64,000 bases of DNA from Goekera deserti (GTDB lineage: Bacteria > Actinomycetota > Actinomycetes > Mycobacteriales > Geodermatophilaceae): the NCBI RefSeq assembly GCF_010685995.1, contig NZ_JAAGWK010000035.1, positions 1 to 64,000 of the forward strand, read 5' to 3'. Every line of letters starts with the position of its first letter. Positions within the stretch are counted from its first letter, which is position 1. Shown in pieces: positions 1-64,000 of the stretch. The translations under genes and the position numbers were made by a program. The notes under the pieces are model-generated. The model saw only the letters and a program-made list of their open reading frames with translations. It ran no database searches and had not been told where the DNA came from.

Positions 1-186
1 AGGGTCATCCGGAGTTCGACCATGCCCTTACTCTACCTAGCTCCAGGTGGAGGACGAGTCGTCCGGACCGACCCGCCCCGTGGAGGACCGAGGTGTCGAA
101 CACCGACGTGATGTACCCGAACACGTCCGGTCCCGGACCTCGCGGGTGACGCTCGCCGTGGAGGCCGAGACGGCTGGTCGTGCGAG

Positions 187-259
187 TGCCCCCGGCAGGA
201 TTCGAACCTGCGGCACACGGTTTAGGAAACCGATGCTCTATCCCCTGAGCTACGGGGGC
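187..259 (-). tRNA. tRNA-Arg, anticodon CCT
   Basis: Read on the minus strand the segment folds into a complete cloverleaf. The 7-bp acceptor stem is GCCCCCG (259-253) with CGGGGGC (194-188), followed by discriminator A at 187. The D-arm has GCTC/GAGC, and the T-arm carries the canonical GGTTCGAATCC. The anticodon loop is TTCCTAA, giving anticodon CCT, which decodes the rare AGG arginine codon. CCA is not encoded. There is no intron and no integrase gene next to it. Confidence 0.95.
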
Positions 260-555
260 GCTGACGACGGAACGCTCTGCAACGCGCCGGACGCCGGGAG
301 GAGCCTAGCCGCTGCTCACCGCACCCCCACCCGGCCCGGTCACCCGTCCGGGTGGAGAGGGGTCCGCCGTGCATGGGTGAGGGGCTCACGGGTACGTCCA
401 CGCTCCGCTCGCGGGACCACAAGCCCCCGCACACCGGTGCCGACGCGCTCCTCAGAGGAGGGAGACACCGGCCGACCGGGGTCCTGTTCAGTTACTGTGA
501 GTGTGCACGTCGAGACCCGGCAACGACGCCGGCGACGAGAGGTGGGAACGACAGC
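260..555. other. Intergenic, no gene seen
   Basis: This stretch lies between the tRNA (minus) and the small GNAT gene (plus). It should hold the promoters of both, which diverge. I see no convincing open frame of its own; the long frames across it are antisense or out of frame with the flanking genes. Confidence 0.5.
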
Positions 556-876
556 ATGGACATGATCGTTGAGGACGCCCCAGACCGTGGGCGCTTCGAG
601 GTCTTCCTGGGCGACCGGCTGGCCGGCTTCGCCACGTACCACGTCGACAGCGGCGTGATGACCCTGCCGCACACGGAGGTCGACCCCAGCCTGGGGGGCC
701 TCGGTCTGGGCACCGAACTGGTCCGCGGCGTCCTGGCCGCCGCACGCGAGCGGGAGCTCACCGTCCTGCCCTACTGCTCGTTCATCCGGCACTACCTGCA
801 CGACCACCCCGACGACGTCGACCTGGTGGCCGAGGTCGACCGCCCCCGCTTCGGGCTGGCCACCGTCGACCACTGA
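556..876 (+). CDS. GNAT-like small N-acetyltransferase (YidJ/NATD1 type)
   Basis: This 106-residue protein has the compact GCN5-like fold: beta strands around FEVFLGDRLAGFATY, an acetyl-CoA loop LGGLGLGTELVRGVL (about residues 52-66) and a C-terminal helix with SFIRHYL. Its length and order match the single-domain 'GNAT family N-acetyltransferase' proteins common in actinobacteria, whose substrates are unknown. ATG 556 is chosen because GAGAGGTGGG lies just upstream; the frame is open further 5' but that part looks non-coding. It stands alone upstream of the photolyase gene. Confidence 0.85.
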   Translation: MDMIVEDAPDRGRFEVFLGDRLAGFATYHVDSGVMTLPHTEVDPSLGGLGLGTELVRGVLAAARERELTVLPYCSFIRHYLHDHPDDVDLVAEVDRPRFGLATVDH

Positions 877-930
877 GACCCGACACCCGCTCGGACGGCA
901 GCTCCCGGAGCCCGTGCCTAGGCTCCGGGA

Positions 931-2301
931 GTGCCGACCTCCCTGCTCTGGTTCCGGCGTGACCTGCGCCTGACCGACCACCCGGCCCTGCTCGCCGCCA
1001 TCGACTCCGCCGGCCCCGACGGCGCCGTCCTGCCGCTGTTCGTCTTCGACGACCGGCTGTTCGGCACCTCCGGGGGACCGCGGCGCCGGTTCCTGCTCGA
1101 CTGCCTGGCCGACCTGCGCGCCGCCACCGACGGCGCCCTGGTGTTCCGGCACGGCGACCCGGCCCGGGTGGTGCCCGCACTCGCCGAGGAGGTGGGCGCA
1201 GGCACGGTGCACGTCTCGACCGACACCGGCGTCTACGGGCGGCAGCGCGACGAGGCGGTGGAGCGCGCGCTCGGCGACGTGCCCCTGGTGTGCACCGGCT
1301 CGCCGTACCTGGTCACGCCCGGCCGGGTGACCAAGTCCGACGGCACCCCGTTCAAGGTGTTCACGCCGTTCTCCCGCGCGTGGCGGGAGCACGGCTGGCG
1401 CGGGCCGGCACCCCGCCCGGACGACGTCCGCTGGCTGCGCGACGTGCCCACCGAGGACCCGCCGCCCACCCCGGACCTGGACGGCGTCGACCTGCCGGCC
1501 GGCGGTGAGGCAGCGGCCATGGACGCCTGGCGGAGCTTCCGCGACGTCCGGCTGCTGGGTTACGACGAGGGCCGCAACACCCCGGGCAGCGACGGCACGA
1601 GCCGGCTGTCGGCGTACCTGAAGTACGGCTGCATCCACCCGCGCACGCTGCTCTCCGACCTGGCGACCGTCGAGGACGGCCCCGAGCACGTCAAGCGGTA
1701 CACCGACGAGCTGGCCTGGCGGGACTTCTACGCCGACGTGCTGTGGCACCGGCCGGACTCTGCCCGCGAGCCGCTCAATCGCGAGCTGGCCGGCATCGAG
1801 GTCGACACGGGCCCTGCGTCCGAGGCACGGGTGCGGGCCTGGGAGGGGGGACGCACCGGGTTCCCGATCGTGGACGCCGGTATGCGGCAGCTGCGCGGGT
1901 CGGCCTACGTGCACAACCGGGTGCGCATGATCGTGGCCTCGTTCTTCGTCAAGGACCTGCACCAGCCCTGGCAGCGCGGCGCCCGGTTCTTCATGCAGCA
2001 CCTCGTGGACGGCGACCTGGCCAGCAACAACCACGGCTGGCAGTGGGTCGCCGGCACCGGCACCGACGCCTCGCCGTACTACCGCGTGTTCAACCCGATC
2101 ACCCAGGGCAAGAAGTTCGACCCGGACGGCGACTACGTGCGCCGCTGGGTGCCCGAGCTGCGCGACGTCCCGGCGAGGTTCGTGCACGAGCCGTGGCTCT
2201 CCCCCGACGGGCTGCCCGCGGGCTACCCCGAGCCGGTCGTCGACCACGCCCACGAGCGCCGCGTCGCCCTCGACCGCTACGCCGCCGCCCGCGGCCGCTG
2301 A
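931..2301 (+). CDS. phr: Deoxyribodipyrimidine photolyase (CPD class I)
   Basis: This 456-residue flavoenzyme uses light to split cyclobutane pyrimidine dimers. The N-terminal Rossmann antenna domain begins with LLWFRRDLRLTDHPAL. The C-terminal FAD domain has GRTGFPIVDAGMRQL (about 305-320), NNHGWQWVAGTG (about 365-376) and SPYYRVFNP, the class I photolyase/cryptochrome core. The length is typical. GTG 931 fits the N-terminus of the family. It heads a small DNA-repair neighbourhood with the Nei-type glycosylase downstream, and is followed by an unusual palindrome array (2312-2490). Confidence 0.95.
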   Translation: MPTSLLWFRRDLRLTDHPALLAAIDSAGPDGAVLPLFVFDDRLFGTSGGPRRRFLLDCLADLRAATDGALVFRHGDPARVVPALAEEVGAGTVHVSTDTGVYGRQRDEAVERALGDVPLVCTGSPYLVTPGRVTKSDGTPFKVFTPFSRAWREHGWRGPAPRPDDVRWLRDVPTEDPPPTPDLDGVDLPAGGEAAAMDAWRSFRDVRLLGYDEGRNTPGSDGTSRLSAYLKYGCIHPRTLLSDLATVEDGPEHVKRYTDELAWRDFYADVLWHRPDSAREPLNRELAGIEVDTGPASEARVRAWEGGRTGFPIVDAGMRQLRGSAYVHNRVRMIVASFFVKDLHQPWQRGARFFMQHLVDGDLASNNHGWQWVAGTGTDASPYYRVFNPITQGKKFDPDGDYVRRWVPELRDVPARFVHEPWLSPDGLPAGYPEPVVDHAHERRVALDRYAAARGR

Positions 2302-2311
2302 CCCACCCACC

Positions 2312-2490
2312 GGCCATTCCCGCGAAAACGGCCCACCCGAGCGGCCACTTCCGCGGGAACGGCCCACCCGAGCGGCCACTTTCGCGGGAACGGCCCTGAT
2401 CGCGGCCGGCCGGCCCCGCACACACGGTTCACCCACCGGCCATTCCCGCGGGAACGGCCCACCCGAGCGGCCACGTCCGCGGAAAGGGCC
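2312..2490. repeat. Five 22-bp palindromes on a 31-bp period
   Basis: Near-perfect inverted repeats of the form GGCC-ATTCCCGCGGGAAC-GGCC lie at 2312-2333, 2343-2364, 2374-2395, 2438-2459 and 2469-2490. Copies 1-2, 2-3 and 4-5 are exactly 31 bp apart, joined by CACCCGAGC-like linkers; copies 3 and 4 are 64 bp apart, close to two periods. The array fills the space between the photolyase stop and the Nei start. It may act as a terminator, a protein-binding array or a REP-like element; nothing in the sequence decides. Confidence 0.85.
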
Positions 2491-2601
2491 GGGGGCGGGG
2501 GAGGTCGGTGGGGGGTGGTGTCGTGGCGGTCACGTCGGCCGTCGTGGCACGGCGGGCGACCGCGGGCGAAGCTGGTCGCATGCCGAACGCCGAGCCGCGC
2601 C

Positions 2602-3408
2602 GTGCCTGAGGGCCACACCCTGTTCCGCCTGGCCCGGCAGCAGGACGAGCTGTTCGTCGGCCGCGAGGTGCACGTGAGCAGCCCGCAGGGGCGGTTCACC
2701 GCCGGCGCCGAGGCCGTCGACGGCCGGGTGCTGGACGAGGTGACGTCCTACGGCAAGCACCTGTTCGCCCGGTTCGGCGGCGACGTGGTGCACGTGCACC
2801 TTGGCCTGTACGGCAAGTTCACCACCGGCACCGGCACCGCTCCTGAGCCCCGCGGCGCGCTGCGGATGCGCTGGGAGGCCACGGGCCCCGACGGCGCCGG
2901 GGTCTGGACGGACCTGCGCGGCGCGACCGCCTGCGAGCTGCTCACCGACCCCGAGGTCGACGCGATCCTCTACCGGCTGGGCCCGGACCCGCTGCGGAAG
3001 TCCGACCCCCGCAAGGCCTACGCCCGGATCGCCAAGAGCCGGGTGACCATAGGCGCGCTGCTCATGGACCAGGCGGTGCTCGCCGGGGTGGGCAACGTGT
3101 ACCGCGCCGAGGTGCTGTTCCGGGCCGGCATCTCCCCGTTCCGTCCCGGCCGCGACATCACGCCCGAGGAGTGGACGGCCCTGTGGCGCGACTTGGTCAC
3201 GGTGATGCGGGCTGGGGTGAAGGCCGGCCGGATCGTCACCACCCGGGCCGAGCACCGCCCGCGCCGCAAGGGCGGGCTGCGCCGGGAGGACGCCAGCTAC
3301 GTCTACCGGCGCACCGGGCTGCCCTGCCGGGTGTGCGGCACCGAGGTGCGCACCGAGGTCATGGTCGGCCGCAACCTGTTCTGGTGCCCCACCTGCCAAG
3401 CGGTCTGA
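2602..3408 (+). CDS. nei: Fpg/Nei family DNA glycosylase/AP lyase
   Basis: This 268-residue enzyme should remove oxidised bases. After GTG 2602 it reads V-P-E-G-H-T-L-F, which puts the catalytic proline at position 2 and glutamate at 3, as the family requires; this fixes the start although the frame is open to 2515. The helix-two-turn-helix region contains LLMDQAVLAGVGNVYRAE (about 153-170). The C-terminal zinc finger has CxxC near 241 and CPTC near 262. PEGHT rather than PELPE favours endonuclease VIII (Nei) over Fpg. The final codons are triplicated beyond the stop (3391-3441). Confidence 0.93.
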   Translation: MPEGHTLFRLARQQDELFVGREVHVSSPQGRFTAGAEAVDGRVLDEVTSYGKHLFARFGGDVVHVHLGLYGKFTTGTGTAPEPRGALRMRWEATGPDGAGVWTDLRGATACELLTDPEVDAILYRLGPDPLRKSDPRKAYARIAKSRVTIGALLMDQAVLAGVGNVYRAEVLFRAGISPFRPGRDITPEEWTALWRDLVTVMRAGVKAGRIVTTRAEHRPRRKGGLRREDASYVYRRTGLPCRVCGTEVRTEVMVGRNLFWCPTCQAV

Positions 3409-3441
3409 CCTGCCACGCCGTCTGACCTGCCAAGCCCTCTG
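3391..3441. repeat. 17-bp tandem repeat, three copies, across the nei stop
   Basis: ACCTGCCAAGCGGTCTG (3391-3407), ACCTGCCACGCCGTCTG (3408-3424) and ACCTGCCAAGCCCTCTG (3425-3441) are contiguous. The first copy encodes the last zinc-finger cysteine and the end of nei, with its TCTG providing the start of the stop codon. The other two extend into the 3' region, almost to the end of the convergent monooxygenase gene. Confidence 0.9.
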
Positions 3442-3443
3442 AA

Positions 3444-3752
3444 CTACAGGGCGCCCTTGTCGGGGTCCCCGGCGGGCACCGCGTCGTAGACGTGCACCAC
3501 CGGCGGGCCGGCGACCTTGCCGGCCAGGGCCGGGCCCAGCGCGGTCAGTGCCGGCGCCGTGCCGTGCACCGCGAGAGCCTCCCGGCTCTCCCACCGCTCG
3601 ATCACCACCAGCGTCTCGGCGTCCCGGTGCAGGGCGTACAGCTCGCAGCCGGGCTCGGCGTGCACCTGCGGGATGGCCTCCAGGAAGGCCTGCTGGACCG
3701 CCTCGAGCTGCCCCGGCAGCGGCGTGATGGTGGCGACGACGACGACGGACAT
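3444..3752 (-). CDS. Antibiotic biosynthesis monooxygenase (ABM) domain protein
   Basis: This 102-residue single-domain protein has the dimeric alpha/beta ferredoxin-like ABM fold: VVVVATITPLPGQ at the first strand, then EAIPQVHAEPGCELYALHRD and TLVVIERWESREALAVH (about 48-64). The E-x-x-P-G-C and ERW motifs are typical of YgiN/ABM proteins, which act as quinol or small-molecule monooxygenases or have unknown roles. ATG 3752 is preferred over GTG 3758 because AGGAG lies five bases upstream. It diverges from fprA across about 60 bp. Confidence 0.88.
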   Translation of the reverse strand: MSVVVVATITPLPGQLEAVQQAFLEAIPQVHAEPGCELYALHRDAETLVVIERWESREALAVHGTAPALTALGPALAGKVAGPPVVHVYDAVPAGDPDKGAL

Positions 3753-3811
3753 GGTCACTCCTGCGTGCTCGGGGGCCGGAGACCTGGCCTGCGCCGGGTT
3801 CGCGGGTCAGG

Positions 3812-5230
3812 ATGCCAGTCGTGACCCCTGCAGCCGGACCCGCTCCCGAACGCCGTCCGCTGCGGGTGGCCGTGATCGGCGCCGGGCCCGCCGGCATCTA
3901 CGCCGCCGAGGCCCTGGCCGGTCAGGACGACGTCCCGGTGGCGGTCGACCTCATCGATCGGCTGCCGACGCCGTTCGGGCTGGTGCGGCACGGCATCGCC
4001 CCCGACCACGTGAAGATGCGGGCGCTGCGCGACACGTTGCACCACACCCTGGACCACGAGCGGGTGCGGTTCGTCGGCAACGTCGAGGTCGGGGTGGACA
4101 TCTCGCTGGACGAGCTGCGCCGGCACGTGGACGCCGTGGTCTACACCTACGGCGCCGCCGGTGACCGCCGGCTGGGCATCGAGGGCGAGGACCTGCCCGG
4201 CAGCATGCCCGCCACCACGGTGGTCACCTGGTACACCGGCCACCCGGACGCCGACCGGGCCGGCGTCGAGGCCGTGCTGGCCCGCGCCCGCGACGTCGTG
4301 GTGGTCGGCGTCGGCAACGTGGCCCTCGACGTCGCCCGCGTGCTGACCCGGTGTCCGGCGGAGCTCGAGGCCACCGACATGCCGCAGCACGTGCTGGACG
4401 TGCTCGCCGCCGCGCCGGTGGAGCGGGTCACGGTGCTCGGCCGCCGCGGGCCGGCCCAGGCCACCTTCACCACGCAGGAGCTGCGCGAGCTGGGCCACCT
4501 GCAGGCGGCGACCGTGCTGGTCGACCCGGCGCAGGTGGGCGAGGACCCGGACCCCGTGGACCGGGCCGTGGCCCGCAACCTGGCCACCATGCGCGGCTGG
4601 GCCGACCACACCGAGGAGCCGGGCAAGGCGTCGCTGCGGCTGCGCTTCTACGCCCGCCCGGTGCGGCTGCTCGGCACCGACCGGGTCACCGGCGTCGAGG
4701 TGGAGCGCACCGCTGTCGATGCCGACGGGCGGGCGGTGGGCACCGGGGAGGTCGAGGTGCTGCCCGCCGACCTGGTGGTCCGGTCGGTGGGCTACCGCGG
4801 CCACCCGTTGCCGGGGCTGCCGCTGGACGAGCGCTCGGGCACCGTGCCGCACGAGGACGGCCGGGTGCTGCGCGACGGGGTGCGCTCGCCCGGGGAGTAC
4901 GTGGCCGGCTGGATCAAGCGCGGGCCCACCGGCGTGGTCGGCACCAACAAGCACGACGCCCGGGAGACGGTGCACAGCCTGCTGGACGACGTCGCCGCCG
5001 GTGCGCTCACCGTCGGCGGCCCGGTGGACGACCTGGTGGACACGCTCGCCGCGCGCGGGGTGGGCGCTGTGCTGCTGTCGCAGTGGCAGTCGATCGACGC
5101 CGCCGAGGTCGCCCTCGGCGCCACCCGGGGCCGGCCGCGCACGACGCTGCACGACCGGGCCGAGCTGCTCGCCGCCGCGCGCACCGCCCAGGCGGCCGAG
5201 GCCGCCCAGACCGCCGAGGCCATCGGCTGA
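3812..5230 (+). CDS. fprA: NADPH-ferredoxin/adrenodoxin-type reductase
   Basis: This 472-residue flavoprotein transfers electrons from NADPH to ferredoxins, for instance for P450s and Fe-S metabolism. The FAD-binding dinucleotide fold is VIGAGPAGIYAAEAL (about 22-36), then TPFGLVRHGIAPDH, and the NADPH-binding fold VVVVGVGNVALDVARVL (about 164-180). GWIKRGPTGVVGTNK near 366-380 is the conserved C-terminal FAD contact. The architecture matches mycobacterial FprA. The start could be ATG 3812 or GTG 3821. It runs convergent with the EEP gene. Confidence 0.93.
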   Translation: MPVVTPAAGPAPERRPLRVAVIGAGPAGIYAAEALAGQDDVPVAVDLIDRLPTPFGLVRHGIAPDHVKMRALRDTLHHTLDHERVRFVGNVEVGVDISLDELRRHVDAVVYTYGAAGDRRLGIEGEDLPGSMPATTVVTWYTGHPDADRAGVEAVLARARDVVVVGVGNVALDVARVLTRCPAELEATDMPQHVLDVLAAAPVERVTVLGRRGPAQATFTTQELRELGHLQAATVLVDPAQVGEDPDPVDRAVARNLATMRGWADHTEEPGKASLRLRFYARPVRLLGTDRVTGVEVERTAVDADGRAVGTGEVEVLPADLVVRSVGYRGHPLPGLPLDERSGTVPHEDGRVLRDGVRSPGEYVAGWIKRGPTGVVGTNKHDARETVHSLLDDVAAGALTVGGPVDDLVDTLAARGVGAVLLSQWQSIDAAEVALGATRGRPRTTLHDRAELLAAARTAQAAEAAQTAEAIG

Positions 5231-5280
5231 CCGGCGCCTGACGCCCACGTGGTGGAGGGCCACGACCGAGGAGAGCAGCG

Positions 5281-5303
5281 CCGTGGCACTCCGTCAGCCA
5301 CGG
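5281..5303. terminator. Small hairpin between convergent genes
   Basis: CCGTGGC (5281-5287) pairs with GCCACGG (5297-5303) across a 9-nt loop, in the 97-bp gap between fprA and the convergent EEP gene. There is no T-tract, so the terminator reading rests on location. Confidence 0.4.
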
Positions 5304-5327
5304 ACGGGGCTGCGCCGTGGCCCGGCG

Positions 5328-6101
5328 TCAACCGCGGGCCGGGGCCAGGTCGACGACGAGGGCGCGGTGGTCCGACAGCGGCAGCCGCAGCGACCGGGCC
5401 TGCCCCACCGGCTCCAGGCGACCGCGCACCAGCACGTGGTCCAGCTGCCGGTCGGGGTTCTCCAGCGGGAAGGTCGGCGCGCCGGCCACGCTGCGCAGGC
5501 CGGTCACCCGGGCCGGCCGGGGCGGGGTCAGGTTGAGGTCGCCGAGCAGCACCAGCGGCTGCGGGGTGCCGGCCAGCGAGCGCATCAGCCGGCGCAGCTG
5601 CCAGCTGTTCCAGCCGGGCACGAAGGACAGGTGCGTGTTGACCACGGTCATCGGCCCGTGCGGGCTCTCCACGACCGCGGCGACGGCGACCCGCGGCTCG
5701 TCGCGCACCAGCTTGGGCCGCCGCTCGCCCGGGAACAGCACCGGGACGGCGGGGCGCAGCGCGGGCAGCCGCACCACCCGCCAAGACTGCACCGGCCAGC
5801 GGGACAGCAGCGCGATGCCGTAGGCCGCCGACCCGGGCTGCTCGTTGCCGGTCGCGGCCATCCAGGTGCCGCCGGGGGTGCCGGCCAGCGCCGCGACGAA
5901 CTGGCTGTCCACCGCGCCCATCGCCGCCGCGGCCACGCCGGTGAGGTCCGCCCCGGCCGAGCGCGGCTGGTCCCGGTCGACCTCCTGCAGGCCCAGCACG
6001 TCGGCGTCCAGCTCGCGCACGGCAGCGTCCAGCCGGCCGACGTCGACCCGGTCGTCGGCCGGTGTCCGCCCGTGCAGGATGTTGAAGGTGGCGATGCGCA
6101 C
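5328..6101 (-). CDS. Endonuclease/exonuclease/phosphatase family protein
   Basis: The 257-residue protein has the full EEP (DNase I-like) motif set: MRIATFNILHG at the N-terminus, DVLGLQEVDRD with the metal-binding glutamate (about 34-44), LLGDLNLTPP (about 189-198) and SDHRALVVDL at the C-terminus. These are the catalytic Mg2+, Asn, Asp and His positions. There is no signal peptide or membrane segment, so it is probably cytoplasmic. The natural substrate cannot be told from sequence. The start is GTG 6101. Confidence 0.9.
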   Translation of the reverse strand: MRIATFNILHGRTPADDRVDVGRLDAAVRELDADVLGLQEVDRDQPRSAGADLTGVAAAAMGAVDSQFVAALAGTPGGTWMAATGNEQPGSAAYGIALLSRWPVQSWRVVRLPALRPAVPVLFPGERRPKLVRDEPRVAVAAVVESPHGPMTVVNTHLSFVPGWNSWQLRRLMRSLAGTPQPLVLLGDLNLTPPRPARVTGLRSVAGAPTFPLENPDRQLDHVLVRGRLEPVGQARSLRLPLSDHRALVVDLAPARG

Positions 6102-6184
6102 CCACGCCCTGTGCCCGGGACCAGCCCGTTCACACCGGGGGCGGTCGGTGCGTGAGCGGCCGGCGTCCCGGGTAGCGGGCGCGG

Positions 6185-6745
6185 ATGGTGTTCCCGACGC
6201 AGGAGGCGGTCCGCGACGTCCTGAAGCGCACGGCGGTGGCGCTCAAGCAGGGTGACGTGCCCTTCGCGCTGTGCGGTGGCTACGCCGCCTGGGTGCGCGG
6301 AGCCCCGGAGCCCGAGCACGACGCCGACTTCCTGGTGCCCGAGCACGAGGCCGACCGCGCCACGAAGGTGCTCGTCGACGCGGGCCTGGACGTACGGCAG
6401 CCGGCCGAGGACTGGCTGGTGAAGGTGTACGAGGGCGAGGCGTTCGTCGACGTCATCCGGCGGGTGTGCGGCAGCCCGGTGGAGACCGACGTGATCGAGC
6501 GGGCCGAGGTGCTGCCCGTGCTGTCGGTGACGATGCCGGTCATCACCGCCACCGACATCGTCACCACCCGGCTGATGGCGCTGACCGAGAAGTACTGCGA
6601 CTACACCCGGCTGTTCCCCGCCGCCCGCGCGCTGCGCGAGCAGGTCGACTGGGACGAGGTCCGCCGCACCGTCGCCCCCAACGACTTCGCCGCCACCTTC
6701 GTCACCCTCCTCGAGCGGATGGGTGTCATAGACCCAGCACGCTGA
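6185..6745 (+). CDS. Nucleotidyltransferase-fold protein
   Basis: The 186-residue protein resembles the small nucleotidyltransferases of the Pol-beta superfamily: FALCGGYAAWVRG (about 28-40) followed by the acidic HDADFLVPEHEAD (about 45-57) matches the GG...DxD pattern, and a later VDVIRR supplies a possible third acidic residue. The role is unknown; relatives include AbiEii-like and aminoglycoside nucleotidyltransferase-like proteins, but no partner AbiEi gene is present. Its last codons (DPAR, stop) lie inside a 29-bp tandem duplication. Confidence 0.75.
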   Translation: MVFPTQEAVRDVLKRTAVALKQGDVPFALCGGYAAWVRGAPEPEHDADFLVPEHEADRATKVLVDAGLDVRQPAEDWLVKVYEGEAFVDVIRRVCGSPVETDVIERAEVLPVLSVTMPVITATDIVTTRLMALTEKYCDYTRLFPAARALREQVDWDEVRRTVAPNDFAATFVTLLERMGVIDPAR

Positions 6746-6790
6746 TGGAAGGGCCCCCTGACCCCGCACGCTGATGGAACGGCCCCCCTG
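6732..6790. repeat. 29/30-bp tandem duplication across a stop codon
   Basis: ACCCAGCACGCTGATGGAA followed by GGGCCCCCTG (6732-6760) is repeated as ACCCCGCACGCTGATGGAA followed by CGGCCCCCCTG (6761-6790). The first copy contains the stop codon of the nucleotidyltransferase gene; the second begins the GC-rich hairpin element. Confidence 0.85.
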
Positions 6791-6841
6791 CAGGGTCCCG
6801 CCGCGCGCGGAGCGTGCGGTGGGGGGCAGGGGGGTCCTTCA
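6771..6841. terminator. GC-rich hairpin repeat, copy 1
   Basis: This 71-bp element begins CTGATGGAACGG and ends GGGGTCCTTCA. Its arms GGCCCCCCTGC (6781-6791) and GCAGGGGGGTCC (6826-6837) pair, with a further GC-rich inverted core. The terminal TCA is the stop codon of the minus-strand ppc gene. It lies between convergent genes, so it probably terminates both. About 66 of 71 bases match copy 2 (10668-10738). Confidence 0.8.
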
Positions 6842-9640
6842 TCCGCTGTTGCGCAGGGCGGTGGCGACGCCGTTGATGGTCAGCTGGATGTTGCGGCGGG
6901 TCAGCTCGCCGTCGTCCCCGCCCCGGCGGCGGCGCAGCATCTCCACCTGCAGGTGGTGCAGCGGCTCCAGGTAGGGGAACCGGTTGCGGATCGACCGGGT
7001 CAGGGCGGGGTTGTCGGCGAGCAGCCGGTCGTCGCCGGTGACGGCGAGCAGCATCCGGCAGGTGCGCTCGTGCTCGGCCACGATCTGGTCGAACACCAGG
7101 TCGCGCAGCGCAGCGTCCGGCACCAGCGAGGCGTAGCGGCGGGCCAGGTCCAGGTCGGTCTTGGCCAGCACCATGCCCATGTTCGACAGCACGGTGCGGA
7201 AGAACGGCCAGCGTCCGTGCAGCTCCTGCAACCGGGCCAGCCGGTCGGGGTCGCCGTCCACCCAGGACTCCAGCGCCGAGCCGGTGCCGTACCAGCCGGG
7301 CAGCATGATCCGGGTCTGCGACCAGCTGAACACCCACGGGATGGCCCGCAGGTCGGTGATCTTGTCCCCGGCCTTGCGCGACGGCGGGCGGGAACCGATG
7401 TTCAGCTCGGCCAGCTCGCGCACCGGCGTCGCCGCGCGGAACCACTCCACGAAGCCCGGCGTCTCGTGCACCAGCGCGGCGTAGGCACCGCGGGCGCGAG
7501 CGGCCAGGTCGTCGAACAGCGCGTAGACGTCCTCGGCGTCGCCGTCCAGGCCCTCCAGGGACAGCAGGGTCGACTCCAGCGTCGCCGCGACCAGCGCCTC
7601 CAGGTTGCGGCGGGCCAGGTCGGGCTCGGCGTACTTGGCCGCGATCACCTCGCCCTGCTCGGTGATCCGCAGCTGCCCGGCCACCGACCCCGGCGGCTGC
7701 GCGCGGATCGCCTCGTAGCTGGGGCCACCGCCCCGGCCGACCGTGCCGCCGCGGCCGTGGAACAGCCGCAGGCGCACGCCCTGCGCGCGGGCCACCTCCA
7801 CCAGGTCCAGCTCGGCCCGGTACAGCGCCCAGTTCGCGGCGAGGTAGCCGCCGTCCTTGTTGCTGTCGGAGTAGCCGAGCATGACCTCCTGCGTGCCGTC
7901 GCGGCCGTCGACCATCGAGCGGTACAGCGGCTCGTCGAGCATCGCGGCCAGCGTGGTGCCCGCGGCCTGCAGGTCGTCGATCGTCTCGAACAGCGGCGCG
8001 ATCATGATCGGGGACGACGGCCGGCCGTCGGCACCGACGCCGACCAGGCCGACCTCCTTGAGCAGGACGGCGACCTCGAGCACGTCCGACACCGACCCGC
8101 ACATGCTGATCACGTAGTTGGGGATCGCGCGCGGGCCGAGCAGCCGGATCTGGTCCGCGGCGGCCTGCAGCAGGTCCAGCTCACCGCGGGCCAGCTCGGA
8201 CAGCTCCGCGTGCGCGCCGACCAGCGGCCGGCGCAACCGCAGCTCCCCGGTGAGCAGCTCCTGCCGGGCGGCCTCGTCCAGCGCCAGGTAGTCCGGGCAC
8301 ACGCCGGCCCAGGCCAGCAGCTCGGCGAGGACCTCCTCGTGCACCGAGCTGTTCTGCCGCATGTCCAGCCCGCACAGGTGGAAGCCGAACACCTCCACGG
8401 CCTCGCGCAGCCGGGTCAGCCGGTCGTCGGCCAGCGCGCCCGCGCCGTGGCTGCGCAGCGAGGCGGCCACGGTGTCCAGGTCGGCGATCAGCTCCTCCGG
8501 GGTGTCGTAGGCGGGCAGCTCGACGTCCGGCAGCGGGCCGGGCACCTGCCCGAGCACCCGGACGGCGGTGGCGGCCAGCCGGCGGTACACCCCGCGCAGC
8601 GCCCGCCGGTAGGGCTCGTCGGCCCGGAACGGCGAGTCGTCGCGGGCGGCGTCGGCCAGCTCCTGCAGCGCCGGCGTGGGCGTGACCAGCCGGGCCGACA
8701 TGGACAGCTCGTCGGCGAGGGCGACCAGCTCGGCCAGGTGGTGGCGCAGCGCCGTCTCGGCCTGGCAGGTGGTGGCCCGGCGGACGGCGTCGGCGGTGAC
8801 GAACGGGTTGCCGTCCCGGTCACCGCCGATCCACGAGCCGGTGACCAGCATCGGGGTGGGCAGCAGGTCGGCGTCGGGCCAGCGGCGGCGCAGCTCGGTG
8901 CGCAGCTCGGTGTTGATCGCCGGCACCACCGAGAACAGCGACAGCTCGTAGTAGCGCAGCGCCTCGTCGATCTCGTCGGACAGCCGCAGCCGGCTCAGCC
9001 GCAGCAGCGCGGTCTGCCAGAGCGTGAGCACCGCCCGGCGCAGCTGGCCCGACCAGGCCGGGTCGACGTCGCCGCCGGAGCGGTCGAGCTGCCGGATCAG
9101 GTCACCGACCTGCCGCTGCACCTGGGACACGGTGCGGCGGCGCACCTCGGTGGGGTGCGCGGTGACCACCGGGGTGACCAGCGCACCCTGGAGCTCGCGG
9201 GCCACGGTCGCGGCGTCCAGGCCGGCGTCGTCGAGCAGGTCGAAGGCGTGCGCCAGGCTGCCCTTCTGCGGCGGCGAGCCCTCCCGGCGGTGGTGCCGGC
9301 GGCGGCGCTCGTGGTGCACGTCCTCGGCCAGGTTGGCCAGCAGCGAGAAGTGGCTGAACGCGCGGATCACGTGGTTGGCCGAGCGTTCGTCCAGCCCGGC
9401 GAGCTGCTCGGCCAGGCCGGTGCGGTCCACCTCCGAGCGGCGGATCCGGAAGGCCTCCACCCGGGCGGCCTCGACCAGGGCGAGCACGTCGGGCCCGGCC
9501 TGCTCCTCGATCACCTCCCCGAGCACGCTGCCCAGCAACCGCATGTCGGCGCGCAGCGGGGCGTCGTCCTCACGGTCGTCGGGCTGGGCGGGACCGCCGG
9601 GCTGGCGGAGGTCTGCGACGTCGACGCTGGCTTCGGACAC
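6839..9640 (-). CDS. ppc: Phosphoenolpyruvate carboxylase
   Basis: This 933-residue enzyme carboxylates PEP to oxaloacetate to refill the TCA cycle. Conserved catalytic segments are present in order: [14 protein letters not shown] with the catalytic His, [39 protein letters not shown] with the glycine-rich mobile loop, and [19 protein letters not shown]. The C-terminus ends in NSG rather than the common NTG. GTG 9640 gives the family length; the open frame further upstream is antisense to the divergent lactonase gene and is excluded. Confidence 0.95.
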
Positions 9641-9739
9641 GAGGGGAGTATCGGGGGTGTCTGTGACGAGGAGGTGTCGGGCCGGCCGGGACCCGCGCCC
9701 GCCCTGCCCCCGGGCCCCGCCCCGGGGAGGATGGGCGTC

Positions 9740-10666
9740 GTGGACCGCCTCACCGCCCTGCCCGCCGCCCCTGCCGCCGCCGAGCACGGCGAGGGCCCCA
9801 CCTGGGACGCCGGGCGGGGTGAGCTGCTCTGGGTGGACATCACCGCCGGCATCGTCCGCCGCTCCTCGGTGGCCGCCGACGGGGTCGTGGACGACGTCGC
9901 CGAGCACCGGGTCGGCGGCACGGTCGGCGCCGTGGTGCCCGCGGCGGCCGGCGGCTGGCTGCTGGCCGCCGGCCCCGGCTTCACCCACCTCACCGAGGAC
10001 GGCCGGGCCCGCGTGCTGCTGGAGCTGCGCGGGGAGGGCGGGGACGCCGACGCCGGCGGCACCCGGATGAACGACGCGGCCTGCGACCGGGCCGGGCGGT
10101 TCTACGCCGGCACGATGGCCTTCGACGAGCGGCCCGGCGCGGGCGCGCTGTACCGGCTCGACGTCGACGGCACCGTCACCACCGTGCTGGACGGGCTGAC
10201 GGTGAGCAACGGCATCGACTGGAGCCCCGACGACCGCACCGTGTACCTGGCGGACTCCGGCGAGGCCACGGTGCGGGCTCATCCCTACGACCTGGAGACC
10301 GGCGCCTTCGGCGAGGGCCGGGTGCTGCTCGACCTCACCGGCGACGACGGCCCCGCCGACGGGCTCACCGTCGACGACGAGGGCTGCGTGTGGGTGGCGC
10401 TGTGGGGCGGCGGCCAGGTGCGCCGGTACTCCCCCGACGGCGACCTGCTCACCGTGGTGGACGTCGGCACCGACAACACGTCCAGCTGCGCGTTCGCCGG
10501 CCCGGGCCGCGACCTGCTGGTGGTCAGCACCTCCCGGCACGGGCTGCCGGCCGAGGCCCGCGCCGCCCAGCCGGACGCCGGGCGGCTGTTCGTCGTCCGG
10601 CCGGGGGTGACCGGCCCGCCGGCGTACGCCTACCGGGGCCCGGTCGACGGCCTCCGCCAACGCTGA
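9740..10666 (+). CDS. SMP-30/gluconolactonase (LRE) family protein
   Basis: This 308-residue six-bladed beta-propeller should be a sugar lactonase. Metal-binding positions are visible: the glutamate in GEGPTWD near the N-terminus, asparagines in RMNDAACD and [10 protein letters not shown], and the aspartate in [14 protein letters not shown] 9740 is preferred because GGGGAGG sits nine bases upstream; ATG 9731 would leave no spacing. It is divergent from ppc and ends in hairpin repeat copy 2. The lactone substrate is not evident. Confidence 0.88.
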
Positions 10667-10667
10667 G

Positions 10668-10738
10668 CTGATGGAACGGCCCCGGTGCAGGGTCCCGCCG
10701 CTCGCGGAGCGTGCGGTGGGGGGCAGCGGGGTCCCTCA
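10668..10738. terminator. GC-rich hairpin repeat, copy 2
   Basis: This 71-bp copy starts CTGATGGAACGG just after the lactonase stop and ends GGTCCCTCA, whose TCA is the stop codon of the convergent LLM gene. It differs from copy 1 at about five positions, and the outer arms still pair. The position between convergent genes suggests a bidirectional terminator. Confidence 0.8.
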
Positions 10739-11713
10739 GGCGAAGGCCTCGCGCCAGGCGGGCATCAGCGACTTCTCGCTCCACTCCAGGAACGGCGCCT
10801 GCTGGTCGCCGCCGATCTGCACCAGCGCCAGGTGGGTGAACCCGGCGTCGGCGTAGGCCTTCGCGCCCTCGATCACGGCGTCGACGTCGTCCCCGCACGG
10901 GATGGAGGACGCGACGTCCTCCTCGCGGACGAACTGGCTGGCCGCGTCGAAGGACGCCGGGCCGGGCAGCTCGGGGTTGACCTTCCAGCCCAGGCCGAAC
11001 CAGCGGAACAGCTGGTGCGCCCGGGTGGTCGCCTCCGCCGCGTCGGTGCCGTAGCTGATCGGCATCTGGCCGATCCGCGGCTTGCCGGTGCCGCCGGCGG
11101 CGTCGAACCACTCGCCGTACTCCCCCATCGGCTCGGTGGCGATCATCAGGTCGCCGTGCTCGCCGGCGATGCCGGCGGCCTGCCTGCCGCCCACCGCGAT
11201 GCCGATCGGCACCCGCTTCTCGGGCAGGTCCCAGAGCTTGGCGGACTCGACGTCGAAGTGCTCGCCGCGGAAGTTGGTGGACCCCTCGCCGTCGAACAGC
11301 GAGCTGATGATCTGCACCGCCTCGACGAGCATCTGCTGCCGGATGTCGGCCGGCGGCCAGCCGGCGCCGACGACGTGCTCGTTGAGGTTCTCCCCCGAGC
11401 CCAGGCCCAGGGTGAAGCGGCCCTCGGAGAGGATCTGCAGCGTCGCGGCCTGCTGGGCGACGATCGCCGGGTGGTAACGGAACGACGGGCAGGTCACGTA
11501 GGTGGTCAGCGGGATGCGGCTGGTCGCCTGCGCCGCGGCGCCCAGCGTCACCCAGGCGTTGGGGGCGTGCCCCATCTCGCTGAGCCACGGAAAGTAGTGG
11601 TCGCTGCACACCGAGAAGTCGAAGCCGACCTCCTCGGCGCCGACCACGTGCGAGACGAGGTCACGGGGGCCGGCCTGCTCGGTCATCATCGTGTAGCCCA
11701 GCTGCATGGTCAT
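10736..11713 (-). CDS. LLM-class F420-dependent oxidoreductase
   Basis: The 325-residue protein is a luciferase-like TIM barrel of the F420-dependent branch. Typical segments are FDFSVCSDHYFPW (about 30-42), VTCPSFRYHPAIVAQQAATL, GRFTLGLGSGENLNEHVVG (about 97-115) and VPIGIAVGGRQAAGIAGEHGD. These closely resemble the F420-dependent glucose-6-phosphate dehydrogenase-like subfamily (TIGR03557 type). Such enzymes use coenzyme F420, which actinobacteria make. The substrate is unknown. It shares orientation with the downstream ABC genes, but hairpin copy 3 separates it from them. Confidence 0.9.
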   Translation of the reverse strand: MTMQLGYTMMTEQAGPRDLVSHVVGAEEVGFDFSVCSDHYFPWLSEMGHAPNAWVTLGAAAQATSRIPLTTYVTCPSFRYHPAIVAQQAATLQILSEGRFTLGLGSGENLNEHVVGAGWPPADIRQQMLVEAVQIISSLFDGEGSTNFRGEHFDVESAKLWDLPEKRVPIGIAVGGRQAAGIAGEHGDLMIATEPMGEYGEWFDAAGGTGKPRIGQMPISYGTDAAEATTRAHQLFRWFGLGWKVNPELPGPASFDAASQFVREEDVASSIPCGDDVDAVIEGAKAYADAGFTHLALVQIGGDQQAPFLEWSEKSLMPAWREAFA

Positions 11714-11750
11714 GCCGCCGGGCTACCCCGCTCCCCCGCCCCACCAACCG

Positions 11751-11815
11751 CCTGGCCCCCTTCGGGGGCTCGCCCCGCGCGGAGCGTGGGGTGAGAGGAA
11801 GGGGGTCCTTCCTCA
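11751..11815. terminator. GC-rich hairpin repeat, copy 3 (diverged)
   Basis: Arms GGCCCCCTTC (11754-11763) and GAAGGGGGTCC (11798-11808) flank a core CCCCGCGCGGAGCGTGGGG shared with the other copies. The end, GGTCCTTCCTCA, supplies the stop codon (11813-11815) of the minus-strand permease gene, so it is placed to terminate that transcript. Confidence 0.7.
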
Positions 11816-13009
11816 GCGCTCGGCGGTCAGCGCCTCGCGGTACTTGATCTTGCCGCCGGTGCGCAGCAGGGCGCCGGCGTAGATGCGCCCACCGAGCCGG
11901 ACGACGAGCACCACGGCGACGAGCATGAGGGCCACCGCGACCAGCACCTCCCAGACGGAGGCCTCCCCCGCCGCCGCGCGGATCGGCATCACCAGTGGGG
12001 ACACCCCGGGCACGAACGAGGTGACCGTGGCCAGCGTGCCCCCGGGGTTGCCGATGGCCTGCACGGCGATGATGAACCCGACCACCAGCAGCATGGTCAT
12101 CGGTGTCAGCACGCTGCCCAGGTCCTCCTGCCGGCTGACCAGCGAGGCCGCGGCGGCGAACAGCGACGCGTACAGCGCGTAGGCCAGGATGAACCACATC
12201 AGCGACTGCGCGACGGTGCCGACGGCCTGCCCCGGCAGGTCGAGCACGCCGGCGGCCAGCGCCCCGCCGAGGCCGATCACGGCGAGGAGCACGATCTGCA
12301 GCAGGCCCAGCACGCCGAGGCCGAGGATCTTGCCGGCGAGCAGCTGCCACGGGCGCATCGTGGACAGCAGCAGCTCCACCACCCGGCTCGACTTCTCCTC
12401 CACCACGCCCTGCGCGGCGAACTGACCGAAGAGGATCAGCAGGAAGTAGGTCAGGAACGCACCGGCCGAGGCGACGCCGATCAGCTGGTCGCTGCCGGCC
12501 TGGCGGGGCTGGAGCTCCACGACCTGCACCGCCGGCGGGGAGTCCAGGCGCACGCCGGCCGCGACCAGCTGCTCCTGCACCGACTCGGCTGCCACCGCAC
12601 CCCGCACGATCGACACGACGCTGTCGTCGGCCGACTCGTCGAACAGCAGCTGGGGCCGGTCGCCGAGCACCAGCCCGGCGTCGACGTCGCCGTCCTCGAC
12701 CTGGGTGCGCAGCTCGGCCTCGTCCGCGGCGGAGGAGACCTGCACCTCCTGGCCGAACGCCGTGGCCTGCTCGGTGAGGAACGGCTCGATCGTGGACGAC
12801 GAGCCGACGACGCCCACCCGGGTCGGGTCGTCGTCGCTGTTGAGCAGCACCTGGAAGACGAGCAGGCCGATGATCAGCACCAGCGTGACGACGGTGGTGA
12901 CCAGGAAGGTGCGGTCGGTGATCCGGGTGCTCACCTCGCGGCGGGCCACCAGCCCGACCTGGCGCAGGCTGCTCGGCCGGGTGACCGTCGGCGCCTCGGG
13001 GGCGCTCAC
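11813..13009 (-). CDS. ABC-2 type exporter permease (NatB/YhaP-like)
   Basis: The 398-residue membrane protein has one N-terminal segment (about 33-54), a large extracytoplasmic domain (about 55-195) and a five-helix C-terminal block. The core contains GVVEEKSSRVVELLLSTMRPWQLLAGK, the motif of ABC-2 permeases such as NatB, an exporter of Na+ or small hydrophobic compounds. It overlaps the upstream ATPase gene by 4 bp and is translationally coupled to it. The substrate is unknown. Confidence 0.92.
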   Translation of the reverse strand: MSAPEAPTVTRPSSLRQVGLVARREVSTRITDRTFLVTTVVTLVLIIGLLVFQVLLNSDDDPTRVGVVGSSSTIEPFLTEQATAFGQEVQVSSAADEAELRTQVEDGDVDAGLVLGDRPQLLFDESADDSVVSIVRGAVAAESVQEQLVAAGVRLDSPPAVQVVELQPRQAGSDQLIGVASAGAFLTYFLLILFGQFAAQGVVEEKSSRVVELLLSTMRPWQLLAGKILGLGVLGLLQIVLLAVIGLGGALAAGVLDLPGQAVGTVAQSLMWFILAYALYASLFAAAASLVSRQEDLGSVLTPMTMLLVVGFIIAVQAIGNPGGTLATVTSFVPGVSPLVMPIRAAAGEASVWEVLVAVALMLVAVVLVVRLGGRIYAGALLRTGGKIKYREALTAER

Positions 13010-13953
13010 GCCGCCACCGCCGTGCTGCCGGTGGCGTCCGGGCCGCCCGCCGACGGGCCGGTCGGGGCGGCCACGGCCTCCCGGAACAGCTCGACCAGCG
13101 TGGGTTCCCGCCAGGAGAAGTGGGTGACCCGGCCGGTGGCGAGCGCGGCGCTGAGCACCTGCTGGTCGTCGGTGCCCGGCGCGAGCTCCAGCACCGTGTC
13201 ACCGCGCTGCTCGGACACCACGCGGACGCCGGGCACCGCGGCGGCCCAGCCGGCCGGCGCGTCCGGCGCGACGACCCGCAGCTGCCGGCCGGCCTCGCGG
13301 GCGCGCAGGTCGGTGACGGTGCCGCTGGCCACGATCCGACCGCGGGCCAGGATGCCGACCGCGTCGCAGAGCCGCTCGACGAGCTCCAGCTGGTGGCTGG
13401 AGAAGATCACCGGCACCCCGCGCCGGGCCTGCTGCAACAGCGCCTCGGCGAGCGAGTCGACGCCGACCGGGTCCAGGCCGGAGAACGGCTCGTCCAGGAT
13501 GAGCACCTCGGGCTCGCTGACCAGGGCGGCGCCCAGCTGCACCCGCTGCTGGTTGCCCAGCGACAGCTTCTCCACCCGCTCGTCGCGCCGCTCGCCCAGG
13601 CCGAGGACCTCGACCCAGTGCTCGGCGGCGCGGCCGGCGGAGGCGGCCTCCATCCCGTGCAGCCGGGCGAAGTAGGCCAGCTGCTCGCGCACCCGCATCT
13701 TCGGGTAGAGGCCGCGCTCCTCCGGCATGTACCCGATCCGCCGGCGCACGTCCTCGTCCACCGGCCGGCCGCGCCAGCGCACCTCGCCGGCGTCCGCGCG
13801 GGCCAGGCCCATCGCGATGCGCATCGTCGTCGTCTTGCCCGCGCCGTTGGAACCGCAGAAGCCGAACATCTGGCCCGGCGCGACGGTGAAGCCCACGCCT
13901 TCCAGCACCCGGTTGTCGCCGTAGGCCTTGTAAAGGCCGTCGATCTCCAGCAC
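13006..13953 (-). CDS. ABC transporter ATP-binding protein (NatA-like)
   Basis: This 315-residue ATPase carries Walker A GSNGAGKTTT (about 34-43), the Q-loop region YMPEERGLYPKMRV, signature LSLGNQQRVQLGAAL (about 132-146), Walker B VLILDEPFSGLDPVG and an H-loop VIFSSHQLELVERLCD. The signature LSLGNQQ and the C-terminal extension of about 90 residues are typical of NatA/DrrA-type exporters. It precedes its permease with a 4-bp overlap and is divergent from udgX. Confidence 0.93.
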   Translation of the reverse strand: MLEIDGLYKAYGDNRVLEGVGFTVAPGQMFGFCGSNGAGKTTTMRIAMGLARADAGEVRWRGRPVDEDVRRRIGYMPEERGLYPKMRVREQLAYFARLHGMEAASAGRAAEHWVEVLGLGERRDERVEKLSLGNQQRVQLGAALVSEPEVLILDEPFSGLDPVGVDSLAEALLQQARRGVPVIFSSHQLELVERLCDAVGILARGRIVASGTVTDLRAREAGRQLRVVAPDAPAGWAAAVPGVRVVSEQRGDTVLELAPGTDDQQVLSAALATGRVTHFSWREPTLVELFREAVAAPTGPSAGGPDATGSTAVAA

Positions 13954-14092
13954 GTCCGTCTCCTGGGGTGGTCCTGAGCCTGGGTCACGACCGTAGCGCC
14001 GAGTGGATCATGTTGACCAGCGGGTCTCGGTGAACAGTCGCCCCACAGCGGCTCGCCCTGCGGGACCGCGCGCGGTGGGGTGTCATCAGCAC

Positions 14093-14770
14093 ATGAGCAC
14101 CGAGAACCACCCGGCCCAGGTGCCGAGCGACGCTGGCCTCGGCGAGCTGCGTCAGGCCGCCGCCGGCTGCCGGGCCTGCGAGCTGTGGGAGCCGGCCACC
14201 CAGACCGTGTTCGGCGAGGGCCCGGAGACCGCCCGGATCGTGTTCGTCGGCGAGCAGCCCGGCGATCAGGAGGACCGTGCCGGGGAGCCGTTCGTCGGCC
14301 CGGCCGGCAAGCTGCTGGACCGCGCGCTGGGCGACGCCGCCATCGACCGGCGGGATGCCTACATCACGAACGCGGTCAAGCACTTCCGGTTCACCCCGAC
14401 GCCGAAGCGGCGCATCCACCAGTCCCCGGGCGCCGAGCACCTCCGGGCCTGCCGGCCGTGGCTGGAGGCGGAGTTCGCCGTCCTCAAGCCGGAGATCGTG
14501 GTGTGCCTGGGCGCGGTGGCGGCCAAGGCGCTGATCTCGCCGTCGTTCCGGATCACCAGGGAGCGCGGGCAGCTGCTGCCCTGGACCCCACCCGGCGTCG
14601 CGGCCGCCGAGGACGGCGACGACGAGCCCGACGAGGGCGCCCCCGCCCAGACCTGGATGCTCGCCACCGCGCACCCCTCGGCGATCCTGCGCACCCCGGA
14701 CGAGGGCCGCGCCGCCGCCTACGACGCCCTGGTCGCCGACCTGAAGGTGGTCGCGCACGCCCTGGCGTGA
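14093..14770 (+). CDS. udgX: UdgX, covalent uracil-DNA glycosylase-family protein
   Basis: This 225-residue protein is a UdgX of the family 4-like uracil-DNA glycosylases. It has the iron-sulfur cysteines CRAC (26 and 29) plus C120 and C138, the active-site motif GEQPGDQEDRAGEPFVGPAG (53-72) and the UdgX-specific loop KRRIHQSP, with His at residue 109. In M. smegmatis UdgX that same His109 forms a covalent bond to the abasic deoxyribose after uracil removal. HPSAILR (194-200) is the C-terminal motif. ATG 14093 gives the numbering above. It stands alone, divergent from the ABC genes. Confidence 0.93.
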   Translation: MSTENHPAQVPSDAGLGELRQAAAGCRACELWEPATQTVFGEGPETARIVFVGEQPGDQEDRAGEPFVGPAGKLLDRALGDAAIDRRDAYITNAVKHFRFTPTPKRRIHQSPGAEHLRACRPWLEAEFAVLKPEIVVCLGAVAAKALISPSFRITRERGQLLPWTPPGVAAAEDGDDEPDEGAPAQTWMLATAHPSAILRTPDEGRAAAYDALVADLKVVAHALA

Positions 14771-14867
14771 GCGCTTCGGACCCGTCCGGGTCGTCGTCCC
14801 CCGGCTGGGTCCGGATCGGCGAGGCGCGGGTCTGGTACGGCGGGCGTCCAGGTGTGAGCATGCCGTC

Positions 14868-15983
14868 ATGAGGCAGGTGGTGGCGCCCGTGAGCGGGGCC
14901 GTAGGTCGCGGCGTCCGGCTCGGGGCCCTGTGCGGGGCGGTCGCCGCTGTGGGCAGTGCGCTGCTCCGCCTGGCGCCCGGCGGGCTCGGGGAACCGGGCC
15001 GCCTCCTCGCCGTGCTGGCGCTCGTCAGCATCGTCACCGCGCCGCTCGGGATCGTGGTCGGCGCCGTCGTCGGCCTGCTGGTCGGGCTGTGTGCCCGCGC
15101 CGGGACCGGGCCGCTGGCGGTGGTCGCGCCGGCCGTGGTCGCCGTCCTGTGGACCGTGGGGCTCCTGGTCGGCGGAGCCGTGCTGGACGGGGGCGGGGTG
15201 TTCGGGTTGGTCGCCCGGGTGCACACCTGGCTGGTCGCGAGCGTCGTCAGCGCCGCGTGGGGCGGCCACCGCCTGGACCGCTGGCTGCGCACGTCCCGAC
15301 CCGACGCGACGTCGCTGCCCGCCGTCGGGCCGCGCGTCGCAGGGCCGCACGGCGTCGACCCTCCCGTGTCCGCGGGCCAGCACGGCGCGGGTCGGGACCA
15401 GATCGTGCCCGGGACGGGGCGGTGGTGGACACGGACACGGCCCGGGCTGACCGAGCGGGGCGGCGCCACCGGCGTCCGCTGGGGCGTGACCGCCGGTGTG
15501 GGCTGGGTCGCGGCGACCTACTTCGGCGGGGCCGCACTCGCACTGCTGCAGGACCCCACCCCGGCCGACGGCCTGTTCGCCGACCTCGCCGCTGCCGCCT
15601 TCGCGACGATGGTGCTGGGCCTGCTGGTCGCGGCGCCGGTCGGGGCCATGCTGGGCGGTCTGGTCGGCCTGCTGCTGGGCGGGCTGGGCGCCCGCGGCAT
15701 CCGCGGTCTGGTCCTGCTGGGGCCGGTGGTCGCGGCGGCGGTGTGGCTGCTGCTGGTCTACCAGGGGGGACCGTCTCCCGATGCGTTCACCGGCGACTGG
15801 TGGGAGTTCGTCGGCGTGCCGCTCGTCTTCGTCTGCAGCTGCGCGGCGGCATGCGGGCGGGGTCTGGACTGGTGGCCCGCCGTCCCGCCCGGCTCGCTCA
15901 CCGCCCGGCTCGACAGCAGGGTCGCGGGCGCGATCGGCTGCCTGGCACGCATCCTCGCCGCGCGGCGGGCGAGAGCGCACTGA
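14868..15983 (+). CDS. Hypothetical multi-pass membrane protein
   Basis: I do not recognise a family in this 371-residue protein. It has about nine hydrophobic segments in two clusters (roughly residues 15-140 and 205-325) separated by a hydrophilic stretch with several Arg, Gly and Pro residues. Glycine-rich helices such as GIVVGAVVGLLVGL and GAMLGGLVGLLLGGLG repeat in both halves, suggesting an internal duplication. A cytoplasmic tail ends in RILAARRARAH. No operon partner is visible. Confidence 0.7.
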   Translation: MRQVVAPVSGAVGRGVRLGALCGAVAAVGSALLRLAPGGLGEPGRLLAVLALVSIVTAPLGIVVGAVVGLLVGLCARAGTGPLAVVAPAVVAVLWTVGLLVGGAVLDGGGVFGLVARVHTWLVASVVSAAWGGHRLDRWLRTSRPDATSLPAVGPRVAGPHGVDPPVSAGQHGAGRDQIVPGTGRWWTRTRPGLTERGGATGVRWGVTAGVGWVAATYFGGAALALLQDPTPADGLFADLAAAAFATMVLGLLVAAPVGAMLGGLVGLLLGGLGARGIRGLVLLGPVVAAAVWLLLVYQGGPSPDAFTGDWWEFVGVPLVFVCSCAAACGRGLDWWPAVPPGSLTARLDSRVAGAIGCLARILAARRARAH

Positions 15984-16025
15984 GCCCTGCTGACGGCGGG
16001 CCGGCTGAGCGCTGCTGACGGCGGG
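15980..16025. repeat. Short tandem repeat across a stop codon
   Basis: CTGAGCCCTGCTGACGGCGG (from 15980) is repeated as CTGAGCGCTGCTGACGGCGG (from 16005), a period of 25 bp. The first copy contains the stop codon of the membrane protein gene. The remaining intergenic DNA to 16268 shows no gene. Confidence 0.75.
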
Positions 16026-16268
16026 GCGGTGGCCCCGCAGCGGCCACTCGCGGGGGGCTCCCGGCCGCGCCCGGGCCACTGCCCGGCCGCGGTCAGGCGG
16101 TGTGGCCGGCTGTGCCTGCGCGCGACGGAGCGGGATCCACCACGACCGGTGGCCGGGGCTCCCGCGGTGGGCCAGGCGCCCTCCGACGAGTCCCCGGCCC
16201 CGCCGGTGACGCCCCCGTCGCGGACCTGAGCGGACGCGCGCGCCGGCCGTGAGCTCGACCGCGGCTGG

Positions 16269-16913
16269 TCAGCTGCGGCCCAGACCGGCCTCCCGCGCGC
16301 GGACGACGGCCTCGGCGCGGTCGCGCACGCCGAGCTTGGCGAACACGGCGGTGACGTTGTTGCGCACCGTCTTCTCCGACACGAACAGCCGCCGGGCGAT
16401 GGTGGCGTTGGGCAGGCCGGCGGCCATCAGGTCGAGCACCTCGCGCTCCCGGTCGGTCAGCTCGGGGAACGGCCGGGCGACCACCCCGGCGCCGGCGGTG
16501 AAGAACGCGCGCAGCCGGCGGGCCACCTGGGCGTCGTAGACCGCCTCCCCCGCGGCGACCGCGGCCAGTGCCCGGCCGATCTCGGCCTGACCGGCGCCCT
16601 TGAGCACGTAGCCCAGCGCCCCGGCCTGCACGGCGGCGAACAGAGCGTCGTCGTCGGCGACCATGGTGAGCACCAGGACCCGCACGTCGGGGTCCTCGGC
16701 GACCAGCCGGCGGGTGGCCTCGATGCCGCCCAGCCGCGGCATCTGCAGGTCCATGAACACCACGTCGGGTCGCTCGCGCAGCACCGCGGCGACCGCCTCC
16801 TCGCCGTCGCCGGCCTCGGCCACGACGTCGACGCCGAGGTCCTCCAGCAGCACCCGCAGGCCCGCGCGGAACACCGGGTGGTCGTCGGCGACCACCGCGC
16901 GCACGGCGGTCAC
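16269..16913 (-). CDS. LuxR/NarL-family response regulator
   Basis: This 214-residue regulator has a receiver domain (VVADDHPVFRAGL, with the phospho-acceptor D55 in VVFMDLQMPR) and a C-terminal LuxR helix-turn-helix (ELTDREREVLDLMAAGLPN, then SEKTVRNNVTAVFAKLGV, about 143-195). It overlaps the upstream sensor kinase gene by 4 bp (ATGA), so the two form a coupled two-component system. Its target genes cannot be inferred; the neighbours are a membrane protein and an MFS exporter. Confidence 0.95.
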   Translation of the reverse strand: MTAVRAVVADDHPVFRAGLRVLLEDLGVDVVAEAGDGEEAVAAVLRERPDVVFMDLQMPRLGGIEATRRLVAEDPDVRVLVLTMVADDDALFAAVQAGALGYVLKGAGQAEIGRALAAVAAGEAVYDAQVARRLRAFFTAGAGVVARPFPELTDREREVLDLMAAGLPNATIARRLFVSEKTVRNNVTAVFAKLGVRDRAEAVVRAREAGLGRS

Positions 16914-18823
16914 GACCGGCGCTGCCGGGGCAGCACGGCCCGCACCCGGGTGCCGGGCGAGCCGTCGGTGACCTCGCAGTGCCCGCCGAGCTCCGCGGCC
17001 CGCTCCCGCATGGAGGCCAGGCCCACCCCGGCGGTCCGCTGCTCGGGCAGCCCCACCCCGTCGTCCACCACGTCGACCTCCACGTCGTCGTCCCTCCCGG
17101 CCACCCGCACCAGCACCTGCCCCGCCCGGGCGTGCCGGACCGCGTTGTGCACCGCCTCCTGCGCGATGCGGAAGGCGGCCACCTCCACGGCGGCCGGCAG
17201 GTCGTCCAGGTCGCCGACCCCCTCGACCACCACCCGCGGGCCGCCCTCGGCGCCCACCGGCACCCCGGCGCGCAGCGCGCCGACCAGGCCGAGGTCGTCC
17301 AGCGCCGGCGGGCGCAGCCCGTGCACCAGCCGGCGGACGTCGACCACCGCGTCGGCGGCGTGCGTGCTGGCCGCCGTCACCAGCACCCCGGCGCGCTCAC
17401 CGTCGCCCCGGCGCAGCGCCGAGGCCGCCGTGTCCAGGGTCATCACCACCGCCGACAGCTGCGGGCCCAGCCCGTCGTGCAGGTCGCGGCGCAGCCGGCG
17501 GCGCTCCTCCTCCCGGGCCTCCAGCAGCCGTTCCCGGGAGTCGCGCAGCTCGGCGGCGGCGCGCTCGGCGTAGGCGGCGGCCGCGAGCCGGCCGGCCAGG
17601 TCGTGCACCAGCCGCACGTCGGCCGGGTGCCGGCGCCGCCCGGCGACCAGCAGCGTGCCGACCGGCTCGCCGTGCAGCACCAGCGGGATGCGCTCGGCGT
17701 CGTCGTCGACCTCGCCGGCCTGCTCCCGGGTGCGGACGGCGCCCGGCGGCCCGGCCTCGACGGCGACGCCGGCCAGCCCGAGGCCACCGGCGACGACGGC
17801 GGCCCCCTCGCGCAGCGCCTCCCGCGGTGTGCCGGCCGACCGCAGCGCCTCGTCGAGCCGGGTGAGCAGCGCGTACGGGTCCCGCCGGCCGCCGTACAGC
17901 AGCCGCTCGACGCCGCGCTCCACCTGCGTGCGGGCCGGCTGGAACGCCAGCGCGACGGCGAAGGCGGCCACGAACGGGGCCGCGCCGCTGCGGGCGCCCA
18001 GCAGCGCCCCGGCCCAGCCGGCGACCGCGGCGTACACCAGCGCGGTGAGCCCGAACAGCACCGCGCCGGCCAGCGTGCGGGCCACCAGGGCGTCGATCGC
18101 GTAGAGCCGGTAGCGCAGCGCGGCGACCGCCAGCCCGGCCGGGACGGCGAGCACGCCGAGCGCCACACCCCACCACGGCGCGAGGAACGTGGTGGCGACG
18201 GCGATCGCCACGCCGTAGCCGGCCCAGCCGAGCTGGCGTCGCTCGTCCGGCCCGCCGCGGCGCACCCGCACGCCCAGCGAGACCAGCGCGGTGAGCACGC
18301 CCACGGCGAGCACCGGGGCGAAGCCGGGCACCGCGAACGGCGTCCGGGGTCCGCCGGGCAGGGCCAGGCCGGCCGTCGTCACGAGCGTGAGCGCCAGCGC
18401 CGCAGCCCAGGGCAGCCGCCAGCGGCCGGGCAGCGGGACGCCGAACGGAAGCACCTGGGGCAGCACGGTGGTGACCAGCAGGAAGGCCGGCACCCAGGCC
18501 CACGAGCGCAGCCAGTCCGCCGCGGTCGCGCCGCCGGTCGCCGTCGACCAGGAGGTGGCCAGCACGTACGCCGCCGCGGAGAGCCCCACGGCCAGCAGCA
18601 GCCAGCCCAGCCGGCGTGCGGCCGGCACCCCGACGAGCAGGGCACCCACCAGGCCGAACGACGGCGCGAGCACCGGCTCCGGGGTGTCGAACAGCTGCCG
18701 GAGCCAGTCGCCGCCGGTCAGCAGTGGCAGGACCAGCGCGACCGCCGTCGCCAGGCAGGCGACGGCGGCCAGCAGCCGGGCCACCGGGACGGCGGCCCGG
18801 CTGCTGGACGGGCGGGAGCGCAT
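16910..18823 (-). CDS. NarL-type sensor histidine kinase
   Basis: This 637-residue kinase has an N-terminal membrane region of about eight helices (residues 10-290), a GAF-like linker (about 330-430), a HisKA_3 domain with EEERRRLRRDLHDGLGPQLS (phospho-acceptor His near 458) and a HATPase domain with AFRIAQEAVHNAVRHA (N-box) and DDGVGLPE / GVGLASMRERAAELGG (G-boxes). There is no periplasmic ligand domain, so it probably senses a membrane or intramembrane signal. It is transcribed ahead of its response regulator. Confidence 0.94.
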   Translation of the reverse strand: MRSRPSSSRAAVPVARLLAAVACLATAVALVLPLLTGGDWLRQLFDTPEPVLAPSFGLVGALLVGVPAARRLGWLLLAVGLSAAAYVLATSWSTATGGATAADWLRSWAWVPAFLLVTTVLPQVLPFGVPLPGRWRLPWAAALALTLVTTAGLALPGGPRTPFAVPGFAPVLAVGVLTALVSLGVRVRRGGPDERRQLGWAGYGVAIAVATTFLAPWWGVALGVLAVPAGLAVAALRYRLYAIDALVARTLAGAVLFGLTALVYAAVAGWAGALLGARSGAAPFVAAFAVALAFQPARTQVERGVERLLYGGRRDPYALLTRLDEALRSAGTPREALREGAAVVAGGLGLAGVAVEAGPPGAVRTREQAGEVDDDAERIPLVLHGEPVGTLLVAGRRRHPADVRLVHDLAGRLAAAAYAERAAAELRDSRERLLEAREEERRRLRRDLHDGLGPQLSAVVMTLDTAASALRRGDGERAGVLVTAASTHAADAVVDVRRLVHGLRPPALDDLGLVGALRAGVPVGAEGGPRVVVEGVGDLDDLPAAVEVAAFRIAQEAVHNAVRHARAGQVLVRVAGRDDDVEVDVVDDGVGLPEQRTAGVGLASMRERAAELGGHCEVTDGSPGTRVRAVLPRQRRS

Positions 18824-18863
18824 GGCTGGTGAACCTAGGTGCGCGGGACGCCGGAGTGCCGGA

Positions 18864-19538
18864 TCAGGCGCGCGGCGCGGTGCCGCGGGCGATCTCCCGG
18901 GCCAGGCCGAGCGCGCCGGCCAGGAAGAGCCAGTGCGGGTCGACCGGGCCGACGGCGCCGATCGTGAAGTCCAGCGCCAGGAACACCAGCCAGGTCGCGG
19001 GGATCCAGCGGGCGACGGCGCCGGTGCGCAGCAGGCCCACGCAGAGCACCAGCATCCCGAGCACGGTGCCGGCCAGGAACGGCAGGTAGGTGAGCGCGCC
19101 CAGCGGAGCCGAGGACTGCAGCTCCTCGGCGACCGCAGCGGCCCCCGGCACGCCCCCGGTGGCGAGCGGCAGGGAGAGCAGTGCCAGCACGTGCACCCCG
19201 GCGAAGCCCCACATGCCGACGGCCAGCAGCGACCCCGCCGTCCAGCCGGTGCGCCGGGCCCGGGCGGCGAGCAGCCGGGCGGCGGCCAGGAAGCCGACGA
19301 GCATGAACGGGACGGCGAGCGTGCCGATCACCGCGCGGGCGCCGTAGAGCGTGGAGTGCTCGGCGACCAGCCGGAGCTCCTCGGCGATCGAGTCGGGCCG
19401 CTCGGGCAGGAACTGCGCGAGCACGGCCTCGGTGGTGTTGAGTGCGGCGCCGACGGCGAGGCCGACGACGGCCAGGCGCCGTCCGGGCAGTGCGGCCGGG
19501 GCGGGGGCGGTGCGGGTGGGGCTGGCGAGCGTGGTCAC
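18864..19538 (-). CDS. Hypothetical six-helix membrane protein
   Basis: The 224-residue protein has about six hydrophobic helices, for example RLAVVGLAVGAALNTTEAVL near the N-terminus and GVHVLALLSLPLATGG in the middle. Acidic loops (FLPERPDSIAEEL) and the order resemble small actinobacterial DUF4386-like proteins, but I do not name a family. GTG 19538 is chosen because AGAGG lies just upstream. It lies 40 bp upstream of the sensor kinase gene in the same orientation, so it may belong to the same operon. Confidence 0.7.
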   Translation of the reverse strand: MTTLASPTRTAPAPAALPGRRLAVVGLAVGAALNTTEAVLAQFLPERPDSIAEELRLVAEHSTLYGARAVIGTLAVPFMLVGFLAAARLLAARARRTGWTAGSLLAVGMWGFAGVHVLALLSLPLATGGVPGAAAVAEELQSSAPLGALTYLPFLAGTVLGMLVLCVGLLRTGAVARWIPATWLVFLALDFTIGAVGPVDPHWLFLAGALGLAREIARGTAPRA

Positions 19539-19657
19539 GGTGGTGCCTCTCGTGCTGCGGCAGGCTGTTCCTGCCGGCGTGGCACGAGCGTCGGGCGGGA
19601 GCCGTCCCGCACACCCGGGAGCAGGGTCCCGACCTGACCGGGACGCGGTTCCGCGTG

Positions 19658-19730
19658 GTCGATCATCGGCACGTGGTCGCGCGACCGGCCCTCCGCCGGC
19701 GTGTCGTGCCGCCACCTGCCGATGATCAAC
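19658..19730. repeat. Inverted repeat with 19-bp arms
   Basis: GTCGATCATCGGCACGTGG (19658-19676) and CCACCTGCCGATGATCAAC (19712-19730) are inverted copies matching at 17 of 19 positions. The 35-bp spacer includes the palindrome GGTCGCGCGACC (19675-19686). The core GATCATCGGCA could be an operator or part of a mobile hairpin. Confidence 0.7.
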
Positions 19731-19817
19731 CGGTTCGCGGGCGGCGCGGCGGGCGCGGCAGCGCCACTCGTGCGGCCTTCCTGGCCGCACCCGGGCCGCT
19801 GCTCACCCCCGTCTGGC

Positions 19818-19876
19818 AGCGTTGTCCCGCCGTCGGCCAGACGGCGGGGCGATCTGGCCGGCGGTGGGGCAACGCT
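19818..19876 (+). repeat. 24-bp hairpin, fully pairable as plus-strand RNA
   Basis: The left arm (19818-19841, AGCGTTGTCCCGCCG...) and right arm (19853-19876, ...GGTGGGGCAACGCT) are inverted. The three positions that are not Watson-Crick are all G-U wobbles when read on the plus strand, so an RNA would form an unbroken 24-bp helix with an 11-nt loop. On the minus strand they become A-C mismatches. No plus-strand gene is present here. Confidence 0.7.
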
Positions 19877-19884
19877 GGGTCGGG

Positions 19885-21309
19885 TCAGCGACCGGCGGAC
19901 GTCTCGGTGTGGGAGGCGCGGAACAGCCAGAACGACGGCACCAGGACGGCGATCAGCAGCATCGCCACGATGATCAGCACGCCACCGGAGACCATCGCCG
20001 CGGTCACGCCGAACCCGGCCGCCACCGCACCGGCGCGCAGGTCCCCCAGCCGCGGGCCGCCGGCGACCACCACGAGGAACACGCCCTGCATCCGGCCGCG
20101 CATCTCGTCCGGCGCCGCCAGCTGCAGCATCGAGGAGCGCAGCACCGCGCTGACCATGTCCGCGGCGCCGGCGACGGCCAGGCACAGCACGGCCAGCCAG
20201 AGGGTGGAGGCGAACCCGAAGCCGATGATCGCCACGCCCCAGACCGCGATGGCCACCAGCACCACCGCGCCCTGCCGGTCGACCCGGCTCACCCAGCCCG
20301 ACGTCAGCCCCATGACCAGCGAGCCGATCGAGACCCCGGCGAACAGCCAGCCCAGGCTGTTGGCGTCCCCGGCGAACAGCCCGGTGGAGAGCTCCGGGAA
20401 CACCGCCTGCGGCCAGGCGAACAGCATCGCGATCACGTCGACGACGAAGGTCATCAGCAGCACCGGCTGGGTGCGCAGGAACGCGAACCCCTCACCCACG
20501 CCACGCACCGCGGCACCCAGCCGCAGCCGCTCGGCGATCACCCCGACCGGGGGGAGAGCCGGCAGCCCGCGCAGCAGCAGGACGGCGACGGCGAAGCCCG
20601 CCGCGTCCACCGCGTAGGCAAGGAAGAGGTCGCCGAGACCGATGAGCAGCCCGGCCAGCAGCGGCCCGGCGATCACCCCGATCTGCCGGATGGTCATGGC
20701 CAGCGCATTGGCCGCCGGCACCTGGTCAACCGGCACCAGGGCCGGGATCACCGCGCTGCGGGCGGGCTGGTTGACCGCAGCGAACGCCGACACCAGCGCG
20801 GTGAGCACCCACAGCACGGCCAGGTGGCCGTCGCCGGGCAGCGCGGCCTGGACCGCCAGCAGCGCGGAGGTCACCGCCGCGCCCACCGAGGTGACCAGCA
20901 TCAGCCGGCGGCGGTCCATCGCGTCGGCGATCGCCCCGCCCAGCAGCCCGAAGACGATCAGCGGCACCAGCGCCACCACCGAGGTGACGCCGACCATCAG
21001 CGAGGAGCCGGTCAGCTCGTACACCTGGTACGGGACGGCGACCAGCGTCATCTGCTGCCCGAGCATGGTCACCGCGACCCCGCCGAACAGCCGGCGGAAG
21101 GCGGGGATGCGCAGCGGCGCGGTGTCGATGGCCAGCCCGCGGGCGCGCGAGGAAGCCGGCTGCGGCTGCTCGGCCCGGGCAGAGCCCTCGACCGCGTCGA
21201 CCGGCGCGGGTGACGTGCTGGAACGGCCCCGTCGCAGGGGCCCGCGGCGAGCCTGCGAGTCGTGGGGGGCGACGGGGTCCTTCGTGCGGTCCTCCATGGG
21301 GTCCTTCAT
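19885..21309 (-). CDS. MFS transporter (Tetracycline-resistance/EntS-like exporter)
   Basis: This 474-residue protein has about twelve transmembrane helices beginning at FRRLFGGVAVTMLGQQMTLV (about residue 70), with an MFS loop ADAMDRRRLM (motif A). It belongs to the drug or siderophore exporter type. ATG 21309 overlaps the pdxH stop (ATGA), so translation is probably coupled. The first 30 residues (KDPMEDRTKDPV...) are encoded by a copy of the GC-rich hairpin repeat, and no in-frame ATG, GTG or TTG lies between that repeat and the first helix. Confidence 0.88.
   Translation of the reverse strand: MKDPMEDRTKDPVAPHDSQARRGPLRRGRSSTSPAPVDAVEGSARAEQPQPASSRARGLAIDTAPLRIPAFRRLFGGVAVTMLGQQMTLVAVPYQVYELTGSSLMVGVTSVVALVPLIVFGLLGGAIADAMDRRRLMLVTSVGAAVTSALLAVQAALPGDGHLAVLWVLTALVSAFAAVNQPARSAVIPALVPVDQVPAANALAMTIRQIGVIAGPLLAGLLIGLGDLFLAYAVDAAGFAVAVLLLRGLPALPPVGVIAERLRLGAAVRGVGEGFAFLRTQPVLLMTFVVDVIAMLFAWPQAVFPELSTGLFAGDANSLGWLFAGVSIGSLVMGLTSGWVSRVDRQGAVVLVAIAVWGVAIIGFGFASTLWLAVLCLAVAGAADMVSAVLRSSMLQLAAPDEMRGRMQGVFLVVVAGGPRLGDLRAGAVAAGFGVTAAMVSGGVLIIVAMLLIAVLVPSFWLFRASHTETSAGR
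21218..21308. terminator. GC-rich hairpin repeat, copy 4, inside a coding region
   Basis: Arms GGAACGGCCCCGTCGC (21220-21235) and GCGACGGGGTCC (21269-21280) form the same kind of hairpin as the other copies. A second partial end, GGGGTCCTTCA (21298-21308), supplies the pdxH stop. As in other copies it sits directly after a minus-strand stop codon. Here the next gene's reading frame runs through it. Confidence 0.75.
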
Positions 21310-21974
21310 GGGGCCAGGCGCTGCACGCCCCAGACGCCACCCTCCTCGTCGTCGCGGGCGAAGACGATGCGGTCGTGCAGCCGGTCGTGCCCGCCCTGCC
21401 AGAACTCGACCCGCTGCGGCAGCACCCGGTACCCGCCCCAGACGTCGGGCCGGGGCACCGGCTGCCCGGCGGTCTGCTCGTCCAGGCGCCGCATCCGCTC
21501 CACCAGCTCCGCGCGCGACTCCACGACGGTCGACTGCACCGAGGCGACGGCGGCCAGCTGGGCCCCGCGGGGGCGGGGGTCCCACAGCGCGTCGGAGGCG
21601 GTGGGGCCGACCCGCTCCACGGTGCCGGTCACCCGGACCGAGCGCTGCAGGGCGTGCCACGGGAAGACCAGGGCCGCGCGCGGGTTGACCGCGAGCTGCG
21701 CGCCCTTGGTCGAGGCGTAGCTGGTCGCGAACACGAAGCCGTCGGCGTCGTACCCCTTCACCAGCACCACCCGGGCGTCGGGGGCGCCGTCGGCGTCGGC
21801 GGTGGCCAGGACGACGGCGTTCGGCTCCGGGACCTCCGCGGCGACGGCGTCGGCGAACCAGCGGTCGAACTGCTCCAGCCAGGAGGCGGCGAGCACGTCG
21901 TCACCGAAGGCGCCCACGTCGCCGCTGCCGTCGTAGTCCTTGCGCATGCTGCTCAGGTCGGGCACGACCGCCAT
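21306..21974 (-). CDS. pdxH: Pyridoxamine 5'-phosphate oxidase
   Basis: This 222-residue FMN enzyme makes pyridoxal 5'-phosphate, the cofactor used by SerC encoded nearby. Recognisable segments are EPNAVVLATADADGAPDARVVLVKG (split barrel start), ATSYASTKGAQLAVNPRAALVFPW, RVTGTVERV and the C-terminal FWQGGHDRLHDRIVF preceding the QRLAP end, the classic PdxH signature. ATG 21974 matches family length; ATG 21946 is also possible. It is divergent from citrate synthase. Confidence 0.95.
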   Translation of the reverse strand: MAVVPDLSSMRKDYDGSGDVGAFGDDVLAASWLEQFDRWFADAVAAEVPEPNAVVLATADADGAPDARVVLVKGYDADGFVFATSYASTKGAQLAVNPRAALVFPWHALQRSVRVTGTVERVGPTASDALWDPRPRGAQLAAVASVQSTVVESRAELVERMRRLDEQTAGQPVPRPDVWGGYRVLPQRVEFWQGGHDRLHDRIVFARDDEEGGVWGVQRLAP

Positions 21975-22150
21975 GCTGTCACCGCGCTGCCCACCCGGCC
22001 CGCGCACGGACTGTGACCGACGTCGCACAGGACCCGTGGGGCGACGGGGCCGACTGTGTCCCGCGGCCCCCGTGCCCCTAAGTTGGGTCGCAGCCGTGCG
22101 CCGACGCCGTCGCCCGCACGTGACCAGCGCGCAGAGGGAGCACCGGACAG

Positions 22151-24507
<2,357 letters not shown>

Positions 24508-24523
24508 CCCGCGCCGCCCCCAG

Positions 24524-24614
24524 CGTTGATCAGCTGAGCTGATCAACGTCCGGCCGAGCTCACCAACGTTGGTGAGCCAGGCCGTACGGTGATCAGCTCA
24601 GCTGATCACCGTAC
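24524..24614. repeat. Three-palindrome cassette, copy 1
   Basis: Three perfect palindromes lie in 91 bp between the convergent serC and ATP-grasp genes. First, CGTTGATCAGCT (24524-24535) with its inverse at 24537-24548 and a 1-nt centre. Second, the 20-bp GCTCACCAACGTTGGTGAGC (24558-24577). Third, GTACGGTGATCAGCT (24584-24598) with its inverse at 24600-24614. The outer two share GATCAGCTNAGCTGATC. A related copy is at 41852-41938. A likely role is bidirectional termination or protein binding. Confidence 0.9.
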
Positions 24615-24636
24615 AGCGACGCGACGTCGGCGCGGG

Positions 24637-26124
24637 TCAGCCGATCAGCCAGGTGTCCTTGCTGCCGCCGCCGCGGGAGCTGTTGACCACCATCGAGCCG
24701 CGGGCGAGGGCGACCCGGGTGAGCGGGGCGGGCAGCACCCGCGTGGTGGCGCCGGCGACGGCGAAGACCCGCAGGTCGACGTGCCGGGGCACCAGCTCGC
24801 CGTCGACGCAGGTGGGGGCGGTGGAGAAGTCGACCGGCTCCTGGGCCACGAAGCGGTGCGGCGCGCGCAGCACGTCGGCGCGCAGCTGCGCCAGCTGCGC
24901 GGCGCTGCAGGTGGACCCGAAGACCACGCCCTGCCCGCCGTACCCGTCGACCGGCTTGACCACCAGCTCGTGCAGCCGGTCGACGACGGCGGCCAGGTCG
25001 TCGTCGTCGGCCAGCACCCAGGTGGGCACGGTGGCCAGCACCGGCTCCTCGCCCAGGTAGAAACGGATCATCTCCGGCACGTAGCAGTAGGTGGCCTTGT
25101 CGTCCGCGACGCCGTTGCCGGGCACGTTCGCCACCGCCAGCCGGCCGGCCCGCACCGCCTCGCGCAGCAGCGTGTCCAGGAGCATGCCGCTGGGCGTCAC
25201 GTGCGCGGCGAGGTCGTCGTCGTCGAAGCGCCGGTAGAAGACGTCGACCGGCACCCGCTCGCCGTCGACCTCCACCGCCACCCCGCCGTCGGGGGTGGGC
25301 CAGAGCACGTCCGGGGTGGCGATCGGGACGCCCATCGCCTCGGCCAGCAGGCGGTGCTCGAACCAGGCGGTGTTCATCGCGCCGTCGGTCAGCAGGGCCA
25401 CCTGCGGGCTGCCCGCGCACCCGGCGGGGGCGGCCTCGGTGAGCGCCTCGTGCAGCACGACCGCGGCACCGGCCGGGTCGGTCAGCGCCGCGCCCCGGCC
25501 CTCGGCGAACAGCTGCGGCAGGGCCGCGCGGCTGCTCTGCCGGTTGGCCATCGCGTAGCCGATGCCCGAGGGCACCCGCAGGTTGTCCTCCAGCACCACC
25601 CACCGGCCGCCGGGCCCGCGCAGCAGGTCCAGGCCGGCCACGGTGACCCGCTGCTGCCCGGCGGCCGCGAACGAGACCGCGCCGGGCCGCCAGCCGGGGC
25701 TGTCGGCCACCACCCACTCCGGGAGCACGCCGGCGCGCACGACCTCCGGCTGCTTCTCCACGTCGCTGCGCCGGCGGCCGGCGGGCCGGTACACGTCGGC
25801 CAGGAAGGCGTTGAGCGCGCGCGTGCGCTGCTCGACCCCGGCGGACAGGTGCGCCCAGTCGGCCGCCGGGACCACCCGCGGCACCGGGCACATCGGGAAG
25901 GTGGTCTCCTCGAAGGTGCCGTCGGTGAAGGAGCCGAAGACCACGCCCCGGGCGACCCGTTGCCGATCGACCTCCGCGGCAGCAGCCGCCAGGCGCTCCG
26001 GGCCCAGGCCGTCGAGCACCGGGCCGACCTCGCCGTACCCGGGGAGCAGACGTCCCCCGCCGTCCACCGCCTCGTCGACGGCCGACCCGGCATACCCGGC
26101 GAAGACGCTGAGTGCGTCGGTCAT
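24637..26124 (-). CDS. Circularly permuted ATP-grasp protein (DUF404/DUF407 type)
   Basis: This 495-residue protein belongs to the circularly permuted ATP-grasp type 2 family. Segments seen are RGVVFGSFTDGTFEETTFPMCPVPR near 60-85, RWVVLEDNLRVPSGIGYAMANR (about 164-185), YRRFDDDDL, ANVPGNGVADDKATYCYVPEMI (about 323-344) and VKPVDGYGGQGVVFG (about 390-404), ending SRGGGSKDTWLIG. ATP-grasp enzymes join carboxylates to amines via acyl-phosphates, so a peptide or amide ligase is likely. It follows the S9 peptidase gene by 19 bp, with GAGGAGG before ATG 26124. The usual alpha-E and transglutaminase partners are absent. Confidence 0.9.
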   Translation of the reverse strand: MTDALSVFAGYAGSAVDEAVDGGGRLLPGYGEVGPVLDGLGPERLAAAAAEVDRQRVARGVVFGSFTDGTFEETTFPMCPVPRVVPAADWAHLSAGVEQRTRALNAFLADVYRPAGRRRSDVEKQPEVVRAGVLPEWVVADSPGWRPGAVSFAAAGQQRVTVAGLDLLRGPGGRWVVLEDNLRVPSGIGYAMANRQSSRAALPQLFAEGRGAALTDPAGAAVVLHEALTEAAPAGCAGSPQVALLTDGAMNTAWFEHRLLAEAMGVPIATPDVLWPTPDGGVAVEVDGERVPVDVFYRRFDDDDLAAHVTPSGMLLDTLLREAVRAGRLAVANVPGNGVADDKATYCYVPEMIRFYLGEEPVLATVPTWVLADDDDLAAVVDRLHELVVKPVDGYGGQGVVFGSTCSAAQLAQLRADVLRAPHRFVAQEPVDFSTAPTCVDGELVPRHVDLRVFAVAGATTRVLPAPLTRVALARGSMVVNSSRGGGSKDTWLIG

Positions 26125-26143
26125 GGCGTGTTCCTCCTCTGGT

Positions 26144-28024
26144 TCACAGCCAGCGGTCGAACCACTCGGCGACCCGCTCGGTGAGCAGCACCAGGTTCTC
26201 CCGCCCGACGATGGTGTGCCCTTCCCCGGGCAGCAGGAGCAGTTCACACGGCGCACCGACCGCGGACAACCCCTGGTACGCCTGCACCGACTCGGCCACG
26301 GGCACGTTGCTGTCCCGGTTGCCGTGTGCGAGCAGCACCGGCGAGCGCAGCTCCTCCAGCGCCGTCATCGGCGAGATCCCGGCCAGCATGTGCCGCTCGT
26401 GCACCGGGTGCCCGTACTCGGTGACCGACGCCGCGGCCATCCAGGGCTCCGTGCCGGCGAAGAACGTGCGCAGGTCGCTCATCCCGGCCAGGGACACGCC
26501 GGCGGCGAACAGGTCGGGCCAGCGGGTGAGCGCGACCAGGGTCAGGTACCCCCCGTAGGACCAGCCGTGCGCACCCACCCGCCCGGGCAGCGCGATGCCG
26601 GCGTCCACCAGGTGCTCGACGGTGGCCACGACGTCGGCGAAGCTCGCCTCCCGCGCGGGGCCGTCGTCGGCGGCCATGAAGGCGCCGCCGCGGCCACCGG
26701 AGCCCCGGATGTTCGGGGCGAAGACGGTCAGCCCCATGGCCACCAGGCCCTGCGCGACCGGGGAGTAGACCGGGCGCTCCTGCCCCTCGGGGCCACCGTG
26801 GAAGCTGACCACGGTGCGGTTGGCACCGTGCACGCCGGGCGGGGTGTAGAGCCAGCCGTCCAGCTCCAGGCCGTCGGCGGCGAGGTAGCGGTGCCGGGCC
26901 GGCTGCACGAGCAGGTCGGGGTTGGGCCGGCGGGGCGCCGAGGGCAGCAGCGTCGCGGCCTCCGGCGGGTCGGCCGCGATCGCGGTCGGCAGGTCGACCC
27001 GCCACAGCCCGCGCGGGTCCCCCGGCCCGGTGAGCTCGGCCAGCAGCGACCGGCCGTCGCCGGCCAGCGACCAGCCGGGCATGACCGGCAGCGGCAGCTC
27101 GACGTCGTGCAGCACGCTGCCGTCGCACAGATCGACGACCTGCAGCTCGGTGATGCTGTCGGCGTTCCAGACGCACAGCGCCGTGCCGTCGGCGCGCACC
27201 GCGTAGCCGTCCAGGTCCGCACCACCGCGGCGGACGACGACCTCGGCGGGACCGGGCACGCCGTCGTCGTCCAGCGGCACCCGGAGCAGGGCGGTGCGGT
27301 CGGCGCCGGGCAGGCCCGGCAGGGCCGCGCGCAGGTACACCGAGCGGCCGTCCACGCCGAACCGGCCGTCCTCGGACGCCGCTCCGCCGGGCGCGCCCAG
27401 CGGCACGACCGGCTGCTGCTCACCGGTGGCGACGTCGATCAGCACGACGCGGCGCTGCCCGCGCGGGCCGCGCCGGGCCAGCACCCGGCGCTCGTCGGCC
27501 GAGACCGCGGTCAGCGCCAGGAAACCGCCGGTGGCCAGCACCGTCTGCGCGCCGGTGGCTGTGTCGACCAGCACGATGTCGGCGTCCGGGCCCACGCCGT
27601 CGGCGACGGTGCACGCGTAGTGGCCGGGCCGGGAGGTCCAGGTGCCGGCGAAGACGGTGGCCCGGGGGTCGCCACCGGCCACCCGCCGGCGGTCGCTGCC
27701 GTCCGGGGCGACGACGTGCAGCTCGGCGCAGATCGACCCGTACGGGCTGACCAGGTAGGCGAGCTGCCGGCCGTCGGGTGACCAGGCGACGGAGACGACC
27801 TCCTCCCCGGGGCCGGAGACGACGGCCGGGTGCGTCTCCTGCTCCAGCGTCGCCACCTCCAGCCGGGGGATGCCGGAGCGGTCGCTGACGTAGGCCACCC
27901 GGGTGCCGTCGGGCGACAGCGCCGGGCACCAGGCCCCGGCGGCGGCGGCGATCTCGGCCAGGGCGAGCCGCACCTCGGTGGGCAGTCCGCTCATGTCGGC
28001 GTGGTCGGTCTGGTAAGGCGTCAT
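26144..28024 (-). CDS. S9 family (prolyl oligopeptidase-type) peptidase
   Basis: This 626-residue serine peptidase has an N-terminal WD40/TolB-like beta-propeller (for example ALSPDGTRVAYVSDRSG, VAWSPDGRQLAYLV) and a C-terminal alpha/beta hydrolase. The nucleophile motif is GWSYGGYLTL (Ser near residue 472); the later LAHGNRDSNVPVAES carries the Asp, and LPGEGHTIV supplies the His. It resembles acylaminoacyl-peptidases (S9C), which cleave N-acylated peptides, relevant to the neighbouring amidotransferase. There is no signal peptide, so it is cytoplasmic. ATG 28024 has GGGAGG upstream. Confidence 0.93.
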   Translation of the reverse strand: MTPYQTDHADMSGLPTEVRLALAEIAAAAGAWCPALSPDGTRVAYVSDRSGIPRLEVATLEQETHPAVVSGPGEEVVSVAWSPDGRQLAYLVSPYGSICAELHVVAPDGSDRRRVAGGDPRATVFAGTWTSRPGHYACTVADGVGPDADIVLVDTATGAQTVLATGGFLALTAVSADERRVLARRGPRGQRRVVLIDVATGEQQPVVPLGAPGGAASEDGRFGVDGRSVYLRAALPGLPGADRTALLRVPLDDDGVPGPAEVVVRRGGADLDGYAVRADGTALCVWNADSITELQVVDLCDGSVLHDVELPLPVMPGWSLAGDGRSLLAELTGPGDPRGLWRVDLPTAIAADPPEAATLLPSAPRRPNPDLLVQPARHRYLAADGLELDGWLYTPPGVHGANRTVVSFHGGPEGQERPVYSPVAQGLVAMGLTVFAPNIRGSGGRGGAFMAADDGPAREASFADVVATVEHLVDAGIALPGRVGAHGWSYGGYLTLVALTRWPDLFAAGVSLAGMSDLRTFFAGTEPWMAAASVTEYGHPVHERHMLAGISPMTALEELRSPVLLAHGNRDSNVPVAESVQAYQGLSAVGAPCELLLLPGEGHTIVGRENLVLLTERVAEWFDRWL

Positions 28025-28136
28025 GCCACCTCCCTGTGGTCGGGCGCGGACGGCGGGGCGTGCGGCGTCCGGCGCCGGTGCAGCAGCCGGCGGCACGCCC
28101 GCCTCCCCCGGCACAGGCGTGTATCGGCTCACGCCC

Positions 28137-29921
28137 TCAGCGGATGCCGTGCTGCTGCAACCACGACTCCAGCAGCCCCACCTGCCACAGCTGGTTGGAG
28201 CCCAGGGTGGTGCGGTGGCTGTTGGGCTCGGCGAGCAGCCGCTCGACGTACTCGGTCCGGAACAGGCCGCGTTCCTTGGCCTCCGGGGCGTGCAGCGCCG
28301 AGCGGACCGAGTCCAGGTACTGCCCCTCCAGGTGGATGATCGCCGGCACCGGGAAGTAGCCCTTGGGCCGGTCGATCACGTGCGCCGGGATGACCGCACG
28401 GGCGGCGTCCTTGAGCACGCCCTTGCCCCCGGAGGCCAGCTTCAGCTCCGGCGGGACGGCGGCCACGAGCTCGACGAACTCGTGGTCCAGGAACGGCACC
28501 CGCGCCTCGAGGCCGGCGGCCATCGTCATGTTGTCCACCCGCTTGACCGGGTCGTCGACCAGCATGATCGTCGAGTCCAGCCGCAGCGCGCGGTCCAGCG
28601 TGGTGTCGGCCCCGGGCCGGGCGAAGTGCTCGGCGACGAAGGCGCGGCTGACGTCCTCGGTGAGCATCCACCGGTCGCCGAGCACGCGCGCGAGCTCGGC
28701 GTGCGGCCGGTCGACGAACACGCTCGTGTAGGCGTCCACGGCGCGCTCGACCGGGACGCCGTCCAGCGGCGGGTACCAGTCGTAGCCGGCCAGCACCTCG
28801 TCGGCACCCTGCCCGCTCTGCACCACCTTCACGTGCTGGGCGACCTGCCGGGCGAGCAGGTAGAAGGCCACGCAGTCGTGGCTGACCATCGGCTCGCTCA
28901 TCGCCGCGATCGCGCCCTCCAGCCCGGCGTGCACGTCGGCGCTGGGCACCATCAACCGGTGGTGGTCGGTGGAGAAGGTCTCGGCGATCACGTCGGAGTA
29001 GGCGAACTCGTCACCCGACCGGCCGCCGACCGCCTCGAAGCCGATGGAGAAGGTGGCCAGGTCGCGCTGGCCCTCCTCGGCGAGCAGGCCCACGATCAGG
29101 CTGGAGTCCAGCCCGCCGGACAGCAGCACCCCGACCGGCACGTCAGCCACCATCCGGCGCCGGACGGCGGTGCGCAGCTGCTCGAGCACCAGCTCCTGCC
29201 ACTCCCGCGGGTCCAGGGCGGCCAGGTCGGCGCGGCGCTCGTGCACCGGCGCCCAGTACACCCAGTCGCTCTCGCTGCCGTCGGGCTCGTAGGTGCGCAC
29301 CGTCGCCGGCGGCAGCTTGCCCACCCCGGCCAGGATCGTGCGCGGCGCCGGGACGACGGCGTGGAAGCTCATGTAGTGGTGCAGCGCGACCGGGTCGATG
29401 CTGGTGTCCACCCCGCCGGCGGCGACCAGTGCGGGCAGGCTGGAGGCGAACCGCACCCGGCCCGGCCCGCGGCTGACGTACAGCGGCTTGATGCCCAGCC
29501 GGTCCCGGCCCAGCACCACCCGGCCGGTGTCCCGCTCGACGACGGCGAAGGCGAACATGCCCATCAGCCGCTCGACGCAGGCCGCACCCCACCGGTGGTA
29601 GGCCTTGAGCACGACCTCGGTGTCGGAGGTGGAGAAGAAGCGATAGCCGGCGGCCTGCAGCTGCTCGCGCAGCTCGCGGTAGTTGTAGACGATCCCGTTG
29701 AACACCAGCGTCAGGCCCAGCTCGCTGTCGACCATCGGCTGCGCGCCCGCGTCGGTCAGGTCGATGATCTTGAGCCTGCGGTGTCCCAGCGCGACCGGGC
29801 CGGACTGCCAGCCCCCGCTGCCGTCGGGTCCGCGGCGGGACAGCGTGGTGCACATGGCGGCGACGGCGGCGGCGTCGGCCACGCCGCCGTCGAACCGGAG
29901 TTCACCTGAGATGCCGCACAC
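28137..29921 (-). CDS. Asparagine synthase-like amidotransferase, NAGGN type
   Basis: The 594-residue protein has an N-terminal class II glutaminase domain beginning (M)CGISGEL with the nucleophile Cys2, then RRGPDGSGGW and FNGIVYNYREL, and a C-terminal synthetase domain with VLLSGGLDSSLIVGLL (PP-loop). Segments such as GHRRLKIIDLTDAGAQPMVD, MSEPMVSHDCVAFYLL, VVQSGQGADEVLAGYDWYP and DDPVKRVDNMTMA resemble, from memory, the N-acetylglutaminylglutamine amidotransferase (AsnO, TIGR03104) more than ordinary AsnB. It probably amidates a glutamine or peptide carboxylate. GTG 29921 is fixed by Cys2. It heads the three-gene unit. Confidence 0.88.
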   Translation of the reverse strand: MCGISGELRFDGGVADAAAVAAMCTTLSRRGPDGSGGWQSGPVALGHRRLKIIDLTDAGAQPMVDSELGLTLVFNGIVYNYRELREQLQAAGYRFFSTSDTEVVLKAYHRWGAACVERLMGMFAFAVVERDTGRVVLGRDRLGIKPLYVSRGPGRVRFASSLPALVAAGGVDTSIDPVALHHYMSFHAVVPAPRTILAGVGKLPPATVRTYEPDGSESDWVYWAPVHERRADLAALDPREWQELVLEQLRTAVRRRMVADVPVGVLLSGGLDSSLIVGLLAEEGQRDLATFSIGFEAVGGRSGDEFAYSDVIAETFSTDHHRLMVPSADVHAGLEGAIAAMSEPMVSHDCVAFYLLARQVAQHVKVVQSGQGADEVLAGYDWYPPLDGVPVERAVDAYTSVFVDRPHAELARVLGDRWMLTEDVSRAFVAEHFARPGADTTLDRALRLDSTIMLVDDPVKRVDNMTMAAGLEARVPFLDHEFVELVAAVPPELKLASGGKGVLKDAARAVIPAHVIDRPKGYFPVPAIIHLEGQYLDSVRSALHAPEAKERGLFRTEYVERLLAEPNSHRTTLGSNQLWQVGLLESWLQQHGIR

Positions 29922-30197
29922 GTCGGCCCCCTCCCGGTCGTCCAGCCGGGCCCGGTCGGGCGCCGACAGCCACCCCCACACTGCCCTCGGGACGTTTCCG
30001 GGAGGTGACGGGCCATGCTCCCAGACCCTGAGCCACCGCTCGCACACCGAGTGCGAGCGCTTTGTCGGCCGCTGTCCAGGCGACGCGCCGGGGCGGGCGT
30101 GTCGGCGCAGTGCCCGTCCACCGGCGCCACTAACCTCGGGCACGGTCCGCGCTCCCGGCGCGGACCGTGGTCTGTCACCGCCGAGGAGGTCGCGACC
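29922..30197. promoter_or_regulatory. Divergent control region with two strong hairpins
   Basis: This gap separates the divergent amidotransferase and sepH genes. It contains hairpin CGCTCGCAC/GTGCGAGCG (30037-30059, 9-bp stem, 5-nt loop) and the stronger 30141-30169 hairpin listed separately. No clear -35/-10 pair can be assigned with confidence. Confidence 0.45.
30141..30169 (+). promoter_or_regulatory. 12-bp stem-loop in the sepH leader
   Basis: CACGGTCCGCGC (30141-30152) pairs perfectly with GCGCGGACCGTG (30158-30169) around loop TCCCG. It lies 14 nt upstream of the sepH ribosome-binding site GAGGAGG (30183) and GTG start. Such a position suits a terminator of an upstream transcript or a leader structure that affects translation. 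Confidence 0.55.
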
Positions 30198-31058
30198 GTG
30201 CGCACCCTGCGTCTCCTGGCGCTCTCCGACGACGGCACGCGGATGGTCCTGGCCGCCGACGGCACCGACGGCAGCGATCCCGGTGAGCGGTTCGAGGTCG
30301 TGATCGACGACCGCGTGCGCGCCGCCGCCCGCGGCGACGCCCACCGGCTCGGCCAGATCGAGCTCGACCTGGGGACGGCGCTGTCCCCCCGGGTCATCCA
30401 GTCGCGCATCCGGGCCGGGGAGAGCCCCGAGCAGGTCGCCGAGGCCTCGGGCACCAAGGTGGAGCGGATCCTGCGCTTCGCCCACCCCGTGCTGCTGGAG
30501 CGCGCCCGGGTGGCCGAGCAGGCACGCGACGCGCGGGTGCGGCTCAGCGAGGGCACCACCGGCACCCCGCTGCAGCAGTTCGTCGCCGAGCGGCTGCGGC
30601 TGCTGGGCGGCGACGTCGACGAGGTCAGCTGGGACGCCCACCGCGGCGAGGACGGCACCTGGCTGGTCTCGGTCGGCTGGCGCTCGGAGCACAAGGCCGG
30701 CACCACGGTCTGGGCCTTCGACCTGCCGGCCCGCACCGCCACCCCCGCCGACGCCGCCACCACCGACTTCGCCGAGGGCACCCGGCTGGTGCGCGTCGTC
30801 CCCGACGTGCCGACCGGTGCGCCGTCCCGGCCGGTCAGCGTGCTGCGCGGCCCGGCCCCGCCCCCGCGGGAGGACGTCGCCACCGAGCCCTCCCCCGCCC
30901 CGGGGACGCCCACCCCCGAGCAGGAGGAGGACCCGGACGCGCACGACACCGTCGTGCTGGGCCGGCTGGAGGACCTCGCGCCGGAGGAGCCCTCGGACCC
31001 GCGGGCCACCATCCCGGCCTGGGAGGACATCGTCTTCGGGGTCCGCCGGCGCCGCTGA
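30198..31058 (+). CDS. sepH: Septation protein SepH (DUF3071)
   Basis: This 286-residue protein is the conserved actinobacterial cell-division factor that binds FtsZ and promotes its assembly. The N-terminal DUF3071 domain (about 1-170) starts RTLRLLALSDDGTRMVLA and contains a helix-turn-helix-like segment LSPRVIQSRIRAGESPEQVAE, followed by TTVWAFDLPA. The C-terminal half is acidic, proline-rich and disordered, ending in IVFGVRRRR. GTG 30198 has GAGGAGG eight bases upstream. It is a single gene closed by hairpin repeat copy 5. Confidence 0.95.
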   Translation: MRTLRLLALSDDGTRMVLAADGTDGSDPGERFEVVIDDRVRAAARGDAHRLGQIELDLGTALSPRVIQSRIRAGESPEQVAEASGTKVERILRFAHPVLLERARVAEQARDARVRLSEGTTGTPLQQFVAERLRLLGGDVDEVSWDAHRGEDGTWLVSVGWRSEHKAGTTVWAFDLPARTATPADAATTDFAEGTRLVRVVPDVPTGAPSRPVSVLRGPAPPPREDVATEPSPAPGTPTPEQEEDPDAHDTVVLGRLEDLAPEEPSDPRATIPAWEDIVFGVRRRR

Positions 31059-31121
31059 GGAAGGACCCGACTGCCCCCGCACGACACGCTCCGCGCGCCG
31101 CGGGACCCTGCAGCCGGGCCG
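31056..31121. terminator. GC-rich hairpin repeat, copy 5
   Basis: Starting with the sepH stop itself (TGAGGAAGGACCC), this copy runs to CTGCAGCCGGGCCG in the opposite orientation to copies 1 and 2. Its centre ACGCTCCGCGCG is shared with them. It fits the pattern of the element following a stop codon and should terminate sepH. Confidence 0.75.
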
Positions 31122-31167
31122 TAAGTCGTTCGCGGGTGTCACTACCGGCACATAGCCTGGCCGGGCC

Positions 31168-32979
31168 ATGTCGGACACCACACCCTCCCCCGTCCACGAG
31201 CGTGGCCGGCTGGGCGCGCTGCGCCTGCTGCTGCCCTTCGCCCGCCCCTACCGCGGGCTGGTGGCGCTCACCTTCCTCGGCGCGCTGCTGGCCTCGCTGG
31301 CCCAGCTCGCCGTCCCGCTGGTCACCCGGGCGGTGGTCGACGGCCCGATCGCCCGGGGTGACAGGGCCGGGCTGGTGCCGCTGCTGGGGCTCGCCTTCGC
31401 CTTCGGGGTGGCCGAGGCCGCGCTGTTCTTCCTGCGCCGGTGGGCGATGACCAAGGGCAGCCTGCAGATGGAGCGCGACCTGCGCGACGTGCTCTACCAG
31501 CGCCTGCAGCGCCTGCCGGTGTCCTTCCACGACCACTGGGCCTCCGGGCAGCTGCTCTCCCGCGCCACCACCGACGTGTCCACCATCCGCCGGTTCATCG
31601 GCTTCGGCGCCGTCTTCCTCGTGGTCAACCTGGTCACCTGCTCGGTGGTCGCGGTCCTGCTGCTGCTCACCTACTGGCCGCTGGGCGTCGCCGTCCTGGT
31701 GACCACGCTGCCGCTCACGGTGTTCGGCCTGCGCTGGGAGAAGGACTACAACACCGAGTCCCGCCTGGTGCAGGACGAGCAGGGCGAGCTGACCACCGAC
31801 GTCGAGGAGGCCGTGCAGGGCATCCGGGTGGTGAAGAGCCTGGGCCGCAGCGAGCTGGTGTTCGCCCGCTACGACCGCAAGGCGCTGCGACTGCAGGCGC
31901 TGCAGCTGTCCAAGGTGCGCACGCTGACCAAGATCTGGTGCCTGTTCGAGTTCCACCCGCAGGTCACCCTCGCCGTCATCCTGGTCGGCGGGTCGCTGGC
32001 GGTGGGCAGCGGTGCGCTCACCGTGGGCGGGCTGGTCGGGTTCGTCGCGCTGTTCACCGTGCTGCTGTGGCCGATCCTGTCGCTGGGCTTCCTGCTGGCC
32101 CAGGCGCAGGAGGCGGCCAGCGCGTGCGACCGGATCGGGGAGCTGCTCGCCGCGCCGATGACCGTCACCGACGCCCCCGGCGTCGAGCCGAGGCCGGTGG
32201 GCACGCCGGCCCGGCTGCGCTTCGAGGGCGTCGGGTTCCGGTTCCCGGGCTCGGCCGACCCGGTGCTGCGGCACGTCGACCTCGACGTCCGGCCCGGGGA
32301 GACCGTGGCGCTGGTCGGCGCCACCGGCTCGGGCAAGACCACGCTGACCTCGCTGGTCGGCCGGCTCTACGACGTCACCTCCGGCCGGGTCACCCTGGAC
32401 GGGCACGACGTGCGTGACCTGCCGCTGGCGCAGCTGCGCACCGTGGTGGCCACCGCCTTCGAGGACGCCACGCTGTTCTCGATGAGCGTGCGGGAGAACC
32501 TCACGCTGGGCCGGCCCGACGCAGGAGAGGAGTCGGTGGCCGAGGCACTGCGAGTGGCCCAGGCCGGCTTCGTGCACGACCTGCCCTGGGGCCTGGACAC
32601 CCGGATCGGCGAGCAGGGCCTGTCGCTGTCCGGTGGGCAGCGGCAGCGGCTCGCGCTGGCCCGCGCGGTGCTCGGCCGGCCCTCGGTGCTGGTGCTGGAC
32701 GACCCGCTGTCGGCACTCGACGTGCACACCGAGGCCCTGGTGGAGCGGGCGCTGCGCGAGGTGCTGGCCGAGACCACCGCCCTGGTGGTGGCGCACCGCG
32801 CGTCCACGGTGCTGCTGGCCGACCGGGTCGCCCTGCTGCAGGACGGCCGGATCACCGCCGTCGGCCGGCACAGCGACCTGCTGGCCGAGGTGCCCGCCTA
32901 CCGGCAGCTGCTGTCCTCCGACGCCGAGCTGGGCCCCGGCGGCCAGCAGCCCGTGCTGAGCGAGCTGGGCAGCCGGTGA
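31168..32979 (+). CDS. ABC exporter half-transporter, degenerate-site subunit
   Basis: The 603-residue protein has a six-helix exporter domain (about 30-310) fused to an ATPase domain: Walker A GATGSGKTT (about 386-394), signature LSLSGGQRQRLALARAV (about 484-500), Walker B LVLDDPLSALD and H-loop VVAHRAS. The residue after Walker B is Asp instead of the catalytic Glu. The next gene overlaps by 4 bp (GTGA) and encodes the partner, so they form a heterodimeric multidrug-type exporter. The substrate is unknown. Confidence 0.94.
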   Translation: MSDTTPSPVHERGRLGALRLLLPFARPYRGLVALTFLGALLASLAQLAVPLVTRAVVDGPIARGDRAGLVPLLGLAFAFGVAEAALFFLRRWAMTKGSLQMERDLRDVLYQRLQRLPVSFHDHWASGQLLSRATTDVSTIRRFIGFGAVFLVVNLVTCSVVAVLLLLTYWPLGVAVLVTTLPLTVFGLRWEKDYNTESRLVQDEQGELTTDVEEAVQGIRVVKSLGRSELVFARYDRKALRLQALQLSKVRTLTKIWCLFEFHPQVTLAVILVGGSLAVGSGALTVGGLVGFVALFTVLLWPILSLGFLLAQAQEAASACDRIGELLAAPMTVTDAPGVEPRPVGTPARLRFEGVGFRFPGSADPVLRHVDLDVRPGETVALVGATGSGKTTLTSLVGRLYDVTSGRVTLDGHDVRDLPLAQLRTVVATAFEDATLFSMSVRENLTLGRPDAGEESVAEALRVAQAGFVHDLPWGLDTRIGEQGLSLSGGQRQRLALARAVLGRPSVLVLDDPLSALDVHTEALVERALREVLAETTALVVAHRASTVLLADRVALLQDGRITAVGRHSDLLAEVPAYRQLLSSDAELGPGGQQPVLSELGSR

Positions 32980-34859
32980 CCGCCGACCGGCCCGGCGTCC
33001 CACCCGGCCCCGACACCCCGGCGACCGGGGCCACGACGCCGGTGCCCGACGAGGCGGCCGACTGGCGCGGGGTGGCCACCGAGGGCGCCGAGGACCTGTC
33101 GGCGTCCGCCGGGGTGTTCCTGCGCGGGCGCTCCCGGCGGCTGCTGAGGGAGCTGCTGGGCCCGCACCGGCGCGCGCTGTGGGTCCTGTTCGCCACCATC
33201 CTGGTGCAGAACCTGGCCTGGCTGGCCGGGCCGCTGCTGATCGGCGTCGGCATCGACGTCGCGGTGCCCGCGCTGCTCGACGGCGACGCCGGGCCACTGG
33301 TCTGGACGACGCTGGCCATGGTCGCCGCCGCCTGCCTGGACGCCGCGCTGCGCTACCGCTTCCTGATCGGCAGCGGGCAGGTCGGCCAGGAGGTGCTGCT
33401 CACGCTGCGCCGACGGGTGCTGCGGCACGTGCAGTCGCTGCCGCTGGCCTTCCACGAGCGCTACACGTCGGGCAAGACGATCAGCCGGCTCACCAGCGAC
33501 GTCGAGGCACTGGCCGAGCTGCTGGACGAGGGTCTCAACGGCCTGCTCACGGCGCTGTTCAGCATCGTCGGCATCGGCCTGGTGCTGCTGGTGCTCGACC
33601 TGCCGCTCGGGCTGGTCGCCCTGCTGGGGTTCCCGGCGCTGTACTGGCTGGCCCGCTGGTTTCAGCGCAACTCCACGATCGCCTACCGGCGCACCCGGGA
33701 GACCGTCGCGGCGCTGATCGTGCAGTTCACCGAGACCTTCGGCGGGATCCGTGCGGTGCAGGCCTTCCGCCGCGAGCCGCGCAACGACGCTCTGCACGCC
33801 GCGCTCAACGAGGAGAACCGGCAGTCCCACGACCAGGCGTTCTGGCTGATCGCCGTCTTCATCCCGGCGGTCACGATGATCGCCAACCTGGTCACCGTCG
33901 CCGTGCTCGGCTACGGGGCGCTGCGGGTCATGGACGGCGACCTCGCCGTCGGCGTGCTGGTGTCGTTCCTGCTCTACCTGCGCCGGTTCTTCGACCCGCT
34001 GCAGGACATCGCGATGTTCTACAACAGCTACCAGTCGGCGAACGCGGCGCTGGAGAAGCTGTCCGGGGTGCTGGAGGAGGCATCCACGGTGCCCGAGCCG
34101 GTCGACCCGCTGCCGCTGCCGCACGCGCGCGGTGAGCTGACCTTCGACCGGGTGCGCTTCGGGTACGGCGAGACCACGGTGCTGCCCGAGTTCGACCTGG
34201 TGGTGCCGGCCGGCCAGACGGTGGCCCTGGTGGGTGCGACCGGCGCCGGGAAGTCCACGCTGGCCCGCCTCATCGCCCGCTTCTACGACCCGGACGGCGG
34301 GCAGGTGCGGCTCGACGGCGTGCCGTTGGACCGGGTCACCGACGCCGAGCTCCGCCGCGCGGTGGTGATGGTGACCCAGGAGAGCTACCTGTTCTCCGGG
34401 TCGATCGCGGACAACATCTCCTTCGGCCGGCCGGAGGCGACCCGGGCCGAGATCGAGGCCGCGGCGACCGCGATCGGTGCGCACGGGTTCATCACCGCCC
34501 TGCCCGAGGGCTACGACACCGACGTGCGCAAGCGGGGCGGCCGGCTGTCGGCGGGCCAGCGGCAGCTGGTCAGCTTCGCGCGGGCGTTCCTCGCCGACCC
34601 GGCCGTGCTGGTGCTGGACGAGGCCACCAGCTCCCTCGACGTGCCCAGCGAGCGGCTGGTGCAGGCGGCCCTGCAGACGCTGCTCGCCGACCGCACCGCG
34701 GTGATCATCGCCCACCGGCTGTCCACCGTGGAGGTGGCCGACCGGGTGCTGGTCATGGAGGCCGGGCGGCTGGTGGAGGACGGTGCCCCCGCCGACCTCG
34801 TCGCCGGCCGCGGCCGGTTCGCCGATCTGCACCGCGCCTGGGCCGACAGCCTCGTGTAG
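32976..34859 (+). CDS. ABC exporter half-transporter, catalytic-Glu subunit
   Basis: This 627-residue partner has an N-terminal soluble extension of about 60 residues, six helices (about 65-345) and an ATPase domain with Walker A GATGAGKST, signature RLSAGQRQLVSFARAF (LSAGQ instead of LSGGQ), Walker B LVLDEATSSLD with the catalytic Glu, and H-loop IIAHRLST. Together with the upstream subunit it leaves one competent and one degenerate ATP site, as in TM287/288 and BmrCD. It is followed by hairpin repeat copy 6. Confidence 0.94.
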   Translation: MTADRPGVPPGPDTPATGATTPVPDEAADWRGVATEGAEDLSASAGVFLRGRSRRLLRELLGPHRRALWVLFATILVQNLAWLAGPLLIGVGIDVAVPALLDGDAGPLVWTTLAMVAAACLDAALRYRFLIGSGQVGQEVLLTLRRRVLRHVQSLPLAFHERYTSGKTISRLTSDVEALAELLDEGLNGLLTALFSIVGIGLVLLVLDLPLGLVALLGFPALYWLARWFQRNSTIAYRRTRETVAALIVQFTETFGGIRAVQAFRREPRNDALHAALNEENRQSHDQAFWLIAVFIPAVTMIANLVTVAVLGYGALRVMDGDLAVGVLVSFLLYLRRFFDPLQDIAMFYNSYQSANAALEKLSGVLEEASTVPEPVDPLPLPHARGELTFDRVRFGYGETTVLPEFDLVVPAGQTVALVGATGAGKSTLARLIARFYDPDGGQVRLDGVPLDRVTDAELRRAVVMVTQESYLFSGSIADNISFGRPEATRAEIEAAATAIGAHGFITALPEGYDTDVRKRGGRLSAGQRQLVSFARAFLADPAVLVLDEATSSLDVPSERLVQAALQTLLADRTAVIIAHRLSTVEVADRVLVMEAGRLVEDGAPADLVAGRGRFADLHRAWADSLV

Positions 34860-34898
34860 GCAACTCGCGGTCGGCCTGGCCACGCGACGCAGTCGTGC

Positions 34899-34953
34899 GG
34901 CCCCCTCCGGTCGTGGCCTGAGCCTGCGAAGGGCTCGTGGGAGGGGACCTTCT
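34899..34953. terminator. GC-rich hairpin repeat, copy 6 (diverged)
   Basis: GGCCCCCTCC (34899-34908) and GGAGGGGACC (34940-34949) are the arms, followed by TTC; the middle GAGCCTGCGA is shared with copy 4. It lies 40 bp after the ABC operon stop and before the stress-protein gene. Confidence 0.6.
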
Positions 34954-35067
34954 GGGAACACCGCTCACCTGCCGGTGCGTTGACCAGGCAGGACGAGGCG
35001 GGCAGCGGCCCAGCCCCGGCCCGAGGACCGGCCGGCCGGCCGGCGCAGGACGAGATGGAGACGTGTG

Positions 35068-35541
35068 ATGACCGCTTCGGTGTCGATGCCCCTCGGGGGC
35101 GTCCAGGTGGGTTCCTACGACGACTACCCCCGCGCGCAGCGGGCCGTGGACTTCCTGTCCGACGAGCAGTTCCCCGTCGAGCACGTCACGATCATCGGCA
35201 GCGACCTGCGGATGGTGGAGAAGGTCACCGGCCGGCTGACCCGCGGGCGCGCCGTCGCGGCGGGCGCGCTGAGCGGTGCCTGGTTCGGGATCTTCGTCGG
35301 GCTGCTGCTCGGCATCTTCTCCACCGACGGTGCCGCGTGGGTGGGCTCGCTGCTCTCCGGCCTGCTGATCGGTCTGGTGTTCGGCGCCCTGTACGGCTTC
35401 GCCGGCTACGCGGCGACCGGCGGCAAGCGCGACTTCACCAGCACCAACTCGGTGGTGGCCGCCCGCTACGACGTGATGTGCGCCCCGGCGCACGCCGAGG
35501 CCGCCCGGAACCTGCTCGCCCGCCTGTCGCTGCGCGACTGA
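35068..35541 (+). CDS. General stress protein 17M-like membrane protein
   Basis: The 157-residue protein begins with a soluble domain, VGSYDDYPRAQRAVDFLSDEQFPVEHVTIIGSDL (about residues 14-47), that matches the general stress protein 17M/YflT-like domain. Two hydrophobic segments follow (ALSGAWFGIFVGLLLGIF and LLSGLLIGLVFGALYGF), then a short C-terminal soluble tail. ATG 35068 follows GGAGACGTGTG. The biochemical role of this family is unknown; a stress-response role is inferred from the domain name only. Confidence 0.82.
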   Translation: MTASVSMPLGGVQVGSYDDYPRAQRAVDFLSDEQFPVEHVTIIGSDLRMVEKVTGRLTRGRAVAAGALSGAWFGIFVGLLLGIFSTDGAAWVGSLLSGLLIGLVFGALYGFAGYAATGGKRDFTSTNSVVAARYDVMCAPAHAEAARNLLARLSLRD

Positions 35542-35564
35542 GCGACGCCCTGCTCAGGGAGCGG

Positions 35565-35771
35565 TCAGAGGCCCATGCCGCGACCGGTGTTCGGGTTCAG
35601 GCTGTCGGCGCCTCGGTGCGCGTCGGCGTGCCCATGACTGGGCTTACGGGCCACCCGGGCCCCCATGTCGGTGGCCAGCACCTGCCCCCGGGCCCGCGTC
35701 CGCCGGTCGTGCCACGCCGCCGCGGCGAGCACCAGCGCCAGCAGGACCACGACCGGCATCCAGAACATCAT
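35565..35771 (-). CDS. Small membrane-anchored protein
   Basis: This 68-residue protein has one N-terminal hydrophobic helix (VVVLLALVLAAAAW), then a basic and polar tail with RRTRARGQ and PSHGHADAHRGADSLNPN. No family is recognised. Codon use looks like its neighbours, which supports coding. It is convergent with the stress-protein gene and could be a small single-span protein of unknown function. Confidence 0.55.
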   Translation of the reverse strand: MMFWMPVVVLLALVLAAAAWHDRRTRARGQVLATDMGARVARKPSHGHADAHRGADSLNPNTGRGMGL

Positions 35772-35857
35772 GGCCGGACGCTACGGCCTGCGGCCCCTGC
35801 TGACCAGCAGGTGCACACCAGGGGAGTCACCCTGGCCGGGGTCTGTCGCGGGGCGAC

Positions 35858-36664
35858 TCAGCGCAGCTGGGCGAACGTCACCGCGGCGGCTGCGGCCACG
35901 CCGAGGGAGTCCACCCCGCCCCGCATCGGGATCCGTGCCCGCACCTGCGCGGCCTGCTGGGCCGCCGGGGTGAGCCCCGGGCCCTCCGCGCCCAGCAGCA
36001 CCGCGGTCCGCGGGTGCGCCCGCGGGTCGACGTCGGCGAGGTCGACGGCGTCGTCGGCCGGGGTGAGGGCGACCGTGCGGTACCCGGCGGCGTGCAGCCG
36101 CTCCAGGTCGCCGGGCCAGGAGCCGAGCACGGCCATCGGCAGTGACAGCACGTGGCCCATCGAGACCCGCACGCAGCGCCGGTACAGCGGGTCGGCGCAC
36201 TGCGGGTCCAGCAGCAGCGCGTCGATGCCCAGCGCCACCGCCGAGCGGGCGATCGAGCCGATGTTCTCGTGGTCGTTGAGCCCCTCCAGCACCGCGATCC
36301 GCCGGGGCGCCGCCGGGTCGGGCCCGCGCAGCAGCGTGTCGACGTCCGGGAAGGGCACCCGGTCGGCCGAGGCGACCACCCCGCGGGTCAGCCGGAAGCC
36401 GATCAGCTCCGACAGCACCCACTTGTCCGCCTCGTAGGCGGGCACCCCCGGCGGCAGGTCCAGCGCCGACACCCGGCCCGGGATGCCCACCACCGCCCGC
36501 ACCGGGTAGGGGGAGGCCAGCAGCCGCTGCACGGCCGGCACGCCCTCCACGATCACCGGCCCGGTGCCGCGCTCGGTGCCGGCGGGGCGGTCACCGGCCT
36601 TGAGGTCGCGGAAGTCGGCCACCCGCTCGTCGCCGGGGTCGGTGATCGGGACGGCGGCAGGCAC
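35858..36664 (-). CDS. TrmH/SpoU family RNA 2'-O-methyltransferase
   Basis: This 268-residue enzyme has the SPOUT knot motifs: VLEGLNDHENIGSIARSAVALG (motif 1, with the catalytic-type Asn/Glu/Arg, about 130-151), AVLLGAEGPGLTP (motif 2, about 220-232) and IPMRGGVDSLGVAAAAAVTF (motif 3). The N-terminal part (GPVIVEGVPAVQRLL) is the substrate-binding domain of 23S rRNA methyltransferases. GTG 36664 is chosen because upstream residues do not fit the family. It is divergent from the oxidoreductase gene. Confidence 0.9.
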   Translation of the reverse strand: MPAAVPITDPGDERVADFRDLKAGDRPAGTERGTGPVIVEGVPAVQRLLASPYPVRAVVGIPGRVSALDLPPGVPAYEADKWVLSELIGFRLTRGVVASADRVPFPDVDTLLRGPDPAAPRRIAVLEGLNDHENIGSIARSAVALGIDALLLDPQCADPLYRRCVRVSMGHVLSLPMAVLGSWPGDLERLHAAGYRTVALTPADDAVDLADVDPRAHPRTAVLLGAEGPGLTPAAQQAAQVRARIPMRGGVDSLGVAAAAAVTFAQLR

Positions 36665-36738
36665 CCCGCGATCATGCCCGCCGCCCCGGACGCCACCCCC
36701 GACGGGCGCCCGCACGACGCGGCACGGAGGATCAGGGG

Positions 36739-37695
36739 GTGCCCAGAACCAGCACGACCGTCATCGGCGCCGGCATCTCCGGCATCGCCTGCGCCCGAGC
36801 CCTGTCCGAGGCCGGGGTGGCCGTGCAGGTGCTCGACCGCGGCAACCGCCCCGGCGGCCGGATGAGCGGCCGCACCCTGCACGGCCGGGTGGTCGACCTC
36901 GGGGCCTCCTACTTCACCGCCACCGACGACTCCCCGTTCGCCGCCGTCGTGGCCGCCTGGGTGCAGCGCGGGCTGGCCCGGCCGTGGACCGACACCTTCG
37001 CCGTCGCCGGTCCGGGCGGGATCGGCGAGGTCAAGCGCGGGCCGATGCGCTACGCCGCCTCCGGTGGCCTGCGCGAGCTGGTCGTCGACCTGGCGCGCGG
37101 GCTGGACGTCGTCCAGCGGCGCACCGTGTCCGACGTCGCCCCCGGGCCGCGGGTCGACGGCGAGGACTGCGCCGCGGCCGTGCTCGCCATGCCCGACCCG
37201 CAGGCCCGCCGGCTGCTGGAGCGGGGCAGCCTCGCCGACCAGGCGCTGGACGCCCGCGGCTGGCAGGCGACGATCGCCGTCGTGCTCGGGTTCGCCGACC
37301 GGCAGTGGCCCGCCGACCTGCACGGGGCCTTCGTGCACGACTCCCCCGTCGTCGACTGGGTCGCCGACGACGGCGACCGGCGCGGCGACGGCGCACCGGT
37401 GCTGGTCGCGCACACCACCCCGGCCTTCGCCGAGCAGCACCTGGCCGAGCCCGACGGCGCGGTCGCCGAGGTGGTCGCCGCCGTCCGGCAGTGCCTCGGC
37501 ATCGACGCCGAGCCGGAGTGGACGCACGCCCACCGGTGGACCTTCGCGAAGCCCAGCAGCCCGCGGGAGCAGCCGTTCCACCTCGCCGAGGGCATCGGCA
37601 TCTGCGGGGACGGCTGGTCGGTCCCGTCCAAGGTGCAGGGTGCGTGGACGTCCGGGCACGCGCTCGGCGTCGAGCTCGCCCGGACCGCGGGCTGA
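36739..37695 (+). CDS. Renalase-like NAD(P)/FAD-dependent oxidoreductase
   Basis: The 318-residue flavoprotein begins with VIGAGISGIACARALSEAG (FAD-binding fold, 8-26), then RPGGRMSGRTLHGRVVDLGASYF (about 37-59), typical of the amine oxidase/renalase group, and ends with the FAD-contacting GICGDGWSVPSKVQGAWTSGH. The single small substrate domain and length (about 320) fit bacterial renalase-like proteins that oxidise isomeric NAD(P)H; that function is an inference. The start is GTG 36739. Confidence 0.85.
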   Translation: MPRTSTTVIGAGISGIACARALSEAGVAVQVLDRGNRPGGRMSGRTLHGRVVDLGASYFTATDDSPFAAVVAAWVQRGLARPWTDTFAVAGPGGIGEVKRGPMRYAASGGLRELVVDLARGLDVVQRRTVSDVAPGPRVDGEDCAAAVLAMPDPQARRLLERGSLADQALDARGWQATIAVVLGFADRQWPADLHGAFVHDSPVVDWVADDGDRRGDGAPVLVAHTTPAFAEQHLAEPDGAVAEVVAAVRQCLGIDAEPEWTHAHRWTFAKPSSPREQPFHLAEGIGICGDGWSVPSKVQGAWTSGHALGVELARTAG

Positions 37696-37720
37696 GGAGC
37701 TGCCTCTAGGCTGCCCGGCG

Positions 37721-38509
37721 ATGAGCGACACGGAGCCCGCCGGCTACGCCGAGGACCCGCTCGACGCCCCGGTGTTCGCCGCCGCGGACTCGGCCACCAC
37801 CGGCCCCGCCGCCGTCTGCCGGTCGGTGGTCAAGACCTACCGGACGGCGACCGAGACCGTCACCGCGCTCGACCGGGTCTCCCTGGAGATCCCGCGCGCG
37901 CAGGTGACCGTGGTGGTCGGCCCGTCCGGGTCGGGGAAGTCCTCGCTGCTGCGGCTGCTCGCCTGCATCGACCGCCCGGACGCCGGCGAGGTGCTCGTCG
38001 CCGGCCGGCGGGTGGACGGGCTGAACGCCCGGGCCCGGCGGCGGCTGCGCCAGCAGCAGGTGGCCTACCTGTTCCAGCGACCCGGGGAGAACCTGCTGCC
38101 CTACCTGGACGCCACCGCGCAGGTGCAGCTGGCCGCCCAGCTGCGCGGTGCCCGAGTGGGCGCGGACCAGGTGCGCGACCTGCTGGAGCGCCTCGGGCTG
38201 GGCGGGCGGGCCGACCACGTGCCGCGGCAGCTGTCCGGCGGGGAGCAGCAGCGGCTGGCGGTGGCCTGCGGCGTCGTCGGCGACCCGGCGCTGGTGGTCG
38301 CCGACGAGCCGACCGCGGAGCTGGACACCGCCGCCGCCGAGCGGGTGCTGGCCGCGATGCAGGAGCTGGCCCGGGGTGGGGTGGCGTTCGTGCTGTCCAG
38401 CCACGACCCCCGGGTGATGGCCATCGCCGACGGCTTCGTGCACCTGGACCACGGCGAGAGGACCCCCTCACCCCCCACCCCACGCTCCGCGCGGGGCGGG
38501 ACCCTGTGA
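37721..38509 (+). CDS. ABC transporter ATP-binding protein (MacB/LolD-like), first
   Basis: This 262-residue ATPase has Walker A GPSGSGKSSL (about 67-76), signature QLSGGEQQRLAVACGVV, Walker B LVVADEPTAELD and H-loop VLSSHDPRVM. The last 16 residues (RTPSPPTPRSARGGTL) are encoded by a copy of the GC-rich hairpin repeat and look nothing like an ATPase tail. It overlaps the second ATPase gene by 4 bp (GTGA) and belongs with the FtsX-type permease downstream. Confidence 0.92.
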   Translation: MSDTEPAGYAEDPLDAPVFAAADSATTGPAAVCRSVVKTYRTATETVTALDRVSLEIPRAQVTVVVGPSGSGKSSLLRLLACIDRPDAGEVLVAGRRVDGLNARARRRLRQQQVAYLFQRPGENLLPYLDATAQVQLAAQLRGARVGADQVRDLLERLGLGGRADHVPRQLSGGEQQRLAVACGVVGDPALVVADEPTAELDTAAAERVLAAMQELARGGVAFVLSSHDPRVMAIADGFVHLDHGERTPSPPTPRSARGGTL

Positions 38510-38517
38510 CGGGGCCG
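38457..38517. terminator. GC-rich hairpin repeat, copy 7, inside an operon
   Basis: The reverse complement aligns well with copies 1 and 2 (CAGGGTCCCGCC and GCGCGGAGCGTG are shared; the start CGGCCCCGTCAC matches). Here the element supplies the end of one ABC gene, its stop, and the first codons of the next. The usual stop-plus-AGGACCCC start has become GAGAGGACCCC, an open frame. Confidence 0.75.
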
Positions 38518-39189
38518 GACGACGGCCCCGCCGTCGAGGTGCGGGGCGCGGTGAAGCGGTTCACCCGGGGGGCGGAGACGGTGACCGCGCTGGACGGCGT
38601 GGACCTGCGGGTGCGGGCCGGTGAGTTCGTGGCGCTGGTCGGGCCGTCGGGCTCGGGCAAGAGCACGCTGCTGGCGCTGCTGTGCGGGTGGGAGACCGCC
38701 GACGCCGGCAGCGTCACCTACGGCGGCGCGCTGGCCGGGCGGCGCGCGGACACCTTCGGCTGGCCGGAGCTGGCGCTGGTGCCTCAGGCCCTCGGGCTGC
38801 TCGCCGACCTCGACCTGGCCGACAACGTGCTGCTGCCGGCCCGGCTGACCGGGGCGCTGGCCGCCTCGCGGCCGCGCGCGGGCGAGCTGATGGAGGCCTT
38901 CGGCATCGACCACCTCGCCGCTCGCGCCCCGCACCAGGCCTCGCTCGGGGAGCAGCAGCGGGTCGCCGTCGCCCGGGCGCTGCTGCTCGGCCCGGCCGTG
39001 CTGCTGGCCGACGAGCCGACGGCCCACCAGGACCGCGGTCACGCCGACCTGCTGCTCGACGAGGTGGTGGGCCAGGCCCGGGCGGGCTCGGCGGTGCTGG
39101 TGGCCACGCACGACGAGGTCGCCTGGGGCCGGGCCGACCGGGTGCTGTCGATGCGCGACGGCCGGCTCACCGAGGGGGCGCCGCGATGA
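38506..39189 (+). CDS. ABC transporter ATP-binding protein, second
   Basis: This 227-residue ATPase has Walker A GPSGSGKSTL (about 46-55), Walker B VLLADEPTAHQD and H-loop VATHDEVAW. The signature is unusual: ASLGEQQRVAVARAL in place of LSGGQQ, and the D-loop is AHQD instead of SALD. Together with the first ATPase it could form an asymmetric nucleotide-binding pair serving one large permease. It overlaps the permease gene by 4 bp (ATGA). Confidence 0.9.
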   Translation: MTGPDDGPAVEVRGAVKRFTRGAETVTALDGVDLRVRAGEFVALVGPSGSGKSTLLALLCGWETADAGSVTYGGALAGRRADTFGWPELALVPQALGLLADLDLADNVLLPARLTGALAASRPRAGELMEAFGIDHLAARAPHQASLGEQQRVAVARALLLGPAVLLADEPTAHQDRGHADLLLDEVVGQARAGSAVLVATHDEVAWGRADRVLSMRDGRLTEGAPR

Positions 39190-41837
39190 GCCGGCCCCCG
39201 CTCTGGCGGCTGGCGCCCTGGACCCGCGCGCCGCTGCTGGGCCTGCGCCAGCCGGCGGCCGTGCTGGCGGTCCTGGTCACCTCGGCCATCCTGGCCTGCG
39301 CGGCCGCCTCCGCCCCGCTGTTCCTCTCCTCCGCCCGGTCGGCCGCGCTGCAGCAGCAACTGGCGCAGGGCTGCGCCGAGGTGGGCTGGGGCCAGATCGG
39401 GGTGGACAGCGGCCCACCGGTCTCCCAGGCAGCGGACGCCGACCTCGCCGCCGCCTGGGCAGCCGAGGGTCGCGTCAGCGTGCCGGCCCTCGCCTTCGCC
39501 CGGATCGGTACCTCGGACGTGGCGCCGGGCGCGCTGCCGGTGGTCGACGCGCGGGGCGAGCCGCTGTCACTGCCCGCCGGGCTGCTGTACCGGCCCGGCG
39601 CGGCGGAGAACATCGAGGTCGTCGATTCGGTCGACGGCGCGGGCGTGTGGGTGCCGCAGACCTACGCCGAGGCGAGCGGCCTGGCGCCGGGCGACGAGGT
39701 GGAGGTGGCCGGCGTCCCGGTGCGGGTGGTCGGTGTCTACACCGACCTGTTCCGGGTGCCCGAGAGCACCTACTGGTGCGACTACCGCCAGCTGTACGCC
39801 AACGACGCCTCGGGCAACACCGCCCCGCCGGCCCTGCTGCTGGCCACCGACGAGGCCACCTTCTACGCCGTCACCGCGGGCACCGGTGCCGCCCGCCTGG
39901 CCCAGGTGCCGGTCGCGGCCGACGAGCTGTCGGTCACCGACGCGCGGGAGCTGCTCGCCGCCCAGGCGCGGGCGCAGGGCCGCGTGCCGACCCCGCCGCC
40001 GGCGACCGGAGCGTTCGTGCCCAACGAGCGGCTGCCCGGCGTCGTCGCGCGGGCCGAGCTGATCGAGGCAGGGCTGCGCGGGCCGGTCGTGCCGGTCGCG
40101 GTCGCCGGCGGCCTGCTGGCGCTGGTGCTCGTCGCCGCGGCCGGCAGCTTCTGGGCCGACCGGCGGGCCACCGAGGTGCGGCTGCTCGCCGCCCGCGGCG
40201 TGGGTCCGCTGCCGCTGGCCGGCAAGGCCGCGCTGGAGCTGGCGCTGCCGGCGCTGGCCGGGGCCGCGCTCGGCTGGACCGTGGCCCGCGGGCTGATCGC
40301 CGTGCTGGGCCCGGCCGACGACCTCGACCCCGCCGCCACCACCGCGGCGCTGTGGGCCGGCGCGGCCGCCTTCGTGGTCGGCCTGGGCTGCGCGGCCGGC
40401 GTCGCCGGGCTGCGCGCTCGGGGCACCGCCGAGCGCCCGCTGGGCGCGGCCGCCCGCTGGCCCTCGCGGGTGCCGTGGGAGCTGGCGCTGCTGGTCGCGG
40501 CCGGCTGGTGCTGGGTGCTGCTGCGCGGCCAGGACGCCGTCCGCCAGGACGCCGGGGTCGCGCAGGTCAACGGCCTGCTGGTGGCCTTCCCGCTGCTGGC
40601 CATCGCCGGCTCCGCGGTGCTGCTGGCCCGGCTGCTCAGCGCACTGCTGCCCCGGCTGCGGCGCTGGGCCGGGCGACGCTCCCCCGCGGTGTTCCTCGCC
40701 GTCAACCGGCTCGCCGCCGCCCGGCTGGCCACCGCCACGCTGCTGGTGGCGGTGACGCTGCCGGTCGCCGTCCTGGGGTACACCGCGACGCTCACCGAGA
40801 GCTCGCAGACCACGCTGGACGCCAAGGTCGGAGTACAGATCGGCACCACCGGGCGGGCGGTCACCTCGGTGTCCCGGTTCGACCCCACACCCGCGATCGA
40901 CGCCGTCGGCACCTACGTGGTGCGCTACGGCGACGGCAGCGTGCCGGCCCCGGCCGGGCAGGACGGCGACAGCGCCGGCCGGGTCGACGTCCAGGTGCTC
41001 GCGGTCGACCCCGACACGTTCGCCCGCACCGCCTTCTGGGACGACTCCTTCGCCGACGCCCCGCTGCCGGAGCTCCTGGAGGCCCTGCGCGGGCCGGACG
41101 TCGACGGCCGCCCGCCGGTGGTCGCCGCCGGGCTGGCGCCGGGGCCGGCCGACCTGGAGCTGGGCAGTCTCGCCGTCCCGGTGCAGGTGGTGGCGGAGGC
41201 CCGGGTGCTGCCGGGTCGGCGCACGGCCGACCCGGTGCTGCTGGTCGACGCCAGCCGGCTGCCCGACGTCGACCGCAGCGCCCGGGCCGACCGCACCGCC
41301 GAGATCTGGACCGAGGGCCCCACCGCCCCGGCCGTCGAGGCGCTCACCGCCGCCGGCGGCGTCCCGCTGCGGGTGGTGGACCAGGCGCTGGTGCTGAACA
41401 CGGCCAACTTCCTGGGCATCACCTGGACCTTCGGCTACCTGTCGGCCCTCGCGGTCTTCGTCGGGGTCATCGCCGCCGGCGGGCTGCTGCTGTACCTGGA
41501 GGCGCGCAGCCGCAGCCGGGTGTCCGGGTACGTGATGGCCCGGCGGCTGGGCCTGACCCGCGCGGCGCACCTGCGCTCACTGCTGCTGGAGCTGGGCGGC
41601 GTCGCCGTCGCCGGGCTGGTGCTGGGCACCCTGCTCGCCGCCGGCGCCGTCGCCGTGGTCTACCGGCGGCTGGACGTCGACCTGATCCGCCCGCCGACCC
41701 CGCTGCTGGACGTGCCCTGGACCGCCGGGCTGGTCACCGCCGTCCTGGCGCTGGTGCTCGCCGGCCTGGCCGCCCTCTACGCCCAGCACGCCGCCGACCG
41801 CGCCGACCCCGCCTCCGTCCTCCGCGAGGACGCCTGA
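39186..41837 (+). CDS. Large FtsX-type ABC transporter permease
   Basis: This 883-residue protein has an N-terminal helix (about 25-48), a long extracytoplasmic region (about 50-300), a helical block (about 300-535), a second extracytoplasmic region (about 540-755) and a C-terminal block of three helices. The duplicated layout is typical of MacB/LolCDE-like permeases that handle lipids or extract substrates from the membrane. Two ATPases precede it in an operon with 4-bp overlaps. The substrate is not evident. It is followed by a three-palindrome cassette. Confidence 0.88.
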   Translation: MSRPPLWRLAPWTRAPLLGLRQPAAVLAVLVTSAILACAAASAPLFLSSARSAALQQQLAQGCAEVGWGQIGVDSGPPVSQAADADLAAAWAAEGRVSVPALAFARIGTSDVAPGALPVVDARGEPLSLPAGLLYRPGAAENIEVVDSVDGAGVWVPQTYAEASGLAPGDEVEVAGVPVRVVGVYTDLFRVPESTYWCDYRQLYANDASGNTAPPALLLATDEATFYAVTAGTGAARLAQVPVAADELSVTDARELLAAQARAQGRVPTPPPATGAFVPNERLPGVVARAELIEAGLRGPVVPVAVAGGLLALVLVAAAGSFWADRRATEVRLLAARGVGPLPLAGKAALELALPALAGAALGWTVARGLIAVLGPADDLDPAATTAALWAGAAAFVVGLGCAAGVAGLRARGTAERPLGAAARWPSRVPWELALLVAAGWCWVLLRGQDAVRQDAGVAQVNGLLVAFPLLAIAGSAVLLARLLSALLPRLRRWAGRRSPAVFLAVNRLAAARLATATLLVAVTLPVAVLGYTATLTESSQTTLDAKVGVQIGTTGRAVTSVSRFDPTPAIDAVGTYVVRYGDGSVPAPAGQDGDSAGRVDVQVLAVDPDTFARTAFWDDSFADAPLPELLEALRGPDVDGRPPVVAAGLAPGPADLELGSLAVPVQVVAEARVLPGRRTADPVLLVDASRLPDVDRSARADRTAEIWTEGPTAPAVEALTAAGGVPLRVVDQALVLNTANFLGITWTFGYLSALAVFVGVIAAGGLLLYLEARSRSRVSGYVMARRLGLTRAAHLRSLLLELGGVAVAGLVLGTLLAAGAVAVVYRRLDVDLIRPPTPLLDVPWTAGLVTAVLALVLAGLAALYAQHAADRADPASVLREDA

Positions 41838-41851
41838 CCCAGCCCCCCGCC

Positions 41852-41938
41852 CAGCGTTGATCAGCTCAGCTGATCAACGCTGCCCACAGTCACCAACGTT
41901 GGTGAGCTCGGCCGGACGGTGATCAGCTCAGCTGATCA
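41852..41938. repeat. Three-palindrome cassette, copy 2
   Basis: Palindromes lie in the same order and spacing as in copy 1: CAGCGTTGATCAGCT (41852-41866) with its inverse at 41868-41882; TCACCAACGTTGGTGA (41890-41905); and TGATCAGCT (41920-41928) with its inverse at 41930-41938. The cassette again lies between convergent genes, here the permease and the thioesterase. Linker sequences CGGCC.GACGGTGATCAG are also shared. Confidence 0.9.
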
Positions 41939-41956
41939 ATGCTGAGGACGGCGGGA

Positions 41957-42799
41957 TCAGGGGCGGGGGGTGCGGGCCAGCTGGCGGCTGACGGCGACGA
42001 GGCGGCCGGTGGCGTCCCAGACGCGGTAGTCCTCGTCGATCCACCCGCCGGCGACCTGGCCGGTGCGCGACTCGACCAGGCACCAGCCCGGCGCCGGCAG
42101 GGCCCGGACGAGGGCCTGCAGCTGCACGGTCGGGGCCCAGCCGAGGGTGCCGGCGCCCCAGATCGACGGCGGCAGGCAGTCGAGCAGGGCGACCAGGGAC
42201 AGCGGGTCGGGGTCGCGGCCGTCGGCCAGCCGCACCCAGGCGCGCATGACGGCCTCCCCCGCCGGGGCGCCGACCGCCCAGCCGGCGGTGGCCGGGTCCA
42301 GCCGGCAGTCCAGCTCGGCCAGCAGGCCCGGCGCGACGACGCCGGGCACCGTGCTCCCGCCCGCGGCCGCGGCGGCGACGTCGATGCAGTCCTCGACGGG
42401 GGTGACCGACGGCGGGGCGGTGTCGTCGTCGGTGTAGGTCTGCGGGCCGGGGTCCAGGGTGCCGGTGGTGGCCTGGACGCTGATCACCGGGCCGGCCTCG
42501 TCGGCCAGCACGACCGTCGAGTGCGCCAGCGTGCGCCCGGTCGGGCCCGGGGTGACCTGCAGGTGGGCGGGGCCGGCCGCACCGGCGCGCAGGTAGCTCG
42601 CCGCGAGCGCCACCGCGTGCGGGTGCGGCGAGGACAGCACCGCGGCGCGGGCGGCCACCGCCAGCAGGTAGCCGCCGTTGAGGATCCCGCCGCCCACCTC
42701 CCAGCCGCCGTCGAGCTGGGCGGTCAGCCGGCCCTCGTGGTCCCGGCGCACGGCGGTGGAGCGGGCGAAACCGGAGTCCTGGTCATGGGTCTGCAGCAC
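41957..42799 (-). CDS. Acyl-CoA thioesterase-like protein (TesB hot-dog type)
   Basis: The 280-residue protein has a tandem hot-dog fold: GGWEVGGGILNGGYLLAVAARAA (about 30-52) and LRAGAAGPAHLQVTPGPTGRTL in the first domain, LSLVALLDCLPPSIWGAG and CLVESRTGQVAGGWIDEDYRVWDATGRLVAVSRQ in the second, which is the typical end of TesB-like proteins. It should hydrolyse acyl-CoA esters. GTG 42799 is the probable start; the long open frame upstream is a shadow. It is divergent from the aldo/keto reductase gene. Confidence 0.88.
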   Translation of the reverse strand: MLQTHDQDSGFARSTAVRRDHEGRLTAQLDGGWEVGGGILNGGYLLAVAARAAVLSSPHPHAVALAASYLRAGAAGPAHLQVTPGPTGRTLAHSTVVLADEAGPVISVQATTGTLDPGPQTYTDDDTAPPSVTPVEDCIDVAAAAAGGSTVPGVVAPGLLAELDCRLDPATAGWAVGAPAGEAVMRAWVRLADGRDPDPLSLVALLDCLPPSIWGAGTLGWAPTVQLQALVRALPAPGWCLVESRTGQVAGGWIDEDYRVWDATGRLVAVSRQLARTPRP

Positions 42800-42826
42800 A
42801 CAGGGCAGGGTGCCAGGGTGGGGGGC

Positions 42827-43795
42827 ATGGAGTACACGCACCTCGGTCGCAGCGGTCTGTCCGTGTCCCGGCTCTGCCTGGGCACGATGAACTTCGGCCC
42901 GGAGACCGACGAGGCCACCTCGCACGCCATCATGGACCGCGCCCACCAGGAGGGGGTCAACTTCTTCGACACCGCCAACGTCTACGGCTTCGCCGCCGGC
43001 AAGGGCCGGACCGAGGAGATCATCGGCACCTGGTTCGCGCAGGGCGGTCAGCGCCGGGAGAAGACCGTGCTGGCCACCAAGGTCTACGGCTCGATGACCG
43101 ACTGGCCCAACGACACGTTCCTGTCCGCCCGCAACCTGGTGCGCTCGGTCGACGCCTCGCTGCAGCGCCTGCAGACCGACTGGATCGACCTGTACCAGTT
43201 CCACCACGTCGACCTGAGGACGCCGTGGGAGGAGGTCTGGCAGGCCTGCGAGACGCTCGTCGCGCAGGGCAAGGTGCTCTACGTCGGCTCCAGCAACCAC
43301 GCCGGCTGGCAGCTGGCCGCGGCCAACGAGGCGGCTCGCTCCCGGCACTTCCTCGGCCTGGTCAGCGAGCAGTCGATCTACAACCTGCTCACCCGGGAGA
43401 TCGAGCTGGAGGTGATCCCGGCCGCGCAGCACTACGGCATCGGCATCATCCCGTGGAGCCCGCTGCAGCAGGGCCTGCTGGCCGGGGTGCTGGCGAAGCA
43501 GGAGGGCAGCCGCCGGCACAACGAGCGCGCGAAGGCGAAGATCGAGCAGCTGCGGCCGCAGCTGCAGCGCTACGAGGACCTGTGCGCCGAGTGGGGCGCC
43601 GCCCCGGCCGACGTCGGGCTGGCCTGGCTGCTGCACCAGCCCGCGGTCACCGCCCCGATCATCGGCCCGCGCACGATGGAGCAGTTCACCGGTGCGCTGG
43701 GCGCCCTGGACGTCACGCTGGGCACCGAGCAGCTCGCCGCGCTCGACGAGCTCTTCCCCGGGTACCGGACGGCGCCGGAGCACTACGCCTGGTGA
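42827..43795 (+). CDS. Aldo/keto reductase
   Basis: This 322-residue TIM-barrel enzyme reduces aldehydes or ketones with NADPH. The catalytic tetrad is visible in FFDTANVYG (Asp and Tyr, about 46-54), VLATKVYG (Lys) and LYQFHHVDL (His); cofactor-binding regions are IPWSPLQQGLLAG and IIGPRTMEQFTGALGAL. It belongs to the YghZ/Kv-beta-like subgroup. ATG 42827 is supported by GGGGGC upstream. It overlaps the convergent thpR gene by 13 bp. Confidence 0.93.
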   Translation: MEYTHLGRSGLSVSRLCLGTMNFGPETDEATSHAIMDRAHQEGVNFFDTANVYGFAAGKGRTEEIIGTWFAQGGQRREKTVLATKVYGSMTDWPNDTFLSARNLVRSVDASLQRLQTDWIDLYQFHHVDLRTPWEEVWQACETLVAQGKVLYVGSSNHAGWQLAAANEAARSRHFLGLVSEQSIYNLLTREIELEVIPAAQHYGIGIIPWSPLQQGLLAGVLAKQEGSRRHNERAKAKIEQLRPQLQRYEDLCAEWGAAPADVGLAWLLHQPAVTAPIIGPRTMEQFTGALGALDVTLGTEQLAALDELFPGYRTAPEHYAW

Positions 43796-44349
43796 GCGTC
43801 GGGGTGCCCGTCCGCGGGCACCCCGACCGGCCAGCCGGCCAGCGGCTCGTGCCGGGCGTCCGGGCCCAGGTGGCTGCGCAGCAGCTGCACCCGGGTGACC
43901 GGCCACACCGGCCCGCGGTAGCCGTCCAGCCGCGCGGGCAGCCCGGCGTCCACCGGCGCGCCGGGCCGCCACCGGCCCACGGTCAGGTGGGCGCGGAACT
44001 CCCGCCGCTCCACGTCGACCCCGGCGTCCCGGGCCGACCCGGCCAGCCGGCCGGCCAGGTCGGCCAGCGCCTCGACGTCGCCGGCCACCCCCACCCAGCA
44101 CACGCCCGGACGACGACGCACCCCGAAGCTGCCGCCCCCGGCCAGCCGCACCGACAGCGGCGGGCACCGCCGGACCACGTGCCCGGCACGGTCGGCGAGC
44201 CGGGCGGTGACGTCGGAGGGCACGTCGCCGAGGAACACCAGCGTCAGGTGCCAGCGGGCCGGCGGCGTCCAGCGGGGAGCGCCCGGTACGTCCCGGAGCG
44301 AGGCCAGCGCGGCGGCGAGGTGGTCGACGGCGGCCGGTGGCGGGGTCAC
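43783..44349 (-). CDS. thpR: RNA 2',3'-cyclic phosphodiesterase (2H family), N-terminus short
   Basis: This 188-residue protein has the two HxTx motifs of 2H phosphoesterases: HLTLVFLG (about 34-41) and HLTVGRW (about 121-127). It should open 2',3'-cyclic phosphates on RNA ends. It lacks the first strand (M-R-L-F-V-A) that normally precedes the part beginning VTPPPAAVDHL. That strand can be recovered one base out of frame upstream (A-R-L-F near 44360), so an indel is possible. The start given is GTG 44349. Confidence 0.8.
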   Translation of the reverse strand: MTPPPAAVDHLAAALASLRDVPGAPRWTPPARWHLTLVFLGDVPSDVTARLADRAGHVVRRCPPLSVRLAGGGSFGVRRRPGVCWVGVAGDVEALADLAGRLAGSARDAGVDVERREFRAHLTVGRWRPGAPVDAGLPARLDGYRGPVWPVTRVQLLRSHLGPDARHEPLAGWPVGVPADGHPDAHQA

Positions 44350-44470
44350 CGCCTCCGAACAGCCGGGCCGGGCGGCGGCCCGGCGCTGGGCAGCCGGTCA
44401 CCGGCGCCACGCCCGGGCCGAGCGGGCACACCGACGACGTGGCCGGGGGCCGCGCTGGACCGTCAGGGGG

Positions 44471-45805
44471 TCACCGCCCCGCGGCCACCGGGTCCGGCAC
44501 CGCGGAGCCGGTGCGGGCACCGACGTGCAGCCGCACCCGCGGCGGCAGGACGTGTGCCTCCAGCCGGACCCGCCGCCCCCGGGACAGCACCAGCCCGGCC
44601 GCGCACCCGGCGACGACGACCAGCGCCCCGCTGGCCACGAAGGCCACCGGCGCCCCGAGGTGCTCGGCGAGCCAGCCCACCGTGGGTGCGCCGACGGGGG
44701 TGCCGCCGAGGAAGCACATCAGGTAGAGCGAGAGCACCCGCCCGCGCATCTGCGGCTCCACCCCCAGCTGCACGAAGCTGTTGCAGGCGACCGCGAACAG
44801 CAGGCCGGCGGCACCGGCCGGCACCAGGGCCACGGCGAACGTGGCGTAGCTCGGCATCAGGCCGCAGACCACGGTGAGCAGGCCGAAGCCGATGGTGGCC
44901 AGCACCAGGAACCGCTGCCGCGGCCGGGCCTGCCGCCGGGTGCTCAGCAGCGCCCCGCACAGCGAGCCCACCGCGTAGCAGGTGGTGAGGAAGCCGAACG
45001 CGCCGGCGCCGGCGTCGTAGACCTGGCGGGCCATGAGCGCGATGGTCACCTGGGTGTTGAACCCGAACGTGCCGACGACGAAGGCCAGCACCATCGCCAG
45101 CACCAGGTCCGGCCGCCCGCGGGTGTAGGCGATGCCCGCGCGCAGCTGGCCGCGCCCCCGCGGCACCGGGTCGCTGGGGTGCAGCTCGTGGCGACGCATG
45201 CGCGCCAGCGCCGCGATGGTGACCGCGAAGCTGGCCGCGTTGAGGAAGAACGTCGGCGTCGTCGACCCGCCGGAGGCGGTGATCACCCCGCCGGCGACGG
45301 CGGGGCCGATCAACCGGGCGCTGTTGAAGATCGTGGAGTTGAGGCCCACCGCGTTGGTCAGCAGTCCGGGCCCGACCAGCTCGGAGACGAACGACTGCCG
45401 CAGCGGCGCGTCGATCGCCGACACCACCCCGAGCAGCAGGGCCAGCACCAGCACGTGCCACAGCCGGACGACGTCGAGCGCGACGAGGCTGCCCAGCACG
45501 AGGGCCAGCAGGCCCATGACGGTCTGGGTGACCATGATCAGCCGGCGCTTGTCGTAGCGGTCGGCGAGCACGCCGCCGACCAGGCTGAACACCAGCGCGG
45601 GGCCGAACTGCAGGGCGGTGATCAGCCCGAGGGCGACCCCGCTGTCGCCGGACAGCTGGAGCACCAGCCAGTCCTGGCCGATGCGCTGCACCCACATGCC
45701 GGTCTGGCTGACGAGGTTGGTGGAGGCGAACAGCCGGTAGTTCCACACCCGGAGGGCGCGGAACATGCCGGTCGAGGCCCCGCGGTCAGCCGACGTACCG
45801 GTCAC
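44471..45805 (-). CDS. MFS transporter (EntS-like)
   Basis: The 444-residue protein has about twelve transmembrane helices. MFS motif A is GGVLADRYDKRRLIMVTQ (about 67-84). The first helix region MFRALRVWNYRLFASTNLVSQTG and the segment SAIDAPLRQSFVSELVG match the EntS/YfiS-like exporter branch. It overlaps the marR gene stop by 4 bp (GTGA), so a regulator-exporter operon is likely, with the drug or metabolite unknown. The start is GTG 45805. Confidence 0.92.
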   Translation of the reverse strand: MTGTSADRGASTGMFRALRVWNYRLFASTNLVSQTGMWVQRIGQDWLVLQLSGDSGVALGLITALQFGPALVFSLVGGVLADRYDKRRLIMVTQTVMGLLALVLGSLVALDVVRLWHVLVLALLLGVVSAIDAPLRQSFVSELVGPGLLTNAVGLNSTIFNSARLIGPAVAGGVITASGGSTTPTFFLNAASFAVTIAALARMRRHELHPSDPVPRGRGQLRAGIAYTRGRPDLVLAMVLAFVVGTFGFNTQVTIALMARQVYDAGAGAFGFLTTCYAVGSLCGALLSTRRQARPRQRFLVLATIGFGLLTVVCGLMPSYATFAVALVPAGAAGLLFAVACNSFVQLGVEPQMRGRVLSLYLMCFLGGTPVGAPTVGWLAEHLGAPVAFVASGALVVVAGCAAGLVLSRGRRVRLEAHVLPPRVRLHVGARTGSAVPDPVAAGR

Positions 45806-46236
45806 CCACCGGCGAGCTTCTCCATGATCACCGAGGCGTCGCGCAGCACGGTCCGCTCCTCGGCGGTGAGCTCGTGCAGCCGGCCGGACAGCCACGCCTC
45901 GCGGGCCCGGGCCTCGGCGGCCAGCAGGTCCTCGGCGGCGTCGGTGAGACCGATGACCACCTGGCGCCCGTCGGTCGGGTGCGGCGTCCGGGTGACCAGG
46001 CCCATGCCCTCCAGCGCCACCACGACCCGGGTCATGGACGGCGGCTGCACCCGCTCGTGCCCGGCCAGCTCGCCCGGGCTCATCGGCCCGTGCCGCTTGA
46101 GCGTGGACAGCGCGGCGAGGTGGGTGAGCGTGACCGAGGTGTCCACGCGCTGGTTGCGCAGTCGCCGGGAGAACCGCATGACCGACAGGCGCAGGTCGTG
46201 CGCCAGGGCGGCGGTGTCCAACGTGGTGCGTGGCAC
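45802..46236 (-). CDS. MarR family transcriptional regulator
   Basis: The 144-residue winged-helix protein matches MarR: TLTHLAALSTLKRHGPMSPGELAGHERVQPPSMTRVVVALEGMGLV (the recognition helix lies in PPSMTRVV, about 66-73) followed by the wing RTPHPTDGRQVVIGLT. It probably represses the co-transcribed MFS gene and itself; ligand unknown. It is the first gene of the pair. Confidence 0.94.
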   Translation of the reverse strand: MPRTTLDTAALAHDLRLSVMRFSRRLRNQRVDTSVTLTHLAALSTLKRHGPMSPGELAGHERVQPPSMTRVVVALEGMGLVTRTPHPTDGRQVVIGLTDAAEDLLAAEARAREAWLSGRLHELTAEERTVLRDASVIMEKLAGG

Positions 46237-46270
46237 GGCGTCACCCTAACCCGTGAGCAGAGGTAATGAA

Positions 46271-47791
46271 CTAGAACAGCTGCTGCAGCGGTTCGAGGGC
46301 GAAGTAGACCACGAAGAGCCCGGCCACGACCCACATCAGCGGGTGCACCTCGCGGACCCGGCCCACGGCGGCGCGCAGCAGCACGAAGCTGACCACGCCG
46401 GCACCGATGCCGTTGGTGATCGAGTAGGTGAACGGCATCAGCGCGATGGTCAGGAACGCCGGGATCACCAGGGACAGGTCGCCCCACTCCAGGTCGCGGA
46501 TCTGGCTGATCAGCAGGGCCCCGACGATCACCAGCACGGGCGCGGCGGCCTCGGAGGGCACCACCTCCACCAGCGGGGAGAAGAACGTCGCCACCAGGAA
46601 CAGCAGGCCGGTGACGACGCTGGCCAGGCCGGTGCGGGCGCCGTCCGCGACGCCCGCGGTGCTCTCCACGTAGGTGGTGTTGGAGGAGATGCTGGCCGCG
46701 CCACCGGCCGCGGCGGCGATCGAGTCGACCAGCAGCACCGGCTGCGAGCCGGGCAGGTTGCGGTCGGAGTCGAGCAGGTCGCCCTCGGCGCCGACCGCGG
46801 TGACCGTGCCGACGGTGTCGAAGAAGTCGGCGATCATCAGCGCGAACACGATGAGCAGCGCGGCGACGACGCCGATCCGCTCGAAACCGCCGAACAGCGA
46901 GAAGTTGCCGACGATGGAGAAGTCGGGGGCGGCGACCACGTCGTCGGGCAGCCGGGGCACCTGCAGCGCCCAGCCGCGCGGGTTGAGCGCGCCGTCCGGG
47001 CCGACGGCGGGGCCGACCGAGGCGATCGCCTCGATGACGATGGCCAGCACCGTGGTGGCGATGATGCCGATCAGCAGCCCGCCCCGGACCTTGCGGACGA
47101 CGAGCACGCTGGTGAGCGCCAGGCCGACGACGAAGGTCAGCAGCGGCCAACCGGCCAGCTCGCCGCCGACGCCGAAGCTGATCGGCACCGTGCCGGACTC
47201 CGCGCGCCGGACGAACCCGGCGTCCACCAGGCCGATCAGGGTGAGGAAGAAGCCGATGCCGACCGCGATCGCCGTCTTCAGCTGGGCGGGGATCGCGGTG
47301 AACACGGCCCGCCGGAAGCCGGTGAGCACCAGCACCGAGATGAGCAGGCCCTCCAGCACGACCAGGCCCATGACCTCGGGCCAGGTCAGCTGGGTCGCCG
47401 CGTACACCCCGACGACGGCGTTGATCCCGAGGCCCGCCGCCAGGGCCAGCGGGTAGCGCCCGATGACGCCCATCGCGATGGTGAGCACGCCGGCCACGAA
47501 GGCGGTCAGCGCCGCGACCGCGGGGAACGGCAGCGTGGCGCCGGTGACGTCCGGGCCGGACAAGATGATCGGGTTGAGCACCACGATGTAGGCCATCGTG
47601 AAGAAGGTGACGACGCCGCCGCGCACCTCACGGGTCACCGTGGAGCGGCGGGCGGTGATGCCGAAGTAGCGGTCGAGGCCGTTCTTCGGGCGCATCTGCG
47701 GCCCCGGGCTGCGCCGGGGTGCGCTGGCGCCGGTCGCGGCGGTGCTCCCGGCGGCGCGTGGCGCACCGGCGGGACGGGACTTGTCGGGCAC
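46271..47791 (-). CDS. NCS2 family nucleobase permease (AzgA-like)
   Basis: The 506-residue permease resembles the hypoxanthine/adenine/guanine transporters: NGLDRYFGITARRSTVTREVRGGVVTFFTMAYI at the amino end, NPIILSG, AAGLGINAVVG, GFFLTLIGLVDAGFV, and ADFFDTVGTVTAVGAEGDLLD with SSNTTYVESTAGVADGARTGLASV, which are the AzgA-type substrate region. About 13 helices are present. GTG 47791 is the probable start; ATG near residue 33 (MRPKNGLDRYFG) is an alternative. It is divergent from the DUF2530 gene. Confidence 0.93.
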   Translation of the reverse strand: MPDKSRPAGAPRAAGSTAATGASAPRRSPGPQMRPKNGLDRYFGITARRSTVTREVRGGVVTFFTMAYIVVLNPIILSGPDVTGATLPFPAVAALTAFVAGVLTIAMGVIGRYPLALAAGLGINAVVGVYAATQLTWPEVMGLVVLEGLLISVLVLTGFRRAVFTAIPAQLKTAIAVGIGFFLTLIGLVDAGFVRRAESGTVPISFGVGGELAGWPLLTFVVGLALTSVLVVRKVRGGLLIGIIATTVLAIVIEAIASVGPAVGPDGALNPRGWALQVPRLPDDVVAAPDFSIVGNFSLFGGFERIGVVAALLIVFALMIADFFDTVGTVTAVGAEGDLLDSDRNLPGSQPVLLVDSIAAAAGGAASISSNTTYVESTAGVADGARTGLASVVTGLLFLVATFFSPLVEVVPSEAAAPVLVIVGALLISQIRDLEWGDLSLVIPAFLTIALMPFTYSITNGIGAGVVSFVLLRAAVGRVREVHPLMWVVAGLFVVYFALEPLQQLF

Positions 47792-47990
47792 GGCGGGACT
47801 CCCCGGGTGGCCACCGAGGCGGCGGGGTGTCTCCCCGGGCCGGTGCGGTGGGACGGTCTCGAGCGGCGACAGCGTGCCACACCCCCGACCGGCCCGGGGG
47901 TGCGGCGGTCCACCGACACGTACCGGCAGGACGAGGCCCGGCCGGCACGCCAGGGTCCGCGCCCGGCCGGGCACGCCCTAGAGTCGGCGC

Positions 47991-48215
47991 GTGCCCGCAC
48001 CCACCCGGCCCGCGCCGCTGCCCCTGGAGGTCGACACGGCCCGGGTGGTGGTGATCGGGATGGTCGCGTGGGCGGTGGCCCTGGTGGTCCTGCTGCTGCT
48101 GGGCGACCGGGTCGACCGGGTCTGGACCTGGACCTGCGTCTGCGCCCTGGTGCTGGCCTCCGGCGGCCTCGGCGTCATGCGCTGGCAGGGCCAGCTGCGC
48201 CGCCGCCGGGACTGA
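47991..48215 (+). CDS. DUF2530 small membrane protein
   Basis: This 74-residue protein has two transmembrane helices (VVVIGMVAWAVALVVLLLLGD and WTCVCALVLASGGLGVM) with basic tail RRRRD and the motif PLPLEVDTARVVVIG. It matches the actinobacterial DUF2530 family, function unknown. In other actinobacteria it lies near the MarR and NCS2 genes as here. The start is GTG 47991. Confidence 0.85.
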   Translation: MPAPTRPAPLPLEVDTARVVVIGMVAWAVALVVLLLLGDRVDRVWTWTCVCALVLASGGLGVMRWQGQLRRRRD

Positions 48216-48309
48216 CCCCGACCGGACGACGGCCCGGTCGGGCGCGCGGCGCGATGACTGCGGCGTGGCGGCGGACGACCCGGGCCGCGACCGACCACCA
48301 TCTCCGCCC

Positions 48310-48945
48310 ATGGACCGGGGACCGGGCACGACCGCGGCGCTGGCCGTGGCGGGGGGCGCAGTGTTCGGGGCGACCACGTCGCTGGTCAACGCTCTCTCCT
48401 CCCCGTACGGCCAGTTGGCGCTCACCGACGGGCCGCTGCGCCGGCTCGCCGTCGTGGCCAGCCTGCTGCTGGACGCCGGGTGGGCCTGGGCTGCCCTCGC
48501 CGTGGCCGGTGGGTGGCTGGCGGGTGGAGTGCGCCGCGGGGCGCTGACCGGCTCCCTGGCCCTGCTCGGTGCCGTGCCGGCCTACTACGTCACCGACGCG
48601 GCCGGCCGCGGAGAGGAGCTGTCCGGGTAGGCGGCGGAGCTGCTGTTCTGGGCCGTCGCGGCGCTGCTGCTCGGCTCGGCGCTGGGCGCCGCAGGTGGAC
48701 TGGCGCGCCGGCGCGACCTGCTCGGGCTGGTGGGCAGGCTGGTCGTCCCGCTCGGCGCGGCGGCACAGGCGGTTCTGCTGCCCCCCGGCTTCGGCCGCCC
48801 GATGGGCGACGGCGAGGCCCGTACCGCCCAGCTGCTGGTGCTCGGCACCGCGGTGCTGGCCGCCGGCGCGCTCTGCCTCCGGCACCAGCAGCAGCGCGAC
48901 GCCCGGCGCGCGGAGCCGACCACGGTCCACGGCGGAGGGGTCTGA
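48310..48945 (+). pseudogene. Membrane protein gene split by an in-frame TAG
   Basis: From ATG 48310 the frame encodes a hydrophobic protein for 106 codons, then meets TAG at 48628-48630 and continues, without another stop, for 104 more codons to TGA 48943-48945. Both halves are hydrophobic: LALLGAVPAYYVTDAAGRGEELSG before and AAELLFWAVAALLLGSAL after. The TAG stands where TGG (Trp) would fit the local composition. This looks like a nonsense mutation in one gene of about 211 codons; family not recognised. The start could be GTG 48265. Confidence 0.75.
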
Positions 48946-49012
48946 GCCCTGCCCGAGGAGGGTCCGACCTCAGCGCGGGACGACCTCCGCCCGGGTCCCT
49001 GCCCGAGCCGGC

Positions 49013-49855
49013 TCAGATGACGTCGAAGTCCGCGGTGTCGTAGCGCGCGGTGTGCACGACCTCGGCCGGCGCGCCCCCGCTGTCGACCAGCGTGGCCTGG
49101 CTGTGCGCGCCGCAGCCGTACTCGACCGGGACGACGCGGCCGTCGGCCGGCGCGTAGGCGTTGCTGCAGGCACCGATCGACTGGCGGAGCACGCCGGCCA
49201 GCGGGAGGAAGAAGCCGCAGGTGCCGCAGCGGCCGGGTGCCTGCCGGGCCATCGGCGAGTCGGGCCCGAAGTCGCCGGTCAGCCAGCGCGCGACGGCCTG
49301 GCTGCGCCCGCGCGGGGACAGCACGCGCTCGCGGCCCAGGCCGATCTCGGTGGCCACCGCGCGGGCGGCCGGGTCGTCGGCGGCGTCGTCGTCGACGAGG
49401 TAGGCGGGCACCAGCCGGTCGTCGTCCTCGGTGGAGGGAAGCACGTCGCCGACGGAGAGGTCGCCGGGGCGCAGGCGCTCCTGCCACGGCACCCACTCGG
49501 GGGCCAGCAGCGCCTCGTCACCGGGCAGCAGCACGACCTCGTCGAGCGTCGGCTCACCGCCGGGCGCGCCGGCCAGGGTGACCGCCCACGTCCAGCCGAC
49601 GTAGCCGGGCAGGGACGCGGCGAAGTGGTGGGTGAGCAGCTGGCCCAGTGCCTCGGCAGGCACGTCGGGCAGGTCGCTGACGACCGTCTCGGTGCTGGTG
49701 CCCCGGTGCTCCCCGACCGCGGTCGGGTCGCCGGCGACGTCGACGGCGGCCGCGCGGGCCAGCTCGACGGCCGCGGCGAGCGAGCTCACGGGGCCGGACG
49801 GGGCGGTGGCGGATGCCTCGTCGGGCACCGGGAGGGCCTGCTCGGAGTCGGACAC
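49013..49855 (-). CDS. DUF3027 domain-containing protein
   Basis: This 280-residue protein belongs to actinobacterial DUF3027. A tract ALGQLLTHHFAASLPGYVGWTWAVTLA is central (about 70-96), then LLPGDEALLAPEWVPWQERLRPGDL and a C-terminal zinc-like motif with GRCGTCGFFLPLAG and GACSNAYAPADGRVV...YGCGAHS, where four cysteines may bind metal. Function is unknown. It is divergent from the MFS/DUF2771 pair. The start is GTG 49855. Confidence 0.9.
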   Translation of the reverse strand: MSDSEQALPVPDEASATAPSGPVSSLAAAVELARAAAVDVAGDPTAVGEHRGTSTETVVSDLPDVPAEALGQLLTHHFAASLPGYVGWTWAVTLAGAPGGEPTLDEVVLLPGDEALLAPEWVPWQERLRPGDLSVGDVLPSTEDDDRLVPAYLVDDDAADDPAARAVATEIGLGRERVLSPRGRSQAVARWLTGDFGPDSPMARQAPGRCGTCGFFLPLAGVLRQSIGACSNAYAPADGRVVPVEYGCGAHSQATLVDSGGAPAEVVHTARYDTADFDVI

Positions 49856-49926
49856 CGCACCATCATCCCCCGCAGGCGCCAGCGCGCTCCGACCGGCATC
49901 TCAGCTGGGTGAGGCACGATTGGCCC

Positions 49927-52176
49927 GTGCCCTCGTCCCCCGACCGCCGCCTGCCGCGCCGCAGGTCACCGTGGCGTCGTGCCGCGCCGGCGGAGCAGGA
50001 CCGGCTGGACACCACGCCGCTGCACGTCCCCCGGGTGGAGACCGCACCGCTGCCGGTCGCCGGGCACCAGCCGCCGGGCGACGACCACCCGACCGTGGTG
50101 CAGGTCGTCCCGGCCCGCCCGGGCGGCGCGCCGCAGCCCGACGGCTCGGCGTGGCCTCCGGCGAGCGGCCCCGGCCCGGCCGCCTGGTCCCCCGCACCGC
50201 ACGCCCCGGGCCACCAGTCCCCGACCGCGCGGCCCCTGGGCGGGCAGCCCCCGGGCGCGCCGTCCACGCAGGCCCCCGCGGGGTCGCCCGCAGGCTCCCC
50301 GGACGCCGGCCCGTGGCAGCCCGGCCCGTGGCAGCCCGGCGCGTGGCAGCCCGACCCGCGGCAGCCCGACCCGCGGCAGCCCGGCCCGTCGCAGCAGGGC
50401 CCCTGGCAGCAGAGCCCGTCGCATCAGGGCCCGTGGCAGCCACCCCAGCAGCAGCCGGGGCCGGCGTACCAGGGACCCCAGCAGCACCCGGGAGCTCCGC
50501 ACTCGGCCGGCCCGCTCCCGTACCCGGGGCAGGCACCCCCGTACGGCGCGCCCCCGTACGGCGCACCGCAGCACGGCGGATCCCCCTACGGGCCACCGCA
50601 GTACGGCGCGCCCCAGTACGGACCGCCTCCGGGGCCTCCCCCGTACGGCGCTCCGCCGTACGGTGCCCCGCACCCCGGGACCGCGCCGTACGCGGAGCCG
50701 TACGCGCCGCCGCCCCACGGCTCCCCCGAGCAGCCCGCCGAGCAGCCGGCACCACCCGCCGCTGCGACGGGCGTGCCCAGGAAGCTGACCGTCACCCGGG
50801 TGGCCGCCGCACGCACCCGCGAGCTGACCCGCAACGCCGTCCGGCGGGTGGACGACGCCAGCCGGGCCGACGGGGCGGGCGAGAGCGGGCTGACCGGCCT
50901 GCTCTGGGTCAACGCCCTGCACGCCGCCGGGGACGCGATGATCGCGGTGTCGCTGGCCGGGACGCTGTTCTTCGCCGCCGCCGGTGACGCCCAGCGCACC
51001 AACGTGGCCCTGTACCTGCTGGTCACGGTGGCCCCGTTCGCGCTGCTCGCGCCGGTGATCGGCCCGCTGCTGGACCGCCTGCAGCGCGGGCGCCGCGCGG
51101 CGATGGCGGGCGCGCTGATCGGGCGCACCGTGCTGGCCCTGGTGATGCTCTTCCACTTCGACGACCTGGGGCTCTACCCGGCCGCGCTCGGCGTCCTGGT
51201 GCTGTCCAAGTCGTTCAACGTGCTCAAGGCGGCCGTGGTCCCGCGGGTGCTGCCGGACGCGATGTCGCTGACGTCGGCCAACGCACGGATGTCGGTCTTC
51301 GGCCTGGCTGCCTCCGGGGTGCTGGGCGGGCTCGGCGCGGGTCTGGCCGCGACCCTCGGCTTCTCCTGGGAGCTGGGTGCCACGGCCGCGGTGTTCCTCG
51401 CCGGCGGGGTGCTCGCCTTCCGGCTGCCCGCCCACGTCGACCTGCCGCAGGGCGAGACCCCGGCCACCGTGCTGACCACCGAGGACCTCTCCGACGAGCG
51501 GACCCGGCGTCCCTCGGCCGGGCCGCACGTGGTCACCGCGCTGCGCGCGACCGCGGCGCTGCGCGGGCTCAGCGGCTTCCTCACCATCTTCGCCGCGTTC
51601 CTCACCCAGGCCACGTTCCCCGACGGGTGGGAGGCCACCGGCGCGCTGGGCGTGATCGCGGTGGCCGCCGGGGTGGGCAGCTTCGCCGGCACCGCCGTCG
51701 GGTCACGGCTGCACGCCGCCCGCCCGGACACCCTGGTGCTGGTCTCCGCCGGGTCCGCGGCGGTGATCACCGTGATCGCCGCGCTGCTCTACAGCTTCCC
51801 GGTGGCCGCGCTGGTGGTCGCCGTGTCGTCGGTGAGCAACGCGCTGGGCAAGGTGGCGCTGGACGCGATCATCCAGCGCGAGGTGCCCGAGGCCCTGCGC
51901 GCCTCGGCGTTCGGCCGGTCGGAGACCTGGCTGCAGCTGGCCTGGGTCGCCGGCGGCGCCGTCGCGGTGGCCCTGCCGGCGAACGGCCGGCTCGGCTTCG
52001 CGGTGGCCGCCGCCCTGCTCGCGCTGGCGGTCGGCCTGGTCCTGTGGGGCCAGCACCGCCGCGGCCGCACCGCATCCGGACCGTCGGGACGCCTCGGCCG
52101 ACCCACCCCGCCGGACGCCGGGGACACCGACCCCGGGCCCACGGACGGGCGAGGCGGAGAGGACCGGTACTGGTGA
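49927..52176 (+). CDS. MFS transporter with a long disordered N-terminal region
   Basis: The 749-residue protein has about 285 disordered residues rich in Pro, Gly, Gln and Tyr, followed by a standard twelve-helix MFS domain (from LLWVNALHAAGDAMI, about 321, to LALAVGLVLWGQ, about 712). The disordered part contains nine pentapeptide units of the GPWQP type (about 128-172) and a YGAPP/YGPPQ tract (about 206-263). The MFS part, between DUF3027 and a DUF2771 lipoprotein, resembles a conserved actinobacterial protein (Rv0876c-like). The substrate is unknown. The start is GTG 49927. Confidence 0.9.
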   Translation: MPSSPDRRLPRRRSPWRRAAPAEQDRLDTTPLHVPRVETAPLPVAGHQPPGDDHPTVVQVVPARPGGAPQPDGSAWPPASGPGPAAWSPAPHAPGHQSPTARPLGGQPPGAPSTQAPAGSPAGSPDAGPWQPGPWQPGAWQPDPRQPDPRQPGPSQQGPWQQSPSHQGPWQPPQQQPGPAYQGPQQHPGAPHSAGPLPYPGQAPPYGAPPYGAPQHGGSPYGPPQYGAPQYGPPPGPPPYGAPPYGAPHPGTAPYAEPYAPPPHGSPEQPAEQPAPPAAATGVPRKLTVTRVAAARTRELTRNAVRRVDDASRADGAGESGLTGLLWVNALHAAGDAMIAVSLAGTLFFAAAGDAQRTNVALYLLVTVAPFALLAPVIGPLLDRLQRGRRAAMAGALIGRTVLALVMLFHFDDLGLYPAALGVLVLSKSFNVLKAAVVPRVLPDAMSLTSANARMSVFGLAASGVLGGLGAGLAATLGFSWELGATAAVFLAGGVLAFRLPAHVDLPQGETPATVLTTEDLSDERTRRPSAGPHVVTALRATAALRGLSGFLTIFAAFLTQATFPDGWEATGALGVIAVAAGVGSFAGTAVGSRLHAARPDTLVLVSAGSAAVITVIAALLYSFPVAALVVAVSSVSNALGKVALDAIIQREVPEALRASAFGRSETWLQLAWVAGGAVAVALPANGRLGFAVAAALLALAVGLVLWGQHRRGRTASGPSGRLGRPTPPDAGDTDPGPTDGRGGEDRYW
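50308..50442 (+). repeat. 15-bp coding minisatellite in the MFS N-terminus
   Basis: Nine tandem 15-bp units such as GGCCCGTGGCAGCCC and GACCCGCGGCAGCCC encode GPWQP, GAWQP, DPRQP, GPSQQ and related pentapeptides. Units 1 and 2, and units 4 and 5, are identical, suggesting recent expansion. Confidence 0.85.
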
Positions 52177-52691
52177 GCAGGCGCACCACGAGGCGGGCAG
52201 CCCGGGCCACGGTCGGCGCGGCACTGCTCGGGCTGACCGCGGGCTGCGGCGGCAGCGCCGCCGACGACGGACCGCCGACGGTCAGCGTGCAGACCGCCGA
52301 CCAGCAGATCGTGCTGCAGCCCACCCAGTTCTGCTTCGGCGACGAGGGCGGCGAGCGCTACGACATCGTGCCGCCGGTCGTCGACGTGTCCCCCGACACC
52401 GCCATCACCCTGCGGGTGCCGTCGGAGGTCGCGGACAGCGGCTGGTCGGTGCAGGTGTACGACGACCAGCTGGCCACCAAGATCGGTGAGGTCGACGTGG
52501 GCGCCGACACCGAGGTGTTCAGCGAGATCAACAGCTCCGACGTCAGCCCGCCGGGCTTCTACCTGGTCGTCGTCCAGGACGCCGGCGAGGACTGCAACGG
52601 GCTGTCCGGCGCGTGGCCGGTCGGCTTCATCCGCGCCGGTGGCGCCATCAGCGACACCACCGCCCCCGCCACCCCGGCCCCCGCCGGCTGA
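52173..52691 (+). CDS. Lipoprotein, DUF2771-like
   Basis: This 172-residue protein has a twin-Arg-rich lipoprotein signal (RRTTRRAARATVGAALLGLTAGC) with lipobox LTAGC, so it should be anchored on the outer face of the membrane. The rest, QTADQQIVLQPTQFCFGDEGG then PGFYLVVVQDAGEDCNGLSG, contains a likely disulfide pair and fits DUF2771. It overlaps the MFS gene by 4 bp (GTGA), so the two are coupled and may work together at the membrane. Confidence 0.85.
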   Translation: MSRRTTRRAARATVGAALLGLTAGCGGSAADDGPPTVSVQTADQQIVLQPTQFCFGDEGGERYDIVPPVVDVSPDTAITLRVPSEVADSGWSVQVYDDQLATKIGEVDVGADTEVFSEINSSDVSPPGFYLVVVQDAGEDCNGLSGAWPVGFIRAGGAISDTTAPATPAPAG

Positions 52692-52698
52692 CCGGGCC

Positions 52699-53082
52699 TC
52701 AACCCTCCAGGTCGCCGGCGACGGCGCGCAGCAGCGAGCCGATCTTGCGGCCCACCGGCTTGTCCGGGTGGCGACCGTGGCGCAGGCCGGTGGAGACGCC
52801 GTCCAGGAGCTTGATCAGGTCCTCGATGATCGGCACGAGCTCGTCGGGGCTCTTGCGGGTCGCGGCGACGGCCGAGGGCAGCGGGTCCAGCACCTGCACC
52901 TGCAGGGCCTGGTCACCGCGCCGGCCCTCGACGATGCCGAACTCGACGCGCTGACCGGGCTTCAGCTCCGTGGTGCCGCTGGGCAGGGCGTCCTTGTGCA
53001 CGAACACGTCGGGGCCGCCGTCGCGGGCGAGGAAGCCGAAGCCCTTCTCCGCGTTGAACCACTTCACCTTGCCGCTGGGCAC
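52699..53082 (-). CDS. Cold-shock domain protein with C-terminal extension (CspB-like)
   Basis: The 127-residue protein has a cold-shock domain at residues 1-68 ([30 protein letters not shown], with the RNP1 KGFGF and RNP2 VFVH motifs) binding single-stranded nucleic acid. A helical extension of about 60 residues ([19 protein letters not shown]) follows, as in mycobacterial CspB. GTG 53082 has GAAGGAA upstream. The gap to the next gene (53083-53235) is a long leader, as is common for cold-shock genes. Confidence 0.92.
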
Positions 53083-53235
53083 GTTGTTCCTTCGGGTCGT
53101 CGTCGCCGGTGGAGCTGGCCGGCACCTGGGGCAGCTGCGTGCGCCGCCGCGTCCAGGTTAGTCGGGCCACGCGCCGCCGGTCCCGCTGGTTTCCGCGCCC
53201 GGGGAGCGGACGGCCGGCGCGCCTACGCTGACCCC

Positions 53236-53616
53236 GTGCCGTCCGCCGCGCCCGCCCCGGGTCCGCCGCCGACCGGGGCCGGGCACCCCGACTACCGGTT
53301 CTCCCTGGCCAACGAGCGCACCCTGCTGGCCTGGCTGCGCACCGCGCTGGCCCTGGTGGCCGGTGGCGTGGCGATCGCCCAGTTCGCCCCCGGTCTGGGC
53401 GTGCCGCACGGCGGCACCGTCGTCGCCGTCCTGCTGCTCGCCGGTGGGCTGGTCACCGCGCTGGCCGGGCACCGGCGGTACCGGCGGGCCGAGGCCGCGA
53501 TCGCCGCGGACGCCCCGCTGCCCGACGGGTCGATGGGCAGCTGGGCGGCGGCGACCGTCGCCGTGCTCGTGGTGCTGGTCGGCGCGCTCGTGGTCGTCGA
53601 CGCGCTGCGCGGGTGA
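53236..53616 (+). CDS. DUF202 (YidH-like) membrane protein
   Basis: This 126-residue protein has the DUF202 signature DYRFSLANERTLLAWLRTALALVAGGVAI (about 18-46), then two more transmembrane helices (VVAVLLLAGGLVTALAG and AAATVAVLVVLVGALVVVDAL). The family's function is unknown. It overlaps the second DUF202 gene by 4 bp. The start is GTG 53236. Confidence 0.88.
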   Translation: MPSAAPAPGPPPTGAGHPDYRFSLANERTLLAWLRTALALVAGGVAIAQFAPGLGVPHGGTVVAVLLLAGGLVTALAGHRRYRRAEAAIAADAPLPDGSMGSWAAATVAVLVVLVGALVVVDALRG

Positions 53617-53966
53617 GTCCCGCTCCCCCGCCGGCCGGTGGTGTGCCCCGCCGGCCCGGGGAGACCCAGCCGGCGCGCACGGCGCTGGCCTGGCAGCGCA
53701 CCGCGCTCGGCGTGCTCGCGGTGGCCGCGCTGCTGGCCCGGGCCGCGGTCGTGCGGGACCGGCCGCTGGTCGTGCTGCCGGCCGCCGTGGTGGCGCTGGC
53801 CGGGCTGGCCCTGCTGGGCGCCGCCGGCCCCCACCGACTGCGCACGGCGCGGCAGGCGGCGGAGACCGGTGGCAGCGGCCGGGCCGCACGTGGTGCGGCC
53901 CTCGCCACCGGCGTGGTCGTGCTCACCGCCCTGGCCGGCCTGGCCGCCGTCGCCCTCCTGCCCTGA
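53613..53966 (+). CDS. DUF202 domain membrane protein, second
   Basis: The 117-residue protein has QPARTALAWQRTALGVLAVAALLARAAVV (about 19-47), the shorter DUF202 form, and two further helices. Pairs of a YidH-like and a shorter DUF202 protein often occur together and may form a complex. It is the last gene of the pair and ends 16 bp before the convergent ligase gene. Confidence 0.85.
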   Translation: MSPAPPPAGGVPRRPGETQPARTALAWQRTALGVLAVAALLARAAVVRDRPLVVLPAAVVALAGLALLGAAGPHRLRTARQAAETGGSGRAARGAALATGVVVLTALAGLAAVALLP

Positions 53967-53982
53967 CCTCGGCCCGGTCCCC

Positions 53983-55638
53983 TCAGGCGTTGCGGACGGC
54001 GGCCGCGCCCTGCAGGCCCAGCTCTTCCACCGACACCTGGCGCATCTCCACCTTGCGCACCTTGCCGGTGACGGTCATCGGGAACTCGGTGACCACCTTG
54101 ACGTAGCGGGGCACCTTGTAGTGGGCGAGCTTCCCGGCGCACCAGGTGCGCAGGGCCTCCGCGGTGAGCGGCTCGGCGCCCTCGCGCAGCCGCACCCAGG
54201 CCATCAGCTCCTCGCCGTACCGCTCGTCGGGGACGCCGATGACCTGCGCGTCGACGACGTCCGGGTGGGTGTGGAGGAACTCCTCGACCTCGCGCGGGTA
54301 CACGTTCTCCCCGCCGCGGATCACCATGTCCTTGATCCGGCCGACGATGTTCAGGTACCCGGCCTCGTCCATGACGGCGAGGTCGCCGGTGTGCATCCAG
54401 CGGGCGGCGTCGAGCACCTCGGCGGTCTTCTCCGGCTGCTCCCAGTAGCCGAGCATCACCGAGTAGCCGCGGGTGCAGAACTCGCCGGTCACCCCGCGCG
54501 GCACGGTGAGCCCGGTGGCCGGGTCGACCACCTTCACCTCCAGGTGCGGGTGCACCCGGCCCACGGTGGAGGTGCGCCGGTCGAGGTCGTCGTCGGCACC
54601 GGTCTGCGTGGACACCGGCGAGGTCTCGGTCATGCCGTAGCAGATGGTGACCTCCTGCATGCCCATCTCGCTGACCACGCGCTTCATCACCTCGACCGGG
54701 CACGGCGAGCCGGCCATGATCCCGGTGCGCAGGCTGGACAGGTCGTAGGAGGCGAAGTCGGGCAGGGCGAGCTCGGCGATGAACATCGTCGGGACGCCGT
54801 ACAGCGAGGTGCACCGCTCGTCCTGCACCGCCTGCAGGGTGAGCGCGGGGTCGAAGCCGGGCGCGGGGATGACCATCGTCGCCCCGTGCGAGGTGCAGCC
54901 GAGGTTGCCCATGCCCATGCCGAAGCAGTGGTAGTAGGGCACCGGGATGCAGACCCGGTCGGCCTCGGTGTAGCCGCAGCCCTCGCCCACGAAGAAGCCG
55001 TTGTTGAGCAGGTTGTGGTGGGTGAGCGTGGCGCCCTTGGGGAAGCCGGTGGTGCCCGAGGTGTACTGGATGTTGATCGGGTCGTCGGCGGTGAGCTGCC
55101 CGGCCCGCTCGGCCAGCAGCCCGCGGTCGGCCGAGCGGCCACGGTCCATGAGCGCGTCCCACTCCGGGTCACCCAGGAACGCGACCTCGCGCAGGTCGGG
55201 GCAGTCGGCGCGCACCTCGGCGACCATCGCGCGGTAGTCGCTGGTCTTGAAGCTCGGGGCCGCGACCAGCACGGAGATGCCGGCCTGGCGCAGCACGTAG
55301 GACAGCTCGTGCGTGCGGTAGGCGGGGTTGATGTTCACCAGGACGACGCCGAGCTTCGCCGTGCCGTACTGGACGAGGACCCACTCGGCGCAGTTCGGCG
55401 CCCAGATGCCGACCCGGTCGCCCTTCTGCAGGCCCAGGGAGTGCAGGCCCAGGGCGCACGCGTCGACGTCGGCCACCAGCTGCGGGTAGGTCCAGCGCCG
55501 GCCGGTGGCGCACTCGACGAGTGCCTCGTGGTCGCCGACCCGCGCGGCCGTGCGGTCCAGGTCGGCCCCGATCGTGTCCCCGAGCAGCGGCACCGTGGAG
55601 GTGCCACTGCTGTAGGAGGGCAGTGCGGGGGCGGTCAT
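53983..55638 (-). CDS. AMP-binding acyl-CoA synthetase (FadD type)
   Basis: This 551-residue ligase activates a carboxylic acid as acyl-AMP, then acyl-CoA. It has the P-loop [19 protein letters not shown] (about 192-210), the ANL motif [12 protein letters not shown] (about 338-349), [32 protein letters not shown] (about 420-451) and the catalytic Lys in [13 protein letters not shown] near the end. The order and length resemble medium/long-chain FadD35-like enzymes; the chain length is not determinable. ATG 55638. Confidence 0.93.
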
Positions 55639-55681
55639 GCCGGGACGCTGACGACGGTGTCCGTGCAGCCCGACACGCCGG

Positions 55682-55903
55682 TCACCGTCCTTCGCCGGCC
55701 TGGACACCCGCCCGGTTGGGCTTGTCGGTGGGGTGGGCGTACCGGATCCGGTGGGCCGGCAGCGGGAACTCGTGGTCCTCGCCGAACGGCGACAGCGACC
55801 CGGCGGTCTCGGCGACGAGCTCGGTCAGCGGGGGGCCACCGCCCTCGGACTGGCCCCAGGTGGGCTCCTTGAGGTGGGCGTTCTTCTTGCCGCTCTTGGC
55901 CAT
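55682..55903 (-). CDS. Small conserved hypothetical protein
   Basis: This 73-residue soluble protein begins [22 protein letters not shown], then [35 protein letters not shown]. No known domain is evident, but a good ribosome-binding site (GGAGGCGAC) precedes ATG 55903 and the composition is not a shadow of another gene. The gap to the next gene (55904-56035) shows nothing else. Confidence 0.65.
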
Positions 55904-56035
55904 GTCGCCTCCGTGCACGTGGGGGCCCGGGCGGGTGCGCGGACCGTCCCCGCCATCTTCTCGCGACGGAGGGCGCTTGCGCACCGGTGGGCGCCCCGTG
56001 AGGTCGCTGCGGGTCTGCTGCGGACCCGCTGCCGG

Positions 56036-56572
56036 TCAGCCCGCGCGCCGCCGCGCCCGGCGGGCAGCGTCGCGGGCGCCGAGCAGCGTGCCGGTGGCGT
56101 CGGCGGTGAGCACCCACTGCCCGGCCCCGGCCGGGGCGTAGCGCACCTCGGCGTCCTGCAGCGCGGAGACGGCCCGGGTGCGCCAGATCGCGGTGCTCAG
56201 CAGCTGCAGGCGCAGCGGGTCGGCCAGCGGGTCGGCGTCGTCCGGCTCGACCAGCAGGAGCGCCGGGCCCGCACTGCGCAGCCGGCCGGTCGACCACGGC
56301 GTCACCGCCAGGGCCGCGGCCCAGCGGCGGGTGCGCAGCAGGGCACCCACACCGGCGACGACGCCGGCGAGCCCGCCCAGCAGCAGCACCAGCAGCACCA
56401 GGCCGGCACCGCCGACCCGGTCGCCCCCGGAGCGCACCACGGTGGACGCCGCCACCCCGACCAGCACGGCCAGGACCACGCCGATCACCCCGCCACCGAG
56501 CCAGCGCAGGGCCCCGGCCCGGTGCGCGGCCAGCGCGTCCCGGGTACCCGGGTCGTCCAGGGCGGGGGTCAC
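56036..56572 (-). CDS. Hypothetical membrane protein, two helices
   Basis: The 178-residue protein has two transmembrane segments (WLGGGVIGVVLAVLVGVAAS and GGAGLVLLVLLLGGLAGVVAGVGALL) followed by a soluble C-terminal domain of about 100 residues with RLQLLSTAIWRTRAVSALQDAEVRYAPAG. No family is recognised. GTG 56572 is the likely start. It is divergent from the helicase-associated gene. Confidence 0.65.
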   Translation of the reverse strand: MTPALDDPGTRDALAAHRAGALRWLGGGVIGVVLAVLVGVAASTVVRSGGDRVGGAGLVLLVLLLGGLAGVVAGVGALLRTRRWAAALAVTPWSTGRLRSAGPALLLVEPDDADPLADPLRLQLLSTAIWRTRAVSALQDAEVRYAPAGAGQWVLTADATGTLLGARDAARRARRRAG

Positions 56573-56652
56573 GCCCCGGATGCTCCCAGAGCCCCGCGCG
56601 TGGCCGGGCGCCACGGGGCAGGTGGTGGCGCCGTCGTCGTAACGTGGTGCGG

Positions 56653-58902
56653 ATGCCCCAGGACCAGCCCGCCACGCTCGCCGCCTGGTTGCGCACCCGC
56701 AGCGACGAGCAGCTGGGCGCACTGCTGCTCGCCCGGCACGACGTCGCCCGGCCCGCGCCGTCCGACGTGGTCAGCCTGGCCAGCCGGCTCGCCGTCCCGA
56801 TCTCGGTGGACCGGGCGCTGGACGAGCTGGACGCCGCCACGCTGCAGGTGCTGGACGCCGTCCTGCTGTCCGAGGGCGACGGTGTCGCGCGGGCCGAGCT
56901 GGCCGCCCTGCTCCCCGACGTGCCGGCCGAGGTGGTGCAGCGCGGTGTGCAGACCCTGACCGAGCGCGCGCTGCTGTGGGGCGACGACGAGCTGCGAGCC
57001 CCGGAGCCGGTGCGCCGCTCGGTGCGGCACCCGGCCGGGCTGGGGCGGCGCGCGGTGGACCTGCGGGTGCAGCTCCCCCGGGACCTGCCCGGCACGCTGG
57101 CCGAGCTGTCGGCCGAGGAGCGGGACGTGCTGCAGCGGCTGGCCGGCGACCGCCCGGTCGGCCACCTGCCCGACGGCCCGGCCACCTCCGGGTCACCGGC
57201 CCGGCGGCTGCTGCAGCTGGGCCTGCTGGCGCGCATCGACGCGGTGAACGTGGAGCTGCCGCGGGAGGTCGGGCTGGCCCTGCGCGGGGACCGGCCGCTC
57301 GGGTCGCCGCGGGTGCGCCCGGAGCCGGAGCTGCGTCGCCGCCCGCAGGCCGACGTCGACCGGCAGGCCGCGGGTGCCGCGATGGAGGTCATCGGCCGGG
57401 TCGGTGAGCTGCTGGTGCTGCTGGAGGACGAGCCGGCCGGGCTGCTGCGCAGCGGCGGCATGGCCGTGCGGGACCAGAAGCGGCTGGCCCGCGAGCTGCA
57501 CGTGCCCGAGTCCGACGCGACCTTCCTGGCCGAGCTGGCCTTCGCCGCCGGCCTGCTGGACGTCGGCGGGGCGCACCGCGACGAGTGGCTGCCCACCCGG
57601 GCCTACGACCTGTGGCGCGAGCAGGACCTGCCCACCCGCTGGGCCACCCTGGTGTGGGGCTGGCTGACCAGCGTGCGGCTGCCGTCGCTGGTGGGTCAGC
57701 GCACCGTCGCCGGCAAGGCGGTCAACGCGCTGTCCCCGGACATCGTGCGGCAGACCGCGCCCGCCGTCCGCCGGTCGGCGCTGGCCGCGCTGGCCGAGAC
57801 CCCGCCCGGCAGCGGGCTGACCCCGGACGACCTGCTGACGGTGCTGCGCTGGCGCACCCCGCGCCGGGCCGACCGGCTGGCCCCGGTGCCGGCCGTGCTC
57901 GCCGAGGCCGACCGGCTGGGCATCAGCGTCGGCGGCGTGCTCGCCGGGGCCGGCCGGCTGCTGCTCACCGACGGGGAGGACGGCGCCGCGGACGGGGTGC
58001 GCGAGCTGCTGCCCGAGCCACTGGACCACGTGCTGGCCCAGCCCGACCTCTCCCTGGTCGCGCCCGGTCCGCTGGTCGCCGAGCTGGCCACCACGCTGGC
58101 CGTGGTCGCCGACGTCGAGTCCTCCGGCGGCGCGACGGTGTACCGGGTGTCCGACGCCAGCGTGCGGCGGGCGCTGGACCGCGGCTGGTCGGCCACCGAC
58201 CTGCACGAGTTCTTCGCCCGGGCCTCCCGCACGCCGGTGCCGCAGGCACTGGACTACCTGGTCGACGACGTCGCCCGCCAGCACGGCCGGCTCCGGGTCG
58301 GCTCGATCGAGTGCTACGTGCGCTCCGACGACCACGGGTTGCTGTCCCAGGTGCTCGGCGACCGGCGCACCGCCCCCGCCGAGCTGCGCCGGCTGGCCCC
58401 CGGCGTCCTGGTGAGCGGGCTGCAGGCCGACGAGGTGCTGTCGGTGCTGCGCTCATCCGGCTACGCCCCGGCCGGTGAGTCCTCCGGCGGTGCGGTGCTG
58501 ACCCGGCCGCCGGCCAAGCCGCGGGCCGCCGGGCGCCGCCCCGGCTCGTCGGCGCCGCCGACCGCCCCCCGGCCGATGGCCCCGGGCGACGTGACGGCGA
58601 CCGTGCGGGAGATCCGCGCCGGCGACGCCGCGCTGGCCGCCCGCCGCACCGACCCGGTGCGCCAGATCCCCGGCGTGACCACCGCCAGCACGCTGGAGCT
58701 GCTGTCCCGCGCGGTCGCCGACGGGCTGCCGGTGTGGCTGGGCTACGTGGACGCCGCCGGCAGCGGCAGCCAGCGGGTGGTGCGGCCGTCGTCCCTGGTG
58801 GGCGGGTTCCTGCAGGGCTTCGACGAGGGCCGCGGGGAGAACCGGACCTTCGCGGTGCACAGGATCACCTCGGTGGCCCTGGTCACCGAGGCCACCGGCT
58901 GA
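56653..58902 (+). CDS. Helicase-associated protein (XPB/Ssl2-like N-terminal domain)
   Basis: This 749-residue protein is the actinobacterial partner of the XPB helicase, related to Rv0862c. It has repeated winged-helix-like segments (ARAELAALLPDVPAEVV, RLARELHVPESDATFLAELAFAAGLL) but no Walker motifs. The domain VLAQPDLSLVAPGPLVAELATTLA (about 464-487) then YRVSDASVRRALDRGWSATDLHEFFARAS (about 497-525) matches the XPB/Ssl2 N-terminal domain; a WYL-like end includes LPVWLGYVDAAGSGSQRVVRPSSL. It acts presumably in DNA repair or transcription with the helicase encoded downstream. ATG 56653. Confidence 0.85.
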   Translation: MPQDQPATLAAWLRTRSDEQLGALLLARHDVARPAPSDVVSLASRLAVPISVDRALDELDAATLQVLDAVLLSEGDGVARAELAALLPDVPAEVVQRGVQTLTERALLWGDDELRAPEPVRRSVRHPAGLGRRAVDLRVQLPRDLPGTLAELSAEERDVLQRLAGDRPVGHLPDGPATSGSPARRLLQLGLLARIDAVNVELPREVGLALRGDRPLGSPRVRPEPELRRRPQADVDRQAAGAAMEVIGRVGELLVLLEDEPAGLLRSGGMAVRDQKRLARELHVPESDATFLAELAFAAGLLDVGGAHRDEWLPTRAYDLWREQDLPTRWATLVWGWLTSVRLPSLVGQRTVAGKAVNALSPDIVRQTAPAVRRSALAALAETPPGSGLTPDDLLTVLRWRTPRRADRLAPVPAVLAEADRLGISVGGVLAGAGRLLLTDGEDGAADGVRELLPEPLDHVLAQPDLSLVAPGPLVAELATTLAVVADVESSGGATVYRVSDASVRRALDRGWSATDLHEFFARASRTPVPQALDYLVDDVARQHGRLRVGSIECYVRSDDHGLLSQVLGDRRTAPAELRRLAPGVLVSGLQADEVLSVLRSSGYAPAGESSGGAVLTRPPAKPRAAGRRPGSSAPPTAPRPMAPGDVTATVREIRAGDAALAARRTDPVRQIPGVTTASTLELLSRAVADGLPVWLGYVDAAGSGSQRVVRPSSLVGGFLQGFDEGRGENRTFAVHRITSVALVTEATG

Positions 58903-59030
58903 GGCTGCCCCGACCGGGGTCCTGCGGGAATGCAAGGCCTGCTCTCGGCATTGTCCGGGACAGTTGCTCCGCGAGAAGACCTGGACAGGCGGGTCAGGGG
59001 GGCCGCCGGAGTGGGCACCGAGGACCGGAC

Positions 59031-60305
59031 ATGGACGAGAGCGTCGCGAGTGGGTTGACCAGGGCACTGGGAACGGTGCTGGGCACGGCAGAGCTGCCGG
59101 TGCGGCTGCGCGGCTGGGACGGGTCGGAGGCGGGTCCGCCGGACGCCCCGATGATCTCGGTCCGGTCGCCGCTGGCCCTGCGGCGGATGGTCTGGTCGCC
59201 CGGGCAGCTCGGCCTGGGCCGGGCCTACGTCGCCGGTGAGATCGACGTCGAGGGCGACGTGTACGCGGCGTTCGCCGCGCTGAGCTCGGCGGGCAAGCTG
59301 GCCGAGAAGGGCGCCTTCCGCGCCGCCACGCTGCACGACCGGTGGGAGCTGGCCCGCACCGCGGCTCAGCTGCACGCCCTGAGCCCGGAGCCCGCGCCGC
59401 CGCCGGAGGAGGCCCCGGTCGGGCGCGGCCGCCGGCACAGCCGCGGCCGGGACGCCGCCGCGATCTCCCACCACTACGACGTCGGCAACGACTTCTACGC
59501 CCTGGTGCTCGGCCCGTCGATGGTCTACTCCTGCGCCGTCTGGGAGTCCCCCGAGGTCGGTCTGGACGCCGCCCAGGAGGCCAAGCTGGACCTGGTCTGC
59601 CGCAAGCTCGGGCTCGGACCGGACAGCCGGCTGCTCGACGTCGGGTGCGGCTGGGGCAGCCTGGCCGTGCACGCGGCCGGGCGGTACGGCGCCCGGGTGG
59701 TGGGCATCACGCTGTCGGTGGAGCAGGCCGAGCTGGCCCGCAAGCGGGTCGCCGACGCGGGGCTGACCGACCGGGTCGAGATCCGGGTGCAGGACTACCG
59801 ACTGGTGCCGGACGGCCCCTACGACGCGATCAGCTCGATCGGCATGGCCGAGCACGTGGGCCGGGCCGAGCTGCCCGGGTACGTGGCCCGGCTGTGGGGC
59901 CTGCTGCGTCCCGGCGGGCGGCTGCTGAACCACGCCATCGCCTTCAACGCCGGGGAGAACCAGTGGAACCCCGACTCCTTCATCGCCCGCTACGTCTTCC
60001 CCGACGGCGAACTGGTCGGCATGGCCACGATGGTCGGCGCCCTGGAGGCCGGCGGCTTCGAGGTGCTGGACGTCGAGGCACTGCGCCGGCACTACGCGCT
60101 CACCCTGCGCGCGTGGGTGGCGAACCTGGAGGCGCACTGGGACGCCGCGGTGGCGGCGACCAGCGAGGGCCGCGCCCGGGTGTGGCGGCTCTACATGGCC
60201 GCCAGCGCCCTCGGGTTCGAGAACGGCTCGCTGGGCGTCAACCAGGTGCTGGTGCGCCGGCCCGGGCCGGTGGAGCCCCCGCTCCGCCGCACCGAGTGGG
60301 TCTGA
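59031..60305 (+). CDS. Cyclopropane-fatty-acyl-phospholipid synthase family methyltransferase
   Basis: This 424-residue enzyme adds a methylene or methyl group to unsaturated lipids using SAM. The N-terminal lipid-facing domain contains WSPGQLGLGRAYVAGEIDVEGD. The methyltransferase has ISHHYDVGNDFYALVLGPSMVYSCA, LLDVGCGWGSLAVHAAGRYGARVVGIT (SAM motif, about 200-226), SIGMAEHVG and a C-terminal HYALTLRAWVANLE. The length is typical of CFA synthase. It lies between the two XPB-related genes in the same direction. Confidence 0.93.
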   Translation: MDESVASGLTRALGTVLGTAELPVRLRGWDGSEAGPPDAPMISVRSPLALRRMVWSPGQLGLGRAYVAGEIDVEGDVYAAFAALSSAGKLAEKGAFRAATLHDRWELARTAAQLHALSPEPAPPPEEAPVGRGRRHSRGRDAAAISHHYDVGNDFYALVLGPSMVYSCAVWESPEVGLDAAQEAKLDLVCRKLGLGPDSRLLDVGCGWGSLAVHAAGRYGARVVGITLSVEQAELARKRVADAGLTDRVEIRVQDYRLVPDGPYDAISSIGMAEHVGRAELPGYVARLWGLLRPGGRLLNHAIAFNAGENQWNPDSFIARYVFPDGELVGMATMVGALEAGGFEVLDVEALRRHYALTLRAWVANLEAHWDAAVAATSEGRARVWRLYMAASALGFENGSLGVNQVLVRRPGPVEPPLRRTEWV

Positions 60306-60376
60306 GGGAAGCGCAGGTGACCCGCTGACCGTGCCCGCGGCGGGAAGGTCGACGCCGCGGGCGCGGTTACCGTGGC

Positions 60377-62065
60377 GTGGTGACTGATGGCCCCCTGATC
60401 GTCCAGTCCGACAAGACCCTGCTGCTCGAGGTCGACCACCCGCTGGCCAAGGAGTGCCGCTCGGCGATCGCGCCGTTCGCGGAACTCGAGCGCTCGCCCG
60501 AGCACGTGCACACCTACCGGGTGACGCCGCTGGCGCTGTGGAACGCCCGGGCGGCCGGCCACGACGCCGAGCAGGTGGTCGACGCGCTGGTCCGCTTCTC
60601 CCGCTACCCCGTGCCGCACGCCCTGCTGGTCGACGTGGCCGACACGATGGACCGCTACGGCCGGCTCACCCTGGCCAACAACCCGGTGCACGGCCTGGTG
60701 CTCACCACCACCGACCGTGCCGTGCTGGAGGAGGTCGTCCGCAGCAAGCGGGTCGCCCCGATGCTCGGCGCCCGGATCGACGCCGACTCGATCGTGGTGC
60801 ACCCCTCCGAGCGCGGCCGGCTCAAGCAGGCGCTGCTCAAGGTCGGCTGGCCGGCCGAGGACCTCGCCGGCTACGTCGACGGCCAGGCCCACCCGATCGA
60901 GCTCGACCAGAGCGGCTGGCAGCTGCGGGACTACCAGCAGCAGGCCGTCGACGGGTTCTGGGCCGGCGGGTCCGGCGTCGTCGTCCTGCCGTGCGGGGCG
61001 GGCAAGACCCTGGTCGGCGCCGCGGCGATGGCCGAGGCGAAGGCGACCACGCTGATCCTGGTCACCAACACCGTCTCCGGCCGGCAGTGGAAGCGGGAGC
61101 TGATCGCCCGCACCTCGCTGACCGAGGAGGAGATCGGCGAGTACTCCGGCGAGCGCAAGGAGATCCGCCCGGTCACCATCGCCACCTACCAGGTGATCAC
61201 CACCCGCCGGAAGGGCGAGTACCGGCACCTGGACCTCTTCGACGCCCAGGACTGGGGCCTGATCGTGTACGACGAGGTGCACCTGCTGCCGGCGCCGATC
61301 TTCCGGCTGACCGCCGACCTGCAGTCCCGCCGCCGGCTCGGGCTGACCGCGACGCTGGTCCGCGAGGACGGCCGGGAGGACGACGTCTTCTCCCTGATCG
61401 GGCCCAAGCGCTACGACGCCCCGTGGCGCGACATCGAGGCCCAGGGCCACATCGCGCCCGCCGAGTGCATCGAGGTCAGGGTCTCCATGGACGACGAGGA
61501 GCGGATGACCTACGCCGTCGCCGAGCCGGAGGACCGCTACAAGATCGCGGCGACGTCGGCGTCCAAGATGCCGGTGATCAAGCGGATCCTGGAGCGGCAC
61601 CCCGACGAGCACTCCCTGGTGATCGGCGCCTACCTCGACCAGCTCGACGCGCTCGGGGTGGCCCTGGACGCCCCGGTCATCCAGGGCTCGACGCCGAACA
61701 AGGAGCGCGAGCGGCTGTTCCAGGCGTTCCGCACCGGCGAGATCCGCACGCTGGTGGTGTCCAAGGTGGCCAACTTCTCCATCGACCTGCCCGAGGCCGC
61801 GGTCGCGGTGCAGGTGTCGGGCACCTTCGGCTCCCGGCAGGAGGAGGCCCAGCGGCTCGGCCGGGTGCTGCGCCCCAAGGCCGACGGCCGGCAGGCGCAC
61901 TTCTACTCCGTGGTCGCCCGGGACACCCTGGACAGCGAGTACTCCGCGCACCGGCAGCGGTTCCTCGCCGAGCAGGGCTACGCCTACACGATCATCGACG
62001 CCGCCGACCTGGCCGGCCCGGGTGAGGTCAACGGCCCCGACTGGGTGGACGAGCCCGCCGACTGA
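60377..62065 (+). CDS. DNA repair helicase XPB
   Basis: The 562-residue protein is a superfamily 2 helicase of the XPB/Ssl2 type. Motifs are Walker A VVVLPCGAGKTLVGAAAM (about 200-217), DEVH box LIVYDEVHLLP, TAT motif LGLTATLVREDGRED (with the RED motif diagnostic of XPB), and motif VI QEEAQRLGRVLRPKADGRQ. It unwinds 3'-5'. In mycobacteria the homologue Rv0861c lies next to the associated protein; here a CFA synthase gene is between them. The start is GTG 60377 or 60380. Confidence 0.95.
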   Translation: MVTDGPLIVQSDKTLLLEVDHPLAKECRSAIAPFAELERSPEHVHTYRVTPLALWNARAAGHDAEQVVDALVRFSRYPVPHALLVDVADTMDRYGRLTLANNPVHGLVLTTTDRAVLEEVVRSKRVAPMLGARIDADSIVVHPSERGRLKQALLKVGWPAEDLAGYVDGQAHPIELDQSGWQLRDYQQQAVDGFWAGGSGVVVLPCGAGKTLVGAAAMAEAKATTLILVTNTVSGRQWKRELIARTSLTEEEIGEYSGERKEIRPVTIATYQVITTRRKGEYRHLDLFDAQDWGLIVYDEVHLLPAPIFRLTADLQSRRRLGLTATLVREDGREDDVFSLIGPKRYDAPWRDIEAQGHIAPAECIEVRVSMDDEERMTYAVAEPEDRYKIAATSASKMPVIKRILERHPDEHSLVIGAYLDQLDALGVALDAPVIQGSTPNKERERLFQAFRTGEIRTLVVSKVANFSIDLPEAAVAVQVSGTFGSRQEEAQRLGRVLRPKADGRQAHFYSVVARDTLDSEYSAHRQRFLAEQGYAYTIIDAADLAGPGEVNGPDWVDEPAD

Positions 62066-62243
62066 CAGCCCCGCCGGGGGATCCCACGCCGGCTCCGGGC
62101 CACCGGATCCCGGTACCGAGCCGAGGGCCCACGCCACGGCGACCCCGGCATGACGAGACCGAGGTGAGCTGAGCGTCCAGGACCGGCCGAGTCGGCAATC
62201 ATGCCGCACCTCCCGATAGCAGGTCAGGTGCTACTTTGCTGCC

Positions 62244-62519
62244 GTGGAGCGCATAGGGGTACGGGAGCTGCGGCAGAACGCGAGCGTGTACCTGGCGCGG
62301 GTCAAGAGCGGCGAGACGATCGAGGTCACCGAACGGGGTGTGCTCGTGGCCCTGCTGACCCCGCCGTCCCCGGCGGCTTCCGCGCGGGAGCGGCTCATCG
62401 CCGAGGGGCGACTGATCCCGGCCACCGGACCCCGGGTGCTCCCGCCGCGGGTCGCGCCCCCCCCGGGCCACCCGACCGCCAGCGAGGCGCTGGCCGCCGA
62501 ACGCGCCGACGACCGGTGA
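62244..62519 (+). CDS. vapB: Phd/YefM-type antitoxin
   Basis: This 91-residue protein has the Phd/YefM DNA-binding N-terminus ERIGVRELRQNASVYLARVKSGETIEVTERGVLVALLTP (about 2-40) and a proline-rich C-terminal tail that should bind the toxin. Its stop overlaps the PIN-domain toxin gene start by 4 bp (GTGA), typical of autoregulated VapBC operons. GTG 62244 is the start. Confidence 0.92.
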   Translation: MERIGVRELRQNASVYLARVKSGETIEVTERGVLVALLTPPSPAASARERLIAEGRLIPATGPRVLPPRVAPPPGHPTASEALAAERADDR

Positions 62520-62908
62520 TCGCGTTCGACACGTCTGCGCTCGTGAAGTTGATCGTGGACGAGGCGGAGAGCGATGCGCTGGCACGGTGGCTCGCGGCGA
62601 GACCCGACATCGGCTGGACAGCCAGCGAGCTCTGCGTCGTGGAGGTCACGCGAGCCGTCGTTCGAGCCGACCCCTCGACTCGTGAGTCGGCACGGGCCCT
62701 GCTCGATGGCATCGACCTCGTCCCGATGAGCCGCTCTCTGCTGGACCGGGCGGCTGCCCTCCGGCCGCCGGAGCTGCGGAGCCTCGACGCCGTCCACCTG
62801 GCAGCGGCCCTGGGTCTCGGCCCCGACGTCGAGGTCTTCGTCAGCTACGACCACCGGCAGGTGGACGCCGCGCACGCGGCCGGGCTGGCCACCGTCTCCC
62901 CCACCTGA
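62516..62908 (+). CDS. vapC: VapC toxin, PIN-domain ribonuclease
   Basis: The 130-residue PIN protein has the acidic catalytic positions: AFDTSALVKLIVDE (Asp5), SELCVVEVTRAVV (Glu near 41), RSLDAVHLAAALG (Asp near 93) and VSYDHRQVDAA (Asp near 111). It should cleave RNA (tRNA or rRNA) when unbound by the antitoxin. It is co-transcribed with vapB. The module lies in a region with gene-end remnants and may have been inserted. Confidence 0.92.
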   Translation: MIAFDTSALVKLIVDEAESDALARWLAARPDIGWTASELCVVEVTRAVVRADPSTRESARALLDGIDLVPMSRSLLDRAAALRPPELRSLDAVHLAAALGLGPDVEVFVSYDHRQVDAAHAAGLATVSPT

Positions 62909-63254
62909 GCCACCGACGCCGGGAGAGCCACCGCGGCTCAGCGCAGGGCGACGGACATGGGCAGCGCAGCTGTCGCGGCGAACAGCAGGGCCACGACGCA
63001 ACCCCAGGTCCATCAGCACCTCGTCATGGCGCCGCTCCGGCGTGTGTGCAGGACCCGGCTCTGGTGCTGGACGACACCCGGGTCGTGACCCGGTCGGCAG
63101 AGGCGCGGATTCCCGCCGTCCTGACACGCGCGGCCCGCGCCCCCTGCCGCTCCTGCGGTGTTCCCGGCCCTCCTGCGGTGCTGCAGCACCGCAGGAGGAG
63201 GAGCGGAACCGCAGGAGCCACCGCCTTCGGTGCCGGAACACCGCTGAGGCGCCC
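62909..63254. other. Intergenic region with a gene-end remnant and palindromes
   Basis: No intact gene is present. At 62939-62980 the minus strand reads MSVALR-stop, copying the last residues of the neighbouring GNAT (63255-), but diverging upstream, so it may be a remnant. From 63149 there is a cluster of CTCCTGCGG palindromes, listed separately. The rest shows no conserved structure I can see. Confidence 0.5.
63149..63218. repeat. Nested CTCCTGCGG palindromes
   Basis: A perfect 28-bp palindrome (63170-63197) has arms CTCCTGCGGTGCTG and CAGCACCGCAGGAG. It is flanked by outer inverted arms GCTCCTGCGGT (63149-63159) and ACCGCAGGAGC (63208-63218). Four CTCCTGCGG cores therefore occur in 70 bp, two in each orientation. 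It lies about 35 bp downstream of the end of the minus-strand GNAT gene. Confidence 0.85.
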
Positions 63255-63797
63255 TCAGCGCAGCGCGACCGACATGAGCAGCTCGTCGCGGCGGTCGTCC
63301 GGGCCGATCTGCAGCGCCCCCGGCCAGCGGCCGACGACGGTGTAGCCGAAGCGGGCGTAGAAGTCCTCCAGGCCGGTCCGGCCGCGCACCTCGATCCGCA
63401 GCAGGTCCAGGCCGAGGTCGTCACGGGCCGCGCGGTGCAGCTCGGTCACCAGCGCCCGGGCCACGCCGGTGCCGCGGGCGGCCGGGGTGGTCATCACCCG
63501 GGTGACGTGACCCCAGTGCGCGAGCACCGGGCTGGCGTTGCCGGTGAGCACCAGCCAGCCGACCAGCTCGCCGTCCCGCTCGGCGACCAGCATCCGCCGC
63601 AGGTCCCCCAGGCCGTCGGCGATCGCGTCCAGCACCGGGCGCACCACGTCGGCCGACACGGGCAGCTGCCGGGCGAAGCCGACGGCTCCGCCCCCGTTGG
63701 CCACGTCCCGCCAGCAGGCCGTCAGCGCCGCGCGCAGCGCCGGGTCGGCCGCGGCCGGGGAGGTGAGCCAGCGGAGGGTCGGCACGGTGTGGGTCAC
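63255..63797 (-). CDS. GNAT family N-acetyltransferase
   Basis: The 180-residue protein has the GNAT core: MLVAERDGELVGWLVLTGN (about 79-97), HVTRVMTTPAARGTGVARALVTELHRAA (about 105-132, with the acetyl-CoA loop ARGTGVA) and LLRIEVRGRTGLEDFYARFGYTVVGRWPG (about 139-167). The substrate is unknown. GTG 63797 fits the start. It is divergent from the partial 2Fe-2S gene across 89 bp. Confidence 0.9.
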   Translation of the reverse strand: MTHTVPTLRWLTSPAAADPALRAALTACWRDVANGGGAVGFARQLPVSADVVRPVLDAIADGLGDLRRMLVAERDGELVGWLVLTGNASPVLAHWGHVTRVMTTPAARGTGVARALVTELHRAARDDLGLDLLRIEVRGRTGLEDFYARFGYTVVGRWPGALQIGPDDRRDELLMSVALR

Positions 63798-63886
63798 GCC
63801 CGCAGCCTGGCAGAGCCGCCCCGGCGACCCGTTGCCCACTACAACGCTGTCGTTTGGTGAGCCCCCGGGAGGGCACCACGGCTGCC

Positions 63887-64000
63887 ATGGACGCCGAGAT
63901 CTCGCTGCGGGTCGACGGGCAGGCCCACCGGCTGACCGTGGACACCCGGACCACGCTGCTGGACGCGATGCGCGAGCGGCTGGGTGTCACCAGCCCGAAG
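63887..64000 (+). CDS. (2Fe-2S)-binding hydroxylase subunit, partial
   Basis: Only the first 38 codons are in the window: EISLRVDGQAHRLTVDTRTTLLDAMRERLG then VTSPK. This is the start of the CoxS/XdhC-type ferredoxin subunit of molybdenum hydroxylases (xanthine dehydrogenase, CO dehydrogenase and aldehyde oxidase), whose 2Fe-2S cysteines lie just after the window's end. The catalytic subunits should follow. ATG 63887 is the start. Confidence 0.85.
   Translation, partial: MDAEISLRVDGQAHRLTVDTRTTLLDAMRERLGVTSPK

Follow-up and report, generated by a model that had tools for sequence, protein, structure and literature searches.

Three short palindromes follow one another at positions 41852-41938 of the stretch of Goekera deserti DNA analysed here, a window of 64,000 nucleotides (64 kb) from contig NZ_JAAGWK010000035.1, and a similar cassette is located at 24.5 kb of the same window. 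The initial annotation regarded them as two copies of one unit whose arms stay paired despite sequence change, and argued from this for selection on structure or on a dimeric binding site. The locus raises the question of what this unit is, what its arms are conserved for and how it comes to lie between these genes. The reading we favour, to which we assign a probability of roughly 0.6, is that the cassette is a non-coding dispersed repeat resembling REP sequences, located mostly at the 3' ends of genes and accompanied by a cognate gene for an AbiEi-nuclease, in a layout like that of a REPtron that does without the Y1 transposase.

Two copies of the cassette in the window

In the 41.8-kb copy the first outer palindrome, P1 (41852..41882), has 15-bp arms around a one-base centre, the central palindrome P2 has the core TCACCAACGTTGGTGA (41890..41905, 8-bp arms), and the second outer palindrome P3, TGATCAGCTCAGCTGATCA, extends over 41920..41938 with 9-bp arms; the conserved element end ATGCTG reaches to 41944. 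In the 24.5-kb copy the corresponding palindromes are P1 at 24524..24548 (12-bp arms), P2 at 24558..24577 (10-bp perfect arms, beyond which imperfect arms extend further) and P3 at 24584..24614 (15-bp arms), all palindromes being given without strand. The centres of P1 and P3 are 62 bp apart in the 41.8-kb copy and 63 bp in the 24.5-kb copy. Both copies lie in convergent gaps. The gene of an FtsX-type permease on the forward strand (39186..41837) has its stop codon just 5' of the 41.8-kb copy, with a thioesterase-like gene on the reverse strand (41957..42799) at the far side, and a serC-like gene on the forward strand (23392..24507) ends 5' of the 24.5-kb copy, convergent with a circularly permuted ATP-grasp-like gene on the reverse strand (24637..26124). 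Gene functions here and below are read from the sequences.

The similarity of the two copies is far above chance. When at most three mismatches were tolerated, the outer core TGATCAGCTNAGCTGATCA was found at 4 sites in the window against 0.00 expected from shuffles, and the middle core at 2 sites against 0.09. The second copy, its convergent setting, its longer P1 and its shorter P3 were all correctly recognised by the initial annotation. The longer P1 of the 41.8-kb copy was gained at the expense of the outer arm of P2: the left outer arm of P2 (consensus CCGTCCGGCCGAG) is replaced, so that on this side only the P2 core is kept, the right arm GCTCGGCCGGACGG is retained up to 41919, and the inner arm of P1, AACGCTG, now complements the outer arm CAGCGTT exactly, one base having been lost.

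Upstream of the serC-like gene, at 22151-23395, a citrate synthase-like gene shifts frame near 22.99 kb, with one frame running through ...AAEELGAPP and the next starting from RFEAALALENAAL... This gene is frameshifted by one base in the assembly, owing either to a sequencing error or to a broken gene.

Anatomy of the element family

The element consists of P1 (arms GATCAG/CTGATC) and, at fixed spacing behind it, two 12-bp units that form the central inverted repeat a-a'. In the full form, to which the window copies belong, the third position is occupied by another outer palindrome; in the half form it is occupied by a direct copy of the unit, a''. The spacing is rigid: 56 half modules from several genera align without gaps across 69 columns, and, measured between centres, P1 is 31.5 bp away from P2 and 63 bp from P3. 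The unit a'' is present in 86 of 96 half forms (3 of 96 in a control window), in 84 of these 86 exactly 20 nt past a'. The 12-bp unit thereby sits on a 20-bp lattice, on which some arrays run on in extra 20-bp steps, with variable spacers. The arms occur in sequence variants which hold genome-wide and differ between genomes, and which we call dialects; nearly all half forms carrying a'' show the same dialect in a'' and a'. Full elements can fold into a single long hairpin (-58 to -71 kcal/mol, z -7.5 to -13.3). No match to a curated RNA family of Rfam at gathering score was obtained for the element, the only hits being sub-threshold chance matches to microRNA and similar hairpin models, and a known RNA family was rejected as its identity.

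Copies in the genome and distribution in the family

The two copies in the window are real, but they are not the only ones. In the 4.84-Mb genome of Goekera deserti the outer core occurs at 32 sites with up to three mismatches, and grouping of outer and middle cores yields about 24 elements, all of which were read out. Nearly all are intergenic, with 16 in convergent gaps, 5 in tandem gaps between two forward genes, one between two reverse genes, one in a divergent gap and one at a contig edge. The full form terminates in CAGCGTT...AACGCTG, and the remaining genomic copies have a single outer palindrome. Isolated outer palindromes were absent from the genome-wide core search, barring one chance site with three mismatches. 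One contig (C1, G000:C1:1-138) begins about 90 bases ahead of the middle palindrome of an element, and the repeat may have caused this break in the assembly.

With a covariance model built from the P1-P2 module, matches were detected in 99 of 112 Geodermatophilaceae genomes, the numbers of matches per genome being lower bounds. In 394 genomes of the class Actinomycetes, no match outside the family was better than E ~1e-4. When the genomes of 84,980 named species were scanned with a DNA pattern, the matches listed came from Blastococcus, Geodermatophilus, Modestobacter, Trujillonella and Klenkia only. Deeper searches of two complete genomes gave about 36 and 25 distinct elements. Taken alone, the P1 core has between 0 and 76 sites in each genome of the family (reversed control zero); its presence is patchy even inside one genus, and several nearly complete genomes of the family lack it wholly. 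In a complete 5.32-Mb Geodermatophilus genome (G048) the elements are nearly absent over about 2.17-4.25 Mb, with one weak match, and spread over the rest; a complete Blastococcus genome (G009) has no comparable element-poor stretch.

A pair of Modestobacter genomes with 97% identical flanks differs by a whole element of about 110 bp, present in one and missing in the other, where just 2 nt separate the flanking stop codons. A target duplication was not detected at this site. The difference is compatible with loss as much as with gain, and no transposition event was seen.

Position relative to genes

In the 8-kb loci of named genomes, with genes called by a simple codon-based caller, the gaps holding an element were convergent in 48 cases, tandem in 36 and divergent in 4, compared to 96, 431 and 125 gaps without element. 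Elements are therefore enriched in convergent gaps (odds ratio 6.95, p 2e-15), and divergent gaps are depleted. Half forms are oriented, with a forward gene on the P1 side in 83 cases versus 16. The stop codon usually lies 5-20 nt ahead of the P1 core, or inside it, and tandem gaps with an element have a median length of 240 bp versus 54 bp without. A stable hairpin shortly past the stop codon, as in intrinsic terminators, is thus present; a T run following the hairpin was not seen in either window copy. We also considered whether the second outer palindrome serves the second convergent gene, and rejected this as both forms are common in convergent and tandem gaps.

The syntenic comparison proposed along with the initial annotation was carried out at the orthologous serC and thioesterase gaps. 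Depending on the species, the gap has an element whose arms differ, a hairpin of ordinary kind, a hairpin of another repeat, or none of these. Vertical retention in one gap across genera is not claimed, because about 6 of 70 species have an element at the thioesterase gap, which is not clearly above random placement in convergent gaps. A second family of hairpin repeats at gene ends, GGAACGGCCCC...GGGGTCCTTC, occupies the same orthologous gaps in other species (loci L261, L262, L266, L275, L244, L241, L062 and L016). At L062, a P2 hairpin contains one of these hairpins in its loop, where it may be bordered by an ACGGC repeat on each side.

Pairing of the arms

Among the Goekera deserti copies, pairing is not maintained through sequence change. 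The initial annotation had expected arm differences between genomic copies to keep the pairing, and in this genome they pair no better than chance, which refutes the expectation here. The P1 flanks pair in 92 of 186 cases compared to 91.4 with arms dealt randomly among copies, the central arms show a pairing of 0.831 versus 0.823 under random exchange, and at positions paired in the consensus there are 124 one-sided departures versus 14 compensated ones. Permuting within a dialect still gave no excess of pairing, save for a weak tendency at the base of P2 (137/3000).

Across genera the claim holds, as there the arms change together. Pairing in other genera reached 0.563 versus 0.390 for outer P1 and 0.900 versus 0.789 for P2, with 0 of 300 permutations as high, these cross-genus counts being inflated by relatedness. 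In one Blastococcus genome, too, the outer arms of P1 covary (0 of 3000 permutations).

In the same Blastococcus genome the divergence is 2% in the P1 core and the P2 arms, 11% in the P1 loop and 29-44% in the P2 apex and the P1 flanks. Within a genome it is chiefly the arm sequence that stays constant, and genomes differ from one another in dialect. Since the letters of the arms are conserved within a genome while loops and flanks drift, a sequence-specific binding site is favoured over structure alone. From the initial alternative of structure or dimeric binding site, the second option is hence strengthened, as sequence-specific binding, and the 2% versus 29-44% divergence speaks against the first as sole explanation. 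In P2, G-U mismatches are as rare as A-C mismatches (17 versus 20), giving no sign of selection on the RNA strand. A G-U excess in P1 was not taken as such a sign either, since it occurs also in elements without a nearby upstream gene.

A gene enclosed by inverted elements

Some half forms are arranged in inverted pairs, separated by 1.0-1.3 kb and with P1 on the outside. In several genomes such a pair encloses the same gene, not noted in the initial annotation, whose product begins with an AbiEi-type region and shows the conserved pattern E, D, ExDGxxK in its C-terminal part. The flanked subfamily comprises 10 distinct genes in 10 genomes, all between inverted elements, and a profile of four flanked proteins matched only element-enclosed genes among the collected loci, which in both cases had mostly been chosen for their elements. 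As a prediction, two P1 pairs about 1.2 kb apart, in Blastococcus and Geodermatophilus, were inspected and both held the gene (E 6e-135 and 1e-138).

The gene is found at no fewer than six chromosomal positions: next to an aceE-like gene, in two genomes between the gene of a proteasome activator and one for chemotaxis, next to dnaK (three genomes), and next to a pruA-like gene (two genomes), a beta-propeller gene and an amine-oxidase-like gene. Where comparable, the flanking elements carry the dialect of the host genome. One right-hand element is without P1 and one copy of the gene is apparently frameshifted. Furthermore, there is a counter-example, L154, where an inverted element pair surrounds an unrelated short-chain dehydrogenase gene.

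In three proteins the first ~190 residues matched AbiEi models of PADLOC (E 2e-22 to 1e-18), and Pfam AbiEi_4 matched several members of the subfamily. The C-terminal part is probably a restriction-endonuclease-like domain, judging from the alignment of the flanked proteins, through the motif region, with two paralogs that match PF18741 (REase) and DUF559 weakly and share part of the E, D, ExDGxxK pattern. A structure model computed from two sequences had a mean pLDDT of 37 and was set aside; PDB yielded no sequence match for the protein. None of the flanking genes was recognised as an AbiEii toxin gene, and IMG/VR yielded no viral carrier of the AbiEi-nuclease gene. AbiEi proteins bind inverted repeats, through which AbiEi antitoxins regulate their own expression (PMC7319586), and by this analogy the AbiEi-nuclease protein is a natural candidate for the reader of the element.

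A 464-kb sample of the Goekera deserti genome contains two more distant paralogs, without P1-P2 elements. One of them, a second AbiEi/DUF559-type gene on contig C45, has on either side a copy of one unrelated palindrome of about 60 bp (L406:16016-16082 and 17017-17083; CGAGTGTCGG..CAGCGGGGTCTC...GACACCCCGCTG..CGACACTCG), which was not seen elsewhere in the sample. Palindromes flanking paralog b (L406:12292-13125) and a homolog on a Tsukamurella plasmid were not above shuffles.

Explanations for the elements

In the reading as REP-like repeats with a cognate gene, the AbiEi-type domain would recognise the palindrome and the 12-bp units, which would account for the dialects, the conservation of the arms and the rigid lattice. 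Cutting at the elements by the nuclease domain could then drive their copying or homogenisation, and copies would persist where they are harmless or helpful, just past stop codons, where a strong hairpin may serve as terminator or 3'-end barrier on either strand. An explanation we consider unlikely is that the elements are plain bidirectional terminators of the Geodermatophilaceae, multiplied by recombination, with the gene, as a separate transcription unit, needing one on each side. Their place past stop codons, the convergent enrichment, the longer tandem gaps and the stable whole-element fold agree with it, several element-free orthologous serC and thioesterase gaps hold another strong hairpin, and U-poor, bidirectional terminators are reported in Streptomyces (PMC8269248). 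However, a terminator requires pairing and not identical arm letters across dozens of copies with drifting loops, one would not expect at least six unrelated positions to have inverted copies tightly around members of one gene subfamily, and one of the copies sits at the 5' end of the gene, where that gene needs none. The missing T run, the lack of an RNA-strand signal in P2 and the nearly complete family genomes devoid of any P1 core are further points against it.

Even less probable, in our view, is that a protein with a role in regulation or in chromosome organisation (nucleoid, supercoiling, insulation) binds the elements where convergent genes end, and that the gene merely has operators for its own regulation. 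The rigid 20-bp lattice with variable spacers, the genome-specific dialects and the enrichment in convergent gaps would suit such a protein, as would the autoregulation of AbiEi antitoxins via inverted repeats (PMC7319586), but the patchy presence, near relatives included, does not, and autoregulation leaves the 3' copy and tens of copies at unrelated genes unexplained. A further alternative concerns the pairing only and is compatible with the favoured reading: template-switch (quasipalindrome) repair during replication might keep the arms paired without structural selection, a process which, as described, can both generate hairpins and preserve them (PMC8794818). We regard it as doubtful, if somewhat better placed than the two preceding explanations. 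The P1 of the 41.8-kb copy does look like the product of such an event, with its inner arm rewritten as one block, a length change of one base and the outer half of the central stem, i.e. the P2 arm, lost; the rarity of G-U intermediates also fits. Template switching leaves unexplained, however, that arm sequence is conserved in dispersed copies, as well as the dialects, a'', the 3'-end placement and the gene.

Comparison with known systems

A REPtron consists of a tnpAREP gene and the REPs located close to it, and REPs are dispersed genome-wide (PMC8266576, PMC6006769), mostly downstream of genes (PMC3733652). With the REPtrons formed by REP/BIME and TnpAREP (RAYT), the present system shares short palindromes in tens of intergenic copies, mainly in convergent and tandem gaps past genes, variants specific to a genome, and one associated gene bordered by inverted copies, here in ten genomes. 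It differs in the gene, which encodes an AbiEi winged helix and a probable restriction-endonuclease-like domain instead of the Y1 HUH protein TnpAREP, and in its unit, which is larger and combines P1 with 12-bp units on the 20-bp lattice, and in which no GTAG or CGTC tag was noted. A transposase of the RAYT/IS200 type was rejected as partner, as the Goekera deserti genome contains no Y1_Tnp match. Since all REPtron traits compared match except the enzyme, the system would appear to work like REP/RAYT, yet it is no member of it.

In the cited REP literature, REP repeats are tied to one type of enzyme, the Y1 transposase (PMC8266576, PMC6006769, PMC3733652), and we found nothing relevant on such repeats in Geodermatophilaceae. 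Whether REP-like palindromes maintained and dispersed by an AbiEi winged-helix/restriction-endonuclease-like fusion, without an HUH transposase, constitute a new class of repeat spreading is in our estimation evenly balanced. If so, a second type of enzyme would possess its own repeats, the arrangement would have evolved more than once, and some AbiEi-nuclease fusions otherwise taken as stray antitoxins would gain a function. Other such fusions may disperse repeats, too; compare the Goekera deserti paralog inside unrelated palindromes. Dozens of dispersed sites shifting dialect along with one protein would offer a testable case, also for the benefit of gene-end palindromes to their hosts.

The likeness to other systems is more partial. 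The type IV AbiE antitoxins (PMC7319586, PMC3985639) share the AbiEi-matching N-terminal region and the binding of inverted repeats by AbiEi proteins; the present protein, in contrast, is fused to a probable nuclease domain, no AbiEii neighbour is recognised, and its gene is flanked on both sides by genome-dispersed repeats. Neisserial DNA uptake sequences (PMC3630211) are likewise a short genome-wide motif with species dialects and inverted pairs tied to terminators, but they number thousands compared to tens of copies here, and the present element has a composite rigid architecture and no sign of uptake. With the bidirectional U-poor terminators of Streptomyces (PMC8269248), finally, the elements have in common that they are hairpins in convergent gaps of a GC-rich actinobacterium, whereas the hairpins described here are repeats of one family, conserve their sequence and have a partner gene.
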